From Bacteroidota bacterium (lineage in GTDB: Bacteria > Bacteroidota > Bacteroidia > Palsa-965): 64,000 nt of DNA. Made by a program: the position numbers and the translations under genes. The first letter of the stretch is position 1, and every line of letters begins with the position of its first letter. Positions 1-64,000 of this stretch are shown piece by piece. The stretch covers positions 1-64,000 of the forward strand of contig JADBYT010000010.1 in assembly GCA_020402865.1 (NCBI GenBank). Direction: 5' to 3'. The notes below the pieces were generated by a model that saw only the letters and a program-made list of their open reading frames with translations, ran no database searches and was not told the DNA's origin.

Positions 1-762
1 ACTGAGCCGTGCGGTGCCACCGTTGTTGGTGTCCACGTTATCGCTCAAACCGTCGTTGTCGGTATCGGCACAGCCATCAATGATACCGTCGCCGTTGGCA
101 TCAGTGCCGCCGGCTTCAACTACATCGGCAATGCCGTCGTTGTCGCTGTCGAGGTCAAGGTAATCGTCATTTCCATCGCCATCAGTATCCGGTGTGGGCA
201 GCGGAGTACCGCCGTTGTTCGGATCTACGCTGTCGGCAAGACCATCGTTATCGGTATCCGTAAAGCCGTCAATGATACCGTCGCCGTTGGCATCGGTGCC
301 GCCGGCTTCGGTTACATCAGTAATACCGTCGTTGTCGCTGTCAAGATCAATGTAATCGTCGTTGCCATCGCCATCGGTATCCGGTGTGGGCAGCGGGGTG
401 CCACCGTTGTTCGGATCTACGCTGTCGGCAAGACCATCGTTATCGGTATCCGTAAAGCCGTCAATGATACCGTCACCGTTTGCATCGGTGCCGCCGGCTT
501 CAGTTACGTCTGTAATACCATCATTATCGCTGTCGAGATCCTGTGTATTCGGAATACCGTCGCCATCGGTGTCGGGATACGGAAGCGGAGTTCCGCCTGT
601 GCTGGGATCCACAAGATCACCCAGACCATCATTGTCAGTATCTACAAACGGACCGTTACCGATAATACCGTCTCCGTCGGGATCAGATCCGCCGGCTTCG
701 AGAACGTCAGTAATTCCGTCGTTATCACTGTCAAGATCGAGGTAGTTCGGAATGCCGTCACC
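1..762 (-). repeat. Tandem 192-bp TSP3 modules
   Basis: Matching positions fall at 181, 373 and 565, a spacing of exactly 192 bp (64 residues). The next boundary is at 763, a 198-bp step. Each module encodes an 'LDLDSDNDGITDVTEAGG' core, then TDANGDGIIDG, TDTDNDGLADSVDP and GGTPLP. The modules starting at 181 and 373 share an identical stretch of about 70 bp, which points to recent duplication. The array continues off the left edge. Confidence 0.9.
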
Positions 763-3700
763 ATCAGTATCCCCTGTTCCTTCTACAATGTCGAGAATAC
801 CGTCATTGTCATCGTCAGGATCCACGTTGTTCAGCACACCGTCGTTGTCCGAATCATCGGTTTCGCGCCAGTCGAGCTGTGTGGTTGAAGGATTATCGAG
901 GTTCGGGAACGAGTTGGGTGTTTGCCCGTTGGTCGGGTTCCAGAGCGCATCGTTTGCATCGTAGTTATCGTCTAGACCATCACCATCCGCATCGTTGCCG
1001 GAAGGTGTGGTGTCGGGGTTGCCGTCGTTGTTGGTATCCCAGCCTTCGAGGGCATCGTTCATGCCGTCGTTATCGGCATCAGTGTCCACATAGTCGGCAC
1101 CATCAGTCGTACCATCGGTATTTACAGGTGTTACACCTGCCCCACCGAAACCGGCAAAGTTGTCGTAAGCATCATCAATACCGTCGTTGTCAGAATCTGT
1201 ACCGGCGGGAGCTGTGTAGCCCGGTGTTGACTGGCCTTCGATGTTGTCCACGATACCGTCGTTATCGCTGTCGATATCGAGGAAGTTGGGCAATCCGTTG
1301 GCGTCCGTGTTATCGTTGGGATAACTGTCGGGACGACCGTTGCTGTTGGTATCGGCACCGGTGGTAAAGTTCGGTGTACCGCTCTGTGTGGGGTCAACCA
1401 CATCGTAGAGACCATCGTTGTCGGCATCAGCCGCATTGTCCACCAGACCGTTTCCGTCAGCATCCGTTCCGCCGGTTTCGATGATGTCCACAATACCGTC
1501 ATTGTCGCTATCGAGATCAATGTAGTTCGGACGACCATCGCCATCGCTGTCGAGCGTGGCCAGCGGCGAACCACCTTGCGAAGGATCAATCACATCGGCC
1601 AGACCGTCGTTATCCGCATCGGTGAAGCCATCAATGAAGCCATCACCATCGGCATCGGCACCGCCATTTTCAGCTACGTCTGTAATACCGTCGTTGTCTG
1701 AGTCGAGATCAGTAGCATCAGGATTACCGTCGCCGTCGGTGTCCACGGTTCCTTCGGTTACATCAAGGATGCCGTCGTTATCATCATCCGGATCGAATGC
1801 GTTAGCCACACCATCGTTGTCGAAGTCTTCAATTTCGCGCCAGTCGAGCTGTGTGGTTGAAGGATTGTCGAGGTTCGGGAACGATGTGGGCGTTTGTCCG
1901 TTGGTCGGGTTCCAGAGTGCATCGTTGTTATCATAGTTATCATCTAAACCATCGCCATCCGCATCGTTACCGGAAGGTGTGGTGTCGGCTACGTTATCGC
2001 CGTTGGTATCCCAGCCTTCAATGGCATCGCTGATAGCGTCATTATCGGCATCGGTATCTACGTAGTCAGCACCATCGGCAGCCGCATCGGTGTTCACGGG
2101 TGTAACACCGGCACCACCAAAGCCTGCGGTAAGGTCGTAAGCATCATCAATGCCATCGCCATCAGTATCTGTGCCTGTGGGCGGTATGTAACCTGCGGTT
2201 GATTGTCCTTCGATATTATCTACAATACCATCATTGTCGGCATCAATATCAAGGAAGTTGGGCAGACCGTTGCTGTCGGCGTTATCGTTCGGGTAGCTGT
2301 TCGGACGACCGTCGTTGTTAGTATCCGTGCCAGTGGTGAAAATCGGTGTACCGCTTTGTGTGGGATCAACCGTATCACGCAAGCCGTCGCCGTCCGCATC
2401 AGCAGTTCCGTCAACCTGGCCATCGCCGTTTGCATCGGTACCACCTACTTCGATAATGTCCACAATACCATCGTTATCGCTGTCGAGATCGAGGTAGTTG
2501 GGCACACCGTCGCCATCGCTGTTCAGAGCACCCAATGTAGTTCCGCCAGCCGAGGGATCCACGCTGTCGGCAAGGCCGTTTCCGTTTGTATCGGTAAAGC
2601 CGTCAATGCGACCATCGCCATCCGCATCAGCGCCGCCGTTTTCGGCTACGTCGGTAATACCGTCGTTGTCGCTGTCGAGATCAAGGAAGTTCGGAACGCC
2701 ATCGCCATCTGTATCGCCGGGAGTTACCGGTGTACCGCTCTGGCTCGGATCCTGCGCATCGTTCAAACCGTCGTTGTCCACATCGGTGAAACCATCCACA
2801 ATACCATCACCATTTGCATCGGTAAGGCCGTTTTCAATTACATCAGTAATTCCGTCGTTGTCGCTGTCGAGATCAAGATTATTCGGAATGCCATCTCCAT
2901 CGGTATCACCTGTGCCTTCGGCCACATCGGTTACACCGTCGTTGTCATCATCCGGATCGTTGATATCCGCAATACCGTCGCCGTCATTGTCAAGCGGTTC
3001 GCGCCAGTCGAGTTCGGTGGTAGCAGTATTGTCAAGGTTCGGGAACGATGTAGGTGTCTGGCCGTTGGTCGGGTTCCAGAGGGCATCGTTCGTATCGTAG
3101 TTATCGTCAAGACCATCGCCGTCGGCATCAGAACCCGCGGGCAGCGTGTTGGCTACACCGTTGTTGTCGGTATCCCAACCTTCAAGAGCATCAATATCGC
3201 CATCGTTATCAGCGTCGGTGTCCACATAATCAGCACCGTCAGTCGCACCGTCGGTATTTACAGGAGTTACACCTGCACCGCCGAAACCAACGAAGTTATC
3301 GTAAGCATTGTCAATGCCATCGCCGTCGGTGTCTGTACCGGTGGGCGGTGTATAACCCGTTGTTGACTGCCCTTCAATATTGTCCACAATACCGTCGTTA
3401 TCGGCATCAATGTCGAGGAAGTTGGGCAGGCCATTGGCGTCAGTGTTATCAGTCGGATAACTGTCCGGACGGCCATCGTTGTTGGCATCAGCGCCGGTGG
3501 TGAAAATCGGTGTACCGCTCTGGTTCGGATCAACTGCATCACGCAGACCATCGTTGTCCACGTCGGTAGTGCCGTCAACCAGACCATCGCCGTTGGCGTC
3601 AGTTCCACCTACTTCAATAATATCTACAATACCGTCGTTATCGCTGTCGAGATCAAGGAAATTCGGGAAACCGTCACCATCATTGTTCAACGTGGTAAGC

Positions 3701-6700
3701 GGGGTTCCGCCCGTCGAAGGATCCACTACGCCGCAGAGGCCGTCGTTATCCACATCGGTGCAGTTATCAATTATACCGTTACCGTCTGAATCAGCACCAC
3801 CGTTTTCAGCTACATCGGTAATACCGTCGTTATCGCTGTCGAGGTCAAGCGAGTTCGGAATGCCATCTCCGTCAGAATCAATGGTACCTTCTGTTACATC
3901 CAGAATACCATCGTTATCATCATCCGGATCATACGGATCAAAAATTCCGTCGCCATCGGTATCTGTACAGGTTACTACTGAAACTGCAGTCGTTGTTATT
4001 GCCGAAGGACAGCCATTCACGGTAATTACAAGTGAATAGGTTCCGTTTGCAGCAAGAGTCGCAGAAGGGATTGTCGGGTTCTGAAGCGATGAACTAAAGC
4101 TGTTTGGGCCTGTCCAGGCATAGGTGGCACCCGCAACAGTAGCAGCGGTCAGGTTGAGCGGAGTGGTTTCGCAAACCGGTGTATTGCTCGATACTGCGGG
4201 AGCAACAGGTGTTGCATTTACAGTAACCGCAGTAGTTCCGGCAACAGAGCTACAGCCGTTAACAGTTACAGTAACACTATATGTACCGCTGGCAGCAGTG
4301 GTAACGCTGGTAATTGAGGGATTCTGAAGCGCAGAGGTGAAGCTGTTGGGACCTGTCCATGTATAGGTAGCACCGGCCACCGCAGGAGTAGAAAGGTTTA
4401 AGGTGTTGCCCGAACAAACCGGAGAGTTGCTTGATGCAGTGGGCGTAGCCGGGGTTGCATTCACAACAACAGCCGTTGTGCCGATGCCTGAAGTACAACC
4501 CGCAACAGTTACCGTTACGCTGTAAGTACCGGCCATAGCCACAGTGGCTGAAGGACGTGTGGGGTTTTGCAGCGAAGAAGTAAATGCAGACGGGCCTGTC
4601 CAGCTGTAAGTAGCACCGGCTACTGCAGGCGTACTCAGGTTAATCGTATTACCTGAACAAACCGGCGAATTGCTCGAAGCAGCAGGCGTAGCCGGAGTTG
4701 CATTAATGATTACAGCTGTGGTGCCTGCAACCGAAGTACAACCATTTACCGTTACCGTAACACTGTAAGTGCCGGTAGCAGCTGTGGATACACCGGGGAT
4801 TGTAGGATTCTGAAGCGACGAGCTGAAACTGTTCGGACCGGTCCAGGAATAGGTGGCACCGGCTACCGCGGGAGTTGAAAGGTTTAATGTATTGCCCGAA
4901 CATACCGGCGAGTTACTTGATGCGGTGGGCGCAGCCGGAGTAGTATTTACAGTAACTACGGTAGTCCCGGCTGCTGATGTACATCCACCAACTGTTACGG
5001 TTACGCTGTATGTTCCGGCAGCAGCGGTTGTTACACCTGTAATACTGGGGTTCTGCAACGCCGAGCTAAAGCTGTTGGGACCTGTCCAGGCATAGGTGGC
5101 GCCAGCAACTGCCGGTGTGGTAAGATTAAGCGTATTGCCAGTACATACTGGTGAGTTGCTAGAAGCCGTGGGAGTAGCCGGGGGCGATACTACGTTAACC
5201 ACAGTAGTGCCTGCAGCCGAGGTACAGCCGCCGACAGTTACAGTTAAACTGTAAGTGCCCGCCATTGCCAACGTAGCCGAGGGTCGTGTGGGATTCTGAA
5301 GCGAAGAAGTGAATGCGGCAGGGCCGGTCCAGCTGTAACTGGCACCAGCCACAGCGGCTGTACTCAGGTTAATGGTATTACCTATACATACAGGCGAGTT
5401 GCTTGTGGGAGCAGGTGTGGCCGGTGTTGGATTAATAGTAACCGCAGTGGTTCCAACTGCCGATGTACAACCGCCCACCGTTACCGTAACGCTGTATGTA
5501 CCGCTGGCTGCGGTAGTCACGCTGGTAATTGAAGGATTCTGGAGCGCCGAAGTGAAGCTGTTGGGGCCTGTCCACGAATATGTGGCTCCCGCTACAAGCG
5601 GAGTAGATAGGTTAAGCGTATTGCCCGAACAAACAGGTGTGTTGCTTGAGGCCGTAGGTGTGGCAGGTGTACTGTTAATTACAACTGCCGTAGTTCCGGC
5701 AGCCGATGTACAACCACCCACTGTTACAGTAACACTGTATGTACCGGCCATTGCCAATGTGGCCGAAGGACGGGTCGGGTTTTGAAGTGACGAGGTGAAG
5801 GCTGAGGGGCCTGTCCAGGCATAAGTAGCACCAGCTACTACCGGGGTACTCAGGTTAATGGTGTTGCCGGTACAAACCGGACTGTTGCTGCTGGCTGTAG
5901 GAGCTGCGGGTGTGGTATTAATAACCACAGCAGTTGTTCCAACTGCCGATGTACAACCGCCAACCGTTACGGTTACACTGTATGTGCCTGCAGCGGCAGC
6001 AGTTACACCTGTAATAGTGGGATTCTGTAATGCCGATGAGAAACTGTTGGGACCGGTCCAGCTATAGGTAGCACCAGCCACAACGGGCGTACTCAGGTTA
6101 AGCGTGTTGCCTGTGCAAACAGGGCTGTTGCTGCTGGCTGTGGGTGTTGCAGGTGTGGTATTCACAACTACCGCAGTGGTTCCGGTGGCCGATGTACATC
6201 CGCCAACCGTTACGGTTACGCTATAGGTGCCCGCCATTGCCACTGTAGCCGAAGGGCGGGTTGGATTTTGCAGCGATGACGCAAAAGCCGAGGGGCCGGT
6301 CCACGAATAAGTGGCGCCAGCTACAACAGGCGTGCTCAGGTTTATGGTGTTGCCTGTACAAACCGGACTGTTGCTGCTGGCCGTAGGTGTGGCGGGCGTT
6401 GTATTTACAACTACAGCCGTTGTTCCGACTGCTGATGTACAACCGTTTGTGGTTACCGTTACGCTGTAGGTACCAGCCATAGCCGCCGTTGCCGACGGGC
6501 GGGTGGGGTTCTGCAACGATGACGAGAAAGCTGCAGGACCTGTCCAGGCATAGGTGGCACCGGCCACAGCTGGCGTGCTCAGGTTTATAGTGTTGCCTGT
6601 ACAAACCGGACTGTTGCTGCTGGCTGTGGGTGTGGCGGGGGTGGTGTTAACCACTACAGCGGTAGTACCCGTAGCCGATGTACAGCCTGCAACCGTTACC

Positions 6701-9573
6701 GTTACGCTGTAAGTACCGGCCATAGCAACCGTAGCTGAAGGACGCGTCGGGTTTTGCAGCGATGATGTGAAGGCTGCTGGACCTGTCCAGGCATAGGTAG
6801 CACCAGCTACTGCGGGTGTACTCAGATTGATTGTGTTGCCTGTACACACCGGACTGTTACTGCTGGCTGTAGGCGTGGCGGGAATCGGATTTACAGTAAT
6901 GGTAATGGTTGCCGTATCCGTACATCCGGTTGCCGTGAGCGTACCTATTACTGTATAAGTAGTAGTGGTGGCAGGCGAAACAACTACAGATGTTCCGGTA
7001 AGTGCTCCCGGATTCCATGTGTAAGTGTTGGCTCCGGCAGCTGTAAGAGTTACCGGACTTCCGTTACATGTAGGATTGGTTCCCGCAGTTACCGACACAC
7101 TTACCGAAGGTTGTGTGATGGTAACTACTGTTGTAGCTGTATCAGAAAGAATACAGGTGGTGCTGTTATATGCTACCAGCGTTACGGTGTAAGTTCCGGC
7201 AGTTGCATAGGTATGCGAGGGACTGGTTGCCGTGCTGGTAGTTGCATCGCCAAAATTCCAGAGGTAGCTGGTGGCGTTTGTACTATTGTTGGTGAATGTG
7301 ATGGGAGCGCCTACGCAACCGCTGCCCGAAGATGCAATGGCCGCAGCACCGGGTGAATAGGTTTCCAGATCGAATTTGAAAACAGCATTGTTACAGTTGG
7401 TGCTTCCATCGTTTGGCGAATATGCACTCGGTGTTACAGGGAAACCGTTGGTAGGAGCTCCGCAAGAAGCACACACTGCCTGATAAACCACACCAGATTC
7501 GGTGCTGTTGTTGCTGAAGAGACTAGTACCACCATCAACGTGATCGGCTGTTCCGCCACCCTGACCAAAATAGGTACCATAACGCAGTGAAGCTGCGTTG
7601 GGCTCAAGCACAATAAAGTAAAAGTCGCAATTATCGGTTATCGTTTGGAAAGCCCCTGGTGTAGTGGGCATACCAATGTTGTTACCACCATCAAAGCAAC
7701 GCCCCCATCCTGCAGCATAGATTTTATTGCAGGTATCCACTTCAAACGCAGTGGGCGAAAGATTGGGATTTACTCCATTACCAAATACCGTAGAAAACTG
7801 AGTAGTGGTAAGTGTAAGGTTTAATCCATGAATAAACTGACAACTGTTGGCATTGGAATATACACCGCCGGTAACCGGATAAGCACCACCGGCACTTAAG
7901 CCATACACATATACTCCGCTTGTATTCACATCAACGTTGAAAGCTCCGTCTTTATTTGCCGTACCTAAATATGTTGACGCAATTAAATTGCTGCCTGCAG
8001 AGTTTATCTGAAACACAAATCCATCCACGCCTCCCATTGCAGCAGGATGAATAACACCAGCAGTAGTCGGGAAGTTGTTGCTGTTGGTTAATCCTGCTAC
8101 ATACAATGTGTTGCCGGCACCAATCTGTAAACTAAAACAGGCATCAAAGTTTGCACCACCCACCAGTGTGCTGTACACTTGTGTAGTGAGGGTGTTGTTC
8201 ATTTTAAATACCACACCATCCTGCGTACCACCTAGGGTATTATCGAAAGCACCAGCAGTTGTGGGGAAGTTGGTTGACTGGGTGCAGGAAGCCACACATA
8301 CATTGCCCGAACCATCAAGACGAATCTGACCGCGGCCATTATCGGCGTAGGAGAAACGGGTTTGTGTGGTTCCGGTAAAGCTATTCAACACGTTGGTGCC
8401 ATCCAAACCATTACCACCTACATAAGTAGAGGCGATAAGTGTGGTGAGCGTACTGTTGAAGCGCGCAACAAAAATATCGGTCGTTCCACCGTTGAATGAA
8501 TTATCGAAACAGCCTGCAGTGACGGGGAAGTTATTGGATTCTGTGCGACCAAGCACATAAAGGTCGCCATTGGCTGCGGTTATGATGGAGTGCGGATACT
8601 CATTTCCTGTACCGCCGAGATAGGTAGAAGCAAGAAGTGTTTGTCCGTTTGCACTGAAAATACTGATACTTACATCAGTAGCACCGGCAAACGTGGTTTG
8701 GAAAGCACCGGCTGTTGTGGGATAACCTGCGGCAAAAGCCACACCCGCCATACACATTACACCGTTAGGACCGGGACAAGCCGTAAAGCCCCAGTTATCG
8801 GCAGTGGAGCCGGAATAGGTTGATGCCGCCAGAAACGGGTCGATCACCAGCGGATAGTTCGAGTCATATCCGTTGGGGAAATAATAGGACACTTCTCCGT
8901 TCTGGATCATAAACTGCACCAGCACGTTTACACGGCCCGACGGAGTTTCCTGGTAGGCTACAGGAGCATATTCTTTTACCGTACCCAACGAATTTGAGGT
9001 AATCAGATTGCCCTCGGCATCGATTTCCTGTTTGGTTGCTCCTTTATATTCGAGACGAATGAGTGAAGCATCAGCGCCGGGAGCAATAATGTAATCGTAC
9101 TTAATAATGTCGCGGTAGGAGCGATAGTTAAGTGATATGCCCGGATAAAGCTGTTCGTAACGAATTTCGTTGAACGTACCTACTTCTGAGGTCTGGTTAA
9201 CGAGTTTGTTATTGGTGAAGTATGAACGAGAAACCGGATTGCGGCCAGCTGCGCGTGTTTGAACAATTGACGATGCCCCCACAAACGACACCTTTATGAC
9301 ATCGTTTTTGATTTGTACATCAGCCGCATCTCCACCTCCATGGTGAAATTCCTCATAGGCATCAGAAAGGTTGCTGAAGTGTACGGTGTATCCGCCACGC
9401 TCATGGTAGATAAATCCGTTATTAAGTTCAGTACGGTAGAGCACCGCCTGATCCCATTGCCCTTTATTTTCTTCAAAACGGGCCTGGGGTTCACTGCTGA
9501 ATGTTTGTGCTGTAAGTGCATGAGCAAACAGAAGCACTGCTGCCGTAAACATTCGTTTCGTAAAGTGGAGCAT
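1..9573 (-). CDS. Giant multidomain surface protein (SBBP propeller, PKD, Ig-like and TSP3 repeats), C-terminus outside window
   Basis: The frame stays open from an ATG at 9573 to the left edge, at least 3,191 codons. Residues 1-22 are a signal peptide ending ALTAQ. Residues about 25-240 look like the DUF7948 head, with ENKGQW at the mature N-terminus and LVIDPF at its end. Residues about 240-740 carry SBBP beta-propeller repeats (ASTYLGG, FPTTAGAF, recurring GGxxDxFV). About 745-800 is a PKD domain (YLWNFGD, SPSHTYATAGTYTVTL). About 895-1868 is an array of 81-residue Ig-like units, each with TYSVTVT. From about 1870 onward are thrombospondin type 3 calcium-binding repeats (LDLDSDNDGITD). This architecture is known from Bacteroidota adhesins and gliding-associated proteins, so extracellular export and a C-terminal T9SS tail beyond the window are inferred. 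No exact -7 box was found; TGATTTTG at 9634-9641 (minus) is a weak candidate. Confidence 0.9.
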   Translation of the reverse strand, partial: MLHFTKRMFTAAVLLFAHALTAQTFSSEPQARFEENKGQWDQAVLYRTELNNGFIYHERGGYTVHFSNLSDAYEEFHHGGGDAADVQIKNDVIKVSFVGASSIVQTRAAGRNPVSRSYFTNNKLVNQTSEVGTFNEIRYEQLYPGISLNYRSYRDIIKYDYIIAPGADASLIRLEYKGATKQEIDAEGNLITSNSLGTVKEYAPVAYQETPSGRVNVLVQFMIQNGEVSYYFPNGYDSNYPLVIDPFLAASTYSGSTADNWGFTACPGPNGVMCMAGVAFAAGYPTTAGAFQTTFAGATDVSISIFSANGQTLLASTYLGGTGNEYPHSIITAANGDLYVLGRTESNNFPVTAGCFDNSFNGGTTDIFVARFNSTLTTLIASTYVGGNGLDGTNVLNSFTGTTQTRFSYADNGRGQIRLDGSGNVCVASCTQSTNFPTTAGAFDNTLGGTQDGVVFKMNNTLTTQVYSTLVGGANFDACFSLQIGAGNTLYVAGLTNSNNFPTTAGVIHPAAMGGVDGFVFQINSAGSNLIASTYLGTANKDGAFNVDVNTSGVYVYGLSAGGAYPVTGGVYSNANSCQFIHGLNLTLTTTQFSTVFGNGVNPNLSPTAFEVDTCNKIYAAGWGRCFDGGNNIGMPTTPGAFQTITDNCDFYFIVLEPNAASLRYGTYFGQGGGTADHVDGGTSLFSNNSTESGVVYQAVCASCGAPTNGFPVTPSAYSPNDGSTNCNNAVFKFDLETYSPGAAAIASSGSGCVGAPITFTNNSTNATSYLWNFGDATTSTATSPSHTYATAGTYTVTLVAYNSTTCILSDTATTVVTITQPSVSVSVTAGTNPTCNGSPVTLTAAGANTYTWNPGALTGTSVVVSPATTTTYTVIGTLTATGCTDTATITITVNPIPATPTASSNSPVCTGNTINLSTPAVAGATYAWTGPAAFTSSLQNPTRPSATVAMAGTYSVTVTVAGCTSATGTTAVVVNTTPATPTASSNSPVCTGNTINLSTPAVAGATYAWTGPAAFSSSLQNPTRPSATAAMAGTYSVTVTTNGCTSAVGTTAVVVNTTPATPTASSNSPVCTGNTINLSTPVVAGATYSWTGPSAFASSLQNPTRPSATVAMAGTYSVTVTVGGCTSATGTTAVVVNTTPATPTASSNSPVCTGNTLNLSTPVVAGATYSWTGPNSFSSALQNPTITGVTAAAAGTYSVTVTVGGCTSAVGTTAVVINTTPAAPTASSNSPVCTGNTINLSTPVVAGATYAWTGPSAFTSSLQNPTRPSATLAMAGTYSVTVTVGGCTSAAGTTAVVINSTPATPTASSNTPVCSGNTLNLSTPLVAGATYSWTGPNSFTSALQNPSITSVTTAASGTYSVTVTVGGCTSAVGTTAVTINPTPATPAPTSNSPVCIGNTINLSTAAVAGASYSWTGPAAFTSSLQNPTRPSATLAMAGTYSLTVTVGGCTSAAGTTVVNVVSPPATPTASSNSPVCTGNTLNLTTPAVAGATYAWTGPNSFSSALQNPSITGVTTAAAGTYSVTVTVGGCTSAAGTTVVTVNTTPAAPTASSNSPVCSGNTLNLSTPAVAGATYSWTGPNSFSSSLQNPTIPGVSTAATGTYSVTVTVNGCTSVAGTTAVIINATPATPAASSNSPVCSGNTINLSTPAVAGATYSWTGPSAFTSSLQNPTRPSATVAMAGTYSVTVTVAGCTSGIGTTAVVVNATPATPTASSNSPVCSGNTLNLSTPAVAGATYTWTGPNSFTSALQNPSITSVTTAASGTYSVTVTVNGCSSVAGTTAVTVNATPVAPAVSSNTPVCETTPLNLTAATVAGATYAWTGPNSFSSSLQNPTIPSATLAANGTYSLVITVNGCPSAITTTAVSVVTCTDTDGDGIFDPYDPDDDNDGILDVTEGTIDSDGDGIPNSLDLDSDNDGITDVAENGGADSDGNGIIDNCTDVDNDGLCGVVDPSTGGTPLTTLNNDGDGFPNFLDLDSDNDGIVDIIEVGGTDANGDGLVDGTTDVDNDGLRDAVDPNQSGTPIFTTGADANNDGRPDSYPTDNTDANGLPNFLDIDADNDGIVDNIEGQSTTGYTPPTGTDTDGDGIDNAYDNFVGFGGAGVTPVNTDGATDGADYVDTDADNDGDIDALEGWDTDNNGVANTLPAGSDADGDGLDDNYDTNDALWNPTNGQTPTSFPNLDNTATTELDWREPLDNDGDGIADINDPDDDNDGVTDVAEGTGDTDGDGIPNNLDLDSDNDGITDVIENGLTDANGDGIVDGFTDVDNDGLNDAQDPSQSGTPVTPGDTDGDGVPNFLDLDSDNDGITDVAENGGADADGDGRIDGFTDTNGNGLADSVDPSAGGTTLGALNSDGDGVPNYLDLDSDNDGIVDIIEVGGTDANGDGQVDGTADADGDGLRDTVDPTQSGTPIFTTGTDTNNDGRPNSYPNDNADSNGLPNFLDIDADNDGIVDNIEGQSTAGYIPPTGTDTDGDGIDDAYDLTAGFGGAGVTPVNTDAAADGADYVDTDADNDAISDAIEGWDTNGDNVADTTPSGNDADGDGLDDNYDNNDALWNPTNGQTPTSFPNLDNPSTTQLDWREIEDFDNDGVANAFDPDDDNDGILDVTEGTVDTDGDGNPDATDLDSDNDGITDVAENGGADADGDGFIDGFTDADNDGLADVIDPSQGGSPLATLDSDGDGRPNYIDLDSDNDGIVDIIETGGTDADGNGLVDNAADADNDGLYDVVDPTQSGTPNFTTGADTNSNGRPDSYPNDNTDANGLPNFLDIDSDNDGIVDNIEGQSTPGYTAPAGTDSDNDGIDDAYDNFAGFGGAGVTPVNTDGTTDGADYVDTDADNDGMNDALEGWDTNNDGNPDTTPSGNDADGDGLDDNYDANDALWNPTNGQTPNSFPNLDNPSTTQLDWRETDDSDNDGVLNNVDPDDDNDGILDIVEGTGDTDGDGIPNYLDLDSDNDGITDVLEAGGSDPDGDGIIGNGPFVDTDNDGLGDLVDPSTGGTPLPYPDTDGDGIPNTQDLDSDNDGITDVTEAGGTDANGDGIIDGFTDTDNDGLADSVDPNNGGTPLPTPDTDGDGNDDYIDLDSDNDGITDVTEAGGTDANGDGIIDGFTDTDNDGLADSVDPNNGGTPLPTPDTDGDGNDDYLDLDSDNDGIADVVEAGGTDANGDGIIDGCADTDNDGLSDNVDTNNGGTARLS
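865..1836 (-). repeat. TSP3 higher-order repeat, 972-bp copy
   Basis: One 324-residue block, bounded by successive copies of the sequence encoding TTQLDWRE (anchors at 865 and 1837). It contains in order a DDDNDGILDVTEG module, two LDLDSDNDGI modules, the PNFLDID...IEGQST module, GGAGVTPVNTDG, and the block DDNYD...WNPTNGQTP. Its neighbour at 1837-3000 has the same order plus one extra module. Confidence 0.88.
1837..3000 (-). repeat. TSP3 higher-order repeat, 1,164-bp copy with one extra module
   Basis: Same block order as 865-1836 but 192 bp longer. The surplus is exactly one 64-residue TSP3 module, reading ITDVIENGLTDANGDG through TDVDNDGLNDAQDPSQSG. Gain or loss of a single module therefore separates the two copies. 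Confidence 0.88.
3001..3966 (-). repeat. TSP3 higher-order repeat, first (N-terminal) copy
   Basis: This is the first of the higher-order TSP3 blocks in protein order. It starts just after the Ig-like array with TDTDGDGIFDPYDPDDDNDG and ends at the DWRE anchor near 3001. Its length (about 966 bp) and module order match the 972-bp copy. Confidence 0.85.
3969..6885 (-). repeat. Twelve tandem Ig-like units, 243-bp period
   Basis: The codons for TYSVTVT recur at 4022, 4265, 4508, 4751, 4994, 5237, 5480, 5723, 5966, 6209, 6452 and 6695. All eleven steps are exactly 243 bp, with no indels. Each unit reads SNSPVCTGNT, TYSWTGP, a variable loop, then AGTYSVTVT and a Cys. Two loop types occur: A (NPTRPSATVAMAG) and B (NPSITxVTTAAxG). 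The C-terminal-most unit (4022) has diverged. Confidence 0.92.
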
Positions 9574-10099
9574 ATCAAAAAAATTGATGGTCTAACCGAT
9601 CTCTGCACCTGCAATACAGTTATTACCTATTATCAAAATCAATTATTGATCGTAATATTATAGGTATAAGCTTGTTATGGGAGGAGGCGCAAGGGATTGG
9701 TTAGATGGTTTCCGTGAGCAAAGTAAAGCTATCCTTTAATGCAAAGCAATTCATATTTTCGATACCACGCATAAATAACTGATAATCAGAAATTTATTGC
9801 GCCGCCCTTTTTGAAGAGAAAAGCGGTAAAACATCTAACTTAAAAATATATAATCGATACAAAAACACTATTCACCTAAGAAAAAATCATATTCATCGTA
9901 CAATCTATCTAATTCGATGAAAACAAGTCAATATCTACCAGAAAACAAGAACCCTTGAAATCAATGAGTTTGGTTTTGCCTAGCATAAGCACATATTACT
10001 GTAATACAGTAAATGTTTATTGTAAAGGATAAGTTCTAACCGAAGGGGGAATGCTGAACAATATTTCACCATTTGAAAAGCCATAACCCTGAATTCAGT
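9574..10099. other. AT-rich intergenic region without a gene
   Basis: Divergent spacer of about 525 bp between the giant surface-protein gene and the next operon. No credible coding region, tRNA or strong terminator was seen. It must hold the promoter of the 9573 gene and the upstream part of the promoter for the gene at 10127. Confidence 0.6.
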
Positions 10100-10107
10100 T
10101 ATCTTTG
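10072..10107 (+). promoter_or_regulatory. Bacteroidota-type promoter (TTTG / TATCTTTG)
   Basis: The -7 box TATCTTTG (10100-10107) matches TAnnTTTG exactly. A TTTG -33 element lies at 10072-10075, with a spacer of 24 bp. The ATG at 10127 follows 19 nt after the box. The TTG inside the -33 element is in frame with the gene but is not the start codon. Confidence 0.65.
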
Positions 10108-10126
10108 GAAATACAACCAAAATCTA

Positions 10127-10753
10127 ATGCGTTATTTCCTGTTTATTTTTACGGCCCTGTTCTTTTTTACTGCCATTCCGGCACAACAACCCGCTCAACC
10201 ATTGGATACAGTGTATCTTATGAGCGGTAAGATTGTAACGGGATATATAAAGGACACGGCATCCCAACAGGTCAGAATGCTTGTACCCAGGAAAGGGAAT
10301 TTCAAAGCTGATTTTATCGATCAGGAGCTTGTGTTTTCAGTTAAATACGGAAACACCGGGCAGGAAGTGATTTTCTATAAACAAGATACTCTTTTTGGTA
10401 ACTACTACACGCCACAGGAAGTGCGTTACTTTTTGCAGGGCGAGCGTGATGCCAGGCTTTATTACCGTTGTCCGGGTTGGACAGCGAGTGCTTTTGCACT
10501 GGGGGTGGCCTGCGGGTTTACAAGGTCAATGTGGGGCCTTGCTCCTCCATTCCTCTTCAGCGGTTTATCAGTAGCATTTCGCATTCCGGTGCGGCCGGGA
10601 ACTGTTTCGCATCCGCAAAATCTGAAATACGATACATATCTGCTTGGATATGAAAAGTACGCCCGTCAGCGACGTGCAATGCGAACGTTGGCTGCCGGAG
10701 GAATTGGTTTTGCGGCCGGTTTTATCACTTCATCCATCATCAAAAATAACTAA
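10127..10753 (+). CDS. Secreted or envelope protein of unknown function
   Basis: 208 residues. The start was set at ATG 10127 because it opens a clear signal peptide (MRYFLFIFTALFFFTAIPAQ); an in-frame TTG 54 nt upstream falls in the -33 promoter element. The mature N-terminal half is polar (DTVYLMSGKIVTGYIKD) and recalls small Bacteroidota proteins with a beta-rich DTVYLxxG start. Two hydrophobic stretches follow: about 119-145 (WTASAFALGVACG) and near the C-terminus (TLAAGGIGFAAGFITSSI). No enzyme motif was seen. The next gene starts 10 nt downstream, so the two are probably co-transcribed. Function unknown. Confidence 0.75.
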   Translation: MRYFLFIFTALFFFTAIPAQQPAQPLDTVYLMSGKIVTGYIKDTASQQVRMLVPRKGNFKADFIDQELVFSVKYGNTGQEVIFYKQDTLFGNYYTPQEVRYFLQGERDARLYYRCPGWTASAFALGVACGFTRSMWGLAPPFLFSGLSVAFRIPVRPGTVSHPQNLKYDTYLLGYEKYARQRRAMRTLAAGGIGFAAGFITSSIIKNN

Positions 10754-10763
10754 CACTTTTTTC

Positions 10764-11729
10764 ATGCGCCATTTACTGAAAGCCGCTTTCGCTTTCTATG
10801 TTTATGGCAATTTCCATGTGTCGCTCTGTGCTGCGGCGTGGAGCGATGTGACGTGCATGATAATGGGTTTTCGTGTAGAAGGCTGGCTGGCCCTGTTTAG
10901 TTTTTGTGCCACATTTTGCCTTTACAATGTGCAGCGCGTGTATGCATCGTGGAAATTAAACCCTTTTGAACGGCAGCATACTGAACGCCATGTGTGGATT
11001 CACAAACACCGCCTTGTAATGACTGTGCTTATGACAGTGGCCTTGCTGGCTGGTGCAGGGATTTTTGTTTCGCGGGCTTTTACACAAGACAGCAGCGGTT
11101 ATCATTTCGGGCTGAATGAGGCCACGCAGGAATTTTATTTCTGGTGCATTTCAGCAGGAATTATTTCGGCGGGTTATGCACTGCCGCTAATTCCCGCAAA
11201 GCCGCGCTGGAAAAGGCTGCGCGATTTGCCCGGCATAAAAATTTTCCTGATTGCACTGGTGTGGGCTGTAGTGTGCGGCATGTGGCCGCTTTGCGGTATA
11301 AATGGAGCCGATTGCTTAGTGGGCTGGCCTGACCATTTGCGGTATATGCCAATGCAAGACTACAGGCTGTTGATTTTTTCAGTTTACACGGCTTTTGCCT
11401 TTGCCATTACGGTGCCGTTTGATGTACGCGATTTCCTGATTGACGGAGCCAGTGTAAAATCTTTGCCGGTTTTACTGGGTATTAAACGTTCGCTGTGGGT
11501 GGCGGTAATTGTGCTTTTACTCATTGCGGCGGCATGTGTGTATTTTGCATTTCCGCAAAACCAATTTTCCTGGGGCCTGCTTGCTTTTGCAGCGGCTTGT
11601 ATTCCCGCCGCATTCATCGTAGCCAAAGCCACACCACGCAGGCACGAATACTATTTTTCCTTTCTTACCGACGGTTCGCTGATGCTGGTGTGGGCCGCTG
11701 TGTTTGTGACCTACCGTTTTATGCAGTAG
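10764..11729 (+). CDS. Polytopic membrane protein, degenerate UbiA-like
   Basis: 321 residues, mostly hydrophobic helices (about 7-9 membrane segments). ATG 10764 is chosen because it lies 10 nt after the upstream stop; a longer in-frame extension would overlap that gene. A segment near residues 220-245, FDVRDFLIDGASVKSLPVLLG, resembles the second Asp-rich motif region of UbiA prenyltransferases (DxRDxxxD ... LPVLLG). Where UbiA enzymes carry the first NDxxDxxxD motif, this protein has LYNVQRVYASWKLNP, without the aspartates. It is therefore probably a UbiA-fold homologue with altered or absent prenyl-diphosphate chemistry (inference). Its last 11 bp overlap the 3' end of convergent hemL. Confidence 0.7.
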   Translation: MRHLLKAAFAFYVYGNFHVSLCAAAWSDVTCMIMGFRVEGWLALFSFCATFCLYNVQRVYASWKLNPFERQHTERHVWIHKHRLVMTVLMTVALLAGAGIFVSRAFTQDSSGYHFGLNEATQEFYFWCISAGIISAGYALPLIPAKPRWKRLRDLPGIKIFLIALVWAVVCGMWPLCGINGADCLVGWPDHLRYMPMQDYRLLIFSVYTAFAFAITVPFDVRDFLIDGASVKSLPVLLGIKRSLWVAVIVLLLIAAACVYFAFPQNQFSWGLLAFAAACIPAAFIVAKATPRRHEYYFSFLTDGSLMLVWAAVFVTYRFMQ

Positions 11730-13017
11730 CAAAAGCCACATCCATAGCTTCGGCAAAGGCTGTAATGGTGTGGTCGATATCGGCTTCGGTGTGTGCGGCT
11801 GATACAAAACCAACTTCGTAGCCCGACGGGCCGAGGTAGATGCCGCGCTCAAGCAGGGCGTGATACATGCGGCGGAAAATGGTCATGCTTTGCGGATCTA
11901 TTTCTTCGGCCGTGCGGATATACTCTTTATCGGTAAAGGCAATCCAGAAAACAGAGCCAATGTGCCACAGCTTAGCTACATAGCCCTTAGCCATAATGTG
12001 CTCGCGGATGCCGTTTACAAGCCGCAGTGTTTTGGCTTCCTGCTGCTGGTAAAATTCAGGAGCGAGACAGGCCGAAAGCTGCGCCAGTCCGGCACTCATG
12101 GCTACCGGATTACCCGACAAGGTACCTGCCTGATACACATCGCCTTCGGGCGAAATACAGCTCATAATTTCCCTGCTTGCACCATAGGCACCCACAGGCA
12201 GCCCGCCTCCGATAATTTTTCCGTAAGTGATAATATCGGGCTGGATGCTGTAGTAGCCGGCAGCTCCGCAAAAGCAAACACGGAAGCCCGAAATTACCTC
12301 ATCGAAAATGAGAAGGCTGCCATACTCGCGCGTAATTGTGCGCAAAAATTCGAGGTAGCTTTTTTCCTGAAGCAGCAAGCCGTTGTTGGCCGGAATGGGC
12401 TCAATAATAACCGCAGCTATTTCATGACCGAATTGCGTAAACGCTTCGCGCACGGCCTCTTTGTTGTTAAGCGGCACCACAATGGTTTCGTTTACAAAAG
12501 CCTCCGGCACACCGGCTGATGATGTATTACCAAACGTGACCAGCCCTGAACCGGCTTTCACCAGCAGCGAATCGCTGTGCCCGTGGTAGCATCCCTCGAA
12601 CTTCAGGATTTTTGTACGCCCCGTATAGCCGCGCGCCAGCCGGATGGCACTCATCACCGCTTCAGTACCTGAGCTTACAAACCTGATTTTTTCAATGTAC
12701 TTGTTGAATGTAAGAATCAGCTCAGCCAGTTTATTTTCAAGCTCGGTAGGCGCACCAAACGAACTTCCGTCGGCCACGGTTTCCTGCACGGCTTTCACCA
12801 CACTATCATTGGCATGACCCAGAATAAGCGGGCCCCATGAGCAGCAATAATCAATAAACTCATTATCATCGGCATCCCAGATACGGGAACCTTTTCCCTT
12901 ACGGATAAACAACGGTGTGCCGCCTACTGAACGAAATGCGCGAACCGGAGAATTTACTCCGCCCGGAAAATATTCTTTAGCTGTTTCAAAAAGCTGCTGC
13001 GAACGTGTGGTATTCAT
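11719..13017 (-). CDS. hemL: Glutamate-1-semialdehyde 2,1-aminomutase
   Basis: 432 residues, full length for the family. It converts glutamate-1-semialdehyde to 5-aminolevulinate in the C5 tetrapyrrole pathway and is PLP-dependent and cytosolic. Visible marks are FPGGVNSPVRAF at the N-terminus, VSSGTEAVMSAIRLAR, FEGCYHGHSDSLL, the aspartate motif FDEVISGFRV, and the PLP lysine in YGKIIGGGLPVGAYG near residue 265. ATG 13017 is preferred over an in-frame TTG 9 nt upstream that is the tail of the -7 box. The 3' end overlaps the convergent gene at 11729 by 11 bp. No other haem gene is adjacent. Confidence 0.97.
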   Translation of the reverse strand: MNTTRSQQLFETAKEYFPGGVNSPVRAFRSVGGTPLFIRKGKGSRIWDADDNEFIDYCCSWGPLILGHANDSVVKAVQETVADGSSFGAPTELENKLAELILTFNKYIEKIRFVSSGTEAVMSAIRLARGYTGRTKILKFEGCYHGHSDSLLVKAGSGLVTFGNTSSAGVPEAFVNETIVVPLNNKEAVREAFTQFGHEIAAVIIEPIPANNGLLLQEKSYLEFLRTITREYGSLLIFDEVISGFRVCFCGAAGYYSIQPDIITYGKIIGGGLPVGAYGASREIMSCISPEGDVYQAGTLSGNPVAMSAGLAQLSACLAPEFYQQQEAKTLRLVNGIREHIMAKGYVAKLWHIGSVFWIAFTDKEYIRTAEEIDPQSMTIFRRMYHALLERGIYLGPSGYEVGFVSAAHTEADIDHTITAFAEAMDVAFATA

Positions 13018-13023
13018 AGGCCG

Positions 13024-13058
13024 CAAAGTTAACTACTCCGTTTCTGAAATCTGTCAAA
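13024..13058 (-). promoter_or_regulatory. Promoter for hemL
   Basis: Exact -7 box TAACTTTG (13031-13024 on the minus strand) and a TTTG -33 element at 13058-13055, 23 bp apart. Only 6 nt separate the box from ATG 13017, so the transcript would be leaderless or nearly so. Confidence 0.7.
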
Positions 13059-13211
13059 TTAAGGTCAGCGCCTCAACTTTAACGTTGCATATTTGAAACA
13101 ACTCCGCTGCCAGGCCCTGTTTCAAGGCGGATAATTCAAAACATGATAAGGCTGCCGGCCTGCTGTTTGATATAAAATGACAGTTGTCAGTTCCATTCCG
13201 GCAGACATCCG

Positions 13212-13219
13212 TATTTTTA
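13212..13219 (+). promoter_or_regulatory. Possible -7 box for kynU-kmo
   Basis: TATTTTTA matches 7 of 8 positions of TAnnTTTG and lies 17 nt before ATG 13237. It also falls inside a longer possible reading frame, which supports the shorter start. Confidence 0.4.
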
Positions 13220-13236
13220 CGCCTCGTTCATTAGCT

Positions 13237-14511
13237 ATGAATTACGAAAACACACTTGCCTTTGCGCAGCAAACCGACGCGGCTGATCCGCTGAAAGAAT
13301 TCCGACAGCAATTTCTTATTCCCCAGCATAACGGGCAGGACACCGTTTACTTCACAGGCAACTCGCTTGGCTTACAGCCACGATCCACACGCGATTCGAT
13401 ATTGCAGGAACTCGACGACTGGGCGAAGTTTGGCGTGGAAGGCCATTTTGAAGCGCGCAATCCCTGGTTTTCGTATCACGAACTGCTTACAGCGAATGCC
13501 GCAGCCGTAGTGGGTGCAAAGCCAATTGAAGTAGTGGTAATGAACCAGCTTACTTCAAACCTGCATTTCCTCATGGCTACGTTTTACCGTCCGCGCGGGC
13601 TGCGTTACAAAATTCTGTGCGAGCAGAAAGCGTTTCCTTCAGACCAGTACGCACTCGAAACACAGGTAAAATGGCATGGCTACGAACCCGAGGATGCAAT
13701 AATTGAAGTGGCTCCGCGCGAAGGCGAACACACGATTCGCACCGAGGATGTAGTTGCAGCCATTGAAAACGCCGGCGAATCGCTTGCACTGGTAATGATT
13801 GGCGGCGTGAATTACTACAGCGGCCAGCTTTTCGACATGGCCGCAATTACGGCAGCCGCACACCGTGCAGGGGCATACGCAGGCTGGGATCTGGCGCATG
13901 CCGCAGGCAATGTACAACTCAAGCTGCACGAGTGGAATGTGGATTTTGCCGCCTGGTGCAGCTACAAATACCTGAACAGCGGCCCCGGCAGTGTAGCCGG
14001 TGCATTTGTACACGAGCGCCACGCGCACAGCAACCTGCCGCGCCTTGCCGGCTGGTGGGGGCATGATAAAGCCTCGCGCTTTAAAATGGAAAAAGGCTTT
14101 GTGCCTGTTCCCGGTGCCGAAGGCTGGCAACTCAGCAATGCGCCCGTGCTTTCGATGGCCGCGCACAAAGCCGCGCTCGAAATTTTTGCCCAAGCCGGCA
14201 TGCCTGCACTCTGTGCCAAAAGCGAAAAACTAACCGGCTACCTCGAATTTGTGATCGACAGCGTGAGCGCCGCACACGGCAACTGCCTCGAAATAATCAC
14301 TCCGCGCGATAAAACCCAACGCGGCTGCCAGCTCAGCATTGTGGCTCACGGCCGCGGACGCAAACTCTTTGATGCACTCACTGCCGGAGGCGTTATTGCC
14401 GACTGGCGCGAACCCAACGTAATACGCACCGCTCCTGTGCCGCTGTACAATTCGTTTGAAGATGTGTGGCGCTTTGGTGCAATTTTGAATAAAGCGCTGC
14501 AAAACCACTAA
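13237..14511 (+). CDS. kynU: Kynureninase
   Basis: 424 residues with the chosen ATG, the usual family length; a 20-codon upstream extension is possible but crosses a likely -7 box. PLP enzyme cleaving kynurenine or 3-hydroxykynurenine to anthranilate or 3-hydroxyanthranilate plus alanine. Marks are YFTGNSLGLQP, GHFEARNPWFSYHE, LTSNLHFLMATFYRP, AGWDLAHAAGN, the PLP-lysine segment WCSYKYLNSGPG (Lys near 244), and GWWGHDKASRF. The kmo start lies 3 nt downstream, so the two form an operon and act in consecutive steps. No dioxygenase or formamidase gene is adjacent. Confidence 0.96.
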   Translation: MNYENTLAFAQQTDAADPLKEFRQQFLIPQHNGQDTVYFTGNSLGLQPRSTRDSILQELDDWAKFGVEGHFEARNPWFSYHELLTANAAAVVGAKPIEVVVMNQLTSNLHFLMATFYRPRGLRYKILCEQKAFPSDQYALETQVKWHGYEPEDAIIEVAPREGEHTIRTEDVVAAIENAGESLALVMIGGVNYYSGQLFDMAAITAAAHRAGAYAGWDLAHAAGNVQLKLHEWNVDFAAWCSYKYLNSGPGSVAGAFVHERHAHSNLPRLAGWWGHDKASRFKMEKGFVPVPGAEGWQLSNAPVLSMAAHKAALEIFAQAGMPALCAKSEKLTGYLEFVIDSVSAAHGNCLEIITPRDKTQRGCQLSIVAHGRGRKLFDALTAGGVIADWREPNVIRTAPVPLYNSFEDVWRFGAILNKALQNH

Positions 14512-14514
14512 GCC

Positions 14515-15867
14515 ATGCCGCAAATGAAATCAGCCACCGTTATCGGAGCCGGACTCGTAGGCTCTCTCCTTTCCATTTACCTCGCCAAGCGCGGCTATAA
14601 AGTAGATGTGTTTGAACGCCGCGCCGATATGCGCAAAGGCGGCGCCTATGCCGGACGCTCCATTAACCTCGCCCTCAGCGACCGCGGCTGGCGCGGACTT
14701 GAGGGCGTGGGCATTGCCGATGAAATACGTAAAATTGGAATTCCCATGTACGGCCGGCAGATCCATCATATCGACGGTTCTCAGGTGTTTCAGCAATATG
14801 GCAAAGACGGGCAGGCCATCTGGTCAGTATCACGCGGCGGCATTAACATGCGGCTAATGGATCTGGCAGAGGCGCAACCCAATGTGACCATGCATTTTGA
14901 ACAGGCCTGCGAAAAAGTGGACCTGAAAAAAGGCGACAGTTCCTTTAAGCACGTAAGCACACAGACTGAAACACACCATACATCCGACCTCATTTTCGGA
15001 TCAGACGGTGCTTTCTCTGCCGCACGGCTGAACATGATGCTAAACAACGACCGTTTTGAATACCGGCAATTTTATATTGAGCATGGCTACAAGGAACTCA
15101 ACATTCCGGCAGGGCCAAACGGCGAGTTTCTGCTCGAAAAAAATGCCCTGCACATCTGGCCGCGCAAAAACTACATGATGATTGCACTGCCCAACCCCGA
15201 CGGCAGCTTTACCTGTACGCTGTTCTTCCCGTTTGAAGGCGAAGAATCGTTTGCCGCACTTCAAACGCGCAACGATGTGAAGGCATTTTTCGACCGCGTG
15301 TTCCCCGATGCCGTGCCGCTCATGCCTACCCTGCTCGACGATTACTTTGCAAATCCCACTTCATCACTCGTAACTGTAAAATGTTATCCGTGGACATTTG
15401 GCGACAAGCTGGCGCTGATTGGTGATGCGGCTCATGCCATTGTACCTTTTTATGGGCAGGGAATGAACTGCGGATTTGAAGACTGCGTGGTGCTGAACGA
15501 ACTCATCGACAAACACGCTGAAAACTGGCCTGCCATTCTCGATGAATATCAGCACCTGCGCAAACCCGACGGCGACGCCGTGGCTGATCTGGCATTGGCC
15601 AACTTCATTGAAATGCGCGATAAAACGGCAGATCCGAAATTCCTGCTTCAGAAAAAAATCGAAGCACGCTTCAGTTCAAAATACCCCGATAAATGGATTC
15701 CGCTGTATTCAATGGTTACATACAGCCCGCATATCCGCTACTCCACCGCCCTGCGCGAAGGACAGCGACAGGAAGCCATTATGCAGGAAGTAATGGCCTT
15801 GTTTCCCGATCTGGAGCAGTGCTGGGATTCGGAAGAAGTGGAAAAAGCTATCCTGGATAGAATTTAA
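14515..15867 (+). CDS. kmo: Kynurenine 3-monooxygenase
   Basis: 450 residues. FAD- and NADPH-dependent hydroxylase turning kynurenine into 3-hydroxykynurenine, the substrate of the kynureninase encoded just upstream (3-nt gap). The N-terminal Rossmann motif is VIGAGLVGSLLSIYLAKRGY, followed by the family block GRSINLALSDRGWRGL. The second FAD motif is LIGDAAHAIVPFYGQGMNCG (about residues 300-320). The C-terminal part carries hydrophobic and aromatic residues typical of the family. The start MPQMKS is the only ATG compatible with the tight spacing. Probable role: tryptophan breakdown toward 3-hydroxyanthranilate or NAD precursors. Confidence 0.96.
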   Translation: MPQMKSATVIGAGLVGSLLSIYLAKRGYKVDVFERRADMRKGGAYAGRSINLALSDRGWRGLEGVGIADEIRKIGIPMYGRQIHHIDGSQVFQQYGKDGQAIWSVSRGGINMRLMDLAEAQPNVTMHFEQACEKVDLKKGDSSFKHVSTQTETHHTSDLIFGSDGAFSAARLNMMLNNDRFEYRQFYIEHGYKELNIPAGPNGEFLLEKNALHIWPRKNYMMIALPNPDGSFTCTLFFPFEGEESFAALQTRNDVKAFFDRVFPDAVPLMPTLLDDYFANPTSSLVTVKCYPWTFGDKLALIGDAAHAIVPFYGQGMNCGFEDCVVLNELIDKHAENWPAILDEYQHLRKPDGDAVADLALANFIEMRDKTADPKFLLQKKIEARFSSKYPDKWIPLYSMVTYSPHIRYSTALREGQRQEAIMQEVMALFPDLEQCWDSEEVEKAILDRI

Positions 15868-15966
15868 AATACTGACTATCAATAAAATAACAACAAGCCA
15901 TTTATCCCGACTGGCAATTTCAGAGGATTTTTCGGTGAAATTTATTCGCACTGCAGGGAAATTACC

Positions 15967-15974
15967 TACCTTTG
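15967..15974 (+). promoter_or_regulatory. -7 box of the rplU-rpmA operon
   Basis: TACCTTTG is an exact match to TAnnTTTG, 38 nt before the rplU ATG. The leader is A-rich and has no Shine-Dalgarno sequence. Confidence 0.65.
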
Positions 15975-16012
15975 CCCTCCCGAAATAGGGAAAAACTAAA
16001 CACAACTCAATT

Positions 16013-16567
16013 ATGTACGCTATCGTAGAAGTAGCCGGGCTCCAATACAAAGTTGCCAAAGACCGCAAGATCTTTGTGCACCGCCTTGAGGCTAACGAAG
16101 GTGCCAGCATCGAACTCGACAAGGTCCTTCTCATTGACAACAGCGGCAAAATCACAGTAGGCACACCTTCAATTGACGGTGCCCGTGTGGCCGCAAAAGT
16201 GCTTTCACACCTGAAAGGCGACAAAGTGATCGTTTTCAAAAAGAAACGCCGCAAAGGCTATCAGAAAATGAACGGTCACCGTCAGCAACTCACTGAGCTT
16301 TACATCCAGGCCATTCTCGGCAAAGGTGACAAACTCAGCGACGCAGATGCCAAAGCCGAAGCCGCTTCAATCCTCACCCTCAAAGAACGTTCACGCGTGA
16401 AACCCGCTAAAAAAGTGTGGAACAACGAAAGCGTAGAAGTTGCTGAAGAAGTGAAGGAAGAAAAGCCCAAAAAAGCAGCCGCTAAAAAGCCCGCAGCCAA
16501 GAAAGCCGCCACCGGCGAGAAAAAAGCCCCGGCCAAAAAAGCTGCCAAAAAGAAAACCGACGAATAA
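16013..16567 (+). CDS. rplU: 50S ribosomal protein L21 with long basic tail
   Basis: 184 residues. The first ~103 residues are standard bL21 (MYAIVEVAGLQYKV start, then KGDKVIVFKKKRRKGYQKMNGHRQ). They are followed by an ~80-residue extension ending in Lys/Ala-rich repeats (KKAAAKKPAAKKAA and similar), so the protein is almost twice the E. coli length. Basic tails on L21 occur in Bacteroidota; whether this one binds rRNA is inference. It lies 28 nt upstream of rpmA, the usual gene pair. Confidence 0.97.
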   Translation: MYAIVEVAGLQYKVAKDRKIFVHRLEANEGASIELDKVLLIDNSGKITVGTPSIDGARVAAKVLSHLKGDKVIVFKKKRRKGYQKMNGHRQQLTELYIQAILGKGDKLSDADAKAEAASILTLKERSRVKPAKKVWNNESVEVAEEVKEEKPKKAAAKKPAAKKAATGEKKAPAKKAAKKKTDE

Positions 16568-16595
16568 TAGTATCAATCAATAACAACTTTACACC

Positions 16596-16859
16596 ATGGC
16601 TCACAAGAAAGGTGAAGGTAAAGTAAAGAACGGCCGCGAATCCGAAAGTAAACGCCTCGGCGTGAAAATCTACGGCGGTCAGCTCGCCATTGCAGGCAAC
16701 ATCATCGTTCGCCAGCGTGGTACACGTCACAATCCCGGTCAGAACGTAGGCATTGGCAAAGACCATACTTTGTATGCACTCGTTGACGGTATTGTTGCTT
16801 TCCGCAAAAAACGCGACAACAAGTCGTATGTATCAGTTGATCCCATTCAGGCCGACTAA
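16596..16859 (+). CDS. rpmA: 50S ribosomal protein L27
   Basis: 87 residues, normal length. The N-terminus is [20 protein letters not shown], so there is no cleavable N-terminal extension of the Firmicutes type. The conserved core [17 protein letters not shown] and [14 protein letters not shown] is present. It is the second gene of the rplU operon and is followed directly by a strong terminator. Confidence 0.98.
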
Positions 16860-16879
16860 CTGATTCATTCTTACCTTAT

Positions 16880-16913
16880 AAAACCATTCCGGATGCACTT
16901 CCGGAATGGTTTT
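16880..16913 (+). terminator. Rho-independent terminator after rpmA
   Basis: Perfect 14-bp stem around AACCATTCCGGA with a 6-nt loop (TGCACT), followed by TTTTCGTTTT. Confidence 0.9.
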
Positions 16914-16994
16914 TCGTTTTTCAGTGTGGTCATTGTTATCAACAGCTTTAAACCAAAGCCGGGTGAAAGTGCTCTTTACAAAAAACACTTAACC

Positions 16995-18263
16995 ATGAAC
17001 AAGTACACACTTCAAAAACTAATTGCACTTGCTGCGGCATTGTGGATTGGAATTTCAGGTACAGCTCAAACCTGTCCTCCGGGTAACCGCTTTAGCGAGC
17101 AAACCGTATGCGACTATGACTCCATCAGAGATATTCCCTACACCCAGCCGCAGTTCTATCAGGAAACACCGGCCACGCTCAGGATGGATGTGTATCTGCC
17201 CTTATTTCCCAACGGCGATCCGCTTGCGCAACGTCCATTTGTGCTGCTCATACACGGGGGCGGCTTTCAGATTGGCGGCCGTCAGCAATTTCGTGAAGAA
17301 TGCCGCATGTTTGCACGCCGGGGCTATGTAGCAGCCACCATCGACTACCGGCTTGGCTACGAATGCGCGCAGGGGCCCGATGAATACAACAAGGCGGTTT
17401 ACCGCGCCGTGCAGGATGCCCGTGCGGCTCTGCGCTTTGCTGCTTCCAACGCCTCAAACTGGGCCATCAACACAAACTGGTTTTTCATTGGCGGTGCCAG
17501 TGCGGGCGCAGGCACGGCATTAAGCGTAATCTACCTTTCGCAGGCTGAAGCCAATGCCGATTTTCCTTCAATTGTGCAAAACGCAGGCCCGCTCAATGCC
17601 GTGGGCAATCCGCTCACCAATACCTACACCATCAGAGCCGTCTATAACAACTGGGGCGGCATTCCATCAAGCTATGTGAGCGCAGCAGAATCAGTGCCGA
17701 TGGTGGCTTTTCATGGCGATGCAGACCAGACCGTAAATATTGACTCGGAAATTAAAGCCAATTGCCCCGGCTCTGCGCCGAGAGTAGTTGTGGGCTCGCG
17801 CGGATTGCAAAATATACTGGCGGGCTACGGCGTTTGCTACGACCTTACGGTAAAGCCCGGCGGCGGTCATGGTGTGTACCGCTCTTCGTTGCAGCAGATC
17901 GAATTCCGTGTGGCGCGGGCTTCGTGTTTCTTCCGCAGCATTTTTTGCAACACCTGCACCAGTTTCTACGCCACATCAACCGTAATTCCTGATTGCTCGC
18001 CCGCACTCAGGCTTACTGGTGAGGCAGAAACTCCGGTGGTTTTACCGGTTGCTTATCCAAACCCGGTGGCCGACCGGTTAACACTTTCCGCACCAACCGG
18101 GCAACCCGTTATGTGCCGCATTTTCAATACCGCAGGGCAGTGTGTGCTTGAGGTAAGCACAACACGTGAAATAGACTGCAGCAGCCTGAGTGAGGGCGCT
18201 TATGTGCTAATGATTGCCGATGCGGAAAAAACCACCCCATTCCGCTTTGTAAAACTCCGGTAA
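16995..18263 (+). CDS. Secreted alpha/beta-hydrolase (esterase/lipase-like) with T9SS tail
   Basis: 422 residues. ATG 16995 opens a signal peptide (LIALAAALWIGISGTAQ). The catalytic domain shows an oxyanion-hole motif LLIHGGGF (near 86), a nucleophile elbow FIGGASAGAG (Ser near 168), a likely Asp in FHGDADQTV (near 240) and His in PGGGHGVYRS (near 291). This fits the carboxylesterase / BD-FAE-like group; the substrate cannot be told. The last ~75 residues are a T9SS type A sorting domain (AYPNPVADRLTLSAP, then IFNTAGQCVLEV, then SLSEGAYVLMI), so export to the surface or medium is expected. Confidence 0.85.
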   Translation: MNKYTLQKLIALAAALWIGISGTAQTCPPGNRFSEQTVCDYDSIRDIPYTQPQFYQETPATLRMDVYLPLFPNGDPLAQRPFVLLIHGGGFQIGGRQQFREECRMFARRGYVAATIDYRLGYECAQGPDEYNKAVYRAVQDARAALRFAASNASNWAINTNWFFIGGASAGAGTALSVIYLSQAEANADFPSIVQNAGPLNAVGNPLTNTYTIRAVYNNWGGIPSSYVSAAESVPMVAFHGDADQTVNIDSEIKANCPGSAPRVVVGSRGLQNILAGYGVCYDLTVKPGGGHGVYRSSLQQIEFRVARASCFFRSIFCNTCTSFYATSTVIPDCSPALRLTGEAETPVVLPVAYPNPVADRLTLSAPTGQPVMCRIFNTAGQCVLEVSTTREIDCSSLSEGAYVLMIADAEKTTPFRFVKLR

Positions 18264-18285
18264 CCAACATAAACAACGAAATACA

Positions 18286-18320
18286 GCAGAAGGTGCGGCA
18301 AATCAGGCTGCACCTTCTGC
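18286..18320 (+). terminator. Hairpin after the esterase gene
   Basis: Perfect 11-bp stem GCAGAAGGTGC/GCACCTTCTGC with a 13-nt loop. No strong T-tract follows, so it may be a terminator or an mRNA end-stabilising hairpin. Confidence 0.55.
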
Positions 18321-18332
18321 CATTAAAAAGGC

Positions 18333-18340
18333 TTACTTTG
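18333..18340 (+). promoter_or_regulatory. Possible -7 box for the TSUP gene
   Basis: TTACTTTG matches 7 of 8 positions of TAnnTTTG, 8 nt before ATG 18349. Confidence 0.4.
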
Positions 18341-18348
18341 CAGCATCA

Positions 18349-19098
18349 ATGAGTATTATTGCCGGCATTCTCTTTTCGCTGCTTGCTCTACTGGCCGAAA
18401 TTATCGGCACGGTGGGCGGTTTTGGCTCATCGGTATTTTTTGTGCCGGTGGCCGGGCTTTTTTTCGATCTGCATACGGTGCTGGCGCTTACCGCTTTGCT
18501 GCATGTGTTCAGCAACAGTTCGAAGCTCTGGTTGTTTCGCGGGCATATAAACCGCAGGCTGCTGTTGCAGTTTGGTATTCCGAGTGTGGCGCTGGTGTGG
18601 CTGGGCGCGGAACTTACCGCACACATGAGTTCGCAAACGGCTACGTTGCTGCTGGGCATTTCCATCATTCTCATCAGCCTTGTGCTGCTTGTAATGCCGC
18701 GCCTCAAACTTAAAGCGGCCCCGGGAACAGCCATTATTACCGGCGGCACAGCCGGATTTTTTGCCGGACTTGTAGGCACTGGCGGCGCCATTCGCGGACT
18801 GGGACTGGCGGCTTTCGGGCTGGGTAAGGAAGCGTTTATTGCCACCTCGGCGGCCATAGACATGGGTGTTGATTTGCTGCGCGCTGTGATTTATCTGCGT
18901 TTCGATTACATGCCGGAGTCGGGGCTGATATGGGTGCCGGTGCTTTTGCTGGTGGCAATGACGGGCTCCTGGCTGGGCAAGAAATTAGTGATGCGTCTGG
19001 AAGAAACCTTCTGGCGCAGACTCCTGCTCGTTTTGCTGCTGATGGTGGGCATCTGGCTGGTAATTAGTGACTATTTACCACAATTAACGGCACACTGA
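18349..19098 (+). CDS. TSUP-family (TauE/SafE-like) membrane permease
   Basis: 249 residues with about seven or eight hydrophobic segments in two similar halves. The N-terminal half has the family-like GGFGSSVFFVP and the second half has GTAGFFAGLVGTGGAIRGL, the paired Gly-rich re-entrant motifs of TSUP proteins. These proteins export or import small organic or inorganic sulfur or carboxylate anions; the substrate cannot be read here. It is flanked by a hairpin upstream and by the serS promoter downstream, so it is probably monocistronic. Confidence 0.85.
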   Translation: MSIIAGILFSLLALLAEIIGTVGGFGSSVFFVPVAGLFFDLHTVLALTALLHVFSNSSKLWLFRGHINRRLLLQFGIPSVALVWLGAELTAHMSSQTATLLLGISIILISLVLLVMPRLKLKAAPGTAIITGGTAGFFAGLVGTGGAIRGLGLAAFGLGKEAFIATSAAIDMGVDLLRAVIYLRFDYMPESGLIWVPVLLLVAMTGSWLGKKLVMRLEETFWRRLLLVLLLMVGIWLVISDYLPQLTAH

Positions 19099-19112
19099 AC
19101 AGGCAAACGTGC

Positions 19113-19120
19113 TAACTTTG
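19113..19120 (+). promoter_or_regulatory. -7 box for serS
   Basis: TAACTTTG, an exact TAnnTTTG match, 22 nt before ATG 19143. Confidence 0.65.
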
Positions 19121-19142
19121 AACACTGTATTTTCAAACGTAT

Positions 19143-20417
19143 ATGCTGCAACTCAATTTTATCCGCGACAACAGGGAAGAAACCATCCGGCGCCTCACCA
19201 AAAAACACGTGAAGAACGCTGCCGAAGTTGTTGACGCAATTCTTGCAAAAGACACCGAACGCCGCCGCGCACAGGCCGAATCAGACAGCCTCAAGGCCGA
19301 TGCCAACCAGATTGCCCGCCAGATTGGTGAGCTGATGAAAGCTGGCAAAAAAGCCGAAGCCGACGACGCCAAAAACAAAAGCACGGTGCTGAAAGAAACC
19401 GAGAAAAAACTCGAAACTGTTCTCAGCACCATCGAAAACGAATTGTACGAAATTCTCGTACAGCTGCCCAACCTGCCCAACGAAGCAGTACCCGAAGGCC
19501 GCACGCCCGAAGACAATGCCGTGGTGTTTGAGCATGGCAGCATTCCCGCACTGCACGAAGGTGCTGTACCGCACTGGGACCTTGCCGCAAAATACAACCT
19601 CATTGATTTTGAGCTTGGCGTAAAACTTACCGGCGCCGGCTTCCCCGTGTATAAAGGCAAAGGTGCCCGCCTGCAACGCGCACTCATCAACTTCTTCCTC
19701 GACCGTGCCACTACAGCCGGTTACCTCGAAGTACAGCCGCCCATTCTGGTAAACAAAGACTCCGGATTCGGCACAGGCCAGCTTCCCGATAAAGAAGGAC
19801 AGATGTACTTTGTAACGGAAGATGAACTCTACCTCATTCCAACCGCCGAAGTGCCCATTACCAATATTTACCGCGACGTGATTCTGAAAGCAGAAGAACT
19901 TCCGGTGAAGAACTGCGGCTATACACCCTGCTTCCGCCGCGAAGCCGGTTCATACGGCAAAGATGTGCGCGGCCTGAACCGCCTGCATCAGTTCGATAAA
20001 GTGGAAATTGTGCAGGTGGCACATCCTTCAGCCTCTTACGAAGTGCTCGAAGAAATGCGTCACTTCGTGGCCGGCCTGCTTAAAGAACTGAACCTTCCCT
20101 TCCGCACCCTGCTGCTTTGCGGCGGCGACATGAGTTTTGCTTCGGCAAAAACGTACGACATGGAAGTGTATTCTGCCGCGCAGCAGAAATGGCTTGAAGT
20201 AAGCTCGGTATCAAACTTCGAAAGCTTCCAGAGCAACCGCCTCAAACTGCGTTTCCGCGAAGGAAGCGAAAAACCGCAGCTGGCACACACACTCAACGGC
20301 AGCGCACTTGCATTGCCCCGCATTGTGGCCGCATTGCTCGAAAACAACCAGACACCCGAAGGCATACGCCTGCCTGAAGTGCTGCATACCTACACCGGTT
20401 TTGAATGGATTAACTGA
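19143..20417 (+). CDS. serS: Seryl-tRNA synthetase
   Basis: 424 residues, full length. Class II synthetase charging tRNA-Ser (and tRNA-Sec where present). Residues 1-~110 form the long antiparallel coiled-coil arm that contacts the tRNA variable arm (MLQLNFIRDNREETIRRL onward, rich in K, E and A). Motif 2 is CFRREAGSYGKDVRGLNR and motif 3 includes LNGSALALPRIVAALLENNQ. It is probably the first gene of a run with the lipoprotein (2-nt gap), TPR protein and DUF4286 genes. Confidence 0.98.
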   Translation: MLQLNFIRDNREETIRRLTKKHVKNAAEVVDAILAKDTERRRAQAESDSLKADANQIARQIGELMKAGKKAEADDAKNKSTVLKETEKKLETVLSTIENELYEILVQLPNLPNEAVPEGRTPEDNAVVFEHGSIPALHEGAVPHWDLAAKYNLIDFELGVKLTGAGFPVYKGKGARLQRALINFFLDRATTAGYLEVQPPILVNKDSGFGTGQLPDKEGQMYFVTEDELYLIPTAEVPITNIYRDVILKAEELPVKNCGYTPCFRREAGSYGKDVRGLNRLHQFDKVEIVQVAHPSASYEVLEEMRHFVAGLLKELNLPFRTLLLCGGDMSFASAKTYDMEVYSAAQQKWLEVSSVSNFESFQSNRLKLRFREGSEKPQLAHTLNGSALALPRIVAALLENNQTPEGIRLPEVLHTYTGFEWIN

Positions 20418-20419
20418 AC

Positions 20420-21055
20420 ATGAGCCGAATGAACATAAACCGAATTCTTGCTGCAGCTATCGGAATGGCTTTTCTTACTGGCTGCGGTACTCCAGCTGCA
20501 AACGAAAAAGCGGCCGCTGAAGCCGAAAAACTTCAGTCTGTACTCAGCAGTGCCGATTCTATTTTGCAGAAAATAGACGTGGGAAAAGCAGAAAACAGTG
20601 CCCGCCAAATCAAAAACAACGCACAGTTTATCCAGTCAAGCATACCCAAAATGGGCGATACGCTTGACTTTAACACGGCACTGTTTCTTACCGATTACCG
20701 CTCGCTGTACAAGGATTTTGAAGTGGTGGAAAAGAACCACCGCCTGCTCCGCGAAGCGATCGACTCATCGCGAATTAATCTGGGCAACCTCGTAAGCGAC
20801 CTGCGCGCAAACCAGCTCACCGCCGGACTCACACCTGATTCGGCAGTGGCTTACGAAAAACGTCAGGCTGCACAAATGCGCGAATTTGCCTTAGATATTC
20901 AAAAACGCCATGCCGACGCCACAATGAAATACGATTCACTGGTTCCGCGCGTTAATGAATATCTGGAACTGATTAAACAACGCACAGGAACAGTGCCCAT
21001 GCCTTTACCGCCCCGTAAAGAAGGTGAAAGGGAAAGCGAAAAAGAAAACGATTAA
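20420..21055 (+). CDS. Lipoprotein with helical periplasmic domain, function unknown
   Basis: 211 residues. The signal peptide ends in a lipobox (FLTGC, Cys 22), so it is a lipoprotein. The rest is charged and predicted helical (many A, E, K and Q; heptad-like LQSVLSSADSILQKI) and ends in a highly charged tail (KEGERESEKEND). No catalytic motif was recognised. It starts 2 nt after serS and ends 2 nt before the TPR gene, so it is almost certainly co-transcribed and may work with the TPR protein at the envelope (inference). Confidence 0.8.
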   Translation: MSRMNINRILAAAIGMAFLTGCGTPAANEKAAAEAEKLQSVLSSADSILQKIDVGKAENSARQIKNNAQFIQSSIPKMGDTLDFNTALFLTDYRSLYKDFEVVEKNHRLLREAIDSSRINLGNLVSDLRANQLTAGLTPDSAVAYEKRQAAQMREFALDIQKRHADATMKYDSLVPRVNEYLELIKQRTGTVPMPLPPRKEGERESEKEND

Positions 21056-21057
21056 GC

Positions 21058-22917
21058 GTGAATATACTCAGGTTGATACTGCTGCCCGCCATGGTGCTTT
21101 TTTTCGCACCTCAGGCCGCGCTTTGTCAGCCTGTACCTCCGCAAACCGTTTCGCCCGATGAGCAGCTGGCCGGACAATACTACGCTGCCGGCGAGTACGA
21201 CAAGGCTGTGGTGTATTACGAGAAATTGTACGACCGCAATCCCATTGCGCTTTATTACAATTATTATCTCAACTGCCTCATTCAGACAAAAAACTTCCGC
21301 AAGGCCGAGAAGGTTGTGACCCGCCAGAGCAAACGCTATCCGCTCGATCTGCGCTTCCGCGTGGATATGGGGCGTGTGTACCGGGCGCAGGGCGATGAAG
21401 AAAAGGCAAAAAAGGAATTCAATGCAGCCATCAACGCCATTAATTCGATGTCGTCTGCCACGGCGGTGATTGATCTTGCCAATGCTTTTCTTGGACTTAA
21501 TGAAACGCAGTTTGCCATAGATGCACTCAAACGCGGGCGCCGCGAAATGGGCGAACGGTACAGCTTTGGCAACGAACTGGCAGAAGTGTATTTCCTGCGC
21601 AAGGAATATGCATTGATGGTGAATGAATGCCTTGATCTGGCTGCGCAGAACTCAATGGGCGAACGGCAGCAGGTGCAAAACAGATTGCAGGCCTGGATGG
21701 ATGAAGACCGCGAAGAAAAAGTGGAACCTGCGCTGCGCGCTGAATTACTGCGACGCTCGCAGAAAGAACCCGATAAACTGATCTGGTCGGAAATGCTGAT
21801 GTGGCTGTTTATGCAGCAGAAAGATTTCCGCGCTGCCATGGTGCAGGCAAAAGCCATCGACAAACGCCGCAGGGCGGAAGGCAGCACGGTGATGGAACTT
21901 GCCGAGGTGGCACGTGCCAATGAAGAATATGATGCGGCCATTTCTGGCTATGACTATGTGATTTCACTCGGGCCCGCTGCACTAAACTATCGCAAAGCCC
22001 GTACCGACAGGGTTACGGTGCGCAGCGAACAACTTACCTCCCGCAGTAACTACACCCGCGCCGAGCTTATCCAGCTCGAAACAGAAATGAAAACCACGCT
22101 CACCGAGCTTGGCGAAGACGGCACCACCATTGATCTCATGCGTAGCCTTGCTCACCTGCAGGCATTCTACCTGTTCAAAACCGGCGAAGCCGTGCAGCTG
22201 CTCGAAAAAGCCATTGCACTGCCCGGCGTAAACCCCGAAAAACAAGCAGAAAGCAAACTCGAACTCGGCGATGTACTGCTGCTCGACGGGCAGGTGTGGG
22301 AAGCCTCGCTGCGCTACTCACAGGTGGAAAAAGCATTCAAACGCGAACCCGTAGGACAAGAGGCAAAATACCGCAACGCAAAAGTGGCCTTCTACATCGG
22401 CGATTTTAAATGGTCGCAGGTGCAGCTCAATGTGCTCAAAGGCTCCACATCAAAACTCATTTCAAACGACGCGATGTATTTGTCGATTCTTATTACCGAC
22501 AATTTCGCGCTCGACAGCAATCCCGAACCGCTCAACTGGTTTGCACAGGCCGACCTCATGCTGTTTCAGAACCGCTTCGAGCAGGCCGGCATTTACCTCG
22601 ATTCGGTTGACCGAATGTATTCCACCCACTCCATTGCCGACGATGTACTCTTTCTGCGATACCGTATCGCAATACGTCAGCAAAAATGGAGTGAGGCCGC
22701 CACGCACCTCAACAAACTACTCAGCATGTACAGCGATGATGTGCTTGCCGACGATGCCCTTTTCCGCCTTGCCGAATTGTACGAGTATCACCTCGACGAT
22801 AAAACAAAGGCCATGGAATGCTACCAGAAACTGCTCACGCAATATCCCGGCAGTTTGTTTGTGGTAGATGCCCGTAAACGCTACCGCGAACTACGCGGTG
22901 ATAAAGTTGCCGACTGA
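21058..22917 (+). CDS. Exported tetratricopeptide-repeat protein
   Basis: 619 residues. The start is GTG 21058, because the signal peptide (LRLILLPAMVLFFAPQAALCQ) begins there; the first ATG would cut into it. TPR-like helical pairs run through the protein, for example GQYYAAGEYDKAVVYYEKLY (about residues 40-60), VDMGRVYRAQGDEEKAKKEF, and near the C-terminus LFRLAELYEYHLDDKTKAME with YQKLLTQYPGSLFVVDARKR. This resembles periplasmic or outer-membrane-associated scaffolds of the BamD/YfgC-like TPR class; the partner is unknown. The next gene's ATG overlaps its TGA by 1 nt. Confidence 0.85.
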   Translation: MNILRLILLPAMVLFFAPQAALCQPVPPQTVSPDEQLAGQYYAAGEYDKAVVYYEKLYDRNPIALYYNYYLNCLIQTKNFRKAEKVVTRQSKRYPLDLRFRVDMGRVYRAQGDEEKAKKEFNAAINAINSMSSATAVIDLANAFLGLNETQFAIDALKRGRREMGERYSFGNELAEVYFLRKEYALMVNECLDLAAQNSMGERQQVQNRLQAWMDEDREEKVEPALRAELLRRSQKEPDKLIWSEMLMWLFMQQKDFRAAMVQAKAIDKRRRAEGSTVMELAEVARANEEYDAAISGYDYVISLGPAALNYRKARTDRVTVRSEQLTSRSNYTRAELIQLETEMKTTLTELGEDGTTIDLMRSLAHLQAFYLFKTGEAVQLLEKAIALPGVNPEKQAESKLELGDVLLLDGQVWEASLRYSQVEKAFKREPVGQEAKYRNAKVAFYIGDFKWSQVQLNVLKGSTSKLISNDAMYLSILITDNFALDSNPEPLNWFAQADLMLFQNRFEQAGIYLDSVDRMYSTHSIADDVLFLRYRIAIRQQKWSEAATHLNKLLSMYSDDVLADDALFRLAELYEYHLDDKTKAMECYQKLLTQYPGSLFVVDARKRYRELRGDKVAD

Positions 22918-23219
22918 TGATTTTATACAACGTTACCATCAATGTTGATGATGATGTGCACGATGAATGGCTGCACTGGATGAAAACCGTGCATGTGCCT
23001 GATGTGCTTGCTACCGGCTGTTTTATGGAAGGCCGCATTTTCCGTATCAACGTGGAAGAACAGCAGGGAAAAAGCTATTCGTTTCAATATCGTGCGGCAA
23101 CCATTGATGATTACGAGCGTTACAAAACAAACCACGCTCCGGCGCTTCAGAAAGATGTGATAAACCGCTACAACGGAAAATTTGTAGCCTTCCGCACCGT
23201 GCTGGAAGAAGTCAAGTAG
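22917..23219 (+). CDS. DUF4286 family protein
   Basis: 100 residues, the family's usual size. It starts MILYNVTINVDDDVHDEWLH and contains HVPDVLATGCF, typical of DUF4286, a ferredoxin-like-fold family common in Bacteroidota with no proven function. It is translationally coupled to the TPR gene (TGATG overlap). In many relatives this family lies close to rsmA (from memory, not checked). Here an ATPase/nuclease gene separates them. Confidence 0.85.
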   Translation: MILYNVTINVDDDVHDEWLHWMKTVHVPDVLATGCFMEGRIFRINVEEQQGKSYSFQYRAATIDDYERYKTNHAPALQKDVINRYNGKFVAFRTVLEEVK

Positions 23220-23278
23220 TTACTGTTCACGAAATATCGACTACCGTAGCATAAAATCGCCATTACTCATCTAATCTT

Positions 23279-23299
23279 ATTATTTTTAAGAAAAATAAT
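23279..23299. repeat. Perfect 9-bp inverted repeat before the OLD-type gene
   Basis: ATTATTTTT, a 3-nt spacer (AAG), then AAAAATAAT, ending 8 nt before ATG 23308. It could be an operator for a dimeric regulator or a small leader hairpin. No regulator gene is adjacent. Confidence 0.6.
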
Positions 23300-23307
23300 C
23301 ACTAGAA

Positions 23308-25260
23308 ATGTATATACAATCCTTTCGGTTAGTCAATTTTAAATCCTTCAAAAATTCAGTTTTTCACCTGAATGAAGATATTAATTTGCTTACCGGTTTA
23401 AATAACTCTGGAAAAACCACCGTGCTTGAGGCATTGGCTCTTTGGCATGAGTTATTTACAAAAATGATTGAGCAGCAGGGGCGTACAAAGAAAAAAAGAG
23501 ATGGAGTAAATATAGGTGACTATTTTATCGCCCAACTAGCTTGGTATTTTTCACATCACGATATAGAATGTGTTCGAATTACTAATCAGAATGAGTTATT
23601 TCATAATCTTGATGATTCGCAGGGAATTGAATTAGAAGCCTCGTTAATCAATGACAATGAAGAAAAGTTGAGCATTGGCTTTAGGATAAACTACTCAAAA
23701 GGGAATCGTCTTTCCGTACAACTTATTCAGCAACTTGACATTCCCTTGTTTAACCGGTTTTTCTCCGGCTACTTCCCAACCCCGATAAATCAGATTTATG
23801 CTTCTCCAGTAGCATTTATTCGAAAGCTAGAATCGTTTGAAACAAACCCTCGCATACAACGTTTGGTAAGCGAAAGAGAATCGGCAGTTGTACTACGAAA
23901 CCGGCTTTATAATTTACGAACCCGAGGCAATACCGACTGGTCGAATTATGAAAATGATTTATCATTTGTGTTAGCTGGCGAACCGAATCAGGTTTCCTTT
24001 GAGTTTACAGGAGACAAAAACAGCGATGTGGAAATTGCTGTGCGCGTAAGTGTGGGTAATAAAAGAATAATGACCGAACTGTCTCAAATGGGAAGCGGTA
24101 CAGTTCAGATCATCGAAATACTCCTTGCCATTTACGAGCGAAAGGCGGCATTCACACTTGTTTTGCTTGATGAACCTGATTCACATATTCACCGCGACAT
24201 ACAAAAACGCTTATTGCAAACACTTACCGACCGTTCATCTGGCAATCAGATCGTATTAACATCTCACAACGAAAGTCTAATCAGAAGCACTCCTCCTTCA
24301 CAAGTTTTTCACGTAACCGGAGCAGAGCAATCTGCCTATTATCCCATTATTCATGGATACAAACCAAAAGCCGGAGGACGTGGTTTCAAAGCCACTCCAC
24401 AGTTAAAAGTACTACAAAGTCTTGGATATGAATCAACGCTTGATTTTCTGAATGCGGTAGAGGCTGATATTATTTTTATTGTAGAAGGTAATACTGATGC
24501 ATATTATATAGATTATATACTTAATAATAAATACAACAATAGAAAAGTTAGAGCCATGTACTGGACTTGCAGCAGCTTGTCGGTAATGTTTGATAGAATT
24601 AACTTCTACAAAGAATTATTTACCTCAATAAAGAATAAAAAAACACTATGGGAGAAATCGGTACTGGTATTCGATAAGGATTTCATTACCGAATCTCAAC
24701 GCAAGAAATTAGCAGCACGAATTCAGAAAGACTATAAAATAAAAACTCATATTTGGAGGTCAAGAACTTTTGAAGCTACGTTGTTATCAGAACCGGATAA
24801 ATTTGAGCGGATGCTGGAAGGTTTTTTGAAAACCAAAGTAAAATCAGGCTCAGTGGATCTGGGATTTTTGCGTAAAACTATATTTAATGAATCTTCCATA
24901 CTATGCAAAATAAAATATCAATACATAAAAGACTTTAATGACAAAGGCTTATTGAAAGATGAAATCGACAGGGTAAAGAATCTGATTGGTGAAATGGGTA
25001 TAAAAGATGTGTTTCAGGGAAAAGATGGTTCATTTGCACCTCAGTTCTTCAACGAAATTACCATAGATATTGAAGCCGGGCGACTTAACCAGATTGCCGA
25101 TAAGGACGATGTGGCACAACTAATTAGAGCAATTTGTACAGAATTTGGTGTAACCTCATTACCCGATGACATTAACGAATATTTTGAGGAATTGGTGGCT
25201 CCCATAAAACACGACTGGTATAAGGAATGGGACGAATTAATCAGCTTAATTGAAAGCTGA
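23308..25260 (+). CDS. OLD-type AAA/ABC ATPase fused to TOPRIM nuclease domain
   Basis: 650 residues. N-terminal RecF/SMC-like ATPase: Walker A GLNNSGKTT (30-38), signature-like LSQMGSG (~257), Walker B LVLLDEPDSHIH (~284) and H-loop VLTSHNES (~316). A TOPRIM domain follows: IFIVEGNTDAYY (~390) and LVFDKDF (~453). This matches overcoming-lysogenization-defect (OLD) nucleases, known from phage P2 and from defence systems such as Gabija (GajA) and PARIS. No UvrD helicase, reverse transcriptase or methylase is beside it, so it resembles solitary class 1 OLD genes. It is clearly more AT-rich than its neighbours and ends 1 nt before rsmA, which suggests an inserted gene. Antiphage activity is inferred. 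Confidence 0.88.
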   Translation: MYIQSFRLVNFKSFKNSVFHLNEDINLLTGLNNSGKTTVLEALALWHELFTKMIEQQGRTKKKRDGVNIGDYFIAQLAWYFSHHDIECVRITNQNELFHNLDDSQGIELEASLINDNEEKLSIGFRINYSKGNRLSVQLIQQLDIPLFNRFFSGYFPTPINQIYASPVAFIRKLESFETNPRIQRLVSERESAVVLRNRLYNLRTRGNTDWSNYENDLSFVLAGEPNQVSFEFTGDKNSDVEIAVRVSVGNKRIMTELSQMGSGTVQIIEILLAIYERKAAFTLVLLDEPDSHIHRDIQKRLLQTLTDRSSGNQIVLTSHNESLIRSTPPSQVFHVTGAEQSAYYPIIHGYKPKAGGRGFKATPQLKVLQSLGYESTLDFLNAVEADIIFIVEGNTDAYYIDYILNNKYNNRKVRAMYWTCSSLSVMFDRINFYKELFTSIKNKKTLWEKSVLVFDKDFITESQRKKLAARIQKDYKIKTHIWRSRTFEATLLSEPDKFERMLEGFLKTKVKSGSVDLGFLRKTIFNESSILCKIKYQYIKDFNDKGLLKDEIDRVKNLIGEMGIKDVFQGKDGSFAPQFFNEITIDIEAGRLNQIADKDDVAQLIRAICTEFGVTSLPDDINEYFEELVAPIKHDWYKEWDELISLIES

Positions 25261-25261
25261 A

Positions 25262-26053
25262 ATGGAAGCAGTACGCGCAAAAAAACACCTTGGCCAGCAT
25301 TTTCTGCGCGATGAAAACATTGCCCGCAAAATTGCCGAAAGCCTTCGCCGCAACGGAAGCTATACACAGGTGCTCGAAATAGGGCCCGGCATGGGTGTGC
25401 TTACCAAATACCTTTTGCAGCAACCGGAAATTGAAACCTGGGTGGCCGAAATCGATACTGAATCTGTAGCTTATTTACAGGAACATTATCCCGCACTGGC
25501 TCCGCGCATTATTGCCGGCGATTTTCTGCGCATGAAACCCGAACAGTATTTCAGCAGCAACTTTGCAGTAATCGGTAATTTCCCCTACAATATTTCTTCG
25601 CAAATTCTTTTCAAAGTACTCGAACATCGCAATCAGGTGCCCGAACTGGTGGGCATGTTTCAGAAAGAAGTGGCCGAACGTGTGGCCGAGCCGCCGGGCT
25701 CAAAAACGTATGGTATTCTCAGCGTACTGCTTCAGGCCTGGTACAAAATCGAATACCTGTTTACGGTGCATGAAAATGTATTTTCACCGCCACCCAAAGT
25801 GAAATCGGCCGTGATCCGGCTTACACGTAACGATACGGTGCTGCTTGGCTGCGATGAAAAACTCTTTACCGCCGTGGTTAAAGCCGCATTTAACCAGCGC
25901 CGCAAAACCATACGCAATGCCGTAAAGGCATTTGCCATAAAACCCGGCTTCGAAAACCACGAATACTTTGCCAACCGGGCCGAAAAACTTTCGGTAGCCG
26001 ATTTTGTGGCGCTCACCAATATGCTTGAGGTGCGGCAACCAAATGTAAAATAA
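25262..26053 (+). CDS. rsmA: 16S rRNA dimethyladenosine transferase
   Basis: 263 residues. SAM-dependent enzyme dimethylating two adjacent adenines (A1518/A1519, E. coli numbering) in 16S rRNA helix 45. It starts MEAVRAKKHLGQHFLRDENI, the canonical KsgA N-terminus, so ATG 25262 is taken although a longer frame overlaps the upstream gene. The SAM-binding motif is EIGPGMGVLT (~40) and the target-adenine motif is GNFPYNIS (~105). The C-terminal helical domain is intact (AAFNQRRKTIRNA). It keeps no recognisable promoter of its own, so it is probably read from the upstream genes. Confidence 0.97.
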   Translation: MEAVRAKKHLGQHFLRDENIARKIAESLRRNGSYTQVLEIGPGMGVLTKYLLQQPEIETWVAEIDTESVAYLQEHYPALAPRIIAGDFLRMKPEQYFSSNFAVIGNFPYNISSQILFKVLEHRNQVPELVGMFQKEVAERVAEPPGSKTYGILSVLLQAWYKIEYLFTVHENVFSPPPKVKSAVIRLTRNDTVLLGCDEKLFTAVVKAAFNQRRKTIRNAVKAFAIKPGFENHEYFANRAEKLSVADFVALTNMLEVRQPNVK

Positions 26054-26097
26054 GCATTACCTCTGCCACGGCTATCGGGTTGAATGCCGTTTCTGCC

Positions 26098-26105
26098 TAC
26101 CTTTG
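26098..26105 (+). promoter_or_regulatory. -7 box for mgtE
   Basis: TACCTTTG, an exact TAnnTTTG match, 24 nt before ATG 26130. Confidence 0.6.
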
Positions 26106-26129
26106 CACCGCTCCGGCAAAACAGTAATC

Positions 26130-27524
26130 ATGGCCTTTCAGCTCACCGATACTTTTCTCGACGAAATCCGCTCGGCGCTTGCCGCAGGGGATGCAGAAGC
26201 GGTGCGTGCGCATTTCAACGGACTGCACCCGGCCGATGCCGCCGAAATCCTGAACGGACTCGACACCGAGGACACGGTAAAAGCCTACGGCCTGCTTGAT
26301 GACGAAGTAGCTGCCGAAGCACTGCTCCTGCTCGATGACGACCGCCGCGAGGAAGTTCTCGAAGGCCTCTCGCCAAAAGAAATTGCCGAGCAGGTTATTG
26401 ACAACCTCGACTCCGACGATGCAGCCTACGTACTGGCCGAACTTCCCGACGAGCAGCAGGACGAAATTCTGCAGCACGTAGAAGACCTTGAACAGGCCAG
26501 CGACATTGTGGATCTGCTCAACTTCGACCCCGACACAGCCGGCGGTCTCATGGGCAAAGAAACCGTGCGCGTACACATCGACAAAACCGTGCGCGAAGCG
26601 GTGCGCGAAATTCGCCGGCAGGCCGAAGAAGTGGATATTGTGTACACCATTTATGTGGTGGACGAAGACGAAAAATTAGTGGGCCTGCTCTCGCTCAAGA
26701 GTCTGCTCACCAAACCACTCAATTCGCCAGTGCGTGAAGTGTGCAACCCCAATGTAGTAAGTGTGCGCACACACACACCGGCCGAAGAGGTGGCCAAGCT
26801 CATGGATAAATACGACCTGGTGGTGATTCCCGTAATCGACTCGCTGGGCCGTTTGGTAGGCCGCATTACGTTTGACGATGTGGTGGATTTGATTCGTGAA
26901 GAGAACACGGAAGACGTGCAGAAAATGGGTGGTGTGGAAGCACTTGAAGAACCCTACATGAGCACGCCCTTCTGGCGAATGATCCGCAAACGTGTAGGCT
27001 GGCTGGTAGTGCTGTTTGTGGGCGAAACGCTTACCGCCACGGCACTCAGCTTTTTCGACGACAAAATCCAGAAGGCCGTAATTCTGGCTGTATTCATGCC
27101 GCTCATTATTTCGAGTGGCGGAAACAGCGGCTCACAGGCCACCTCGCTCATTATCCGCGCGCTGGCGCTGGGCGAAATCACCGTGCGCGACTGGTGGTCG
27201 ATTGTGAAGAAGGAATTCAAATCGGGTCTGGTGCTTGGATTGATTCTGGGCATTATCGGTTTTCTGCGCATCGCCATCTGGTCGAATTTTGTGGACGATT
27301 ACGGGCCATACTGGTTTCAGATAGCCCTTACATTGGGCATCACGCTTACGTTTGTGGTGCTGTGGGGTTGTTTAACGGGCTCGCTGCTGCCGCTGCTGCT
27401 CAAACGGCTCGGCCTTGACCCGGCAGTTTCTTCTGCGCCGTTTGTGGCTACCCTGGTTGATGTAACCGGGCTGCTCATTTACTTCTCCGTTTCGGTAGCT
27501 TTGCTCGAAGGTACTTTGCTCTGA
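26130..27524 (+). CDS. mgtE: MgtE-type magnesium transporter
   Basis: 464 residues. Cytosolic MgtE N domain (residues ~5-130, acidic; includes LHPADAAEILNGLDTED), then a pair of CBS domains (~130-255, with IYVVDEDEKLVGLLSLKSLL and VIPVIDSLGRLVGRITFDDV), then a membrane domain with about five helices carrying the selectivity segment SGGNSGSQATSLIIRALALG (~328). Mg2+ binding to the N and CBS domains gates the channel in characterised homologues. ATG 26130 fits the promoter position. The next gene starts 3 nt downstream, so they form an operon. Confidence 0.95.
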   Translation: MAFQLTDTFLDEIRSALAAGDAEAVRAHFNGLHPADAAEILNGLDTEDTVKAYGLLDDEVAAEALLLLDDDRREEVLEGLSPKEIAEQVIDNLDSDDAAYVLAELPDEQQDEILQHVEDLEQASDIVDLLNFDPDTAGGLMGKETVRVHIDKTVREAVREIRRQAEEVDIVYTIYVVDEDEKLVGLLSLKSLLTKPLNSPVREVCNPNVVSVRTHTPAEEVAKLMDKYDLVVIPVIDSLGRLVGRITFDDVVDLIREENTEDVQKMGGVEALEEPYMSTPFWRMIRKRVGWLVVLFVGETLTATALSFFDDKIQKAVILAVFMPLIISSGGNSGSQATSLIIRALALGEITVRDWWSIVKKEFKSGLVLGLILGIIGFLRIAIWSNFVDDYGPYWFQIALTLGITLTFVVLWGCLTGSLLPLLLKRLGLDPAVSSAPFVATLVDVTGLLIYFSVSVALLEGTLL

Positions 27525-27527
27525 TCC

Positions 27528-28478
27528 ATGCAACGAATTCTTTTTCTCGACACCAACCATCCGGTAATGCTTGAAATGCTGCGCGGAGCAGGATTTCAGT
27601 GCGATGAAGAATACACGCTTCCGAAAGAGAACGTGCAGCAACGCATGGCTGGTTATGCCGCTGTGGTAATCAGAAGCAGGTTTAAGCTGGATGCGGCATT
27701 TATTGATGCTTCGCCCGATCTCAAGTGTATTGCACGCGCAGGTGCAGGAATGGAAAATATTGATGTGGATTATGCCGAAGCGCGCGGCATAACCTGTGTA
27801 CATGCCCCCGAAGGTAACCGCGATGCCGTGGGCGAACAGGCCATTGGCATGTTGCTCGCGCTGATGAACAACCTTGCCCGCGCCGACCGCGAAGTGCGGC
27901 AGGGTAAATGGATACGAGAGGGTAATCGCGGCTATGAACTTGGCGGAAAAACCGTAGGTATTATCGGCTACGGGAACATGGGCTCGGCCTTTGCTCAGCG
28001 GCTGCGCGGTTTTGATGTAAACGTGCTTGTGTACGACAAATACAAAACCGGTTTCGGTAATGCATTTGTGCAGGAAAGCAGTCTCGAACGCATTTTCGAA
28101 GAAGCCGATGTACTGAGTCTGCACATTCCGCTTACTGCAGAAACACACTACATGATTAATGATGCGTTTCTAAGCGCATTCCGTAAACCCATCTGGCTCA
28201 TCAACACCGCACGCGGCAAAGTACTCGAAACCGCCGCATTGGTAAAACACCTTCAACTGGACAATGTAAAAGGCGCATGTCTCGATGTGCTTGAATACGA
28301 AAAAGTATCGTTCGAAGCCATTGATGCGACTACACTACCTGAACCTATGCAGTTTCTGATTCGATCAGATAATGTACTGCTCTCACCACACATAGCCGGG
28401 TGGACATTTGAAAGTCACGAAAAAATAGGAAAGGTACTGGCCGGAAAAATAATCAGCGCACTTGGTAGCGGTTACTGA
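27528..28478 (+). CDS. D-2-hydroxyacid dehydrogenase (SerA-like)
   Basis: 316 residues. NAD-dependent dehydrogenase fold: N-terminal substrate domain, Rossmann motif TVGIIGYGNMGSAFAQRL (~146), catalytic Arg in NTARGKV, Glu in CLDVLEYE and His in LLSPHIAGWTFES. It lacks the ACT domain of long 3-phosphoglycerate dehydrogenases. It may be a short phosphoglycerate dehydrogenase or act on another 2-hydroxyacid, and motifs cannot decide. It begins 3 nt after mgtE; its stop directly abuts the 3' end of the convergent gene (28478/28479). Confidence 0.9.
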   Translation: MQRILFLDTNHPVMLEMLRGAGFQCDEEYTLPKENVQQRMAGYAAVVIRSRFKLDAAFIDASPDLKCIARAGAGMENIDVDYAEARGITCVHAPEGNRDAVGEQAIGMLLALMNNLARADREVRQGKWIREGNRGYELGGKTVGIIGYGNMGSAFAQRLRGFDVNVLVYDKYKTGFGNAFVQESSLERIFEEADVLSLHIPLTAETHYMINDAFLSAFRKPIWLINTARGKVLETAALVKHLQLDNVKGACLDVLEYEKVSFEAIDATTLPEPMQFLIRSDNVLLSPHIAGWTFESHEKIGKVLAGKIISALGSGY

Positions 28479-28859
28479 TTAATCTTCAACCGGGAGAGAC
28501 TTGTATTGAAACGAAAACTGAAGCACATCGCTCAGTTCTTCTCCTCGCTCAAGCAATTCCTCATCATCTTCCTCATATTTCCAAACTACTACCAGCGTTT
28601 CACGAAAATTCTGGATAAGGCGCTGCATAAAGGGCAGCAAATGCCTTACTGTAGTAGTATTGAAATAGGTAAGACAAATAGAAAGCGTAAGATTACCCGA
28701 ATAATGTCCAATCAGTGAGTCGGTCCACTCATGCAGCGGTTTGAAAAACAAATCAGCATTTTCGGGAATAGACACACCGGTAAGCGACATTGTACCTGAC
28801 TCACGGTTGAAATCAACTTCGGCAGTACTGTTGGTTCCGGGAATATATAATCGGCTCAT
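28479..28859 (-). CDS. DUF1987 / SiaC-like regulatory protein
   Basis: 126 residues. It matches the DUF1987 (SiaC) family pattern: STAEVDFNRESGTMSLTGVS, IPENADLFFKPLHEWTDSLI and LTYFNTTTVRHLLPFMQRL. In Pseudomonas, SiaC is a small phosphoprotein controlling the cyclase SiaD under kinase SiaB and phosphatase SiaA. None of these partners lies nearby, so this is an orphan copy. ATG 28859 is taken; an in-frame TTG 21 nt upstream lies in the -7 box. Its exact target is unknown. Confidence 0.8.
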   Translation of the reverse strand: MSRLYIPGTNSTAEVDFNRESGTMSLTGVSIPENADLFFKPLHEWTDSLIGHYSGNLTLSICLTYFNTTTVRHLLPFMQRLIQNFRETLVVVWKYEEDDEELLERGEELSDVLQFSFQYKSLPVED

Positions 28860-28877
28860 GGGTAATTTGGAGACAGA

Positions 28878-28885
28878 CAAAGATA
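28878..28885 (-). promoter_or_regulatory. -7 box for the SiaC-like gene
   Basis: TATCTTTG on the minus strand, an exact TAnnTTTG match, 18 nt before ATG 28859. Confidence 0.65.
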
Positions 28886-28913
28886 AGAAACCCGCTCAAT
28901 TTATTACTGGAAA

Positions 28914-30197
28914 TTAACCAGGAGTAACGGCTTCACCACTATTTTTCATTACAATCTGAGCCGTGTAGCGACTTTTCACCTCCAGCAGCATATCCTTTCC
29001 TTGTGTTACGCGGTCAAGCGTAGCCTGGTTGTAATGCCTGATGGTAACAAGTTCGAGATTGTCATTCATCAATACCTGAAAATCTTTGCGCAGTGCTTCG
29101 ATAAGCGCAGGAATGCGACGCGCATTATTATCAATCACTACCGAAAAACGCAGCGCCGAATTCTGCATCATATTCAGATGAATACCATAAGCACTGAACA
29201 ATCCGAAAATACGGCTCAGACTATCCTCCACAATGAATGAAAAATCTTTAGGGGCAATAGAAAGCAGTACCTGATCCATTTTAAAAATAAAACACGGCAC
29301 CGGTAGTGCTGCCTGTGCTCCCTGAATAACCGTACCGGCAGCATCAGGATTTATAAATGAACGCACATAAAGCGGAATGTTTTTATTCTGCAGCGGTTTT
29401 ATGGTTTTGGGATGAATAACCGTGGCACCGTAATAGGTTAATTCGATAGCATCCTGATAGGAAAGCTGCGGAATGAGTTCGGTGTGATCAAACCATTTCG
29501 GATCAGCGTTAAGCACGCCGGGGACGTCTTTCCAGATCGTAACACTCTCGGCATCGGTGCAGTGCGCTACAATGGCTGCGGTATAGTCAGAACCTTCGCG
29601 ACCAAGTGTGGTGGTGAAATTTTCAGATGTAACGCCGAGAAAACCCTGTGTAATTACCGGCACAGATAAATTTTGAAAAAGCGATTCGCGTATGCAATGT
29701 TGCGTAAGCGGCCAGTCCACTTTTGCTTCACGGTAAGTATTATCTGTCTTAATCCAGTCGCGCACATCCTGCCAGCGGTTGGCCATACCGGTATGCGTAA
29801 GGTAGTGACTTACAATTTTAGTAGAAAGCAATTCCCCTACCGACACAATCTGATCATACTCGCAATCGAAATCATGCGTAGGCTGATCTTCAATTACCCA
29901 TTCAAGCTCCACCAGCGTGTTGTGGATATCCGTATAAACTGCATGTGAGTGGTCAGTAAAAAGTCCGTGCAAAATTCCGGCATGGTAGTTTCGTACTTCA
30001 TCCAGCACCTGCTGCGCTGTTTCCGTATCACCTTTAAAATATGATTCGGCGAGACGTTCGAGGGCGTTGGTGGTTTTACCCATTGCCGAAATAACCACCA
30101 CAAGCGGCTGACCGGCATATCTGCTTAATATACCGGCCACGTTTTTTACAGCTGTGGCATCTTTCACCGAAGCGCCGCCAAACTTGAAAACTTTCAT
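28914..30197 (-). CDS. Aspartate kinase, monofunctional
   Basis: 427 residues. Phosphorylates aspartate, the first step toward lysine, threonine and methionine. Marks: MKVFKFGGASVKDATAVKN at the N-terminus, LSTKIVSHYL, TTLGREGSDYTAAIVAH, and VTIWKDVPGVLNADPKWF. The last ~130 residues (from about IFKMDQVLLSIAPKDFSFI) look like paired ACT domains, which usually give feedback control. There is no homoserine dehydrogenase fusion. It starts 11 nt after the upstream GNAT stop, so the two are probably co-transcribed. Confidence 0.95.
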   Translation of the reverse strand: MKVFKFGGASVKDATAVKNVAGILSRYAGQPLVVVISAMGKTTNALERLAESYFKGDTETAQQVLDEVRNYHAGILHGLFTDHSHAVYTDIHNTLVELEWVIEDQPTHDFDCEYDQIVSVGELLSTKIVSHYLTHTGMANRWQDVRDWIKTDNTYREAKVDWPLTQHCIRESLFQNLSVPVITQGFLGVTSENFTTTLGREGSDYTAAIVAHCTDAESVTIWKDVPGVLNADPKWFDHTELIPQLSYQDAIELTYYGATVIHPKTIKPLQNKNIPLYVRSFINPDAAGTVIQGAQAALPVPCFIFKMDQVLLSIAPKDFSFIVEDSLSRIFGLFSAYGIHLNMMQNSALRFSVVIDNNARRIPALIEALRKDFQVLMNDNLELVTIRHYNQATLDRVTQGKDMLLEVKSRYTAQIVMKNSGEAVTPG

Positions 30198-30208
30198 GCA
30201 AAAAGAAA

Positions 30209-30682
30209 TTATTTAGTAAGCAGTTGTTTGATCTGATCGGCTTCAATACCTACGTTGAGCCATTCGCTGCTGAATGTGGCATTGTATTTTTTGTAAAATG
30301 CAATTGCCGGCTCGTTCCAGTCGAGCACCTGCCAGAGCATGCCGGAGCAGCCTTCGTCGAGCGCATGCTGAAGGGTACGATCCATGAGCAGTTTGCCCAG
30401 GCCTTTACCACGCATGGATTCGGTAACGATAATATCTTCGAGGTAAAGGCGTTTGGCTTTCCAGGTGGAGTAGCGCCAGTAGAATAGTGAAATTCCCACA
30501 ATGCGGTTTTCGTATTCGGCCACAAAACAGCCAAACAGCGGCTGCGGACCGAAACCATCGGCCACAAGTTGTGCGGGCGAGTTGGTGACTTCGTGGGGCG
30601 CTTTTTCGTAAACGGCAAGCTCCATGATGAGCTCAAAAACGGCAGGCATATCGGCTGCCACGGCTTTGCGAATGGTGAACAT
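30209..30682 (-). CDS. GNAT acetyltransferase, spermidine/spermine acetyltransferase-like
   Basis: 157 residues from ATG 30682. An in-frame TTG 39 nt upstream is not needed, and a TAATTTCG box (30700-30707, minus) lies between. Acetyl-CoA motif A is IIVTESMRGKGLGKLLMDR. The stretches STWKAKRLYLEDIIV and VLDWNEPAIAFYKKYNA resemble SSAT (polyamine N-acetyltransferase) and related diamine acetyltransferases. The substrate is therefore plausibly a polyamine or an amino-group compound (inference). It is first in an operon with the aspartate kinase. Confidence 0.85.
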   Translation of the reverse strand: MFTIRKAVAADMPAVFELIMELAVYEKAPHEVTNSPAQLVADGFGPQPLFGCFVAEYENRIVGISLFYWRYSTWKAKRLYLEDIIVTESMRGKGLGKLLMDRTLQHALDEGCSGMLWQVLDWNEPAIAFYKKYNATFSSEWLNVGIEADQIKQLLTK

Positions 30683-30729
30683 AGTGTGTAAGCGTGGCAC
30701 GAAATTACGGTTTTCGTCCACGCCGCGCG

Positions 30730-33342
30730 CTATTCCTTCACAAACCTTCTTGCAGCCACCGCCGTGTTGCCTTGCACCCGAAGCACATACACACCCGGCG
30801 GCAATGCGGCTATACGAAGCTGAAATGTTGAAGCCGCCTGCCTGCTCTGCAGCACTGTACGCCCGCTCAAGTCAAGCACACTCACCTGCACCGCATCCTG
30901 CCCGAAATCATGCTGCACATAAAGCACATCGGCTGCCGGGTTGGGCTGCAGCCAGAGCATATGACTTTGAGGCTGCGGCCCCTGCACCGAATTAAACAAA
31001 GGCACACACGCTGTTGAAGAATTTTGTCTGAACCAACTTTCGATACGCATCACCGTTGTATCAAGCCCGGCATGATAAGGCTGCGTGCCCCATGCATTCA
31101 CCGAATCGAAATGCGTAATGATGGCAAACTCAAATACCGCCGTATCGCCCGCAGCCAGATCAAACGGCCCGCAATGTGTGTAAGCGCGCCTGTCGCCGGG
31201 GGCATTGCCTGCGGTGCGCTCGTTCCAGCCGGTAGTATCGTAAAGCGGATCGGGAAACAAAAAACGCGTGGGTGTAGTGCCGCCGTAACCAAAATTTCCA
31301 CCCGTAGAAAGAGGCGTACTGTCGGGCCACATCAGATTCATGTAGTTGTAAAACGTACCCGCAGTGGCATAAAAATAAGGCGCAGGTGTGCCCGAAACCA
31401 TCATCCCCGTTAACCGGTTTTTTTCGCCCGGCTCATCGGCAATACCATTGTTATTGTTGTCTAAACTATCGCCGGTCACAGCCAGCGGACCGTCTAGAAT
31501 CACTACGGCATTCTGCGGAGGAAATAATCCGTAATCTTCCAGATTGGGATCACTATCATCACTGTCACCATTGATAATATACATATAATTCAGTTCAGGC
31601 CGGCATCCTATCCAGTCGTCCTGCCAGTTACCCACATCACCATCGCTGTAATAGGTAAGTATGGTATTATGATAACTGGTATCAGACCGGTTAATGAAAC
31701 TGAACCGATAAAACGTAGCATAATTCAAATCGCGGAGCGAATCAGGCAACTGGCTGCAATTGTATGCCCAGGCTTCGGCATGCACTTCCACGCCAAGCGC
31801 GCGTTCATCGCCTTCGGTATGCGGCAGCATCACATCATTAAATACCCACCATGCGTACTGATCGCCTTTGATAAGCGGATAATCGCCATCGTAAACAGAA
31901 TATTGCCCGTCGCCATTGGCATCTGCAAACGGAGCAAGCGCATGTGCATAATTTCCGTTGCCACGTGCCGGCCATTCGCGTAAATCGGGCGAGGGGACGT
32001 AGCTTCCGTTCTGTAATTGTCCGTTCGCAAAACGCCATTGCAGCTCGCTTATTTCATAAGCCGTAACCATCCACACACGGTCAAACGCCGAAGCATTGGC
32101 CAGGCTGCTGCTCTTTGTAACGGTATCAATCGGCCCGGGGTAAAAATCTACTCCCGACTGCCGGTAAGTCATAGCTGCCAGATGCAACTCATTCTGATCG
32201 TCGAGGCCGCCAATCCACAACGCCGAAGTAAATATCGAATGCTTGCCACTGCCTTTCGGGACTTCGTAGCCGGCATTTGCCAGTGTCCAGTGCATATCGC
32301 CCTGTGTAAGTATGTTTGCGCTCACTTCATTCACATTGAGCTTGCGCAGATTAAGTGCGGTAAAACCTCTTCCGTAACTCAGATAAGGCTGCGGATTGAA
32401 ATGCGTGAGTTTAAACGAATTACCAGTAACGGCAGTAGTAAATGCATTCACGAAATACACCCCCGAATCAGACGGGGCAAGCCATTGCACAGTGCCAAAC
32501 ATACTACCGGGATAATACACATTCACCTTACCGCTGTCAATATGCGTAAGTACTTCGTTGGGTTGTGTAAACCATACACCAGATCGGCCGGCGGTAAGGC
32601 ACGATGTACCGGTGAATTGCTGGTAATCGAATGTGTAGCGTTGTGTAACTGGGATAAATGAGCTCCCGTTTTGCAGCCATAGCATGGCAGCGGTAGAAGC
32701 CCACACTGTACCGCTGCTGTCGCAGGTTACAGTTTGAAAAACACCGGGAATTTGTGTTTGCCAGTTGCCCGAAAAACGACAAAGACCACCTTCGGTTGCA
32801 GCCCATACTACACCGTTCCGGTCAATAGTAATCGCGTTTATAGTATCGGAAGCCAGTGTCGAATTGGCGGTATTCATAACCGTCCACGAATTACCGTTGT
32901 AAACGGCCACACCACCCCGCGTAGCCATCCATACTTCCGATGCCGTGCATAAAATTCCGGCCACATGGTTATCGGGCAAACCCGAGTTGGCATTATCAAA
33001 CAAGAGCCAGTTGACCCCGTCAAAACGGGTTACTCCGCCGCTGTTTGTACCCACCCACACACCAGCCGTGCTGTCGAAAGCCACGCTCTGCACATTGTTT
33101 TCGGGCAGAAAAAACGAGGAATTGTCATACACTGTCCAGCTGCTTCCATCCCACACACCCACTCCGATATTCTGAAACCCCACCCACACACGATTGCCCG
33201 GATCTACCGCAATACAGTTTTTATTACGAAGCACCTGCGGATTGTAGGGTGAAGGCATGCTTATATAAGTTGCACCGTTTTGAGCATAGGCTGTAAACGA
33301 AAGCAACAGATGCAGCAGTACAGAAAAGTAACGTGTATTCAT
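30730..33342 (-). CDS. Secreted propeller protein with T9SS tail (paralogue of 33449-36103)
   Basis: 870 residues. ATG 33342 opens a signal peptide (RYFSVLLHLLLSFTAYAQ) and lies 14 nt after an exact -7 box. The N-terminal ~220 residues hold two-component-regulator-propeller-like repeats (VWVGTNSGGVTRFDG, LPDNHVAGI, VWMATRGGVAVYNGNSW). The middle contains EVPKGSGKHSIFTSALWIGG, MTYRQSGVDFYPGPIDT and the calcium-loop-like DANGDGQYSVYDGDYPLIKG. The C-terminal ~80 residues are a T9SS type A sorting domain (LQPNPAADVLYV, then VSVLDLSGRTVL, then LPPGVYVLRV). Function unknown. Confidence 0.85.
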   Translation of the reverse strand: MNTRYFSVLLHLLLSFTAYAQNGATYISMPSPYNPQVLRNKNCIAVDPGNRVWVGFQNIGVGVWDGSSWTVYDNSSFFLPENNVQSVAFDSTAGVWVGTNSGGVTRFDGVNWLLFDNANSGLPDNHVAGILCTASEVWMATRGGVAVYNGNSWTVMNTANSTLASDTINAITIDRNGVVWAATEGGLCRFSGNWQTQIPGVFQTVTCDSSGTVWASTAAMLWLQNGSSFIPVTQRYTFDYQQFTGTSCLTAGRSGVWFTQPNEVLTHIDSGKVNVYYPGSMFGTVQWLAPSDSGVYFVNAFTTAVTGNSFKLTHFNPQPYLSYGRGFTALNLRKLNVNEVSANILTQGDMHWTLANAGYEVPKGSGKHSIFTSALWIGGLDDQNELHLAAMTYRQSGVDFYPGPIDTVTKSSSLANASAFDRVWMVTAYEISELQWRFANGQLQNGSYVPSPDLREWPARGNGNYAHALAPFADANGDGQYSVYDGDYPLIKGDQYAWWVFNDVMLPHTEGDERALGVEVHAEAWAYNCSQLPDSLRDLNYATFYRFSFINRSDTSYHNTILTYYSDGDVGNWQDDWIGCRPELNYMYIINGDSDDSDPNLEDYGLFPPQNAVVILDGPLAVTGDSLDNNNNGIADEPGEKNRLTGMMVSGTPAPYFYATAGTFYNYMNLMWPDSTPLSTGGNFGYGGTTPTRFLFPDPLYDTTGWNERTAGNAPGDRRAYTHCGPFDLAAGDTAVFEFAIITHFDSVNAWGTQPYHAGLDTTVMRIESWFRQNSSTACVPLFNSVQGPQPQSHMLWLQPNPAADVLYVQHDFGQDAVQVSVLDLSGRTVLQSRQAASTFQLRIAALPPGVYVLRVQGNTAVAARRFVKE

Positions 33343-33356
33343 CTGAAGGGTCAGTT

Positions 33357-33364
33357 CAAAAGTA
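33357..33364 (-). promoter_or_regulatory. -7 box for the 33342 gene
   Basis: TACTTTTG on the minus strand, exact TAnnTTTG, 14 nt before the ATG. It sits just downstream of a terminator hairpin, so this gene has its own promoter. Confidence 0.6.
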
Positions 33365-33367
33365 ACG

Positions 33368-33406
33368 AAACTGCCCTGAATGTAGTTCATACATGCAGGG
33401 CAGTTT
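33368..33406 (-). terminator. Terminator between the two paralogous T9SS genes
   Basis: Stem AAACTGCCCTG/CAGGGCAGTTT with an inner ATGTA/TACAT extension. It terminates the 36103 gene in the minus direction and separates the two paralogues. Confidence 0.7.
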
Positions 33407-33448
33407 GCAATAAAGTAGTAAATGGCTGCGTGGCTTTGGCAAGTGGCT

Positions 33449-36103
33449 TTACTGGCGCACGAAGCGGAAAATAATTACCTGCGCACCATCTGTTACGCGC
33501 AGCTGATAGACACCCGGCTGCAATGTGGCTGCATGAAACACGTTGAGCGGTTGTGCATTCAACTGCTCCTGCTGTACCACCCTGCCGGCAAGGTCGATAA
33601 TTTGCAACTGGGCATTGCTGGTTTGCGGCAAATAATCGAGTGTAACCAAATCGCTGCCGGGGTTCGGATAAAGTTTTGCATCGGGCAATTGTTGCGGATC
33701 ATTGCCGGTGCCCACTGTAAAGGTCACACACGACGGGAAACTACCTGCTGCATACCAGTTTTGCACACGCTGAACATCATTCAAAAAGAAATTGATGTAG
33801 CCCGGAGTGCCATGTACCGCAGTGGTATCACGACTCCAGATTTGTGCATAAGTGATTGTTGCTGATGCCGACGGAGCGAGGGCACTTACAGACGTAGATG
33901 AAATTCCGCGGCGGTCACTCGGAATATTGTTTGCCGAAGATTCATTCCATTGTGCCGTGGCGAAGGGTGTTTCTGAGTATATATGTGTTGCGCCCGTTGT
34001 GCCGCCGTAACCGTTTCCTCCGTAAGTGAGTGGTGTGCCGTCAAGCCAATATCCGCTAAGGTAATTGTAGTAATGAGTAGCATTAACTGGATTGCCGGTT
34101 ATTGTAAAATCATTGTTGTGATACATGAAGTGCGAAAGCAGATTTTTCTCATTAGCCTCATCAATAATGCCGTCGTTATCATTATCGATACCATCAAACG
34201 CATCCGCAGGCGGTCCGTCTAAAACGGTAAGTCCGAATACCGGAGGATGTGCACCGTAAGTTCCGATTTGGGCTTGCGGTGTGCCGCCATCGTTTGGTGT
34301 TCCGTTATATACAAAAGCTGTGTTATATACCGGAGCGGAGCCAACAAAATCATCGAACGGTGAGCCAAGATCGTAATCCTGAAACAAGCCGGCATAAACA
34401 TCGGAGTATGTAGTTGAGCTGCGGTTAATCAACTCGAAAGAATAAAATAAAGTTGTATTCAGTACCTGTTGGCTGTCGGGAAGTGCCGGGCAAGCATAAG
34501 CCCATGCAGATGCGTGTACTTCTATGCCAAATGGTTGTCCGCCGGTTTCGGTGTGTGGTGCCAGATTATCATTGAAAATCCAATACAGCATTTGATCGCC
34601 TTTGATTTTCGGATAATCGCCTCCGGCAAGCGGATCATAAATTCCGTTGTTGTTTACATCCACAAACGGAGCCAGATTGCGCGAATAATTTCCTGTGCCG
34701 TGTGCCGGCCAGTTGAGAATATCTCCGGCAGGTGTAAAAGAGCCGTTCTGCACATTACCCTGCGCAAAATGGTAAATGAATGCTTCTATATCTGCTCGGT
34801 TAATTTTCCAGATATAATCATATTGGTAAGCCACAAGACTGTCGGTGCCGGCGGTAATTGTATCAAGCGGCCCGGGGAAAAAGTCAATTCCTCGTTGGCG
34901 GTAGGTCATACCAGCCTGATGCAATTGTCCGCCCGCATCTAAACCTCCGATCCACAGCCCGGAACTAAATAAACAGTGAGTGCCGCTTCCTTTCGGTACT
35001 TCAAATTGACCATTACTCAGGTTCCAGCCGAAATCACCTCTTGTCAAAAAAGACACATTCGCATCATTTATGTTCAGATAGCGGTTGTTAGAAAAATCAA
35101 CAAATGAATTGAGATTAGTCATGGACTGTCCGTATGCAACAACCTGTACTCCCGGCAATGGTGAAATATCAGTTATCATTCCTACATAATAGTAATTCGA
35201 GTTTTGCTGATTGAAAGCAACAAAAGATGCTCCTGTGTTTGCTGAAATCGTATTTGTAATAATTATTTCAGGAACACTATTTCTATTCAGCTGAATTAGG
35301 GCGCGACCGGGTGAGCCTTTTAACACTAAGGGCATTCCTTGTCGTCCCGGTGTAAGTTGGATAACACTAAAATCTACACCGTCTGTAAGTTCTTTTATCG
35401 AATGAAAACTACCATTGTTCAGATAACCAGTTCCAGCAGAACCTCCAATCCAGACATCGTTGCCCAAACTCAGAATACTGGTTGGTGTTCCAATTGGCGG
35501 TAATGAAATAATCGGCCAGCCAGCCCACGATTGACTGGCAGTGTGGTACATATTTACACCTGCATCACTGATGATCCACACAAATCCGTTTACTGCTGAA
35601 ATTTGAGTAATCTTATTGCCGAGCAGCAGTGAGTTGGCGGTTGTGAAATTCGTCCACGTTGTGCCGTTAAACAGTGAAAGTCCGTTTTTTGTAGCACACC
35701 AAACAGAATTGCCGTCAACCTCTAAATCCTGAATAGAGTCATTAACCAGTCCTGAGTTTTGTGTGTTGTAGGTGGTCCAGCTGTTGTTATTAAGCACAGC
35801 AATACCTGAATCCCTTGCTGAAATCCATATACCGCTGGCCGCCGGGACTATATTCGCAACCCGGCCAAACGGTGCACCCGTTGCTGTGTTGTACATTGTC
35901 CAGCCGGAACCATTGTAATAACCAAAACTTTTATTGAAACCAACCCAAACACCGCCGGCGGTGTCCACTGCCAGAGCAGAGCGGTTGTTGATTTCTGAAC
36001 TTGGAAGGGAAGGGGCATCAATGTAGCTGAACTGTGCATGAACATTGAGATTCATTGAGCACATAAGCAGTGCAATACCCCAAAAGGTGGAGAGGGATTT
36101 CAT
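33449..36103 (-). CDS. Secreted propeller protein with T9SS tail (paralogue of 30730-33342)
   Basis: 884 residues. ATG 36103 begins the signal peptide (STFWGIALLMCSMNLNVHAQ); another ATG 48 nt upstream is possible but adds polar residues before it. Same order as its neighbour: regulator-propeller repeats (GGVWVGFNKSFGYYNGSGW, GIWISARDSGIAVLNNNSW), then EVPKGSGTHCLFSSGLWIGG, MTYRQRGIDFFPGPLDT and DVNNNGIYDPLAGGDYPKIKG. It ends in a T9SS type A domain (LYPNPGSDLVTLDY, then IIDLAGRVVQQ, then LQPGVYQLRV). The N-terminal half is more divergent and AT-richer than the rest. Likely a tandem duplicate. Confidence 0.85.
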   Translation of the reverse strand: MKSLSTFWGIALLMCSMNLNVHAQFSYIDAPSLPSSEINNRSALAVDTAGGVWVGFNKSFGYYNGSGWTMYNTATGAPFGRVANIVPAASGIWISARDSGIAVLNNNSWTTYNTQNSGLVNDSIQDLEVDGNSVWCATKNGLSLFNGTTWTNFTTANSLLLGNKITQISAVNGFVWIISDAGVNMYHTASQSWAGWPIISLPPIGTPTSILSLGNDVWIGGSAGTGYLNNGSFHSIKELTDGVDFSVIQLTPGRQGMPLVLKGSPGRALIQLNRNSVPEIIITNTISANTGASFVAFNQQNSNYYYVGMITDISPLPGVQVVAYGQSMTNLNSFVDFSNNRYLNINDANVSFLTRGDFGWNLSNGQFEVPKGSGTHCLFSSGLWIGGLDAGGQLHQAGMTYRQRGIDFFPGPLDTITAGTDSLVAYQYDYIWKINRADIEAFIYHFAQGNVQNGSFTPAGDILNWPAHGTGNYSRNLAPFVDVNNNGIYDPLAGGDYPKIKGDQMLYWIFNDNLAPHTETGGQPFGIEVHASAWAYACPALPDSQQVLNTTLFYSFELINRSSTTYSDVYAGLFQDYDLGSPFDDFVGSAPVYNTAFVYNGTPNDGGTPQAQIGTYGAHPPVFGLTVLDGPPADAFDGIDNDNDGIIDEANEKNLLSHFMYHNNDFTITGNPVNATHYYNYLSGYWLDGTPLTYGGNGYGGTTGATHIYSETPFATAQWNESSANNIPSDRRGISSTSVSALAPSASATITYAQIWSRDTTAVHGTPGYINFFLNDVQRVQNWYAAGSFPSCVTFTVGTGNDPQQLPDAKLYPNPGSDLVTLDYLPQTSNAQLQIIDLAGRVVQQEQLNAQPLNVFHAATLQPGVYQLRVTDGAQVIIFRFVRQ

Positions 36104-36438
36104 AAGTGAAGAAGTTGCGATTGGGGAATGTGCATGGCTAATATCTGTCATTCAATTATTAAAAACAATATTTAATATGGTATTGGTTGGTTTTATTTGA
36201 TAACTGGCAGAATCCAGGTTTGTTTTTCAGAATCATTGAGTATGAATCATTCTCGGTACAAATCGTAATTTCTGCTTGATAACAGCAAAAGGTCACTGTA
36301 ATTGGGAAAACAGAATACAGAAGCGGTAACGCAAAAGCACTTTTTCCGGGAATGTTGCTCTGTAAAAATGATTAAAAGGCCTCTAACCGGAAAACTTTCC
36401 CCGCCTTTTCCGATCTTTGCCAAAAGCATCCAAGCCAC
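36104..36438. other. Divergent intergenic region
   Basis: About 335 bp between the T9SS gene and fbp. No gene, tRNA or terminator was seen. A GATCTTTG box (7 of 8 to TAnnTTTG) at 36412-36419 is the probable fbp promoter, 19 nt before its ATG. Confidence 0.6.
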
Positions 36439-37455
36439 ATGAGCAAAGTAAAGACCCTCGGACAATTCATCATCGAGAAACAAAATGATTTCCCTTACGC
36501 CAAAGGCGAACTTTCGCGTCTGCTGCGCGATATTGGCATTGCCGCCAAAATTGTGCACCGTGAAGTAAACAAAGCCGGACTGGCCGACATTCTTGGCGAA
36601 GCCGGTGAAACCAATGTGCAGGGCGAATCAGTAAAAAAGCTTGATGTGTTTGCCAACGAGCAGTTTATTGCCGCGCTCAGCGTAGGCGGCGAATGTTGCG
36701 GCATTGCGTCGGAAGAAAATGAAGATATTATTCCTATCGACACACCGCAATCGCGCAATGCAAAGTATGTGGTGGCCATGGATCCGCTCGATGGCTCTTC
36801 AAACATTGATGTAAATGTATCGGTGGGCACCATTTTCTCGATCTACCGCCGTGTTTCGCTCACCGGCCCTGCCACGCACGAAGACTTCCAGCAGCGCGGC
36901 ACCGAGCAGGTGGCAGCCGGCTACATCATTTATGGTTCTTCCACCATGCTGGTGTACACCACCGGCAAAGGCGTAAATGGCTTTACACTCGATCCGTCTA
37001 TCGGCGAGTTCTGCCTCTCGCATCCAAATATGAAAACACCTTCCATCGGCAAAAGCTATTCAATAAACGAAGGCAATTATGTGCATTTTCCCGATGGCGT
37101 GAAGAAATACATTAAATACTGCCAGGAAGAAGACAAGGCATCAAAGCGCCCCTACTCGTCGCGCTATATCGGCTCGGCTGTAGCCGATATTCACCGAAAC
37201 CTCATTACCGGCGGCATTTACATTTATCCCACCACCGCCTCCTCCCCCAAAGGCAAACTCCGCCTGCTTTACGAGTGCAGCCCGATGGCATTTATCATTG
37301 AACAGGCCGGGGGCAAGGCTACCGACGGTTTCCAGCGCATTCTCGAAATTGAGCCCAAAACACTGCACCAGCGCACACCGTTCTTTGCAGGGTCAAGCGA
37401 AATGGTGGACACCGCCTGTGATTATATGAAACGCTATTCGGCAGCTCAGGTGTAA
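36439..37455 (+). CDS. fbp: Fructose-1,6-bisphosphatase, class I
   Basis: 338 residues. Hydrolyses fructose 1,6-bisphosphate to fructose 6-phosphate in gluconeogenesis; metal-dependent, cytosolic. The class I signature [20 protein letters not shown] lies near residue 113. Other conserved parts are YVVAMDP, the acidic [10 protein letters not shown] loop, [14 protein letters not shown], and [22 protein letters not shown]. Length is normal. It is monocistronic, followed by a strong terminator. Confidence 0.97.
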
Positions 37456-37469
37456 TCAATACAAAATGA

Positions 37470-37503
37470 AAAACAGCCTCCGCAATTAAGCAGAGGCTGT
37501 TTT
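37470..37503 (+). terminator. Terminator after fbp
   Basis: 11-bp stem AAAACAGCCTC/GAGGCTGTTTT, a 12-nt loop, then further Ts. Confidence 0.85.
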
Positions 37504-37506
37504 TTT

Positions 37507-37541
37507 AGAGCCTGTTTAAAATTTGTTTTTAAACAGGCTCT
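37507..37541. repeat. Dispersed palindrome, copy 1 (AGAGCCTGTT family)
   Basis: Perfect 15-bp inverted repeat AGAGCCTGTTTAAAA/TTTTAAACAGGCTCT around a 5-nt loop, directly after the fbp terminator. A second element with the same outer arm lies at 46107-46141. Confidence 0.8.
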
Positions 37542-37592
37542 TATTTTGTAAAAACGGCAGTGCGTTTCTTGCGCAGCGCGTTTCTGAAGCTG

Positions 37593-37934
37593 TCAGAATG
37601 CAAAGAAGCCGAAAATAAGCACCAGCACTAAGAGCGTAAGGGCTACAAGGCACAATTCAATTATCGCACACACCCGTCCGGCTTTTACACGCGAATGTGA
37701 CTTTTCCGTGTAGGCCTGCGGGTTCAGGCGATACGCTTTTAATGCCTGATTACTCATAACCAGTGCTATGATGGCCAGAATGAGGCCCAGTCCACCTGTA
37801 AATACAAGCGAGAGAATACCCAGCACCAGCACGCCGGTTGCATTGGGCAAATCCTGTTGCGACGGGACAAAGCCGCCCGGATAACCATACTGCGGATTGT
37901 AACCGGGAGGAGGCGGAGGATAATTTTGATACAT
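37593..37934 (-). CDS. Small CCC-motif-like membrane protein
   Basis: 113 residues. The N-terminal ~30 residues are Pro/Gly/Tyr-rich (YPPPPPGYNPQYGYPGG) and presumably cytosolic. Two hydrophobic segments follow: GVLVLGILSLVFTGGLGLILAIIA (~35-58) and near the C-terminus LCLVALTLLVLVLIFGFF. The layout matches the DUF4190/CCC-motif proteins common in Bacteroidota, whose function is unknown. It lies 14 nt downstream of the DUF1003 gene on the same strand. Confidence 0.75.
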   Translation of the reverse strand: MYQNYPPPPPGYNPQYGYPGGFVPSQQDLPNATGVLVLGILSLVFTGGLGLILAIIALVMSNQALKAYRLNPQAYTEKSHSRVKAGRVCAIIELCLVALTLLVLVLIFGFFAF

Positions 37935-37948
37935 GGGGAGAAAGTGAA

Positions 37949-38518
37949 TTAGTGAATACGGTTTTTCAATTGTGCGATTTGCGCCGACAATTCCTGAATC
38001 AGTTCAAGCTGCCGGCTCTGGCTTTCGAATAAACTCTGGTACTGATCTTCGAGCAGAAGGTCAATTTTTTTGTGCAGGCTTCTGATTTCGATTTCGGCCT
38101 TCAGATTTACAAGATAATCGTTCTCGGCACGGCGCCTGTCGCGTTCTTCCTTTCTGTTCTGGCTCATCATAATAACCGGCGCCTGAAGCGCGGCAATGCA
38201 GCTGAGAATTAAATTAAGCAGAATAAACGGATAGGGGTCAAACGGATGTGCGGCGAGTACGAACGTGTTTAAGGCAATCCAAATCACAATTATCACACTG
38301 AAGGAAATAATAAACCGCCAGCTGCCGCCAAAAGAGGCTACCTTATCGGCAATACGCTCGGCGCGGGTGGTTTTTATCTGCTTTTCGGCTTCGAGCAGCT
38401 GGCGGGTGAGCAACTCTTCTTCTTCAAGGGCCAGCGTAACTAATTTATGAAGCTCGCGCAGGCGCTCATTTGCCGTTTCGCTGAGCTTTTTTGCGTAATA
38501 ATCTGTACTGTTTTCCAT
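37949..38518 (-). CDS. DUF1003 family membrane protein
   Basis: 189 residues from ATG 38518; a short N-terminal extension is possible. After a charged helix (LHKLVTLALEEEELLTRQ) comes the DUF1003 core: ADKVASFGGSWRFIISFSVI, then HPFDPYPFILLNLILS, then QAPVIMMSQNRKEERDRRRA, with two membrane helices. A C-terminal coiled coil follows (LESQ/LIQELSAQIAQL-type heptads). The family is widespread and uncharacterised. A -7-like TACCTATG (38543-38550, minus) lies 24 nt upstream. Confidence 0.85.
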   Translation of the reverse strand: MENSTDYYAKKLSETANERLRELHKLVTLALEEEELLTRQLLEAEKQIKTTRAERIADKVASFGGSWRFIISFSVIIVIWIALNTFVLAAHPFDPYPFILLNLILSCIAALQAPVIMMSQNRKEERDRRRAENDYLVNLKAEIEIRSLHKKIDLLLEDQYQSLFESQSRQLELIQELSAQIAQLKNRIH

Positions 38519-38655
38519 CAGAATACCCTTAAACAACTATGACATAGGTAGTTGGCCGAAACCAAGAAAATGTGAATGTTTAGCTCACTTTCGAGGCAAA
38601 AAAGTACACAAAAAACCGGCAGCCCCGAAGGCTGAAACCGAGGCATAAAAACGGT

Positions 38656-38663
38656 TATCTTTG
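38656..38663 (+). promoter_or_regulatory. -7 box for gcvP
   Basis: TATCTTTG, an exact TAnnTTTG match, 34 nt before ATG 38698. Confidence 0.65.
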
Positions 38664-38697
38664 TGCCTGTTTTTTACACAACACATCCAACAACAAT

Positions 38698-41550
38698 ATG
38701 GCTACGGACAGCTTCGTGCGACGTCACATCGGCCCCTCGGCAAAAGAGGTGCAGGAAATGCTTAACACCATCGGCATCGGTTCGGTGGATGAACTCATTG
38801 AACAAACCATTCCGGCAGCCATCCGGCTGAAGCAGCCGCTGAAATTTGCCCGGGGAATGAGTGAATTTGATTACCTGAATTACCTCAAAGGCATTGCAGG
38901 CAAAAACAAACTTTTCCGCAGCTACATTGGTTTGGGCTACTACGGCACCATCACGCCGCCGGTAATCCTGCGTAATATTCTCGAAAATCCGGGCTGGTAC
39001 ACAGCTTATACGCCCTATCAGGCCGAAATTGCACAGGGCCGCCTCGAAGCGCTGCTCAATTTCCAGACCATGGTAATGGATCTTACCGCCATGCCCATGG
39101 CCAATGCATCGCTGCTTGATGAAGCTACCGCCGCAGCCGAGGCTATGACCATGCTTTACGGCAACCGCAGCCGCGACGCCGTGAAACGCAATGCCAACCA
39201 GTTCTTCGTATCCGACCGTTGCAATCCGCAAACCATTGATTTGCTCAAAACCCGCTCAGCACCTCTGGGCATTGAGTTGATTATTGGCGATCACAGCACC
39301 TACACGTTTAACGAAATGGTGTTTGGTGCCGTGCTTCAATATCCCGACATGCAGGGCGAAGTGGCCGGCTACAAAGCCTTTACTGATGCTGCACATGCAG
39401 CCGGTGCCGGTGTGGCCGTAGCTACCGACCTGCTGGCTCTTGCGCTGCTCACACCTCCCGGTGAATGGGGTGCAGATGTAGTATTTGGCAACTCGCAACG
39501 CTTTGGCGTGCCCATGGGCTACGGCGGTCCTCATGCCGCATTCTTCGCTGCCCGCGAAGATTTCAAGCGCCTCATGCCCGGCCGCATCATCGGCGTTTCA
39601 GTTGACAGTCATGGCAACCACGCCCTGCGCATGGCGCTGCAAACACGGGAGCAGCACATCAAGCGCGACAAAGCCACCTCAAACATCTGCACTGCGCAGG
39701 CGCTGCTGGCCATTATGGCTTCTATGTATGCCGTTTATCACGGTCCCGAAGGCATACGCAGCATTGCCGAAGAAGTACATACGGCAACAGCCCGTCTCGC
39801 GGCATCGCTTGATGCCGCCGGAATGAAGCGCGTAAATCAGGTGTACTTCGATACCCTCACCTACGAATTGCCCGCCGGCCTCAGTGCCGATACATTACGC
39901 AGCAAAGCCGAAGCAGCAGGAATCAACCTGCGTTTCGGAAACAACACCGTAAGCATCAGCCTTGACCAGACTGTGCGCGAAAACGACCTGAACGATCTGG
40001 CCGCAATTTTTGGCGCTGCACTGGTTGCTTCGGCCGCAAGCCCGGTAAACGGCAATCTTGCCCGCACAAGCAGCTACCTCACCCACCCGATCTTCAACAC
40101 GCACCATTCTGAAACCGAAATGATGCGTTACATCAAGCGCCTCGAAAACAAAGACCTTTCGCTGGTGCATTCAATGATTTCGCTCGGCTCGTGCACCATG
40201 AAGCTCAACGCCGCATCGGAACTCATTCCCATTACCTGGCCCGAATTTGCCAACATGCACCCCTTTGTGCCTGCCAGTCAGGCCGAGGGATACACACAGG
40301 TAATCAACGAACTCAACGAAATTCTGAGTGATGCCACCGGCTTCGCGGCCATGTCGTTTCAGCCCAACTCAGGCGCTCAGGGCGAGTATGCCGGCCTTAT
40401 GGTAATCCGCGCCTGGCACATCAGCCGCGGCGATCATCACCGCAACGTGGCCCTAATCCCATCATCAGCTCACGGCACAAATCCCGCTTCAGCCGCCATG
40501 GCCGGTATGGACATTGTGGTGGTGAAGTGCGACGATCACGGCAACATTGACGTAGCCGACCTGCGCGCCAAAGCCGAACAATACAAAGACCGCCTCTCGT
40601 GCCTGATGGTTACCTATCCTTCTACACACGGTGTATTTGAGGAAGCCATCATGGAAATCACCTCCATCATTCACGAAAACGGCGGACAGGTGTATATGGA
40701 CGGAGCCAACATGAATGCGCAGGTGGGCCTTACCAGCCCCGGCAACATTGGTGCTGATGTATGTCACCTGAACCTGCACAAAACCTTCGCTATCCCGCAC
40801 GGCGGCGGCGGTCCCGGCATGGGGCCCATTGGTGTGGCCAAACACCTTGTCCCCTTCCTGCCCGGCCATCCGCTTGTAAAAACCGGTGGCGAGCAAGCCA
40901 TTCCGGCCGTGTCGGCTGCACCCTACGGCAGTGCGCTCATTCTGCTCATTTCCTACGGCTACGCCAAAATGCTGGGCGGTTTCGGCATGACGGAGTCAAC
41001 CAAACTGGCTATTCTTAACGCCAACTACATCAAAGCCCGTTTGGAAAAGCACTACCCGATTTTGTACACCAATGTAAACGGACGCTGTGCACACGAAATG
41101 ATTCTTGACTGCGCCGAGTTTAAGCGCACCGCCAAAGTTGAAGTGGCCGATATTGCCAAACGCCTTATGGATTATGGCTTCCACGCGCCCACCGTGGCAT
41201 TTCCTGTACACGATACGCTTATGGTAGAACCTACCGAAAGCGAGCCCAAAACCGAACTCGACCGTTTCTGTGAGGCTATGATTATGATTCGCCACGAAAT
41301 TGCAGAGATTGCAGAAGGCAATGCCGACGGTACCGACAACGTGCTTAAAAACGCACCGCATACTGCCGCAACAGTGGTAAGCACCAACTGGAACCACACC
41401 TATCCGCGCGAAAAAGCCGCCTACCCGCTTGAGTGGGTTCGTGATATGAAATTCTGGCCCAGCGTAGGCCGTGTGGACAACGCCTACGGCGACCGTAACC
41501 TGGTATGCTCATGCCTTCCGATTCAAGCATACGCGGAAGCTGAAGCGTAA
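38698..41550 (+). CDS. gcvP: Glycine dehydrogenase (decarboxylating), P-protein
   Basis: 950 residues, a full-length single-chain P-protein with N- and C-terminal homologous halves. PLP-dependent decarboxylation of glycine and transfer of the aminomethyl group to lipoyl-GcvH. It starts [17 protein letters not shown], includes [20 protein letters not shown], and has the C-terminal PLP segment [20 protein letters not shown] (Lys near 694). Other glycine-cleavage genes are not adjacent. It is monocistronic between its own promoter and terminator. Confidence 0.98.
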
Positions 41551-41574
41551 GTAATCCGTTCATCTGTTTAGTTT

Positions 41575-41604
41575 ACAAGCCGCTTCGTAACTGATGCGGC
41601 TTGT
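41575..41604 (+). terminator. Terminator after gcvP
   Basis: Stem ACAAGCCGC/GCGGCTTGT with a 12-nt loop, followed by TTTATTAT. Confidence 0.8.
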
Positions 41605-41963
41605 TTTATTATACCTATACCTAACAAGCTTTTTAGGCTGCGTTAGTTACAGTCTTAATAACTACAGACTGAATTATCCGCATACAATAACCAGATAACT
41701 TTTAGAAATAACCACTTACTATTTTATTGAATTTAGTCCCCGTCAATTTTTCACACACAGATAAGTCTGCACAGGTAAAAACTGTATATCAGATCGCTAA
41801 AAACACGACAGACATTAGTATTGAAGAAAAATAAACAACCCGGTTATCATATTTCCACAAACCTAATCATTTAGTTTATTTAGAATTATTGCTAAATAAA
41901 TTTAGACAATCGTATTAGATTATCCAGTTAACAAAAGAAGATAACCTACGGGCGCATCGAACT
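41605..41963. other. AT-rich intergenic region
   Basis: About 360 bp of strongly AT-rich sequence between the gcvP terminator and the promoter of the next T9SS gene. No gene, RNA or repeat was recognised. Confidence 0.6.
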
Positions 41964-41971
41964 TATTTTTG
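41964..41971 (+). promoter_or_regulatory. -7 box for the 41988 gene
   Basis: TATTTTTG, exact TAnnTTTG, 16 nt before ATG 41988. Confidence 0.6.
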
Positions 41972-41987
41972 AAAATAAAAACAGACT

Positions 41988-43025
41988 ATGAAAGTTAAAC
42001 ATTTACTCATTCTCGCCACTTCAATTTCTACGATTCCGTTACTTGCACAGCGCCAAACCGGTAACGCCCTAGCGGTAAATCCGGTTTCAGGCCAGAGTAA
42101 TCAACCCGCTACACAGATGGTAGCTTCAACAGACACCATTGGTGCAGGTTTTGACTGGTCAACGGGTACAGCAGTTATATACAGTGTAGGAGTAGCAAAT
42201 GGTGGTGGATTCGTAACCGGCACTAATGGTTATGGCGACAAGCAAAAGGTACAGGTATTTGATCCTGGTCAGCCTGTGGTTGTAAACGGAGCCATATACT
42301 GGTTTGGAGCTAAAACCGTAACCACATCCAACAGTGTAGTAAATATGCGCATATATGCTATTGATGCACTTGGCAATTCCACCACTTCCCCCACAAGCAC
42401 AAGTTTTGACACTCCCTGCCCGGGAACCGCAATTGTATCAGATGCAGTTCCTCTTTCTCAGGTGGACACAAGTACGTCTTTAACTTCTGCATATGTACAC
42501 ACCTTTTCTACCACACCGTATCTGGGAGGAGCCTTTGGAGTTGGCTTCGATATAAGCAATGTTCAATTTGCTTCTGGCGATACACTAGGACTTGTATCTA
42601 CATCCGACGGCGAGTTTGCCCAAGATGATTACAACTGGGAACAATGGTCTGACAATAACTGGTTCTCATTTGCCAGTGCCGCGTCATGGGAAGCAAAATT
42701 CGAACTCGGAATATTTCCGATTGTGGAATTAGGTACCGGTGTGCAGGAAACACCGTTTATAAACGGTGCTAAACTAGGTATTGTATCCGCCAACCCGTTT
42801 ACTGACTTAGCTCAGGTAAGCTATTCATTGAGCAACGAGACAAAGAATGTAACGCTGATGCTTCTGGATGCTACCGGTAAAGTGGTACAAACAACTCATT
42901 TGGGCGATCAGCCAGCCGGGCAGTACCTGCACAATATTGAGGGAGCAAACCTTGCTGCTGGTGTTTACTATCTGGCGTTGAATGCCGGAAGTGCAAACAT
43001 TGCCGTGAAACTGATTAAGCAATAA
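41988..43025 (+). CDS. Secreted protein with T9SS tail, function unknown
   Basis: 345 residues. Signal peptide MKVKHLLILATSISTIPLLAQ. The body is rich in S, T and N with beta-type patterning and no recognised catalytic motif (for example FDTPCPGTAIVSDAVPLSQV and DNNWFSFASAASWEAKFELG). The C-terminal ~80 residues are a T9SS type A sorting domain (SANPFTDLAQVSYSL, then LMLLDATGKVVQT, then NLAAGVYYLAL, ending KLIKQ). It shares the 'GxQE' linker and tail style with the next two genes and is convergent with the next one across a bidirectional terminator. Confidence 0.8.
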   Translation: MKVKHLLILATSISTIPLLAQRQTGNALAVNPVSGQSNQPATQMVASTDTIGAGFDWSTGTAVIYSVGVANGGGFVTGTNGYGDKQKVQVFDPGQPVVVNGAIYWFGAKTVTTSNSVVNMRIYAIDALGNSTTSPTSTSFDTPCPGTAIVSDAVPLSQVDTSTSLTSAYVHTFSTTPYLGGAFGVGFDISNVQFASGDTLGLVSTSDGEFAQDDYNWEQWSDNNWFSFASAASWEAKFELGIFPIVELGTGVQETPFINGAKLGIVSANPFTDLAQVSYSLSNETKNVTLMLLDATGKVVQTTHLGDQPAGQYLHNIEGANLAAGVYYLALNAGSANIAVKLIKQ

Positions 43026-43036
43026 CCACTGCATAA

Positions 43037-43068
43037 AAAAGGGGGCTGCACAATTGCAGCCCCCTTTT
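43037..43068. terminator. Bidirectional terminator between convergent T9SS genes
   Basis: 14-bp perfect stem (AAAAGGGGGCTGCA and its complement) with loop CAAT. A-rich and T-rich flanks serve both directions. Confidence 0.9.
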
Positions 43069-43086
43069 GGTAATAGCTAATGCAGC

Positions 43087-44337
43087 TTAGTGCTTCACAA
43101 CAATTTTAGAAGACACTTTAGCAGCACCTTCGGTGCGTACGTTTACGATGTAAGTACCTTCGGCAAGGTTTTCGGTGTTGAGTGCAACACGGTATTCGCC
43201 CTGACCACGGTCACCTTCGCGCTGGCTCATTACTACGCGGCCGGTGAGGTCGGTTACTTCGATGGTTACATCGGCATCATTCTTCAGGCTGTAGCCTACG
43301 AAGATTTCGTTGTTTGCCGGGTTGGGCCAGGTGCTGGCAGCAAGGCCGAGGTTAGCTTCTTCGATACCTACTACTTCAGATACTTTGAACTCGATAATGT
43401 GGTTCTCGTAAGCGAAAGCGGTGGTGTAAGCCCACTCAGGAATGAAATAACCATTCCAGCCGTTGGGGTTGAAGTCGTAACGAACAGATACCGGCAGTGC
43501 GTATGAGCAGTTCATGTCTGAAGTGCCGTCGCTGATGATACCGTAGAATGTGGGATCGGTACCGAGGCCGTTGTTCTCGTACGAAAATACGTAGAACGAG
43601 TTTTTCTGCTGAATAGAATCGGTAGCGGTGTAGGTATAACCGGGCTTGTAGCTTACTACAACACCAATGCGGTTACCGGCAGCCTGCTGGGGAACGTTTG
43701 AGGTGTTGATGAAGATCTCAGCAGGAGAGTTTGAGCTGTCTGACTCGGTGAGCAGAATGTTATAGGTAGCAAGTACCTGCGACTGGGTAATTGAGTTATT
43801 TGAAAAGGTGTAGGTGATGTCCTGATAGGTAGCGTTGGTAAGATCCCAAAGCAATGAAGCATCATGTCTGATGATTTGCACCTGAAGGGTATCGGTTACT
43901 GAAGAAGCGGTGTTGCGCAGGTAACCATAAACAATACCTACTGAATCAAGCATGTAGGGAGTAGATGCAGAGATACCCTGAACAGGCATGTTTTTGGGAT
44001 CGAGCATGGTAGCGCCTTTGTGGAACTGCGGGTATGCAGTTTCCCCGGTGGTGTACTGACCAACGATGATGTTTGAATCGGGGAAAATGAGCATGAAATC
44101 AGCAGAAGCCAGACTAGCAGAAGGACCTGCGTTGGGATCATCAAGCTGAAGTGCGTAGCACAGCCAGTAAGAAGCGCGGTTGTCTTCGTTCATCTGAGCA
44201 CGGAAACGTGAGGTTTGTTCAGTGCGCAACTGGGGATTGTTTACTGTACGGGGTGCTGAAACCTGATTGCCGGCACGCTGCGCATTAACAGTAACTGCAG
44301 CGAGGCCTGCCAGAGCAAGCATGTAAATTTTTTTCAT
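43087..44337 (-). CDS. Secreted T9SS cargo protein (paralogue of 44598-45896)
   Basis: 416 residues. Signal peptide KKIYMLALAGLAAVTVNAQ. The body has no recognised catalytic motif. It shares with the divergent neighbour the phrases SYWLCYALQLDD (neighbour: SYWLNYGITMDN), VVSYKPGYTYTATDSIQQKN, and WNGYFIPEWAYTTAFAYENH just before the tail. The C-terminal ~80 residues form a T9SS type A domain (STWPNPANNEIFVGYSL, then VTDLTGRVVMSQ, then NLAEGTYIVNV). Probably a surface or secreted protein; function unknown. Confidence 0.82.
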   Translation of the reverse strand: MKKIYMLALAGLAAVTVNAQRAGNQVSAPRTVNNPQLRTEQTSRFRAQMNEDNRASYWLCYALQLDDPNAGPSASLASADFMLIFPDSNIIVGQYTTGETAYPQFHKGATMLDPKNMPVQGISASTPYMLDSVGIVYGYLRNTASSVTDTLQVQIIRHDASLLWDLTNATYQDITYTFSNNSITQSQVLATYNILLTESDSSNSPAEIFINTSNVPQQAAGNRIGVVVSYKPGYTYTATDSIQQKNSFYVFSYENNGLGTDPTFYGIISDGTSDMNCSYALPVSVRYDFNPNGWNGYFIPEWAYTTAFAYENHIIEFKVSEVVGIEEANLGLAASTWPNPANNEIFVGYSLKNDADVTIEVTDLTGRVVMSQREGDRGQGEYRVALNTENLAEGTYIVNVRTEGAAKVSSKIVVKH

Positions 44338-44375
44338 GTTTTTTGAAGCTAAATGTTTAGACTGTATTCAACTAA

Positions 44376-44383
44376 CAAAACTA
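44376..44383 (-). promoter_or_regulatory. -7 box for the 44337 gene
   Basis: TAGTTTTG on the minus strand, an exact TAnnTTTG match, 38 nt before the ATG. Confidence 0.6.
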
Positions 44384-44597
44384 ATAATTAGTTCCATTTA
44401 TCTAACATTTAGCCGGTTTTTTTTGCCGCTTTTAATCATTAAATTAACAACCACCTGTAAAATTAAGCCACCCGACTAACCCTTAAGTTGCACCAATTAT
44501 CAATTTAATCGGCAAAAAAACGGCTGTCGTCGCCTAAATCTAAAAGTAAGTTCATACCTTCATAACCTAAATGTTCATCTATTAAACCGGTAACTAC

Positions 44598-45896
44598 ATG
44601 ATTAATAAAACTACTCTTTTCGTACTGGCGGTTGGCATTGCCGGTACTGTGTTTGGCCAGCAGGTTCAGACTGTGAATAAAACCTACCCGGCTGTTACAA
44701 AACAAGCTAACGTAAATTGGCCTGCTTACAAACAGAAATTTCAGCAAAATGGCAACCGTACTACCGAAAGCTACTGGCTGAACTACGGTATTACCATGGA
44801 CAACATTAATGGTGGTTTGGGCGAAGTAAACGCCAACTACCTCTGCACCGACTCGCTTATGCTTGGCGAATTTGGCGCAGGTAACTTTAGTGCAATCTGG
44901 TTACATAATATTGGCGATGTACTTGACGTGTACTCCGACAATTTTCAGGCGCAGGATGGTATTTCCTGGAATTCGTGGAACAGCTATACGGTTGACTCCA
45001 TGTCTATCCTCTACCTCTATGAGCGTAACCACCCCAACACCTCAATTACAGACACACTGATTGTTGAGCTGTACACCAATGCTACAGCCGCCAACATGCC
45101 CACCTATTATTTCACAGGCATGGCTGCCGACTATGGCAGTGATACGCTTTACTTCAAAGCCATGCGGTATTTGTATTTGTCGAACTCAGTAAATGCAACT
45201 GGCAAAACCGTAATTAAAATTCCTTTGACTGCAGCGGATACCGCTTCTGCCGTACTTGGCGAAAAATTCTGGGCGGCCAACTTATCGGTACCCGGTGGCA
45301 GACTTGTAGGCACCTCGATCACCTTTAAGCCTGGCTACAGCTATGCACTTGGCGATACAATTGCCAGCAAAAATGCATTCTTCTTTGCCAGCATTGAAGA
45401 AAACGGTGCCAGCACTTTCCCCACCTATGTGTACTGCCCCAACTCGTCAAATCCGAACTGCGACTGGAACGCTTCACACATTGTACCTACCGATGTGCGT
45501 TATAACCAGAACCAGAACTGGAACGGTTTCTTTATTCCGGCCTATGCCTACACCGATCCGTTTGCGTTTGAGCACCACCTGATTACTTACAAAGTAACTT
45601 CACTCAACGTAGGTGTGCAGGAAGAAATTCCCGCCAACATCGGCCTTTCACAAAACGTACCCAACCCGGCTACCGGCGAAACCACCATCCGCTACACACT
45701 TGAAAATGGCGGCGACGTACAGCTCGACATTTTTGATGTAACCGGTAAAGTGGTAATGAGCTTTGACCAGGGCACACAGGCTGGCGGAAGCTACCAGATT
45801 AACTTCAACACCAGCAACCTTGAAGCCGGTGTGTATTTCTACACCCTGAATGTGGACGGACAGAAAGTGACCCGCCGCATGGTGGTAGCTGACTAA
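44598..45896 (+). CDS. Secreted T9SS cargo protein (paralogue of 43087-44337)
   Basis: 432 residues. Signal peptide NKTTLFVLAVGIAGTVFGQ. Shared landmarks with the divergent neighbour are TESYWLNYGITMDN, SITFKPGYSYALGDTIASKN, and WNGFFIPAYAYTDPFAFEHH. The T9SS type A tail is NVPNPATGETTIRYTLENGG, then IFDVTGKVVMSFDQG, then NLEAGVYFYTLNV. The two genes are divergent across a 260-bp AT-rich region. No -7 box fully matches on this side (TACCTTCA near 44556 is the closest). Function unknown. Confidence 0.82.
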   Translation: MINKTTLFVLAVGIAGTVFGQQVQTVNKTYPAVTKQANVNWPAYKQKFQQNGNRTTESYWLNYGITMDNINGGLGEVNANYLCTDSLMLGEFGAGNFSAIWLHNIGDVLDVYSDNFQAQDGISWNSWNSYTVDSMSILYLYERNHPNTSITDTLIVELYTNATAANMPTYYFTGMAADYGSDTLYFKAMRYLYLSNSVNATGKTVIKIPLTAADTASAVLGEKFWAANLSVPGGRLVGTSITFKPGYSYALGDTIASKNAFFFASIEENGASTFPTYVYCPNSSNPNCDWNASHIVPTDVRYNQNQNWNGFFIPAYAYTDPFAFEHHLITYKVTSLNVGVQEEIPANIGLSQNVPNPATGETTIRYTLENGGDVQLDIFDVTGKVVMSFDQGTQAGGSYQINFNTSNLEAGVYFYTLNVDGQKVTRRMVVAD

Positions 45897-45915
45897 TAAA
45901 GTCTTTTTACACGTG

Positions 45916-45948
45916 AAACGGCAGCCTGATTTTACATGGCTGCCGTTT
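45916..45948 (+). terminator. Terminator after the 44598 gene
   Basis: 11-bp stem AAACGGCAGCC/GGCTGCCGTTT, an 11-nt loop, then a run of Ts. Confidence 0.9.
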
Positions 45949-45990
45949 TTTTTATGGCTTTTTGGAACGCCAGACGGTATGAATAAATAG

Positions 45991-46065
45991 CCCCGACAGG
46001 AGCGGCACCCCGCAGGAGCTCCCGCTTTTTTGCGGGGGCGACGAGGAGTATAGCGGATGGCGGGG
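45991..46065. repeat. GC-rich nested-hairpin element, non-coding
   Basis: A compact GC-rich stretch in an otherwise AT-leaning intergenic region. CCCCG (45991-45995) can pair with CGGGG (46061-46065). An inner hairpin CCCGC-TTTTTT-GCGGG lies at 46021-46036. It has the look of a dispersed REP-like element, but only one copy is in this window. Confidence 0.5.
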
Positions 46066-46106
46066 ACAGGTGTTTTTTTACTGCTTCCCCGGTTCGCTCC
46101 TGCATA

Positions 46107-46141
46107 AGAGCCTGTTAGGATTTTTCTTAGTAACAGGCTCT
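46107..46141. repeat. Dispersed palindrome, copy 2 (AGAGCCTGTT family)
   Basis: Perfect 11-bp inverted repeat AGAGCCTGTTA/TAACAGGCTCT around a 13-nt loop. The outer ten bases match the element at 37507-37541; the loops differ. Confidence 0.75.
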
Positions 46142-46177
46142 AAGAATAATTCCCCCTTACGCAGCCGTGCTTTTTGT

Positions 46178-46185
46178 TACCTTTG
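46178..46185 (+). promoter_or_regulatory. -7 box for prfB
   Basis: TACCTTTG, exact TAnnTTTG, only 5 nt before ATG 46191. Transcription would start at or next to the start codon. Confidence 0.6.
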
Positions 46186-46190
46186 CGGCC

Positions 46191-47310
46191 ATGATTACGA
46201 TAGAACAAATTAAGGAATTGGCCGGGCGTCGGGATGCGTTAAGGAGGCATCTTTGACATCGATGGGAAACTGTTGAAAATAGCCCAGGAGGAAGCGCAAA
46301 GTCAGGCTGCCGGTTTTTGGGATGACCCGAAACAGGCCGAGGCGCTGCTGAAGGAAATAAAAAAGAAAAAGAACTGGACCGAAGCCTTTGCCGGGCTGGA
46401 TGCCGCCGTGGAAGATCTGAACGTGATGTTTGAATTTTTCAAAGCCGGTGATGCCAGCGAGGCCGATCTTGACGCGCAGTTTGCCGAAACGGTGACCAAG
46501 ATTGAAGACCTGGAGTTCCGCAACATGCTGAGCGGCCGCGAAGACCACCTGAACGCCGTGCTTACCATTAACTCCGGCGCAGGCGGCACCGAAAGTCAGG
46601 ACTGGACGTCGATGCTGATGCGCATGTATATAATGTGGGGCGAGAAAAACGGCTACAAGGTAAAAGAGGCCGACCTGCAGGAAGGCGAAACGGCCGGTGT
46701 AAAATCGGTGACGCTTGAGTTTGAAGGCGAAAATGCCTTTGGCTACCTGAAAGGCGAAAACGGTGTGCACCGTCTGGTGCGTATTTCGCCGTTTGACTCG
46801 AATGCGCGCCGCCACACCTCGTTTTCGTCGGTTTACTGCTACCCGCTTATTGACGACACGATTGACATTGAAGTGAATCCGGCCGACTGCGAATGGGAAA
46901 CCTTCCGTTCGGGCGGAGCGGGCGGACAGAACGTAAACAAGGTGGAAACCGCGGTACGCCTGTATCACAAGCCCACCGGCATTATTATTAAAAACCAGGA
47001 ATCGCGTTCGCAGCACACCAACCGCGACAATGCCATACGCCTGCTCAAGTCGCAGCTTTATGAAATAGAGATGCGCAAGCGCATGGAGTCCACCCAGGCG
47101 ATACGCGGCACAATGAAAAAGATTGAATGGGGATCGCAGATACGCAACTACGTGCTGCACCCGTACAAACTGGTAAAAGACCTGCGCACCGACTACGAAA
47201 CCTCTGACGCGCAGGGCGTGCTTGACGGCAATTTGAACGACTTTATCAAAGCCTACCTGATGGAATACGGCGCAAGCTGGAACACCGAACTGGCAACCGA
47301 TAAGAAGTAA
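46191..47310 (+). CDS. prfB: Peptide chain release factor 2 (with +1 programmed frameshift)
   Basis: Read in two parts: codons 46191-46253, then a +1 shift skipping T46254, then 46255-47310; 372 residues in all. RF2 ends translation at UGA and UAA. Conserved parts are [28 protein letters not shown], the stop-recognition SPF tripeptide in [16 protein letters not shown], and the catalytic GGQ in [19 protein letters not shown]. The in-frame TGA at 46254-46256 is the autoregulatory site, so the gene is intact. The arsC-like gene starts 1 nt after the stop. Confidence 0.97.
46242..46256 (+). other. RF2 autoregulatory +1 frameshift site
   Basis: AGGAGG, one spacer codon (CAT), then the slippery CTT TGA followed by C. 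This is the same geometry as E. coli prfB: a Shine-Dalgarno-like hexamer, then CUU UGA C. When RF2 is scarce, ribosomes pause at UGA and shift +1 to complete the protein. Confidence 0.95.
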
Positions 47311-47311
47311 T

Positions 47312-47668
47312 ATGGCCAAAGCTAAAATAACCATCTGGCACAACAACCGCTGCGCAAAAAGCCGCGAAGCCATGTGTGTGCTGGATGAGTTGAACGCCGA
47401 GGTGACGGTGATTAATTACCTCACCGATACCCTTACCGAAGACATGCTCAATGATCTGCTGCAGAAACTGAATATTTCTGCGGCAGAGCTTGTGCGTACC
47501 AAGGAGCCGTTGTTTAAGGAGAAGTTTGCGGGGAAGAAAATGACGGAGAAGCAGTGGGTGAAGGCGCTGGTGAAATATCCGGTGCTGATTGAGCGGCCGG
47601 TGGTGGTGAAGGGGAAGAAGGCGGTGATTGGGAGGCCGGTGGAACGGGTGTTGGAATTGGTTAAATAA
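47312..47668 (+). CDS. ArsC-family (arsenate reductase-like) thioredoxin-fold protein
   Basis: 118 residues. N-terminus ITIWHNNRCAKSREAMCVLDE with the single active cysteine Cys14 of the ArsC/YffB family, then ELVRTKEPLFKEKFAGKK and YPVLIERPVVVKGKKAVIGR, the conserved late Arg-Pro parts. These proteins reduce arsenate with glutaredoxin/GSH, but many family members are not arsenate reductases and no ars gene is nearby. It is coupled to prfB (1-nt gap). The last ~40 codons are G-rich and unlike the AT-rich gene that follows. Confidence 0.85.
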   Translation: MAKAKITIWHNNRCAKSREAMCVLDELNAEVTVINYLTDTLTEDMLNDLLQKLNISAAELVRTKEPLFKEKFAGKKMTEKQWVKALVKYPVLIERPVVVKGKKAVIGRPVERVLELVK

Positions 47669-47681
47669 TTACTTTTATAGC

Positions 47682-48842
47682 ATGAGTAAGGAAAGAATTT
47701 ACCTCAAAAGGGCTTCATTAAGCGGCTATCGAACGCTTATTGATACTCAAATTGACTTTAAACCGGGGTTGAATATTATTATTGGTAAAAATAGCAGTGG
47801 AAAAACTTCTTTCCTGGATTTTTTAAATGCGAGTTTGAAATTTCGTTTATCCGAATCTTTCAATAATTGCAAAAGTGACATTACAATCTCGTCGAAACAT
47901 GAGCTGAGAATTGTTCAAGAAAACACCACTGAAAACATTGGAGGTGAAGTTTTCATTGACCGAAGTAATGAAAGTTATTTTATTGACAATATACCTTACA
48001 CATCTGAGGAAAAAACACACCCAAGTTTGTTTTTAATGGAACAAGAATCTTTCGTTTTTGTTCGGCAAATCAGACATGGCATACCAGACCACATATATAG
48101 CTGGACTCTACCGGAAGAAGTCTCAATTAGTATTAACCCTTCCGCTAAGCGCCCCTTAATCCGACTCATTCCATCAATTACTGGAAATGGAATAGTTCCA
48201 CGATTTTTGCTTTCAGCTATTTCTGAAGTTGCTGTTAAAAACACAAACTTAGACATCAATAACATTGATAAAATATTGAGGTCATCTATTAATCAATACT
48301 GCGAACTATTTTCTCGCAGACTAAGTCTATTTTCTTCAATAAAAGAAATAAAACTTTCTGAACAATTTAACGTAACCTTAGACAAGGACAACAATGAATT
48401 AAAGATTAGCAACCTGTTTTTTTTATTCTACACAAATAACAGTTGGCTGTCACACAATCAATTATCTGACGGTTCAAAAAGAGTCTCATATATTATTTCT
48501 GAATTTATTTCGGATCCCAACGGGTTTAACGGGGCAATATATTTAATTGAAGAGCCAGAACTTGGAATACACCCCCATCAATTACATCAATTAGTTACAT
48601 TTCTCAAGGAAGAATCTTTGCATAAACAAATTATAATAACCACACATAACCCACAAACGCTAAATGTGTTAGACCAGGACGAGTTGGATTCAATCATTAT
48701 TTGCAGTTACACGAAGCAATCAGGAACAACTCTAACTCACCTAACCGAAAGGCAAAAAGAAAAGGCAATTGCATATATGCAAGAAGTTGGCTATTTGAGC
48801 TTGTATTGGCTTCATTCTGACTTAGAACCTGACGATAACTAA
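47682..48842 (+). CDS. AAA/ABC-type ATPase (RecF/RloA-like) of a two-gene TOPRIM module
   Basis: 386 residues from ATG 47682. Walker A GKNSSGKTS (35-43), signature-like LSDGSKR (~261), Walker B IYLIEEPELGIHP (~285), H-loop ITTHNPQTL (~320). The order fits AAA_15/AAA_21 SMC-like ATPases such as RloA, AriA (PARIS) and the ATPase half of OLD proteins, but no nuclease domain is fused here. Its stop overlaps the start of the next gene by 1 nt (TAATG), so the pair is translationally coupled. A weak box TACTTTTA (47670-47677) could be its promoter. It is markedly AT-richer than arsC-like and fumC on either side. Defence role inferred. Confidence 0.85.
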   Translation: MSKERIYLKRASLSGYRTLIDTQIDFKPGLNIIIGKNSSGKTSFLDFLNASLKFRLSESFNNCKSDITISSKHELRIVQENTTENIGGEVFIDRSNESYFIDNIPYTSEEKTHPSLFLMEQESFVFVRQIRHGIPDHIYSWTLPEEVSISINPSAKRPLIRLIPSITGNGIVPRFLLSAISEVAVKNTNLDINNIDKILRSSINQYCELFSRRLSLFSSIKEIKLSEQFNVTLDKDNNELKISNLFFLFYTNNSWLSHNQLSDGSKRVSYIISEFISDPNGFNGAIYLIEEPELGIHPHQLHQLVTFLKEESLHKQIIITTHNPQTLNVLDQDELDSIIICSYTKQSGTTLTHLTERQKEKAIAYMQEVGYLSLYWLHSDLEPDDN

Positions 48843-49414
48843 TGAAACGAATTGCCCTTATTGGGGAATCGCCCAATGATACAAAGTCAGTAGCTGCACT
48901 CCTGAGCAAGAGGTATGAAAAGTATTGTACTTTTTTTACTATGCTAAACAACATCAGAGGTGGAGAATTAGATGATATTAAGTCAGGAAGTGTATTAATC
49001 AAAAAAGTACGGATTGAATATCAAATTGAGAAGCCTGATCTGGTAATTATTATTCGGGATTTGGATGCCTTAGAAAATGGAGATATAAAGCACCGAAGAC
49101 GGCGAATTGCTTCTTATGCCCGAATCAGACGAACTTTAAATAAAAACACAATACACCTGTTAAGCATTTATGAGATAGAGGCGCTATTGCTAGCAGACAC
49201 CAAACCAATTAACGACAAATATGGTGTTTCGATAAGTTATTCTGACGATCCAATGCTTCAACATGACCCTAAAGGTTATATACAGAAACGATGTGCTTAT
49301 ATAGAAAGCGAAAGCCCTGAATTGTTTGAAAAGTTAGACTTTAATAAACTTTTAAAAGTTCGGTTCTTCGCCAGTTTTATCAATTCGCTGGAAAAGAAAA
49401 TATTAACTACATAA
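48842..49414 (+). CDS. TOPRIM / DUF4276-like partner protein (putative nuclease)
   Basis: 190 residues. The N-terminus [18 protein letters not shown] (Glu9, Asp13) and [11 protein letters not shown] (Asp73, Asp75) have the spacing of a TOPRIM acidic triad. [14 protein letters not shown] (~107-119) is close to the YEFEALLFSD signature of DUF4276 (recalled, not searched). In PARIS and AbiL-type systems such a small TOPRIM protein is the toxic effector held by the ATPase. It starts inside the ATPase stop codon. AT-rich codon use continues to its end, then fumC begins 20 nt later with typical composition. The exact family needs a profile search. Confidence 0.75.
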
Positions 49415-49433
49415 AATAACACCACACCCAACA

Positions 49434-50831
49434 ATGAACTACCGCATAGAAAAAGACACCATGGGCGAGGTACAGGTACCTGCCGATAAATACTGGGGCG
49501 CACAAACCGAACGTTCGCGCAACAACTTCCGCATTGGCCCCGAGGCCAGCATGCCCAAGGAAATTATTTACGCTTTTGCCTACCTGAAAAAAGCAGCCGC
49601 CCACGCCAACCACGATCTTGGCGTGCTGGATGCCGCAAAGCGCGACCTTATTTCGCAGGTGTGCGACGAAATTCTGGCAGGTAAGCTCGACGAGCAGTTT
49701 CCGCTGGTAATCTGGCAAACCGGTTCGGGCACGCAAAGCAACATGAACGCCAACGAAGTTATTGCCTACCGCGGCCACGTAATAAGCGGCGGACAGCTTA
49801 CCGACGAGAAAAAGGCACTGAACCCGAACGACGATGTAAACAAGTCGCAATCGTCGAACGATACCTACCCCACGGCGATGCACATCGCGGCCTACAAACT
49901 GACGGTTGAAAACACCCTGCCCGGCCTGCAGCGCCTGCGCGACAGCCTTGCCAAAAAATCGGCCGAGTTTGCAGGTATTGTAAAAACAGGCCGCACCCAC
50001 TTTATGGATGCCACGCCGCTTACACTGGGTCAGGAATTTGGCGGCTACGTGCAGCAGCTCGACAACAGCATGCGCGCTGTGCGTAATGCCCTTGAAATGG
50101 TGCGCGAACTTGCGCTGGGCGGCACCGCAGTAGGCACCGGCCTTAACACACCTGCCGGCTACGATGTGCTGGTAGCAAAGAAAATTGCCGAGTTTACCGG
50201 CCTGCCGTTTGTAACTGCGCCCAACAAATTTGAAGCACTGGCGGCACACGATGCCATGGTGGAACTCTCGGGCGCACTCAAGCGCGCGGCAGTGGCGCTT
50301 ATGAAAATTGCCAACGACATCCGCATGCTCAGTTCAGGCCCCCGCTGCGGCATTGGCGAAATCATTATCCCCGACAACGAGCCCGGCTCATCCATTATGC
50401 CTGGCAAAGTAAATCCCACCCAGCCCGAAGCCCTCACCATGGTGTGCGCCCAGGTAATGGGCAACGATGTGGCTGTGAGCATTGGCGGTTCAAACGGACA
50501 TTTTGAACTCAACGTGTTCAAGCCCCTCATTGCCGCCAACGTGCTGCAGAGCGCCCGCCTCATTGGCGATGCCTGCGTATCGTTTACCGAAAAATGTGCC
50601 GACGGCATACTCGCCAACGAGCCGGTAATTAAACAGCATCTCGAAAATTCACTCATGCTGGTTACTGCCCTCAACCCGCACATCGGCTACTACAAAGCCG
50701 CCGAAATTGCCAAAAAAGCACACAAGGAAGGCAAAACACTCAAAGCCGCCGCCGTAGAAACAGGCTACCTCACTGCCGAAGAATTCGACCAGTGGGTACG
50801 CCCTGAAGACATGACCGGCTCGCTGAAATAA
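49434..50831 (+). CDS. fumC: Fumarate hydratase, class II
   Basis: 465 residues, full length. Iron-independent fumarase interconverting fumarate and malate in the TCA cycle. Marks: [74 protein letters not shown], and the family signature [15 protein letters not shown] (~318). Class II aspartase shares much of this, but the overall sequence reads as FumC. It starts 19 nt after the TOPRIM gene; its own promoter is unclear. Confidence 0.97.
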
Positions 50832-50854
50832 CCACTTGCCAACTCGTTTACACC

Positions 50855-50893
50855 GCAGACCGGTTCCGCAATACCAAAGCAGGGCCGGTCTGC
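50855..50893 (+). terminator. Hairpin after fumC
   Basis: 9-bp perfect stem GCAGACCGG/CCGGTCTGC with a 21-nt loop and no T-tract. A -7-like TATATTTA (50895-50902) for the next gene follows at once. Confidence 0.5.
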
Positions 50894-50921
50894 GTATATT
50901 TACAACGAAGATGCTGCGATA

Positions 50922-51539
50922 ATGAATGCCTCACTCCTACTCCGCCTGCTTGTGTGCACCGTATTGTGCGCCACTCCCGTGCTCAAACTCGCTGCACAGG
51001 CCGACACTGTATTCAACCCCAAAAAAGAAGTGGTGTTTGAAAACAAACGCTTCCGGGTTTACAACAACTGGATAAGCGGCGGCGCCGGCCCGGCATGGCA
51101 TTCCGACAATCCGCGCACACAACTTGCACTTGGGCTCAACTTCAACTTTCACATCAAACAGTACTATTTCCGCTTCGGCGGTATGTTTTCAGGCGACCGT
51201 TTTGGCACCTGGAACAACTACAACGTACATGCAGGATATATTTTCAAGCGCCACGAAAACGAAAAAAGAAACATCGCCTACCTGGCCGGAATAAGTTACA
51301 ATACCGGTTACCGGTTTATTTATGCCGGACATTACGACGGAGAAAACCCTTATCAGAAAGCGGGCCTTTACCTCGAATACCAATACATCCTTAAACTCAA
51401 CTATGACTTTGGCGTGGGTGCAGCTCTTTTTGCCGACATCAACGACCTGAATCAGATTGTGGGATTGCGTGTGGATGTATTTTTCTCAGGAGCGTACCGC
51501 GGCTATGTGCGCGGAAAGGAACCGGTAAAGCGTAATTAA
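50922..51539 (+). CDS. Outer-membrane beta-barrel-like protein, function unknown
   Basis: 205 residues. Signal peptide ASLLLRLLVCTVLCATPVLK to LAAQA. The rest alternates aromatic and polar residues as in small beta-barrels (LALGLNFNFHIKQYYFRFGG, YNVHAGYIFKR, AGLYLEYQYILKLNYDFGVG, and a late strand VGLRVDVFFSG). No catalytic motif was seen. It is convergent with the lipoprotein gene at 51551 (11-bp gap). Confidence 0.7.
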   Translation: MNASLLLRLLVCTVLCATPVLKLAAQADTVFNPKKEVVFENKRFRVYNNWISGGAGPAWHSDNPRTQLALGLNFNFHIKQYYFRFGGMFSGDRFGTWNNYNVHAGYIFKRHENEKRNIAYLAGISYNTGYRFIYAGHYDGENPYQKAGLYLEYQYILKLNYDFGVGAALFADINDLNQIVGLRVDVFFSGAYRGYVRGKEPVKRN

Positions 51540-51550
51540 TCCTGCACCAG

Positions 51551-52042
51551 TTACTTTATCCGATCGTAATACTGAGAAGTATCTCGCGTGTTGGCTTTGG
51601 TGAGGTTATACAAATGTGCATCACCAATAATAAATGAAGCAGTAATGGGGGCGCTTACTACTTTAGGCGTGGCACCGTTTGCATACAACTCCGGAAAAAG
51701 TTCGTCAGGCTGGTAGGTTCTGCCATCTTTAATCAATTTCATCACCAGAAGCGTATCATCCACAATTACCCAGTCGCCGATAGCGACCAGATAGCTTGTA
51801 TCTTTCTCCATGGCTTTACCGATAAACACCAGCGTCGAGTCGGGTCGTACTTTTAAGGTTACTTCACGGTTATTCCACTGGCTGTGCGAGTGCCAGTTAC
51901 CAATTACCTCAGCAGGTTTATAACTCAGCACTTTTCGGCCCCCGGCCGTGGTATCAGGAATTATGGTTGCCTGACGGGGTGTGGGCTTGGGTTTGCATCC
52001 AGCCAGCAGAAGCAGCGAAAAGAAAATGAAGATCCTAAGCAT
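51551..52042 (-). CDS. Lipoprotein, function unknown
   Basis: 163 residues from ATG 52042, 5 nt after the manC stop. Signal peptide with lipobox LLLLAGC (Cys 16). The mature part is beta-rich with repeated 'DDTLLVMKLI' and 'NREVTLKVRPDSTLVFIG' style strands (lipocalin-like pattern, inference only). It is third in the aminotransferase-manC-lipoprotein operon. Confidence 0.75.
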   Translation of the reverse strand: MLRIFIFFSLLLLAGCKPKPTPRQATIIPDTTAGGRKVLSYKPAEVIGNWHSHSQWNNREVTLKVRPDSTLVFIGKAMEKDTSYLVAIGDWVIVDDTLLVMKLIKDGRTYQPDELFPELYANGATPKVVSAPITASFIIGDAHLYNLTKANTRDTSQYYDRIK

Positions 52043-52047
52043 GGTTA

Positions 52048-53136
52048 TCAAACAAATTTATCGCCACGGGCCACTTTCACATCATTCACAAATGTGCGTA
52101 TCTGCTGCTCGTCCTGCTTTTTGCAAATGAGCAGAATATTATCAGATTCCACCACAATGTAATCATCCAGCCCTTCAATAACCACCAGTTTATCTTTGGG
52201 CACGTGAACCACACAATTCTTTGTATCGTACAGCATCACCTGTTTTCCCACCACGGCATTCAGGTTTTCATCCTGTTTAATGTGTGTGTAAAGCGAGCCC
52301 CAGGTGCCCAGATCAGACCAGCCGATGATGGAAGAACGCACATACACATTATCGGCCTTTTCCATAATGGCGTAGTCGATGGAAATGTTTTTGCACCGGT
52401 TGTAGGCATCGCGCAAAAACTCGGCCTCTTCGGTTGTGTTCCATTTTCCGGCACCTTCGTTGAAGATACCCGCCATTTCCGAGGCGTGTTCTTCAAAGGC
52501 TTTCATAATGCTTTTGGCACTCCACACAAAAATGCCCGCGTTCCACAAAAAGTCGCCGCTGTCTAAAAAGAACTGCGCCATTTCATGGTTAGGCTTTTCG
52601 GTAAATGTTTTCACCTTTTTGATGCGCTTATCAAGTTCGAGTGCATCCGACTGGCGAAACTGTATATAGCCGTAGCCGGTATCGGGGCGTGTGGGGCGGA
52701 TACCGATTGTGATTAAGCAATCAGAGCCTGCGGCTTTGGTCATACAGGCTTTGATTGCTTTTTCGTAAGTTTTTTCTTTGGTAATGAGGTGATCAGACGG
52801 AGCCACCACCATAACCGCATCAGGATTGAGCGAGTGAATTTTCCATGCCGCATAGGCTACACAGGGGGCAGTGTTTTTACGGGCGGGTTCAGCAAGAATA
52901 TTTTGCGGGGGGATACCCGGCAATTGTTCACGTACAAGATTGACATACCCCTCATTGGTGACCACAAAAATATTTGCGGGATCACACACACGCAGTGAGC
53001 GGTCCCAGGTTTGCTGAAGCAGCGTGCGGCCTGTACCGAGTACATCAATAAACTGCTTGGGATGTGTGGTGCGGCTCATTGGCCAGAAACGCGACCCCAC
53101 ACCGCCTGCCATTATTACACAATACTTATTATTCAT
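52048..53136 (-). CDS. manC: Mannose-1-phosphate guanylyltransferase
   Basis: 362 residues. Makes GDP-mannose from GTP and mannose 1-phosphate for surface polysaccharides or glycoproteins. N-terminal nucleotidyltransferase motif MAGGVGSRFWPMSR (9-22), then VVAPSDHLI, KTFTEKPNHEMAQFFLDSG and the FLWNAGIFVW segment. Single-domain type, without the C-terminal isomerase domain of bifunctional ManC/AlgA. ATG 53136 is chosen over an in-frame TTG 9 nt upstream. It lies 24 nt downstream of the aminotransferase gene. Confidence 0.93.
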   Translation of the reverse strand: MNNKYCVIMAGGVGSRFWPMSRTTHPKQFIDVLGTGRTLLQQTWDRSLRVCDPANIFVVTNEGYVNLVREQLPGIPPQNILAEPARKNTAPCVAYAAWKIHSLNPDAVMVVAPSDHLITKEKTYEKAIKACMTKAAGSDCLITIGIRPTRPDTGYGYIQFRQSDALELDKRIKKVKTFTEKPNHEMAQFFLDSGDFLWNAGIFVWSAKSIMKAFEEHASEMAGIFNEGAGKWNTTEEAEFLRDAYNRCKNISIDYAIMEKADNVYVRSSIIGWSDLGTWGSLYTHIKQDENLNAVVGKQVMLYDTKNCVVHVPKDKLVVIEGLDDYIVVESDNILLICKKQDEQQIRTFVNDVKVARGDKFV

Positions 53137-53160
53137 TTCACTCAATGCTAACCTGTATAA

Positions 53161-54462
53161 TCAAACGAGACGGTTAAGTGCAGCCTCAAGGCTGTTGATG
53201 ATTACAGCCACATCTTCGGCGCGGCAGGTGCCTACCGAGAGACGATACCAGCTTGAATCGGCCGAAGCACCAAAGGCATTGAACGGCACTACGGCAATTT
53301 TAGCTTCATCAAGTATATAGCGTGTTACATCGCGTGTGGTGGCAAGTACATTGCCTGCAGGTGTTTTTTTACCGTGCAGCTGAAGCTGAATGGTAAGGTA
53401 TATGGCCGCTTCGGGCGCAATGGAATCAACCGGATGCCCTGCGGCTTTAAGGCGTTGAATGCCTTCGTGAAATCCGTTGAGACGGGTAAGCACCTCGCCA
53501 CGTATTTTATCGAGAAACGCATCATACTGCGGCAGGTTGCTCAGGTAGCGTGCCGTAGCCATTTGCTCGGCTTTGGGCGCCCAGGCTCCCACGTGCGAGA
53601 GAATGGATTTCATTTTATCGATCACTGCTTTGGGGCCCATAGCCCAGCCCACACGCACACCGGTAGCCGCAAGCGATTTCGAAATGCCATCGACAAAAAT
53701 GGTGTAAGGGCGCATTTCTTCGCGCAGTGAAACGGGGTCGTAGTGTTTGGTATTGCCAAAGGTGAGCGCCCAGTAAATCTGATCGTACATCACATAAAGC
53801 GGCTTGCGGTTTTCGGCAAGGCGCTTTTGATTCTCAGCGATTACCAGCTCGCAGATGTCGGTAAGATCTTTCTGTGAGAATGTGGTGCCCGTAGGATTAA
53901 GGGGCGAGCAGAGTGCAAGCAGCGCAGCATTGCCAATGTACGGAGCAAGTTCGGCCGCTGTGGGCATAAACTTGTTTGCCGGTGTGGTTTCAATACAAAT
54001 CTGCTGCGCGTAACTGCCGGTGCTCAGGTGTGTATAGTGGTTGTTGTTCCACGACGGAACCGGGAACAGAATTTTATCGCCGGGATTAATGAGCGTGCGG
54101 AAGATGGCGTAGATTACCGGACGTGCGCCGCCGGCAATGAGAATTTCATCAGGCGCATAGTTCAGACCCTGACGCTGGCTGATGAGGTTTGAAACGGCTT
54201 TGCGCAGTTCAAGCATACCATCGGCTGCTGGGTAGTTTGTTTCATCGGCCGCATAGGCATCCACAATGGCCTGTTTAAGTTCCTGCGGAATAGGGAAAAT
54301 TTTCGGATTGAAATCACCAATAGTGAGGTTGTAAACCGTTTCTCCGTTGCGGATTTTTTCATTGACTTCACCGGCAAGTTTGATGATTTCGGAACCGATG
54401 AGCGACTCCGCCATATCCGATACCGGAAGCTGTGCGGGCGAGTGTGCAGAAACTGTACTCAT
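53161..54462 (-). CDS. PLP-dependent class I/II aminotransferase
   Basis: 433 residues. Fold type I aminotransferase: NLTIGDFNPKIFPIPQEL, ILIAGGARPVIYAIFRTLI, CSPLNPTGTTFSQ, YVMYDQIYWALTF, the PLP lysine in VDGISKSLAATGVRVGW (~260), and a late Arg near the C-terminus (SWYRLSVGTC). It resembles aspartate and aromatic aminotransferases; the substrate is not decidable. It leads an operon with manC. Its leader contains a strong hairpin right after the likely transcription start. Confidence 0.88.
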   Translation of the reverse strand: MSTVSAHSPAQLPVSDMAESLIGSEIIKLAGEVNEKIRNGETVYNLTIGDFNPKIFPIPQELKQAIVDAYAADETNYPAADGMLELRKAVSNLISQRQGLNYAPDEILIAGGARPVIYAIFRTLINPGDKILFPVPSWNNNHYTHLSTGSYAQQICIETTPANKFMPTAAELAPYIGNAALLALCSPLNPTGTTFSQKDLTDICELVIAENQKRLAENRKPLYVMYDQIYWALTFGNTKHYDPVSLREEMRPYTIFVDGISKSLAATGVRVGWAMGPKAVIDKMKSILSHVGAWAPKAEQMATARYLSNLPQYDAFLDKIRGEVLTRLNGFHEGIQRLKAAGHPVDSIAPEAAIYLTIQLQLHGKKTPAGNVLATTRDVTRYILDEAKIAVVPFNAFGASADSSWYRLSVGTCRAEDVAVIINSLEAALNRLV

Positions 54463-54476
54463 TGAAATATGCGTTA

Positions 54477-54504
54477 GCGGCTTTTGTGCAGGCTTAAAAG
54501 CCGC
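54477..54504 (-). promoter_or_regulatory. Leader hairpin of the aminotransferase transcript
   Basis: Perfect 9-bp stem GCGGCTTTT/AAAAGCCGC with a 10-nt loop, between the -7 box and the ATG, so it would form at the very 5' end of the mRNA. Confidence 0.55.
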
Positions 54505-54505
54505 G

Positions 54506-54513
54506 CAAAGATA
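54506..54513 (-). promoter_or_regulatory. -7 box for the aminotransferase-manC operon
   Basis: TATCTTTG on the minus strand, exact TAnnTTTG, about 43 nt before ATG 54462. Confidence 0.65.
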
Positions 54514-54601
54514 GCAAAATAGGCCGCAGCTGCAATCTGATTTTTCATGCTAATTACCCGGAAAATCAGATTTACTACCAGAAGGCTAAACGCCTGCAAA
54601 C

Positions 54602-55504
54602 TCAGCCTATCCTTCGCACAAGCACAGCCGGACTAAAACGCACTACGGCACCGGTAACAACCACTGTGCACTGAAGGTGTATATGTACGGCAGTGCCTTT
54701 TTTGTGGACGATACCGTTTAGTTCAAACAGCGCGCCTTCGGGCAAAGCTGCCAGCGGCACGCGCTCTTCAGCAGGCGGAGGCAGTGAGGGAGCTGCGGAT
54801 GTTTCGGGAACTGCGGATGTGTGCAGTGGCCGCGCAGGAGGAGGAATACTGTGTGCGGCCACGCGTGGCGGCATCTCCTCACGGTGCTCGGGCTCTACAT
54901 CGGCCAGTGCGCTAAACAGGTATTTGCGCCGCGTATCAAGCTCTATGCAGAGATAGCGCGTGCGGCGTTTTTCGCCTTTGCGGAACCGGCGGCCGTTGTA
55001 CATAAACACGGCATCAAAGGGAAGCGTTTCGAGATGAATGTATTTTGCCTGCTCATCGTCGTGCCGGCGCAATGTGCGCATGAGCTGCAAATCCGAGCAG
55101 CTGGTGGCAGCCGGGTTTTGCATGTAACTGATAATGGCCGCACGCACATCAGCGGGAAACACGTCGAGCCGAATTACCGGCCGCATCAGGTCTTTAAATG
55201 CCGTCTTCCATTCTTCGCCATGCGGCTTTACGCGATGCCCGTGCCGCTCATACGTAAGCAGGTGCGCAACCTCATGCACCAGCGTAAGCAAAAACGCATA
55301 CGGATTCAAATCGTGATTAATGGTAATCTGATGATTGGTCCCCGGCAGCGGTGCGCGGTAATCGCCGTATTTCGACTGGCGGCTGCGTTTAATTTTGAGT
55401 TTGAAATCAAACTGCACAATCCATTCCGCCATCATGGGCACAGCCGCTTCGGGAATGTACTTCCGCAAAATGGCCTGATTGCGCTCGGTTTGATTCATAT
55501 TCAT
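54602..55504 (-). CDS. SprT-like zinc metalloprotease-fold protein with duplicated C-terminal module
   Basis: 300 residues. SprT-like core (~1-120): LTLVHEVAHLLTYERHGHRV gives HEVAH (His77, Glu78, His81) and PHGEEWK supplies the likely third ligand (His95). Two similar C-terminal modules of about 47 residues (158-204 and 251-298) share an LPxxAxFxxNGxxxxKG pattern and a Cys, joined by a Pro/Ala-rich linker. The usual SprT zinc ribbon is not obvious. An exact -7 box TATTTTTG (55510-55517) lies 5 nt before the ATG, so the transcript may be leaderless; the third codon is also ATG. Confidence 0.82.
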   Translation of the reverse strand: MNMNQTERNQAILRKYIPEAAVPMMAEWIVQFDFKLKIKRSRQSKYGDYRAPLPGTNHQITINHDLNPYAFLLTLVHEVAHLLTYERHGHRVKPHGEEWKTAFKDLMRPVIRLDVFPADVRAAIISYMQNPAATSCSDLQLMRTLRRHDDEQAKYIHLETLPFDAVFMYNGRRFRKGEKRRTRYLCIELDTRRKYLFSALADVEPEHREEMPPRVAAHSIPPPARPLHTSAVPETSAAPSLPPPAEERVPLAALPEGALFELNGIVHKKGTAVHIHLQCTVVVTGAVVRFSPAVLVRRIG

Positions 55505-55509
55505 TTACA

Positions 55510-55517
55510 CAAAAATA
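55510..55517 (-). promoter_or_regulatory. -7 box for the SprT-like gene
   Basis: TATTTTTG on the minus strand, exact TAnnTTTG, 5 nt from ATG 55504. Confidence 0.5.
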
Positions 55518-55666
55518 AATCAGCCGTAAGTTGTTTTTGAAATGCAACAGGCAATTTCATCGACCGGTTATTAACATAGAAGCTGATATGTTAACGAACT
55601 ATAAATTTTAATCCGGCTGTAACCTCTCCGCATAAGTAGCCGTCATATTTACAAACATACATTCCC

Positions 55667-57016
55667 ATGAAAACGCTGATACTTACCACAGTGCTTGTGG
55701 CTGGCGTAGCCTTGACCAGTCTGGCCGCCCCACTTCCCCAGCCCATCAAACCCGCCGGCCGTCTGGTGTGTCTGAACGACACGCTCTGGCTTCAATCGCC
55801 CGAACTCAATCTGAAACAGGCCTACCGTGTAAGTGAGGCCGACTCAGTACTGCGTTTCAACTTCGGCTCACAACAAATGCCTTATACATTCGGCATCAGC
55901 AACGGAAGGGAAACCATCAATTTCCGCCACAGCGATTTACCGAGGGTAAAGGTGGAAGTAAGCAACGGTTCGCGCATGGTAAACGTATATCTAACCGCGT
56001 TTATGAATCCTGAAGCAAAATTTACAGAGGAACATAAACTTCAGTTCAACAATCAGGTTCTTGCCGAGGTGCCCGAAGTATATGAGCTTACCAATATTCT
56101 GCTTTCGCTTACGCCGCATTGCCGCCGTAATGCCGGATTGGTTGACATGCAGAAAGCCTACTACAAGGAAGTACAAACTCATTTTGCCATGTTCGAAGGC
56201 TCGCCGCTGGTAGATGCATTGAGTAAGGCGCTCGACGAAGATCCCGGCATGTATCTTTCATTCCGTAATTCGGGTTTTGGCTATACATTCAAATTCGATG
56301 AGCTTGTGGAAACAGCCGATTACAAAAACTTCAACGGCCGTTTGGGCATACGCGATTTTAAACTGCAGATTGAAGATTTTGCCAAACGATCAGGCTTCCG
56401 CAAGTTTTATGCGCGGCATAAAGAATATTACAATCAGCTTGCTGCCACACACAACCAGTGGGTAAATATGAAAGACATGAAAAGCTGGCTCGAACAGCGT
56501 TACCCGGCACGTTTCAATGCTTACCGCGTTATTCTTTCGCCGCTGGCCGGAAACAGCCACCAGATACACACTTTTGACAACAACAAATTCACTGAGGCGG
56601 TTATTTTCACTTATTCAGCAGATGCCGCAAACCTGCGCAAGGAAACCGCAGCTGCCACGCGCTACAACCTCTGGAAAATGATTTTTACCGAGCTGGCCAA
56701 AGCGTATGCACAACCTGTAGCCGAAGCTACCTCGCTCAATACCGCGCAATGGAACTCCGGCAGTAACAACCGCACGGCCAACGAAACCTTCAATGCCTAC
56801 ATAACTGCAGGTATGCTCGCACTCTACATGAACGACCACATGAACGCCACCGATTTTACAAGCACGTATGCAATGCTGATTGAAAGCATGGAAAAAGAAC
56901 AGGGGCTGATAAAGTTTGGTGCATTTTCAAACGAAGCACTTGCACAACACCGGAAGGGTGTGGCAGATGCAAACACCCTGCACAGCAATATGCTGGGGTG
57001 GATGAAAAATAATTAG
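55667..57016 (+). CDS. Exported protein, DUF4932-like
   Basis: 449 residues. Signal peptide KTLILTTVLVAGVALTSLAA. The body is mostly helical with many charged and aromatic residues. EVYELTNILLSLTPH and YYKEVQTHFAMFEGSPLVDAL recall the DUF4932 family of Bacteroidota periplasmic proteins (weak, from memory). No zinc or nucleophile motif is certain. No T9SS tail was seen. A strong terminator follows, then a second exported protein, so they are separate units. Confidence 0.7.
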   Translation: MKTLILTTVLVAGVALTSLAAPLPQPIKPAGRLVCLNDTLWLQSPELNLKQAYRVSEADSVLRFNFGSQQMPYTFGISNGRETINFRHSDLPRVKVEVSNGSRMVNVYLTAFMNPEAKFTEEHKLQFNNQVLAEVPEVYELTNILLSLTPHCRRNAGLVDMQKAYYKEVQTHFAMFEGSPLVDALSKALDEDPGMYLSFRNSGFGYTFKFDELVETADYKNFNGRLGIRDFKLQIEDFAKRSGFRKFYARHKEYYNQLAATHNQWVNMKDMKSWLEQRYPARFNAYRVILSPLAGNSHQIHTFDNNKFTEAVIFTYSADAANLRKETAAATRYNLWKMIFTELAKAYAQPVAEATSLNTAQWNSGSNNRTANETFNAYITAGMLALYMNDHMNATDFTSTYAMLIESMEKEQGLIKFGAFSNEALAQHRKGVADANTLHSNMLGWMKNN

Positions 57017-57037
57017 TATTTGCTGGGAACCGGTAAA

Positions 57038-57071
57038 AAGATGCGGCCGTCAGTATGGATGGCCGTATCTT
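57038..57071 (+). terminator. Terminator after the 55667 gene
   Basis: 11-bp stem around ATGCGGCC/GGCCGTAT (one G-T pair), a 12-nt loop, then a long T-run (TTTTTATTTTT). Confidence 0.85.
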
Positions 57072-57111
57072 TTTTATTTTTAGGCGTTACTCATCCAAAC
57101 ACCCCAAAAAC

Positions 57112-58134
57112 ATGACACGCCTGTTACTGCTTCTGCTGCTTATTCCTTTACAGCATTTTGCCCAGCAACCGTTTCCGTTTATCAACGGCACTTGGCTGCG
57201 TACCGATATGCGGATAGACGGAAAGTCGCAATCCCTTTCGGGACAAGTACACAAGCGCACTTTTACCGACAGAAGCATCACACACACCATGCGCGACTCG
57301 GTCACAAAGTCAACACGGCAGTGGCACGAAATGTATCGTTTTATACATGACTCATGCTTTATTGCGGTACATGGTTACGAATATTCGGCTACCTGGGTAA
57401 GCAGTAATTTCAGACCCGAACACATTTATTGCATCAAACTCCTCACCGATTCACAGCTTACACTTACAACCTCAGAAGGTGGCACACCGATTGAATTACA
57501 ATTTCGGAAAATTGCCACTGAGTATGTGAGAGACTTTGAGTTAAACATAAATGGCAACAGCAATCAGCAACCGGTTTCAAAAAAACGCGAGCCATTAATT
57601 CTTCAAAACACACGCGATACCGGCAGATTCTATACGATTGATCCGTGGCAGCAAGCTGAAGTTTCGTTCGAGTTCCGGAGCGAGGGTGAATACATTTATC
57701 TCGAATTCACCGGTTATATTTATCGTGCCACAGACTCTACTGTGTATATCAATTTCAGTTCGAAAAGATATACGAACGATGAAACGAATAATTCGTGGGA
57801 ATACACAACAAGTAAAGACACGGTTGAAGAATATCTGATCAGTAATTTAGTATCGGTAACGAACAATACGATGAGGCGTGAAATGTGGAAAACAACAGGT
57901 GGTTTCTTTATGGCAATAGGCGCAACTGCCGCATTGGTAGCAGCTCCGCTGGCAGGAATAGGATTCAGGCACGATTTTGAAATTAACGAGAGGCGCTATT
58001 ATAACGTAGCCGTGCCCGGACTGGGTGCATTTTTTACCGGTATGACCCTCGCAATTTTAGCACGCAACAAAACCTACTATCTGCAACTCGAAGATCATGA
58101 TATTGATAAGCACCTCTGGAAACCTGTGAAATAA
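57112..58134 (+). CDS. Exported protein of unknown function
   Basis: 340 residues from ATG 57112, which opens the signal peptide TRLLLLLLLIPLQHFAQ; a longer frame upstream runs through the terminator. The mature part is polar (WLRTDMRIDGKSQSLSGQV, then FYTIDPWQQAEVSFEFRSEG). Two late hydrophobic segments, FMAIGATAALVAAPLAGIGF (~265-285) and LGAFFTGMTLAILA (~305-320), suggest membrane association. No family was recognised. Confidence 0.72.
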   Translation: MTRLLLLLLLIPLQHFAQQPFPFINGTWLRTDMRIDGKSQSLSGQVHKRTFTDRSITHTMRDSVTKSTRQWHEMYRFIHDSCFIAVHGYEYSATWVSSNFRPEHIYCIKLLTDSQLTLTTSEGGTPIELQFRKIATEYVRDFELNINGNSNQQPVSKKREPLILQNTRDTGRFYTIDPWQQAEVSFEFRSEGEYIYLEFTGYIYRATDSTVYINFSSKRYTNDETNNSWEYTTSKDTVEEYLISNLVSVTNNTMRREMWKTTGGFFMAIGATAALVAAPLAGIGFRHDFEINERRYYNVAVPGLGAFFTGMTLAILARNKTYYLQLEDHDIDKHLWKPVK

Positions 58135-58147
58135 AATTTCATTCAGA

Positions 58148-58182
58148 AAAAAATCCCCGGCACGTCTGTACCGGGGATTTTT
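58148..58182. terminator. Bidirectional terminator
   Basis: 12-bp stem AAAAATCCCCGG/CCGGGGATTTTT with a 10-nt loop, between the convergent genes ending at 58134 and 58200. Confidence 0.9.
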
Positions 58183-58199
58183 GTTTATGCGTGGCACGC

Positions 58200-58832
58200 T
58201 TAGTTCATGGAAAGGTATTCGGCCACGCCGGTGTGTGTGGCGTTCATGCCGCTTTTTCCTTTTTGCCAGTTGGCGGGACAAACTTCGCCTTTGTCTTCGA
58301 AATACTGAAGCGCGTCAACCATGCGCAGGGCTTCGTCAACGTTGCGGCCGAGGGGGAGATCGTTTACAAGCTGGTGACGTACTTTGCCTTCTTTGTCGAT
58401 CAGGAAAAGGCCACGGTAGGCAATAAGTTCTGAAGTGGCGTTAAAACGGCCGTTTTCATCGAAATCAAATTCGCCGTTAAGTACGCCGTAGTTGTAGCTG
58501 ATGGTTTTGTTGGTATCGGCCACAAGGGGATAGGTGATGCCCTGAATGCCGCCTTGTTTTTTGCTGAGTTGCAGCCAGCCCCAGTGCGACTGTTCGGTAT
58601 CGGTAGAGCAGGCCACCACGGCTACGTTGCGGGCTTCAAACTCGGCCAGTTTTTCCTGAAATGCATGAAGCTCGGTGGGGCATACGAATGTGAAATCTTT
58701 CGGGTAAAAGAAGAATACCACATACTTTTTGCCCAGATACTGATCGAGGCTGAAATTTTCTACAATTTCCTCGCCGTTGATCACAGCAGAGGCGTTGAAG
58801 GCAGGTGCCTTTTTTCCAACTAATACTTCCAT
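58200..58832 (-). CDS. Typical 2-Cys peroxiredoxin (AhpC/TSA family)
   Basis: 210 residues from ATG 58832; a longer in-frame start exists but the protein begins MEVLVGKKAPAF like its family. It reduces hydrogen peroxide and organic peroxides. The peroxidatic Cys51 is in FTFVCPTELHAF and the resolving Cys185 in GEVCPANWQKGK. HWGWLQ, YPLVADTN and YNYGVLNGEFDF are also conserved. No AhpF-like reductase is adjacent. An exact -7 box about 84 nt upstream leaves a longer leader than most genes here. Confidence 0.95.
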   Translation of the reverse strand: MEVLVGKKAPAFNASAVINGEEIVENFSLDQYLGKKYVVFFFYPKDFTFVCPTELHAFQEKLAEFEARNVAVVACSTDTEQSHWGWLQLSKKQGGIQGITYPLVADTNKTISYNYGVLNGEFDFDENGRFNATSELIAYRGLFLIDKEGKVRHQLVNDLPLGRNVDEALRMVDALQYFEDKGEVCPANWQKGKSGMNATHTGVAEYLSMN

Positions 58833-58915
58833 AATTGTGTGAACTTGAATTGTGTTTGGCTCACGTGGTTGATACCGGATGCAATTTTGCAGCGGCATTT
58901 CACGGTTTCGCGGCG

Positions 58916-58923
58916 CAAAAGTA
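58916..58923 (-). promoter_or_regulatory. -7 box for the peroxiredoxin gene
   Basis: TACTTTTG on the minus strand, exact TAnnTTTG, upstream of ATG 58832. No OxyR-type site was recognised. Confidence 0.55.
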
Positions 58924-59003
58924 AGGGGTTTTTATTCTTGCGCGATGTGACCAATATCACGAATTTATTACCTTAACCCAGAATCATACTAATCCCTGCA
59001 TAT

Positions 59004-59564
59004 ATGCTGCACGTCACCCATATATTAATCAGCCCGCTCAGTCCCAACGAAATAAAAGAGAAACTAAGTGAAAAAATGCTTCCTTTTAACGTTGTGAAGC
59101 GCAAGGAAAATGCACATAAAATTTTAGAAGGAAAAATATCAGGTAATTCATTCGAACTGATTAACCGTGATACGGATATTAAGGATATGCAGCCTTATAT
59201 TAAAGGTAAAATCGAACTCTTTGATGATAAATCCAAAATTACACTCAGATTTGGTCTTGTTTCTGCCGACAGAATTGTATTGATTTTAAGCTGGCTCTTG
59301 TTTCTGCTTTGTATTCTGGTTATTCCGATATTAAATTATATGTCGATGAGTAATGGTGGTGTTTTTACTTCTGGTGGATTGATACTGATAGCGGTTGGAT
59401 ATTATACAATGAGAAAAATCAACAACCTTAATAAATCATCGGCAAGGGATCTTAACTTGCTTATTGAATTGTTTGATTCAGATGTAATTACTTCCGATGA
59501 TTTGCTAAGAATTAATAATGAGAAAGAGCCGGAAGGACCCTGGAAGTTGAAAAATGTAAAATAG
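59004..59564 (+). CDS. Small membrane protein, AT-rich, function unknown
   Basis: 186 residues. A polar N-terminal half (EIKEKLSEKMLPFNVVKRKE) is followed by two membrane helices, IVLILSWLLFLLCILVIPIL (~92-112) and GGLILIAVGYYTM (~124-137), and a charged tail. No family was recognised. Codon use is clearly AT-richer than in the flanking peroxiredoxin and 59644 genes, which may indicate recent transfer. Confidence 0.7.
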   Translation: MLHVTHILISPLSPNEIKEKLSEKMLPFNVVKRKENAHKILEGKISGNSFELINRDTDIKDMQPYIKGKIELFDDKSKITLRFGLVSADRIVLILSWLLFLLCILVIPILNYMSMSNGGVFTSGGLILIAVGYYTMRKINNLNKSSARDLNLLIELFDSDVITSDDLLRINNEKEPEGPWKLKNVK

Positions 59565-59643
59565 CATCAACAATTCCTTATTCATAAGTTCCCAAACCGG
59601 CGGGCAGCCGTAAAAGGCGTTCCTGTATTTTTCGGGTTGGAAA

Positions 59644-62346
59644 ATGAGTAAGCGTAACCGGATACTGCTAATTGCGCTGGGTGTTTTGCTGCTGGGCGGC
59701 GGCGTGTTTGCCTGGCTTCGGCTGGCCGCGCTTAAAACGCCGGTGCGCAATGCGCTTGAGGCCGTGCCCGAAAATGCGTGGTGCATCATTTCCAGCCGCG
59801 ATCCGCAGCAGCTTTGGGAAAAACTACGCCGGGGCAACCTCATCTGGGAAGAAATTCAAACCCTTCAGTGGAGCCGCAGCGCCACCAGCGCAGCCGTTAC
59901 TGCCGATTCATTGCTGAAAGCGGATGCCGGCCTGTCAAGCTGGCTCAGCGGCAACACCACGTGGCTTTCGCTGCACCACAGCGCCGCCGGTACGGATGCC
60001 CTTGTGGCTGTGAGTCTTACTGCCGCCACCGCCGAAAGCGATGCCCTTCAGTTTCTCCAAAAAGCCGCCGGCAAAACACCTGCCACTGAAACCGTGCGCG
60101 GCAAGGCCAGGCTGCTTACGCACCCTAAATGGACGGCTGCGGTATGCGAGGGCATTGTGCTTATTTCCTCACAGCCTGCACTGGTAAACGCCGCCATTGA
60201 TCAGCTCGAACGCAAACATTCGCTGCTGAACGATGACGGTTTTGCGGCCGTGCTTGAAACGGCAGGCAAAAATGTACCGGCCAACATTTACCTCCATTGC
60301 GCCCGCACCGGCGATGTGCTGGCCTCACTGGCCGGAGAATCCGCACAGGCCGAAATTGACCTGCTTCAGCACACCGGAGGATGGATGGAACTTGATGCCA
60401 CCCTGCGCCCCAACCTGCTGCTGTTAAACGGATATACAAATGCAAGCGATTCGGCAGGGCATTTCCTTGCGGCCTTTGCCGGACAGGAACCGCAACGCAC
60501 CGAAGTGCAAAGCGTACTGCCTGCAACCACGGTATTGTTTACCAGCTATGCGCTCAGCAACTTCAGCCTCTGGCTCGAAGAGTTTGACAAACAGCAGCAA
60601 AAAACCGGCGGTGCCGCTGCCCGCCGCGAAGCACTCGACAAGCTGCACAGCGCCTATGGCTTTGATGCCGAAAACGACCTCGGCACCTGGCTGGGTAATG
60701 AAGTAACACTTGCCCTGCTGCCCAATGCCGACGGCAGCACCGAACCGGTGGCGCTGCTCAGCAGCAGCAGCACCGGACTGGCACGCGAAAGCCTCGCCCG
60801 CCTGAGCGGTGAAACCGAAGCCGACACCAGCGGGAACAACATCAGCATGCTGCGTGCAAACGGCATGCTGCCCGCCGTATTCGGGCACTTGTTTAGCAGT
60901 TTGCACACCTGTTCCTACACGGTAGTGCAGCAATACGTGGTGTTTGCACGCAGTGCAGAAGTATTGCAGCGCATTACTGCGGCCAACGAAAGCGGTAAAA
61001 CACTGGCCCGCGATCCTTCCTACACCGACTTTGCCTCTAATCTCGGCGAAGAAGCCACACTTGCCATTTACGCCGCCGGCGGCCGTTGCAGCGATCTGCT
61101 GCGCAGCAAAGCAGATAATGAATTTGAAAGCCTGCTGCGCAGCAATATGCTGCTGCTTGATAAATTCGACGGCGTGATGCTGCGCTTCAGCGCCACCGAA
61201 CAAAACCTGTTTTTCACCAGCGCACAGCTTCGCCACAATCCGCAGTCGAAACAAACTCTTTCCTCGCTTTGGGAAACTCCGCTCGATACAACCGTGAGCA
61301 TGCGCCCGCAACTGCTCGTGAACCACAATACTGAAGGGCTTGATGTGTTTGTGCAGGATGAGGCCAACACCATTTACCTGATCAGCAGCACGGGGAAAAT
61401 TTTCTGGAAGAAAAATATCGGCGAACGGATTCTGGGAGAAGTGCAGCAGGTAGATGCGCTGAAGAACGGCAAACTGCAAATCTGCTTCGCCACCGCATCG
61501 GCTATACATGTAATTGACCGCAACGGAAATAATCTTGCACCATTTCCGCTTAAACTTGCAGCCAAAGCCAGCTCACCATTGCGGGTAATGGATTACGACA
61601 ACGACCGGAACTACCGTTTGCTTATTGCCTGCACAGATAAGCGCGTTTACAATTACACAATAAAAGGCGAAAAAGTAGAAGGCTGGAAGTTTGCCCCGGC
61701 AGCCGATGTGATCGTTACACCGGCACAACACTGCGCCGTAAGCGGTAAAGACTACATTGTATTTGCCGACCGCAGCGGCCGCGTGTATGTGTGCGACAGG
61801 CAGGGCGGGATTCGTATAAACCTGAAAGAACAGCTGCCCGCGCCGCTCGATGCATTTACGCTGGAGCCCGGCCGCGACCTTGCACAAACACGGCTGGTAA
61901 CAGCCGATACGCTTGGCAATGTGGTGCGCCTTTCACTAAGCGGCAACCTCGAACGCCTGCATGTGAGCGATTTCGACAGCCGCCCGGAGTTCAGTTATGG
62001 CGATGCGAACGGCGATGGCAGCCGCGAATACATTTTCACGCACGGAAAACGCCTGCAGGTATTCGACCAAAGCAAAAAACTCATGCTTAATCAGAGTTTC
62101 GACGGCCAACTCAATGGCCGGGCACAGGTATTCAATTTCGGAAACAGCAATGTGCGTATTGTAGTGAACAGTCAGCAAACAGCACGCTTACACCTTATTC
62201 ATAATTCCGGTGCCGAATCAGCCGGAAGCCCGGTTACGGGGCAGACCCCTTGCAGCATTGGCCGACTTAACAGCACCACCACCTACACGCTGGTATGCGG
62301 CGCAAACGGGCGCTACATCTGCGCATGGCCGGTAAACATTGACTAA
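59644..62346 (+). CDS. Membrane-anchored propeller protein with DUF3352-like N-terminal part
   Basis: 900 residues. One N-terminal anchor helix (RILLIALGVLLLGGGVFAWL), then a ~550-residue alpha/beta region (VPENAWCIISSRDPQQLWEK, STGLARESLARL, LSGNTTWLSL) that recalls DUF3352-type proteins. The C-terminal ~330 residues form a propeller: repeats such as NTIYLISSTGKIFWKKNIGE, SAIHVIDRNGNNLAPFPLKL and RVYVCDRQGGIRINL, with a calcium-loop-like YGDANGDGSREYIF. It is probably periplasmic, tethered to the inner membrane. Function unknown. A TATTTTTC box lies just upstream (59624-59631). Confidence 0.75.
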   Translation: MSKRNRILLIALGVLLLGGGVFAWLRLAALKTPVRNALEAVPENAWCIISSRDPQQLWEKLRRGNLIWEEIQTLQWSRSATSAAVTADSLLKADAGLSSWLSGNTTWLSLHHSAAGTDALVAVSLTAATAESDALQFLQKAAGKTPATETVRGKARLLTHPKWTAAVCEGIVLISSQPALVNAAIDQLERKHSLLNDDGFAAVLETAGKNVPANIYLHCARTGDVLASLAGESAQAEIDLLQHTGGWMELDATLRPNLLLLNGYTNASDSAGHFLAAFAGQEPQRTEVQSVLPATTVLFTSYALSNFSLWLEEFDKQQQKTGGAAARREALDKLHSAYGFDAENDLGTWLGNEVTLALLPNADGSTEPVALLSSSSTGLARESLARLSGETEADTSGNNISMLRANGMLPAVFGHLFSSLHTCSYTVVQQYVVFARSAEVLQRITAANESGKTLARDPSYTDFASNLGEEATLAIYAAGGRCSDLLRSKADNEFESLLRSNMLLLDKFDGVMLRFSATEQNLFFTSAQLRHNPQSKQTLSSLWETPLDTTVSMRPQLLVNHNTEGLDVFVQDEANTIYLISSTGKIFWKKNIGERILGEVQQVDALKNGKLQICFATASAIHVIDRNGNNLAPFPLKLAAKASSPLRVMDYDNDRNYRLLIACTDKRVYNYTIKGEKVEGWKFAPAADVIVTPAQHCAVSGKDYIVFADRSGRVYVCDRQGGIRINLKEQLPAPLDAFTLEPGRDLAQTRLVTADTLGNVVRLSLSGNLERLHVSDFDSRPEFSYGDANGDGSREYIFTHGKRLQVFDQSKKLMLNQSFDGQLNGRAQVFNFGNSNVRIVVNSQQTARLHLIHNSGAESAGSPVTGQTPCSIGRLNSTTTYTLVCGANGRYICAWPVNID

Positions 62347-62417
62347 ACTTGATGTTGTTACAGATAAAACGAACACATCGCTTTTTAGTTAAGCTGGCTC
62401 ACAACGCCCTATTTAAC

Positions 62418-62425
62418 TATCTTTG
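62418..62425 (+). promoter_or_regulatory. -7 box for the 62449 gene
   Basis: TATCTTTG, exact TAnnTTTG, 23 nt before ATG 62449. Confidence 0.65.
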
Positions 62426-62448
62426 CCACACTTAACCAAACCTAAGTT

Positions 62449-64000
62449 ATGAAACGCACTACAGCATTCCTTCTGCTGCTGCTTGGTCTGTTGCCTTTTA
62501 CGGTAAATGCCCAGCAGGATTTCATAGGCTACACCGCTACCAATTATGCCGGTGTAAACGGTATCGACCTGAACCCTGCTTCAATTGCCGACAGCCGTTT
62601 CAAAGTTGACATTATGCTTACCGGTGTCAGCTTTGGTCTTAGCAACAATTACATTGGTCTTCGCAAAACAGCGTTCGACAACCGTGTGGGGCCGCTGCTT
62701 CCGCCCGACAGCACCAGCGCATTCCCCAACTTTGAGGATTCGCTCTTTACCGATCGTTATTTGTTTCGCCGCACGGGCGATTACAATAAATCGGTTTATT
62801 TCAGCAACCGTGTGCACCTTCCGTCATTCATGATTACACTGAATGAGAAAAATGCACTGGCTTTCACCGGAAGCATCCGCACCTATCTCAATGTAGATGG
62901 TGTAGGTGAACCGCTTGCCGAACTGGCCTACTCCGGTCTGGAAAACAGCCAGAACTGGTTGCAGCGCATCGAAAACAAACAACTCAGCATCCAGTACATG
63001 ACCTGGGCGGAGTTTGGTGTAACCTGGGGCCACACACTGGTTGATCAGAAACAGCACTTCATGAAAATTGGTGTGCGCCCGAAATTGTTGCTTGGTCTTG
63101 GCTCGGCTTATTTCTTTGCCGACAACCTGCAATATCTCGTACAGAACGATTCGACACTTACCTTCTTCCGTTCTGAAATCCGTTACAGCCACTCCGACAA
63201 TTTTGAATTCCCCGATGGCCAGCAGCCCAACTACCGACTTAACTTCAACAGCCCCGGCATTGGTCTCGATCTTGGTTTTGTATATGAATGGCGACCCGAT
63301 TATCAGAAGTACAAGTACGACATGGACGGCGAAACCGATTTGTGGATGCGCCATAAAAACAAATACAAGCTCCGCGTAGGTGCATCGCTCACCGATCTGG
63401 GTTCAATTAAATTCCAGAAAGGCGAATTTGCAAACGACTTTATTGCCGATGTAAATTCGTGGAATGTAAACAACCTTGAGTTCGATTCAATTCCCATCCG
63501 CGCATTTGACGATACACTGCGCAACCGTTTCGGAGCGGGCTCGACCACAAATTCTGCCGGCGACTACCGCATGAATCTGCCGCTGGCATTCAGCTTCCAG
63601 ATTGACTATAACATCTGGAAAGATTTTTATGTGAACCTTACTCCGTTCTACGCATTCCAGTTCCGTAAAAATGCCGAGAAAGTGCATGAGCTTTCACGCA
63701 TCAGCCTCTCGCCGCGCTGGGATCATAAATGGTTCGGCGTATGGGTACCGATGACTTTTGATCAGCACCGCAACTTCAACATTGGTACCGGTGTAAGACT
63801 TGGGCCGCTGGTGCTGGGTACCACCAACCTCAGTCCGTTTATCATTAAGAAAGGCGAACACGGCAATAAAATTTTGTACGGTGCGGATTTCTATATGGCG
63901 CTGAAAGTACCCATCCACTACAAAGCCGTTCGCGACCGCGATAAGGATAAGGTATCTGACAAAAAAGACAAGTGCGTAGATGTACCCGGCGTATGGGAAT
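62449..64000 (+). CDS. DUF5723-like outer-membrane protein, probable OmpA-family C-terminus, truncated by window edge
   Basis: 517 complete codons to the right edge. Signal peptide KRTTAFLLLLLGLLPFTVNAQ. The next ~480 residues form a beta-barrel-type domain (FRKTAFDNR, LGLGSAYFFADNLQYLV, SPGIGLDLGFVYEWRPD, FRKNAEKVHEL), consistent with the DUF5723 family. The last residues, VRDRDKDKVSDKKDKCVDVP, are the calcium-binding TSP3-like linker that usually precedes an OmpA peptidoglycan-binding domain. That domain would lie beyond 64000. Likely links the outer membrane to the cell wall (inference). Confidence 0.82.
   Translation, partial: MKRTTAFLLLLLGLLPFTVNAQQDFIGYTATNYAGVNGIDLNPASIADSRFKVDIMLTGVSFGLSNNYIGLRKTAFDNRVGPLLPPDSTSAFPNFEDSLFTDRYLFRRTGDYNKSVYFSNRVHLPSFMITLNEKNALAFTGSIRTYLNVDGVGEPLAELAYSGLENSQNWLQRIENKQLSIQYMTWAEFGVTWGHTLVDQKQHFMKIGVRPKLLLGLGSAYFFADNLQYLVQNDSTLTFFRSEIRYSHSDNFEFPDGQQPNYRLNFNSPGIGLDLGFVYEWRPDYQKYKYDMDGETDLWMRHKNKYKLRVGASLTDLGSIKFQKGEFANDFIADVNSWNVNNLEFDSIPIRAFDDTLRNRFGAGSTTNSAGDYRMNLPLAFSFQIDYNIWKDFYVNLTPFYAFQFRKNAEKVHELSRISLSPRWDHKWFGVWVPMTFDQHRNFNIGTGVRLGPLVLGTTNLSPFIIKKGEHGNKILYGADFYMALKVPIHYKAVRDRDKDKVSDKKDKCVDVPGVWE

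Follow-up and report, generated by a model that had tools for sequence, protein, structure and literature searches.

The gene considered here is an intact open reading frame of 650 codons in the window, that is, in the whole 64,000-nucleotide stretch of DNA that was analysed. Its coordinates are exactly those given in a preliminary description, which had placed the gene between a DUF4286 gene and rsmA, ending 1 nt ahead of the latter (Table 1). Both neighbours were recovered, and after the TGA stop codon a single base precedes the rsmA ATG at position 25262. The gene is present in one copy in the source genome. With a GC content of 37% (0.371) and a GC3 of 34% (0.339), compared with 0.455–0.551 and 0.472–0.641 for the neighbouring genes, it is indeed an AT-rich gene in surroundings of ordinary composition. 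The absence of an integrase and of attachment repeats was also confirmed, as no integrase was found among the neighbouring genes read and no flanking direct repeat, attachment repeat or target-site duplication exceeded chance. Just 5′ of the gene start, the leader contains a perfect AT-only inverted repeat, ATTATTTTT-AAG-AAAAATAAT, which could be an operator or could have arisen by chance. No signal of RNA structure was detected in the 88-nt leader, whose folding is no better than that of shuffled sequences (z −0.23).

Table 1. Positions of the genes, motifs and structural parts at the DUF4286-rsmA locus.
Feature	Position	Strand	Evidence
DUF4286 gene, left neighbour, normal upstream partner of rsmA	22917..23219	+	PF14114, E 1.6e-37; adjoins rsmA in relatives
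Leader between DUF4286 and the gene, 88 nt	23220..23307	.	Contains perfect 9-bp AT-only palindrome, 23279-23299
Inserted gene, ABC-type ATPase fused to AriB-like TOPRIM domain, 650 aa	23308..25260	+	Pfam, 42-member alignment, predicted folds
N-terminal ATPase half, aa 1-361	23308..24390	+	AAA_21, AAA_15; VIA fold matches PtuA, AriA
Walker A GLNNSGKT, aa 30-37	23395..23418	+	G30, N32, G35, K36 invariant in 42 members; T37 nearly
ABC signature-like MGSGTVQ, aa 261-267	24088..24108	+	G262, S263, G264, Q267 invariant (42 members)
Walker B and following segment LVLLDEPDSHIHRDIQK, aa 284-300	24157..24207	+	D288, E289, P290, D291, S292, H295, R296, Q299 invariant
TOPRIM fold, aa 378-495	24439..24792	+	Beta/alpha order in AF2 models; TOPRIM profile matches in relatives
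TOPRIM acidic motif 1 VEGNTD, aa 392-397	24481..24498	+	E393, G394, D397 invariant (42 members)
TOPRIM acidic motif 2 DKD, aa 456-458	24673..24681	+	D456, D458 invariant (42 members)
Third conserved acidic site T-x-E, aa 487-489	24766..24774	+	T487, E489 invariant (42 members)
C-terminal helical region, aa 496-650	24793..25257	+	AF2 model helices; within range aligned to AriB
rsmA, 16S rRNA adenine dimethyltransferase, right neighbour	25262..26053	+	PF00398, E 1.2e-49

The Walker, signature and TOPRIM motifs recognized earlier are all present, with key residues that are invariant in an alignment of 42 family members. The ATPase domain scores above the Pfam cut-offs, both for AAA_21 (E 9.3e-20, 72.3 bits, cut-off 27) and for AAA_15 (E 2e-16, 61 bits, cut-off 32.1); the Walker B core reads VLLDEPDSH and an H-loop, TSHNES, is also found. 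Pfam yields no TOPRIM match in the window protein itself, where the domain is visible in the predicted fold. Among the 42 relatives, TOPRIM profiles match at E≤1 in the case of DUF3226 (33), OLD-like_TOPRIM (25) and Toprim (21).

Searching genomes with one sequence alone gave no relatives. A profile of three rows, built with the help of full-length relatives from a Bacteroidota genome (36%) and a Picosynechococcus plasmid (34%), detected about 50 full-length relatives in species genomes belonging to the Bacteroidota, Cyanobacteriota, Pseudomonadota, Campylobacterota, Ignavibacteriota, Myxococcota, Planctomycetota and Lentisphaerota. The phyla are mixed in the tree of the family and its distribution is patchy. 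Phage genome records contain no match to the gene, and such relatives as occur on viral contigs are partial or weak. The relatives are mostly solitary and no neighbour family is constant across genera; where neighbours recur, they mainly reflect orthologous loci, as in Microcystis, where the gene occupies one site in several genomes. A few contexts are more telling and point to defence. The relative in PCC 7117 (L058) is part of a helicase/DUF1156/DUF499 (Hma-like) operon, that of Flavobacterium aurantiibacter (L086/L122) is flanked by type III Mod-like (DNA methylase) and Res-like genes, and a further one (L123) adjoins a DNA methylase. In another Flavobacterium (L096) a reverse transcriptase gene lies just upstream (RVT_1, E 2.6e-20) and a homologue of this gene occupies the same place in a second locus of that genus (L103), both encoding proteins of ~590 aa and situated 61–97 nt 5′ of the relative. 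This gene order suggests reuse as a retron-like or reverse transcriptase-linked effector.

The preliminary description took the gene for a single-gene insertion, and computation shows that it is one. An orthologue is absent from all six congeners and from the other family relatives searched, with only short ATPase matches elsewhere. DUF4286 and rsmA adjoin in the congeners and in the four other family genomes with a readable junction, the exception being genome G006, which carries at this position a different AT-rich gene of the Abi_2 type (PF07751, E 4e-47). The comparison of the DUF4286-rsmA interval thus does not reveal a gene that is fixed at this site throughout the relatives and matches them in composition. 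It could still be argued that an AT-rich native gene has been lost in the relatives and that its composition is an artefact unrelated to any insertion, inasmuch as low GC is common to the whole family and hence no independent proof of import. However, parallel and precise losses would be needed in each of the six congeners as well as in every other family genome whose junction was read, and the nearest relatives, at most 39% identical, are located in other families and phyla. We consider such a scenario hardly credible. The composition itself does require a different reading from the one initially given. The GC content of the relatives lies on average 9.0 points below that of the flanking coding sequence (sd 3.8, n = 50) while tracking host GC (r = 0.91), and nearly all of them are AT-richer than their hosts. 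Since low GC is thus a trait of the family, it is weak evidence of recent arrival, and the argument that the gene is AT-rich and therefore recently imported had to be abandoned. The case for insertion rests instead on synteny and on a tree in which the phyla are mixed.

A second pair of occupied and empty sites was found in Kapaibacterium, where a relative of the gene lies between gcvT and pepA, the leucyl aminopeptidase gene, all on one strand (genome G565), while in a related genome (G623) only 87 nt separate gcvT from pepA. This comparison rests on one genome, since most of the other G565 relatives have gcvT and pepA far apart or on different contigs. The two pairs indicate that genes of this kind enter housekeeping operons on their own.

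The exception at the DUF4286-rsmA junction raises the question of whether this site is a hotspot for defence genes in the genus, the window gene being one item of a rotating cargo. Two of the seven genus genomes carry unrelated AT-rich genes of defence type exactly there, and both inserts are co-directional with rsmA and end 1–4 nt ahead of its start. On the other hand, among the six junctions of the serS-DUF4286-rsmA-mgtE-dehydrogenase block, which served as a control in ten family genomes, two others hold one insertion event each, one in G006 and one common to two genomes of a single genus. Because there are four events in all and two of them fall at one junction, which by our own estimate would happen by chance about 1 time in 8, a hotspot is not statistically supported. 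The inserts share no repeats and no recombinase, and in more distant genomes most of them are genes unrelated to defence. A hotspot at this junction appears rather doubtful and is kept as a lead. In the wider class, the longer DUF4286-rsmA gaps among the junctions listed carry mixed cargo, including genes on the opposite strand.

Individual inserts at this junction have features of their own. The gene in G006 (L064, C122:43000-49000) encodes a 316-aa Abi_2 (AbiF-like) protein and ends 3 nt before the rsmA start; upstream of it, a hairpin-like stretch is followed by a T-run, perhaps an RNA like those known to accompany AbiF. Rfam gave no match at E≤0.1, either in this locus or in the window insert. 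In G218 (L060, C22:15500-20500), an ORF of the NarE family (PF21641) and a second ORF are present, and at the left edge of the insert 22 nt repeat the 5′ end of rsmA (22 of 23 aligned positions), as if insertion had duplicated or reused the rsmA start. The junction of G226 (L059, C25:31000-36500) is filled by a gene for a hydrophobic protein of 489 aa without a Pfam match, probably a membrane protein.

How rsmA would be expressed downstream of the insert can be approached from the gene order. The gaps between DUF4286 and rsmA are short in the relatives, and rsmA is therefore probably part of that operon. Scans of the insert for promoters and terminators found no site above shuffled sequences, and TAnnTTTG, with no match just 5′ of the gene, is no more frequent in the window than expected by chance. 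Since no terminator in the insert stands out above chance, read-through into rsmA is plausible on sequence grounds, and the 1-nt gap would also suit co-transcription. The gene itself is probably expressed from the host operon or from a local promoter, with rsmA probably co-transcribed through it.

The assignment of the protein draws on predicted structures. Mean pLDDT is 87.3 in the AlphaFold model of the full-length chain, with which fold searches covered mainly the ATPase half; the C-terminal half was also folded alone (pLDDT 89.8). In VIA, the first 377 residues are closest to PtuA (9nnh_C, Z 22.8), followed by SMC heads, and reach Z 17.6 with AriA (8v46_B). The best match of the C-terminal half is AriB of the PARIS system (8ux9_A), with Z 13.0 over 210 residues (model 8-288 and AriB 5-308); another AriB match has Z 11.5 and PH0156 follows at 8.1, whereas other TOPRIM proteins are more distant (OLD Z 6.7–7.5, retron Eco8 7.5, GajA 5.6–5.7). 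The sequence profiles agree with this result, although in a weaker way. With PADLOC, AriA is the top match of the N-terminal half of the window protein (5.3e-21), which also matches mad3, AbiLi, HEC-01A and PDC-M38A, all A proteins of split ATPase and TOPRIM systems. The C-terminal halves of the relatives match the B proteins of these same systems, namely mad4 (17 of 42), AriB and HEC-01B (8 each), AriAB and AbiLii (4 each), and also PDC-M38B. Two observations count against a PARIS-like reading: the likeness to AriB at the sequence level is weak, being limited to those eight relatives and nil for the window protein, and PtuA exceeds AriA as a fold match of the ATPase half. The earlier label "OLD-type" is consequently right in the broad sense of an ABC ATPase combined with a TOPRIM domain, but the TOPRIM half is closer to AriB than to the OLD and Gabija TOPRIMs (Z 5.6–7.5). 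A classic OLD or Gabija assignment, too, was lowered once the C-terminal half had been folded alone.

We somewhat favour the view that horizontal transfer brought the gene here as a one-gene antiphage module, in which an ABC/OLD-type ATPase sensor and an AriB-like TOPRIM nuclease are combined in one chain. Computation establishes the domains, the conserved active-site residues, the tendency of family members to stand alone and a C-terminal fold close to that of AriB. The defence role proposed in the preliminary description fits the family memberships, the relatives in restriction or Hma operons or next to a reverse transcriptase, and the patchy cross-phylum tree; what has changed is the favoured kind of defence gene, now an AriA-AriB-like one. 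In PARIS, the AriA ATPase is described as a sensor that keeps the AriB tRNase silent as long as no phage protein, Ocr for example, has been detected (PMC12409363, PMC9122126), and the architecture together with the effector fold make this logic within one chain the most likely. The ATPase half would keep the TOPRIM half inactive until a phage product is met, perhaps, by analogy with PARIS, a restriction-blocking protein. The TOPRIM half, once freed or activated, would cut nucleic acid, by its predicted fold most likely host tRNA, and translation would stop and the infection be aborted. A match to a solved structure does not in itself disclose the substrate.

Two other functions have to be weighed against this proposal. 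The protein might be a Class 1 OLD nuclease of the classic type, a stand-alone enzyme with ATPase and TOPRIM domains that would nick or degrade DNA in the manner of T. scotoductus OLD or of GajA lacking GajB. The solitary gene and the domain order would suit such an enzyme, OLD-like_TOPRIM figures among the TOPRIM profile matches (25 of 42 relatives at E≤1), and Foldseek with the whole model matched GajA as well as TsOLD (6p74, E 7.7e-11), an entry not among the VIA matches listed. However, TsOLD does not rank near the top for the ATPase half and the C-terminal half is clearly nearer to AriB (Z 13.0 as opposed to 5.6–7.5), so that we regard this alternative as unlikely on balance. A domesticated gene that serves the host at this locus, for instance as a repair or cell-cycle ATPase, seems quite improbable. 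Its catalytic residues are all intact, the archaeal OLD-family member Cran1 serves the cell cycle and not defence (PMC12796447), which also counts against the defence reading in general, and the site is constant across several Microcystis genomes. Yet the gene is absent from all other genus genomes and family relatives searched, and the family is patchy across phyla and has no recurrent housekeeping partner. The AriA-AriB-like reading must also accommodate E. coli YbjD, which remains antiphage even without its TOPRIM domain (PMC13261556).

If the favoured reading is correct, PARIS has a widespread single-gene relative that is unnamed in current profile libraries, and such genes may escape the annotation of defence systems. 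Sensor and effector would then be combined in one chain of 650 aa. The finding, ordinary in kind, is useful as a lead. A bolder generalization, which we put forward as speculation and consider unlikely, would be that uncurated single-chain AriA-AriB-like guards that cut tRNA spread as bare genes, without mobility genes, into the junctions of housekeeping operons across phyla, where they rely on host transcription, and that they are reused in restriction operons and beside reverse transcriptases, the DUF4286-rsmA junction then being a real hotspot of the genus.

Judged by sequence and predicted structure, the gene belongs to the broad OLD superfamily, with both an ABC ATPase and a TOPRIM domain. 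Like the Class 1 OLD proteins (P2 Old, TsOLD, YbjD) it is a stand-alone gene with the ATPase preceding the TOPRIM domain, found in variable neighbourhoods with no neighbour family recurring consistently across genera; unlike them, its TOPRIM half is structurally nearer to AriB than to the OLD TOPRIMs. With GajA of Gabija and PtuA of Septu it has the ATPase superfamily in common, PtuA even providing the best ATPase fold match, but no GajB helicase or PtuB HNH gene adjoins and the TOPRIM half is far from GajA. As the neighbours are DUF4286 and rsmA, Gabija (OLD Class 2) was rejected, as was a Class 3 retron effector at this locus, for want of a reverse transcriptase or ncRNA beside the gene. MAD3-MAD4 of MADS and AbiLi-AbiLii of AbiL resemble the protein half by half, the N-terminal half matching MAD3 and AbiLi and the C-terminal halves of the relatives MAD4 and AbiLii; these are, however, two separate genes in larger systems, in contrast to a single chain that usually stands alone.

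In organisation, the closest known protein is HEC-04/IbfA, a single-gene ABC ATPase-TOPRIM protein of 518 aa with published antiphage activity, and HEC genes have been found inside Hma operons (PMC12111858). Set beside IbfA by description, the window gene is likewise a single gene with the identical domain order, and its relative in the helicase/DUF1156/DUF499 operon recalls the setting of the HEC genes. It is nonetheless longer than IbfA (650 aa), and the HEC-04 profile of PADLOC is absent from the best 25 matches of the window protein and weakly matches the C-terminal half of one relative (0.014). The family may be among the 11 OLD clades that PMC12796447 describes as uncharacterised. As regards PARIS, ATPase and TOPRIM effector are common to both, and fused single-gene AriAB forms have been published (PMC9122126, PMC12409363). 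The published definition of fused PARIS (Rousset et al. 2022, PMC9122126) requires DUF4435 in addition to an AAA_15/AAA_21 ATPase. The ATPase is above threshold (61 and 72.3 bits) and an AriB-like TOPRIM fold is present in the effector half, but DUF4435 has no match at E≤1 in the window protein and matches only 4 of 42 relatives at this level (best 0.0032), and membership of PARIS proper was therefore rejected. The AriAB profile, moreover, aligns over only about 100 residues of the window protein, and the ATPase fold is nearer to PtuA. On its predicted structure, the most fitting description is that of a single-chain AriA-AriB-like protein, a new representative, still uncurated, of a known type of defence protein.
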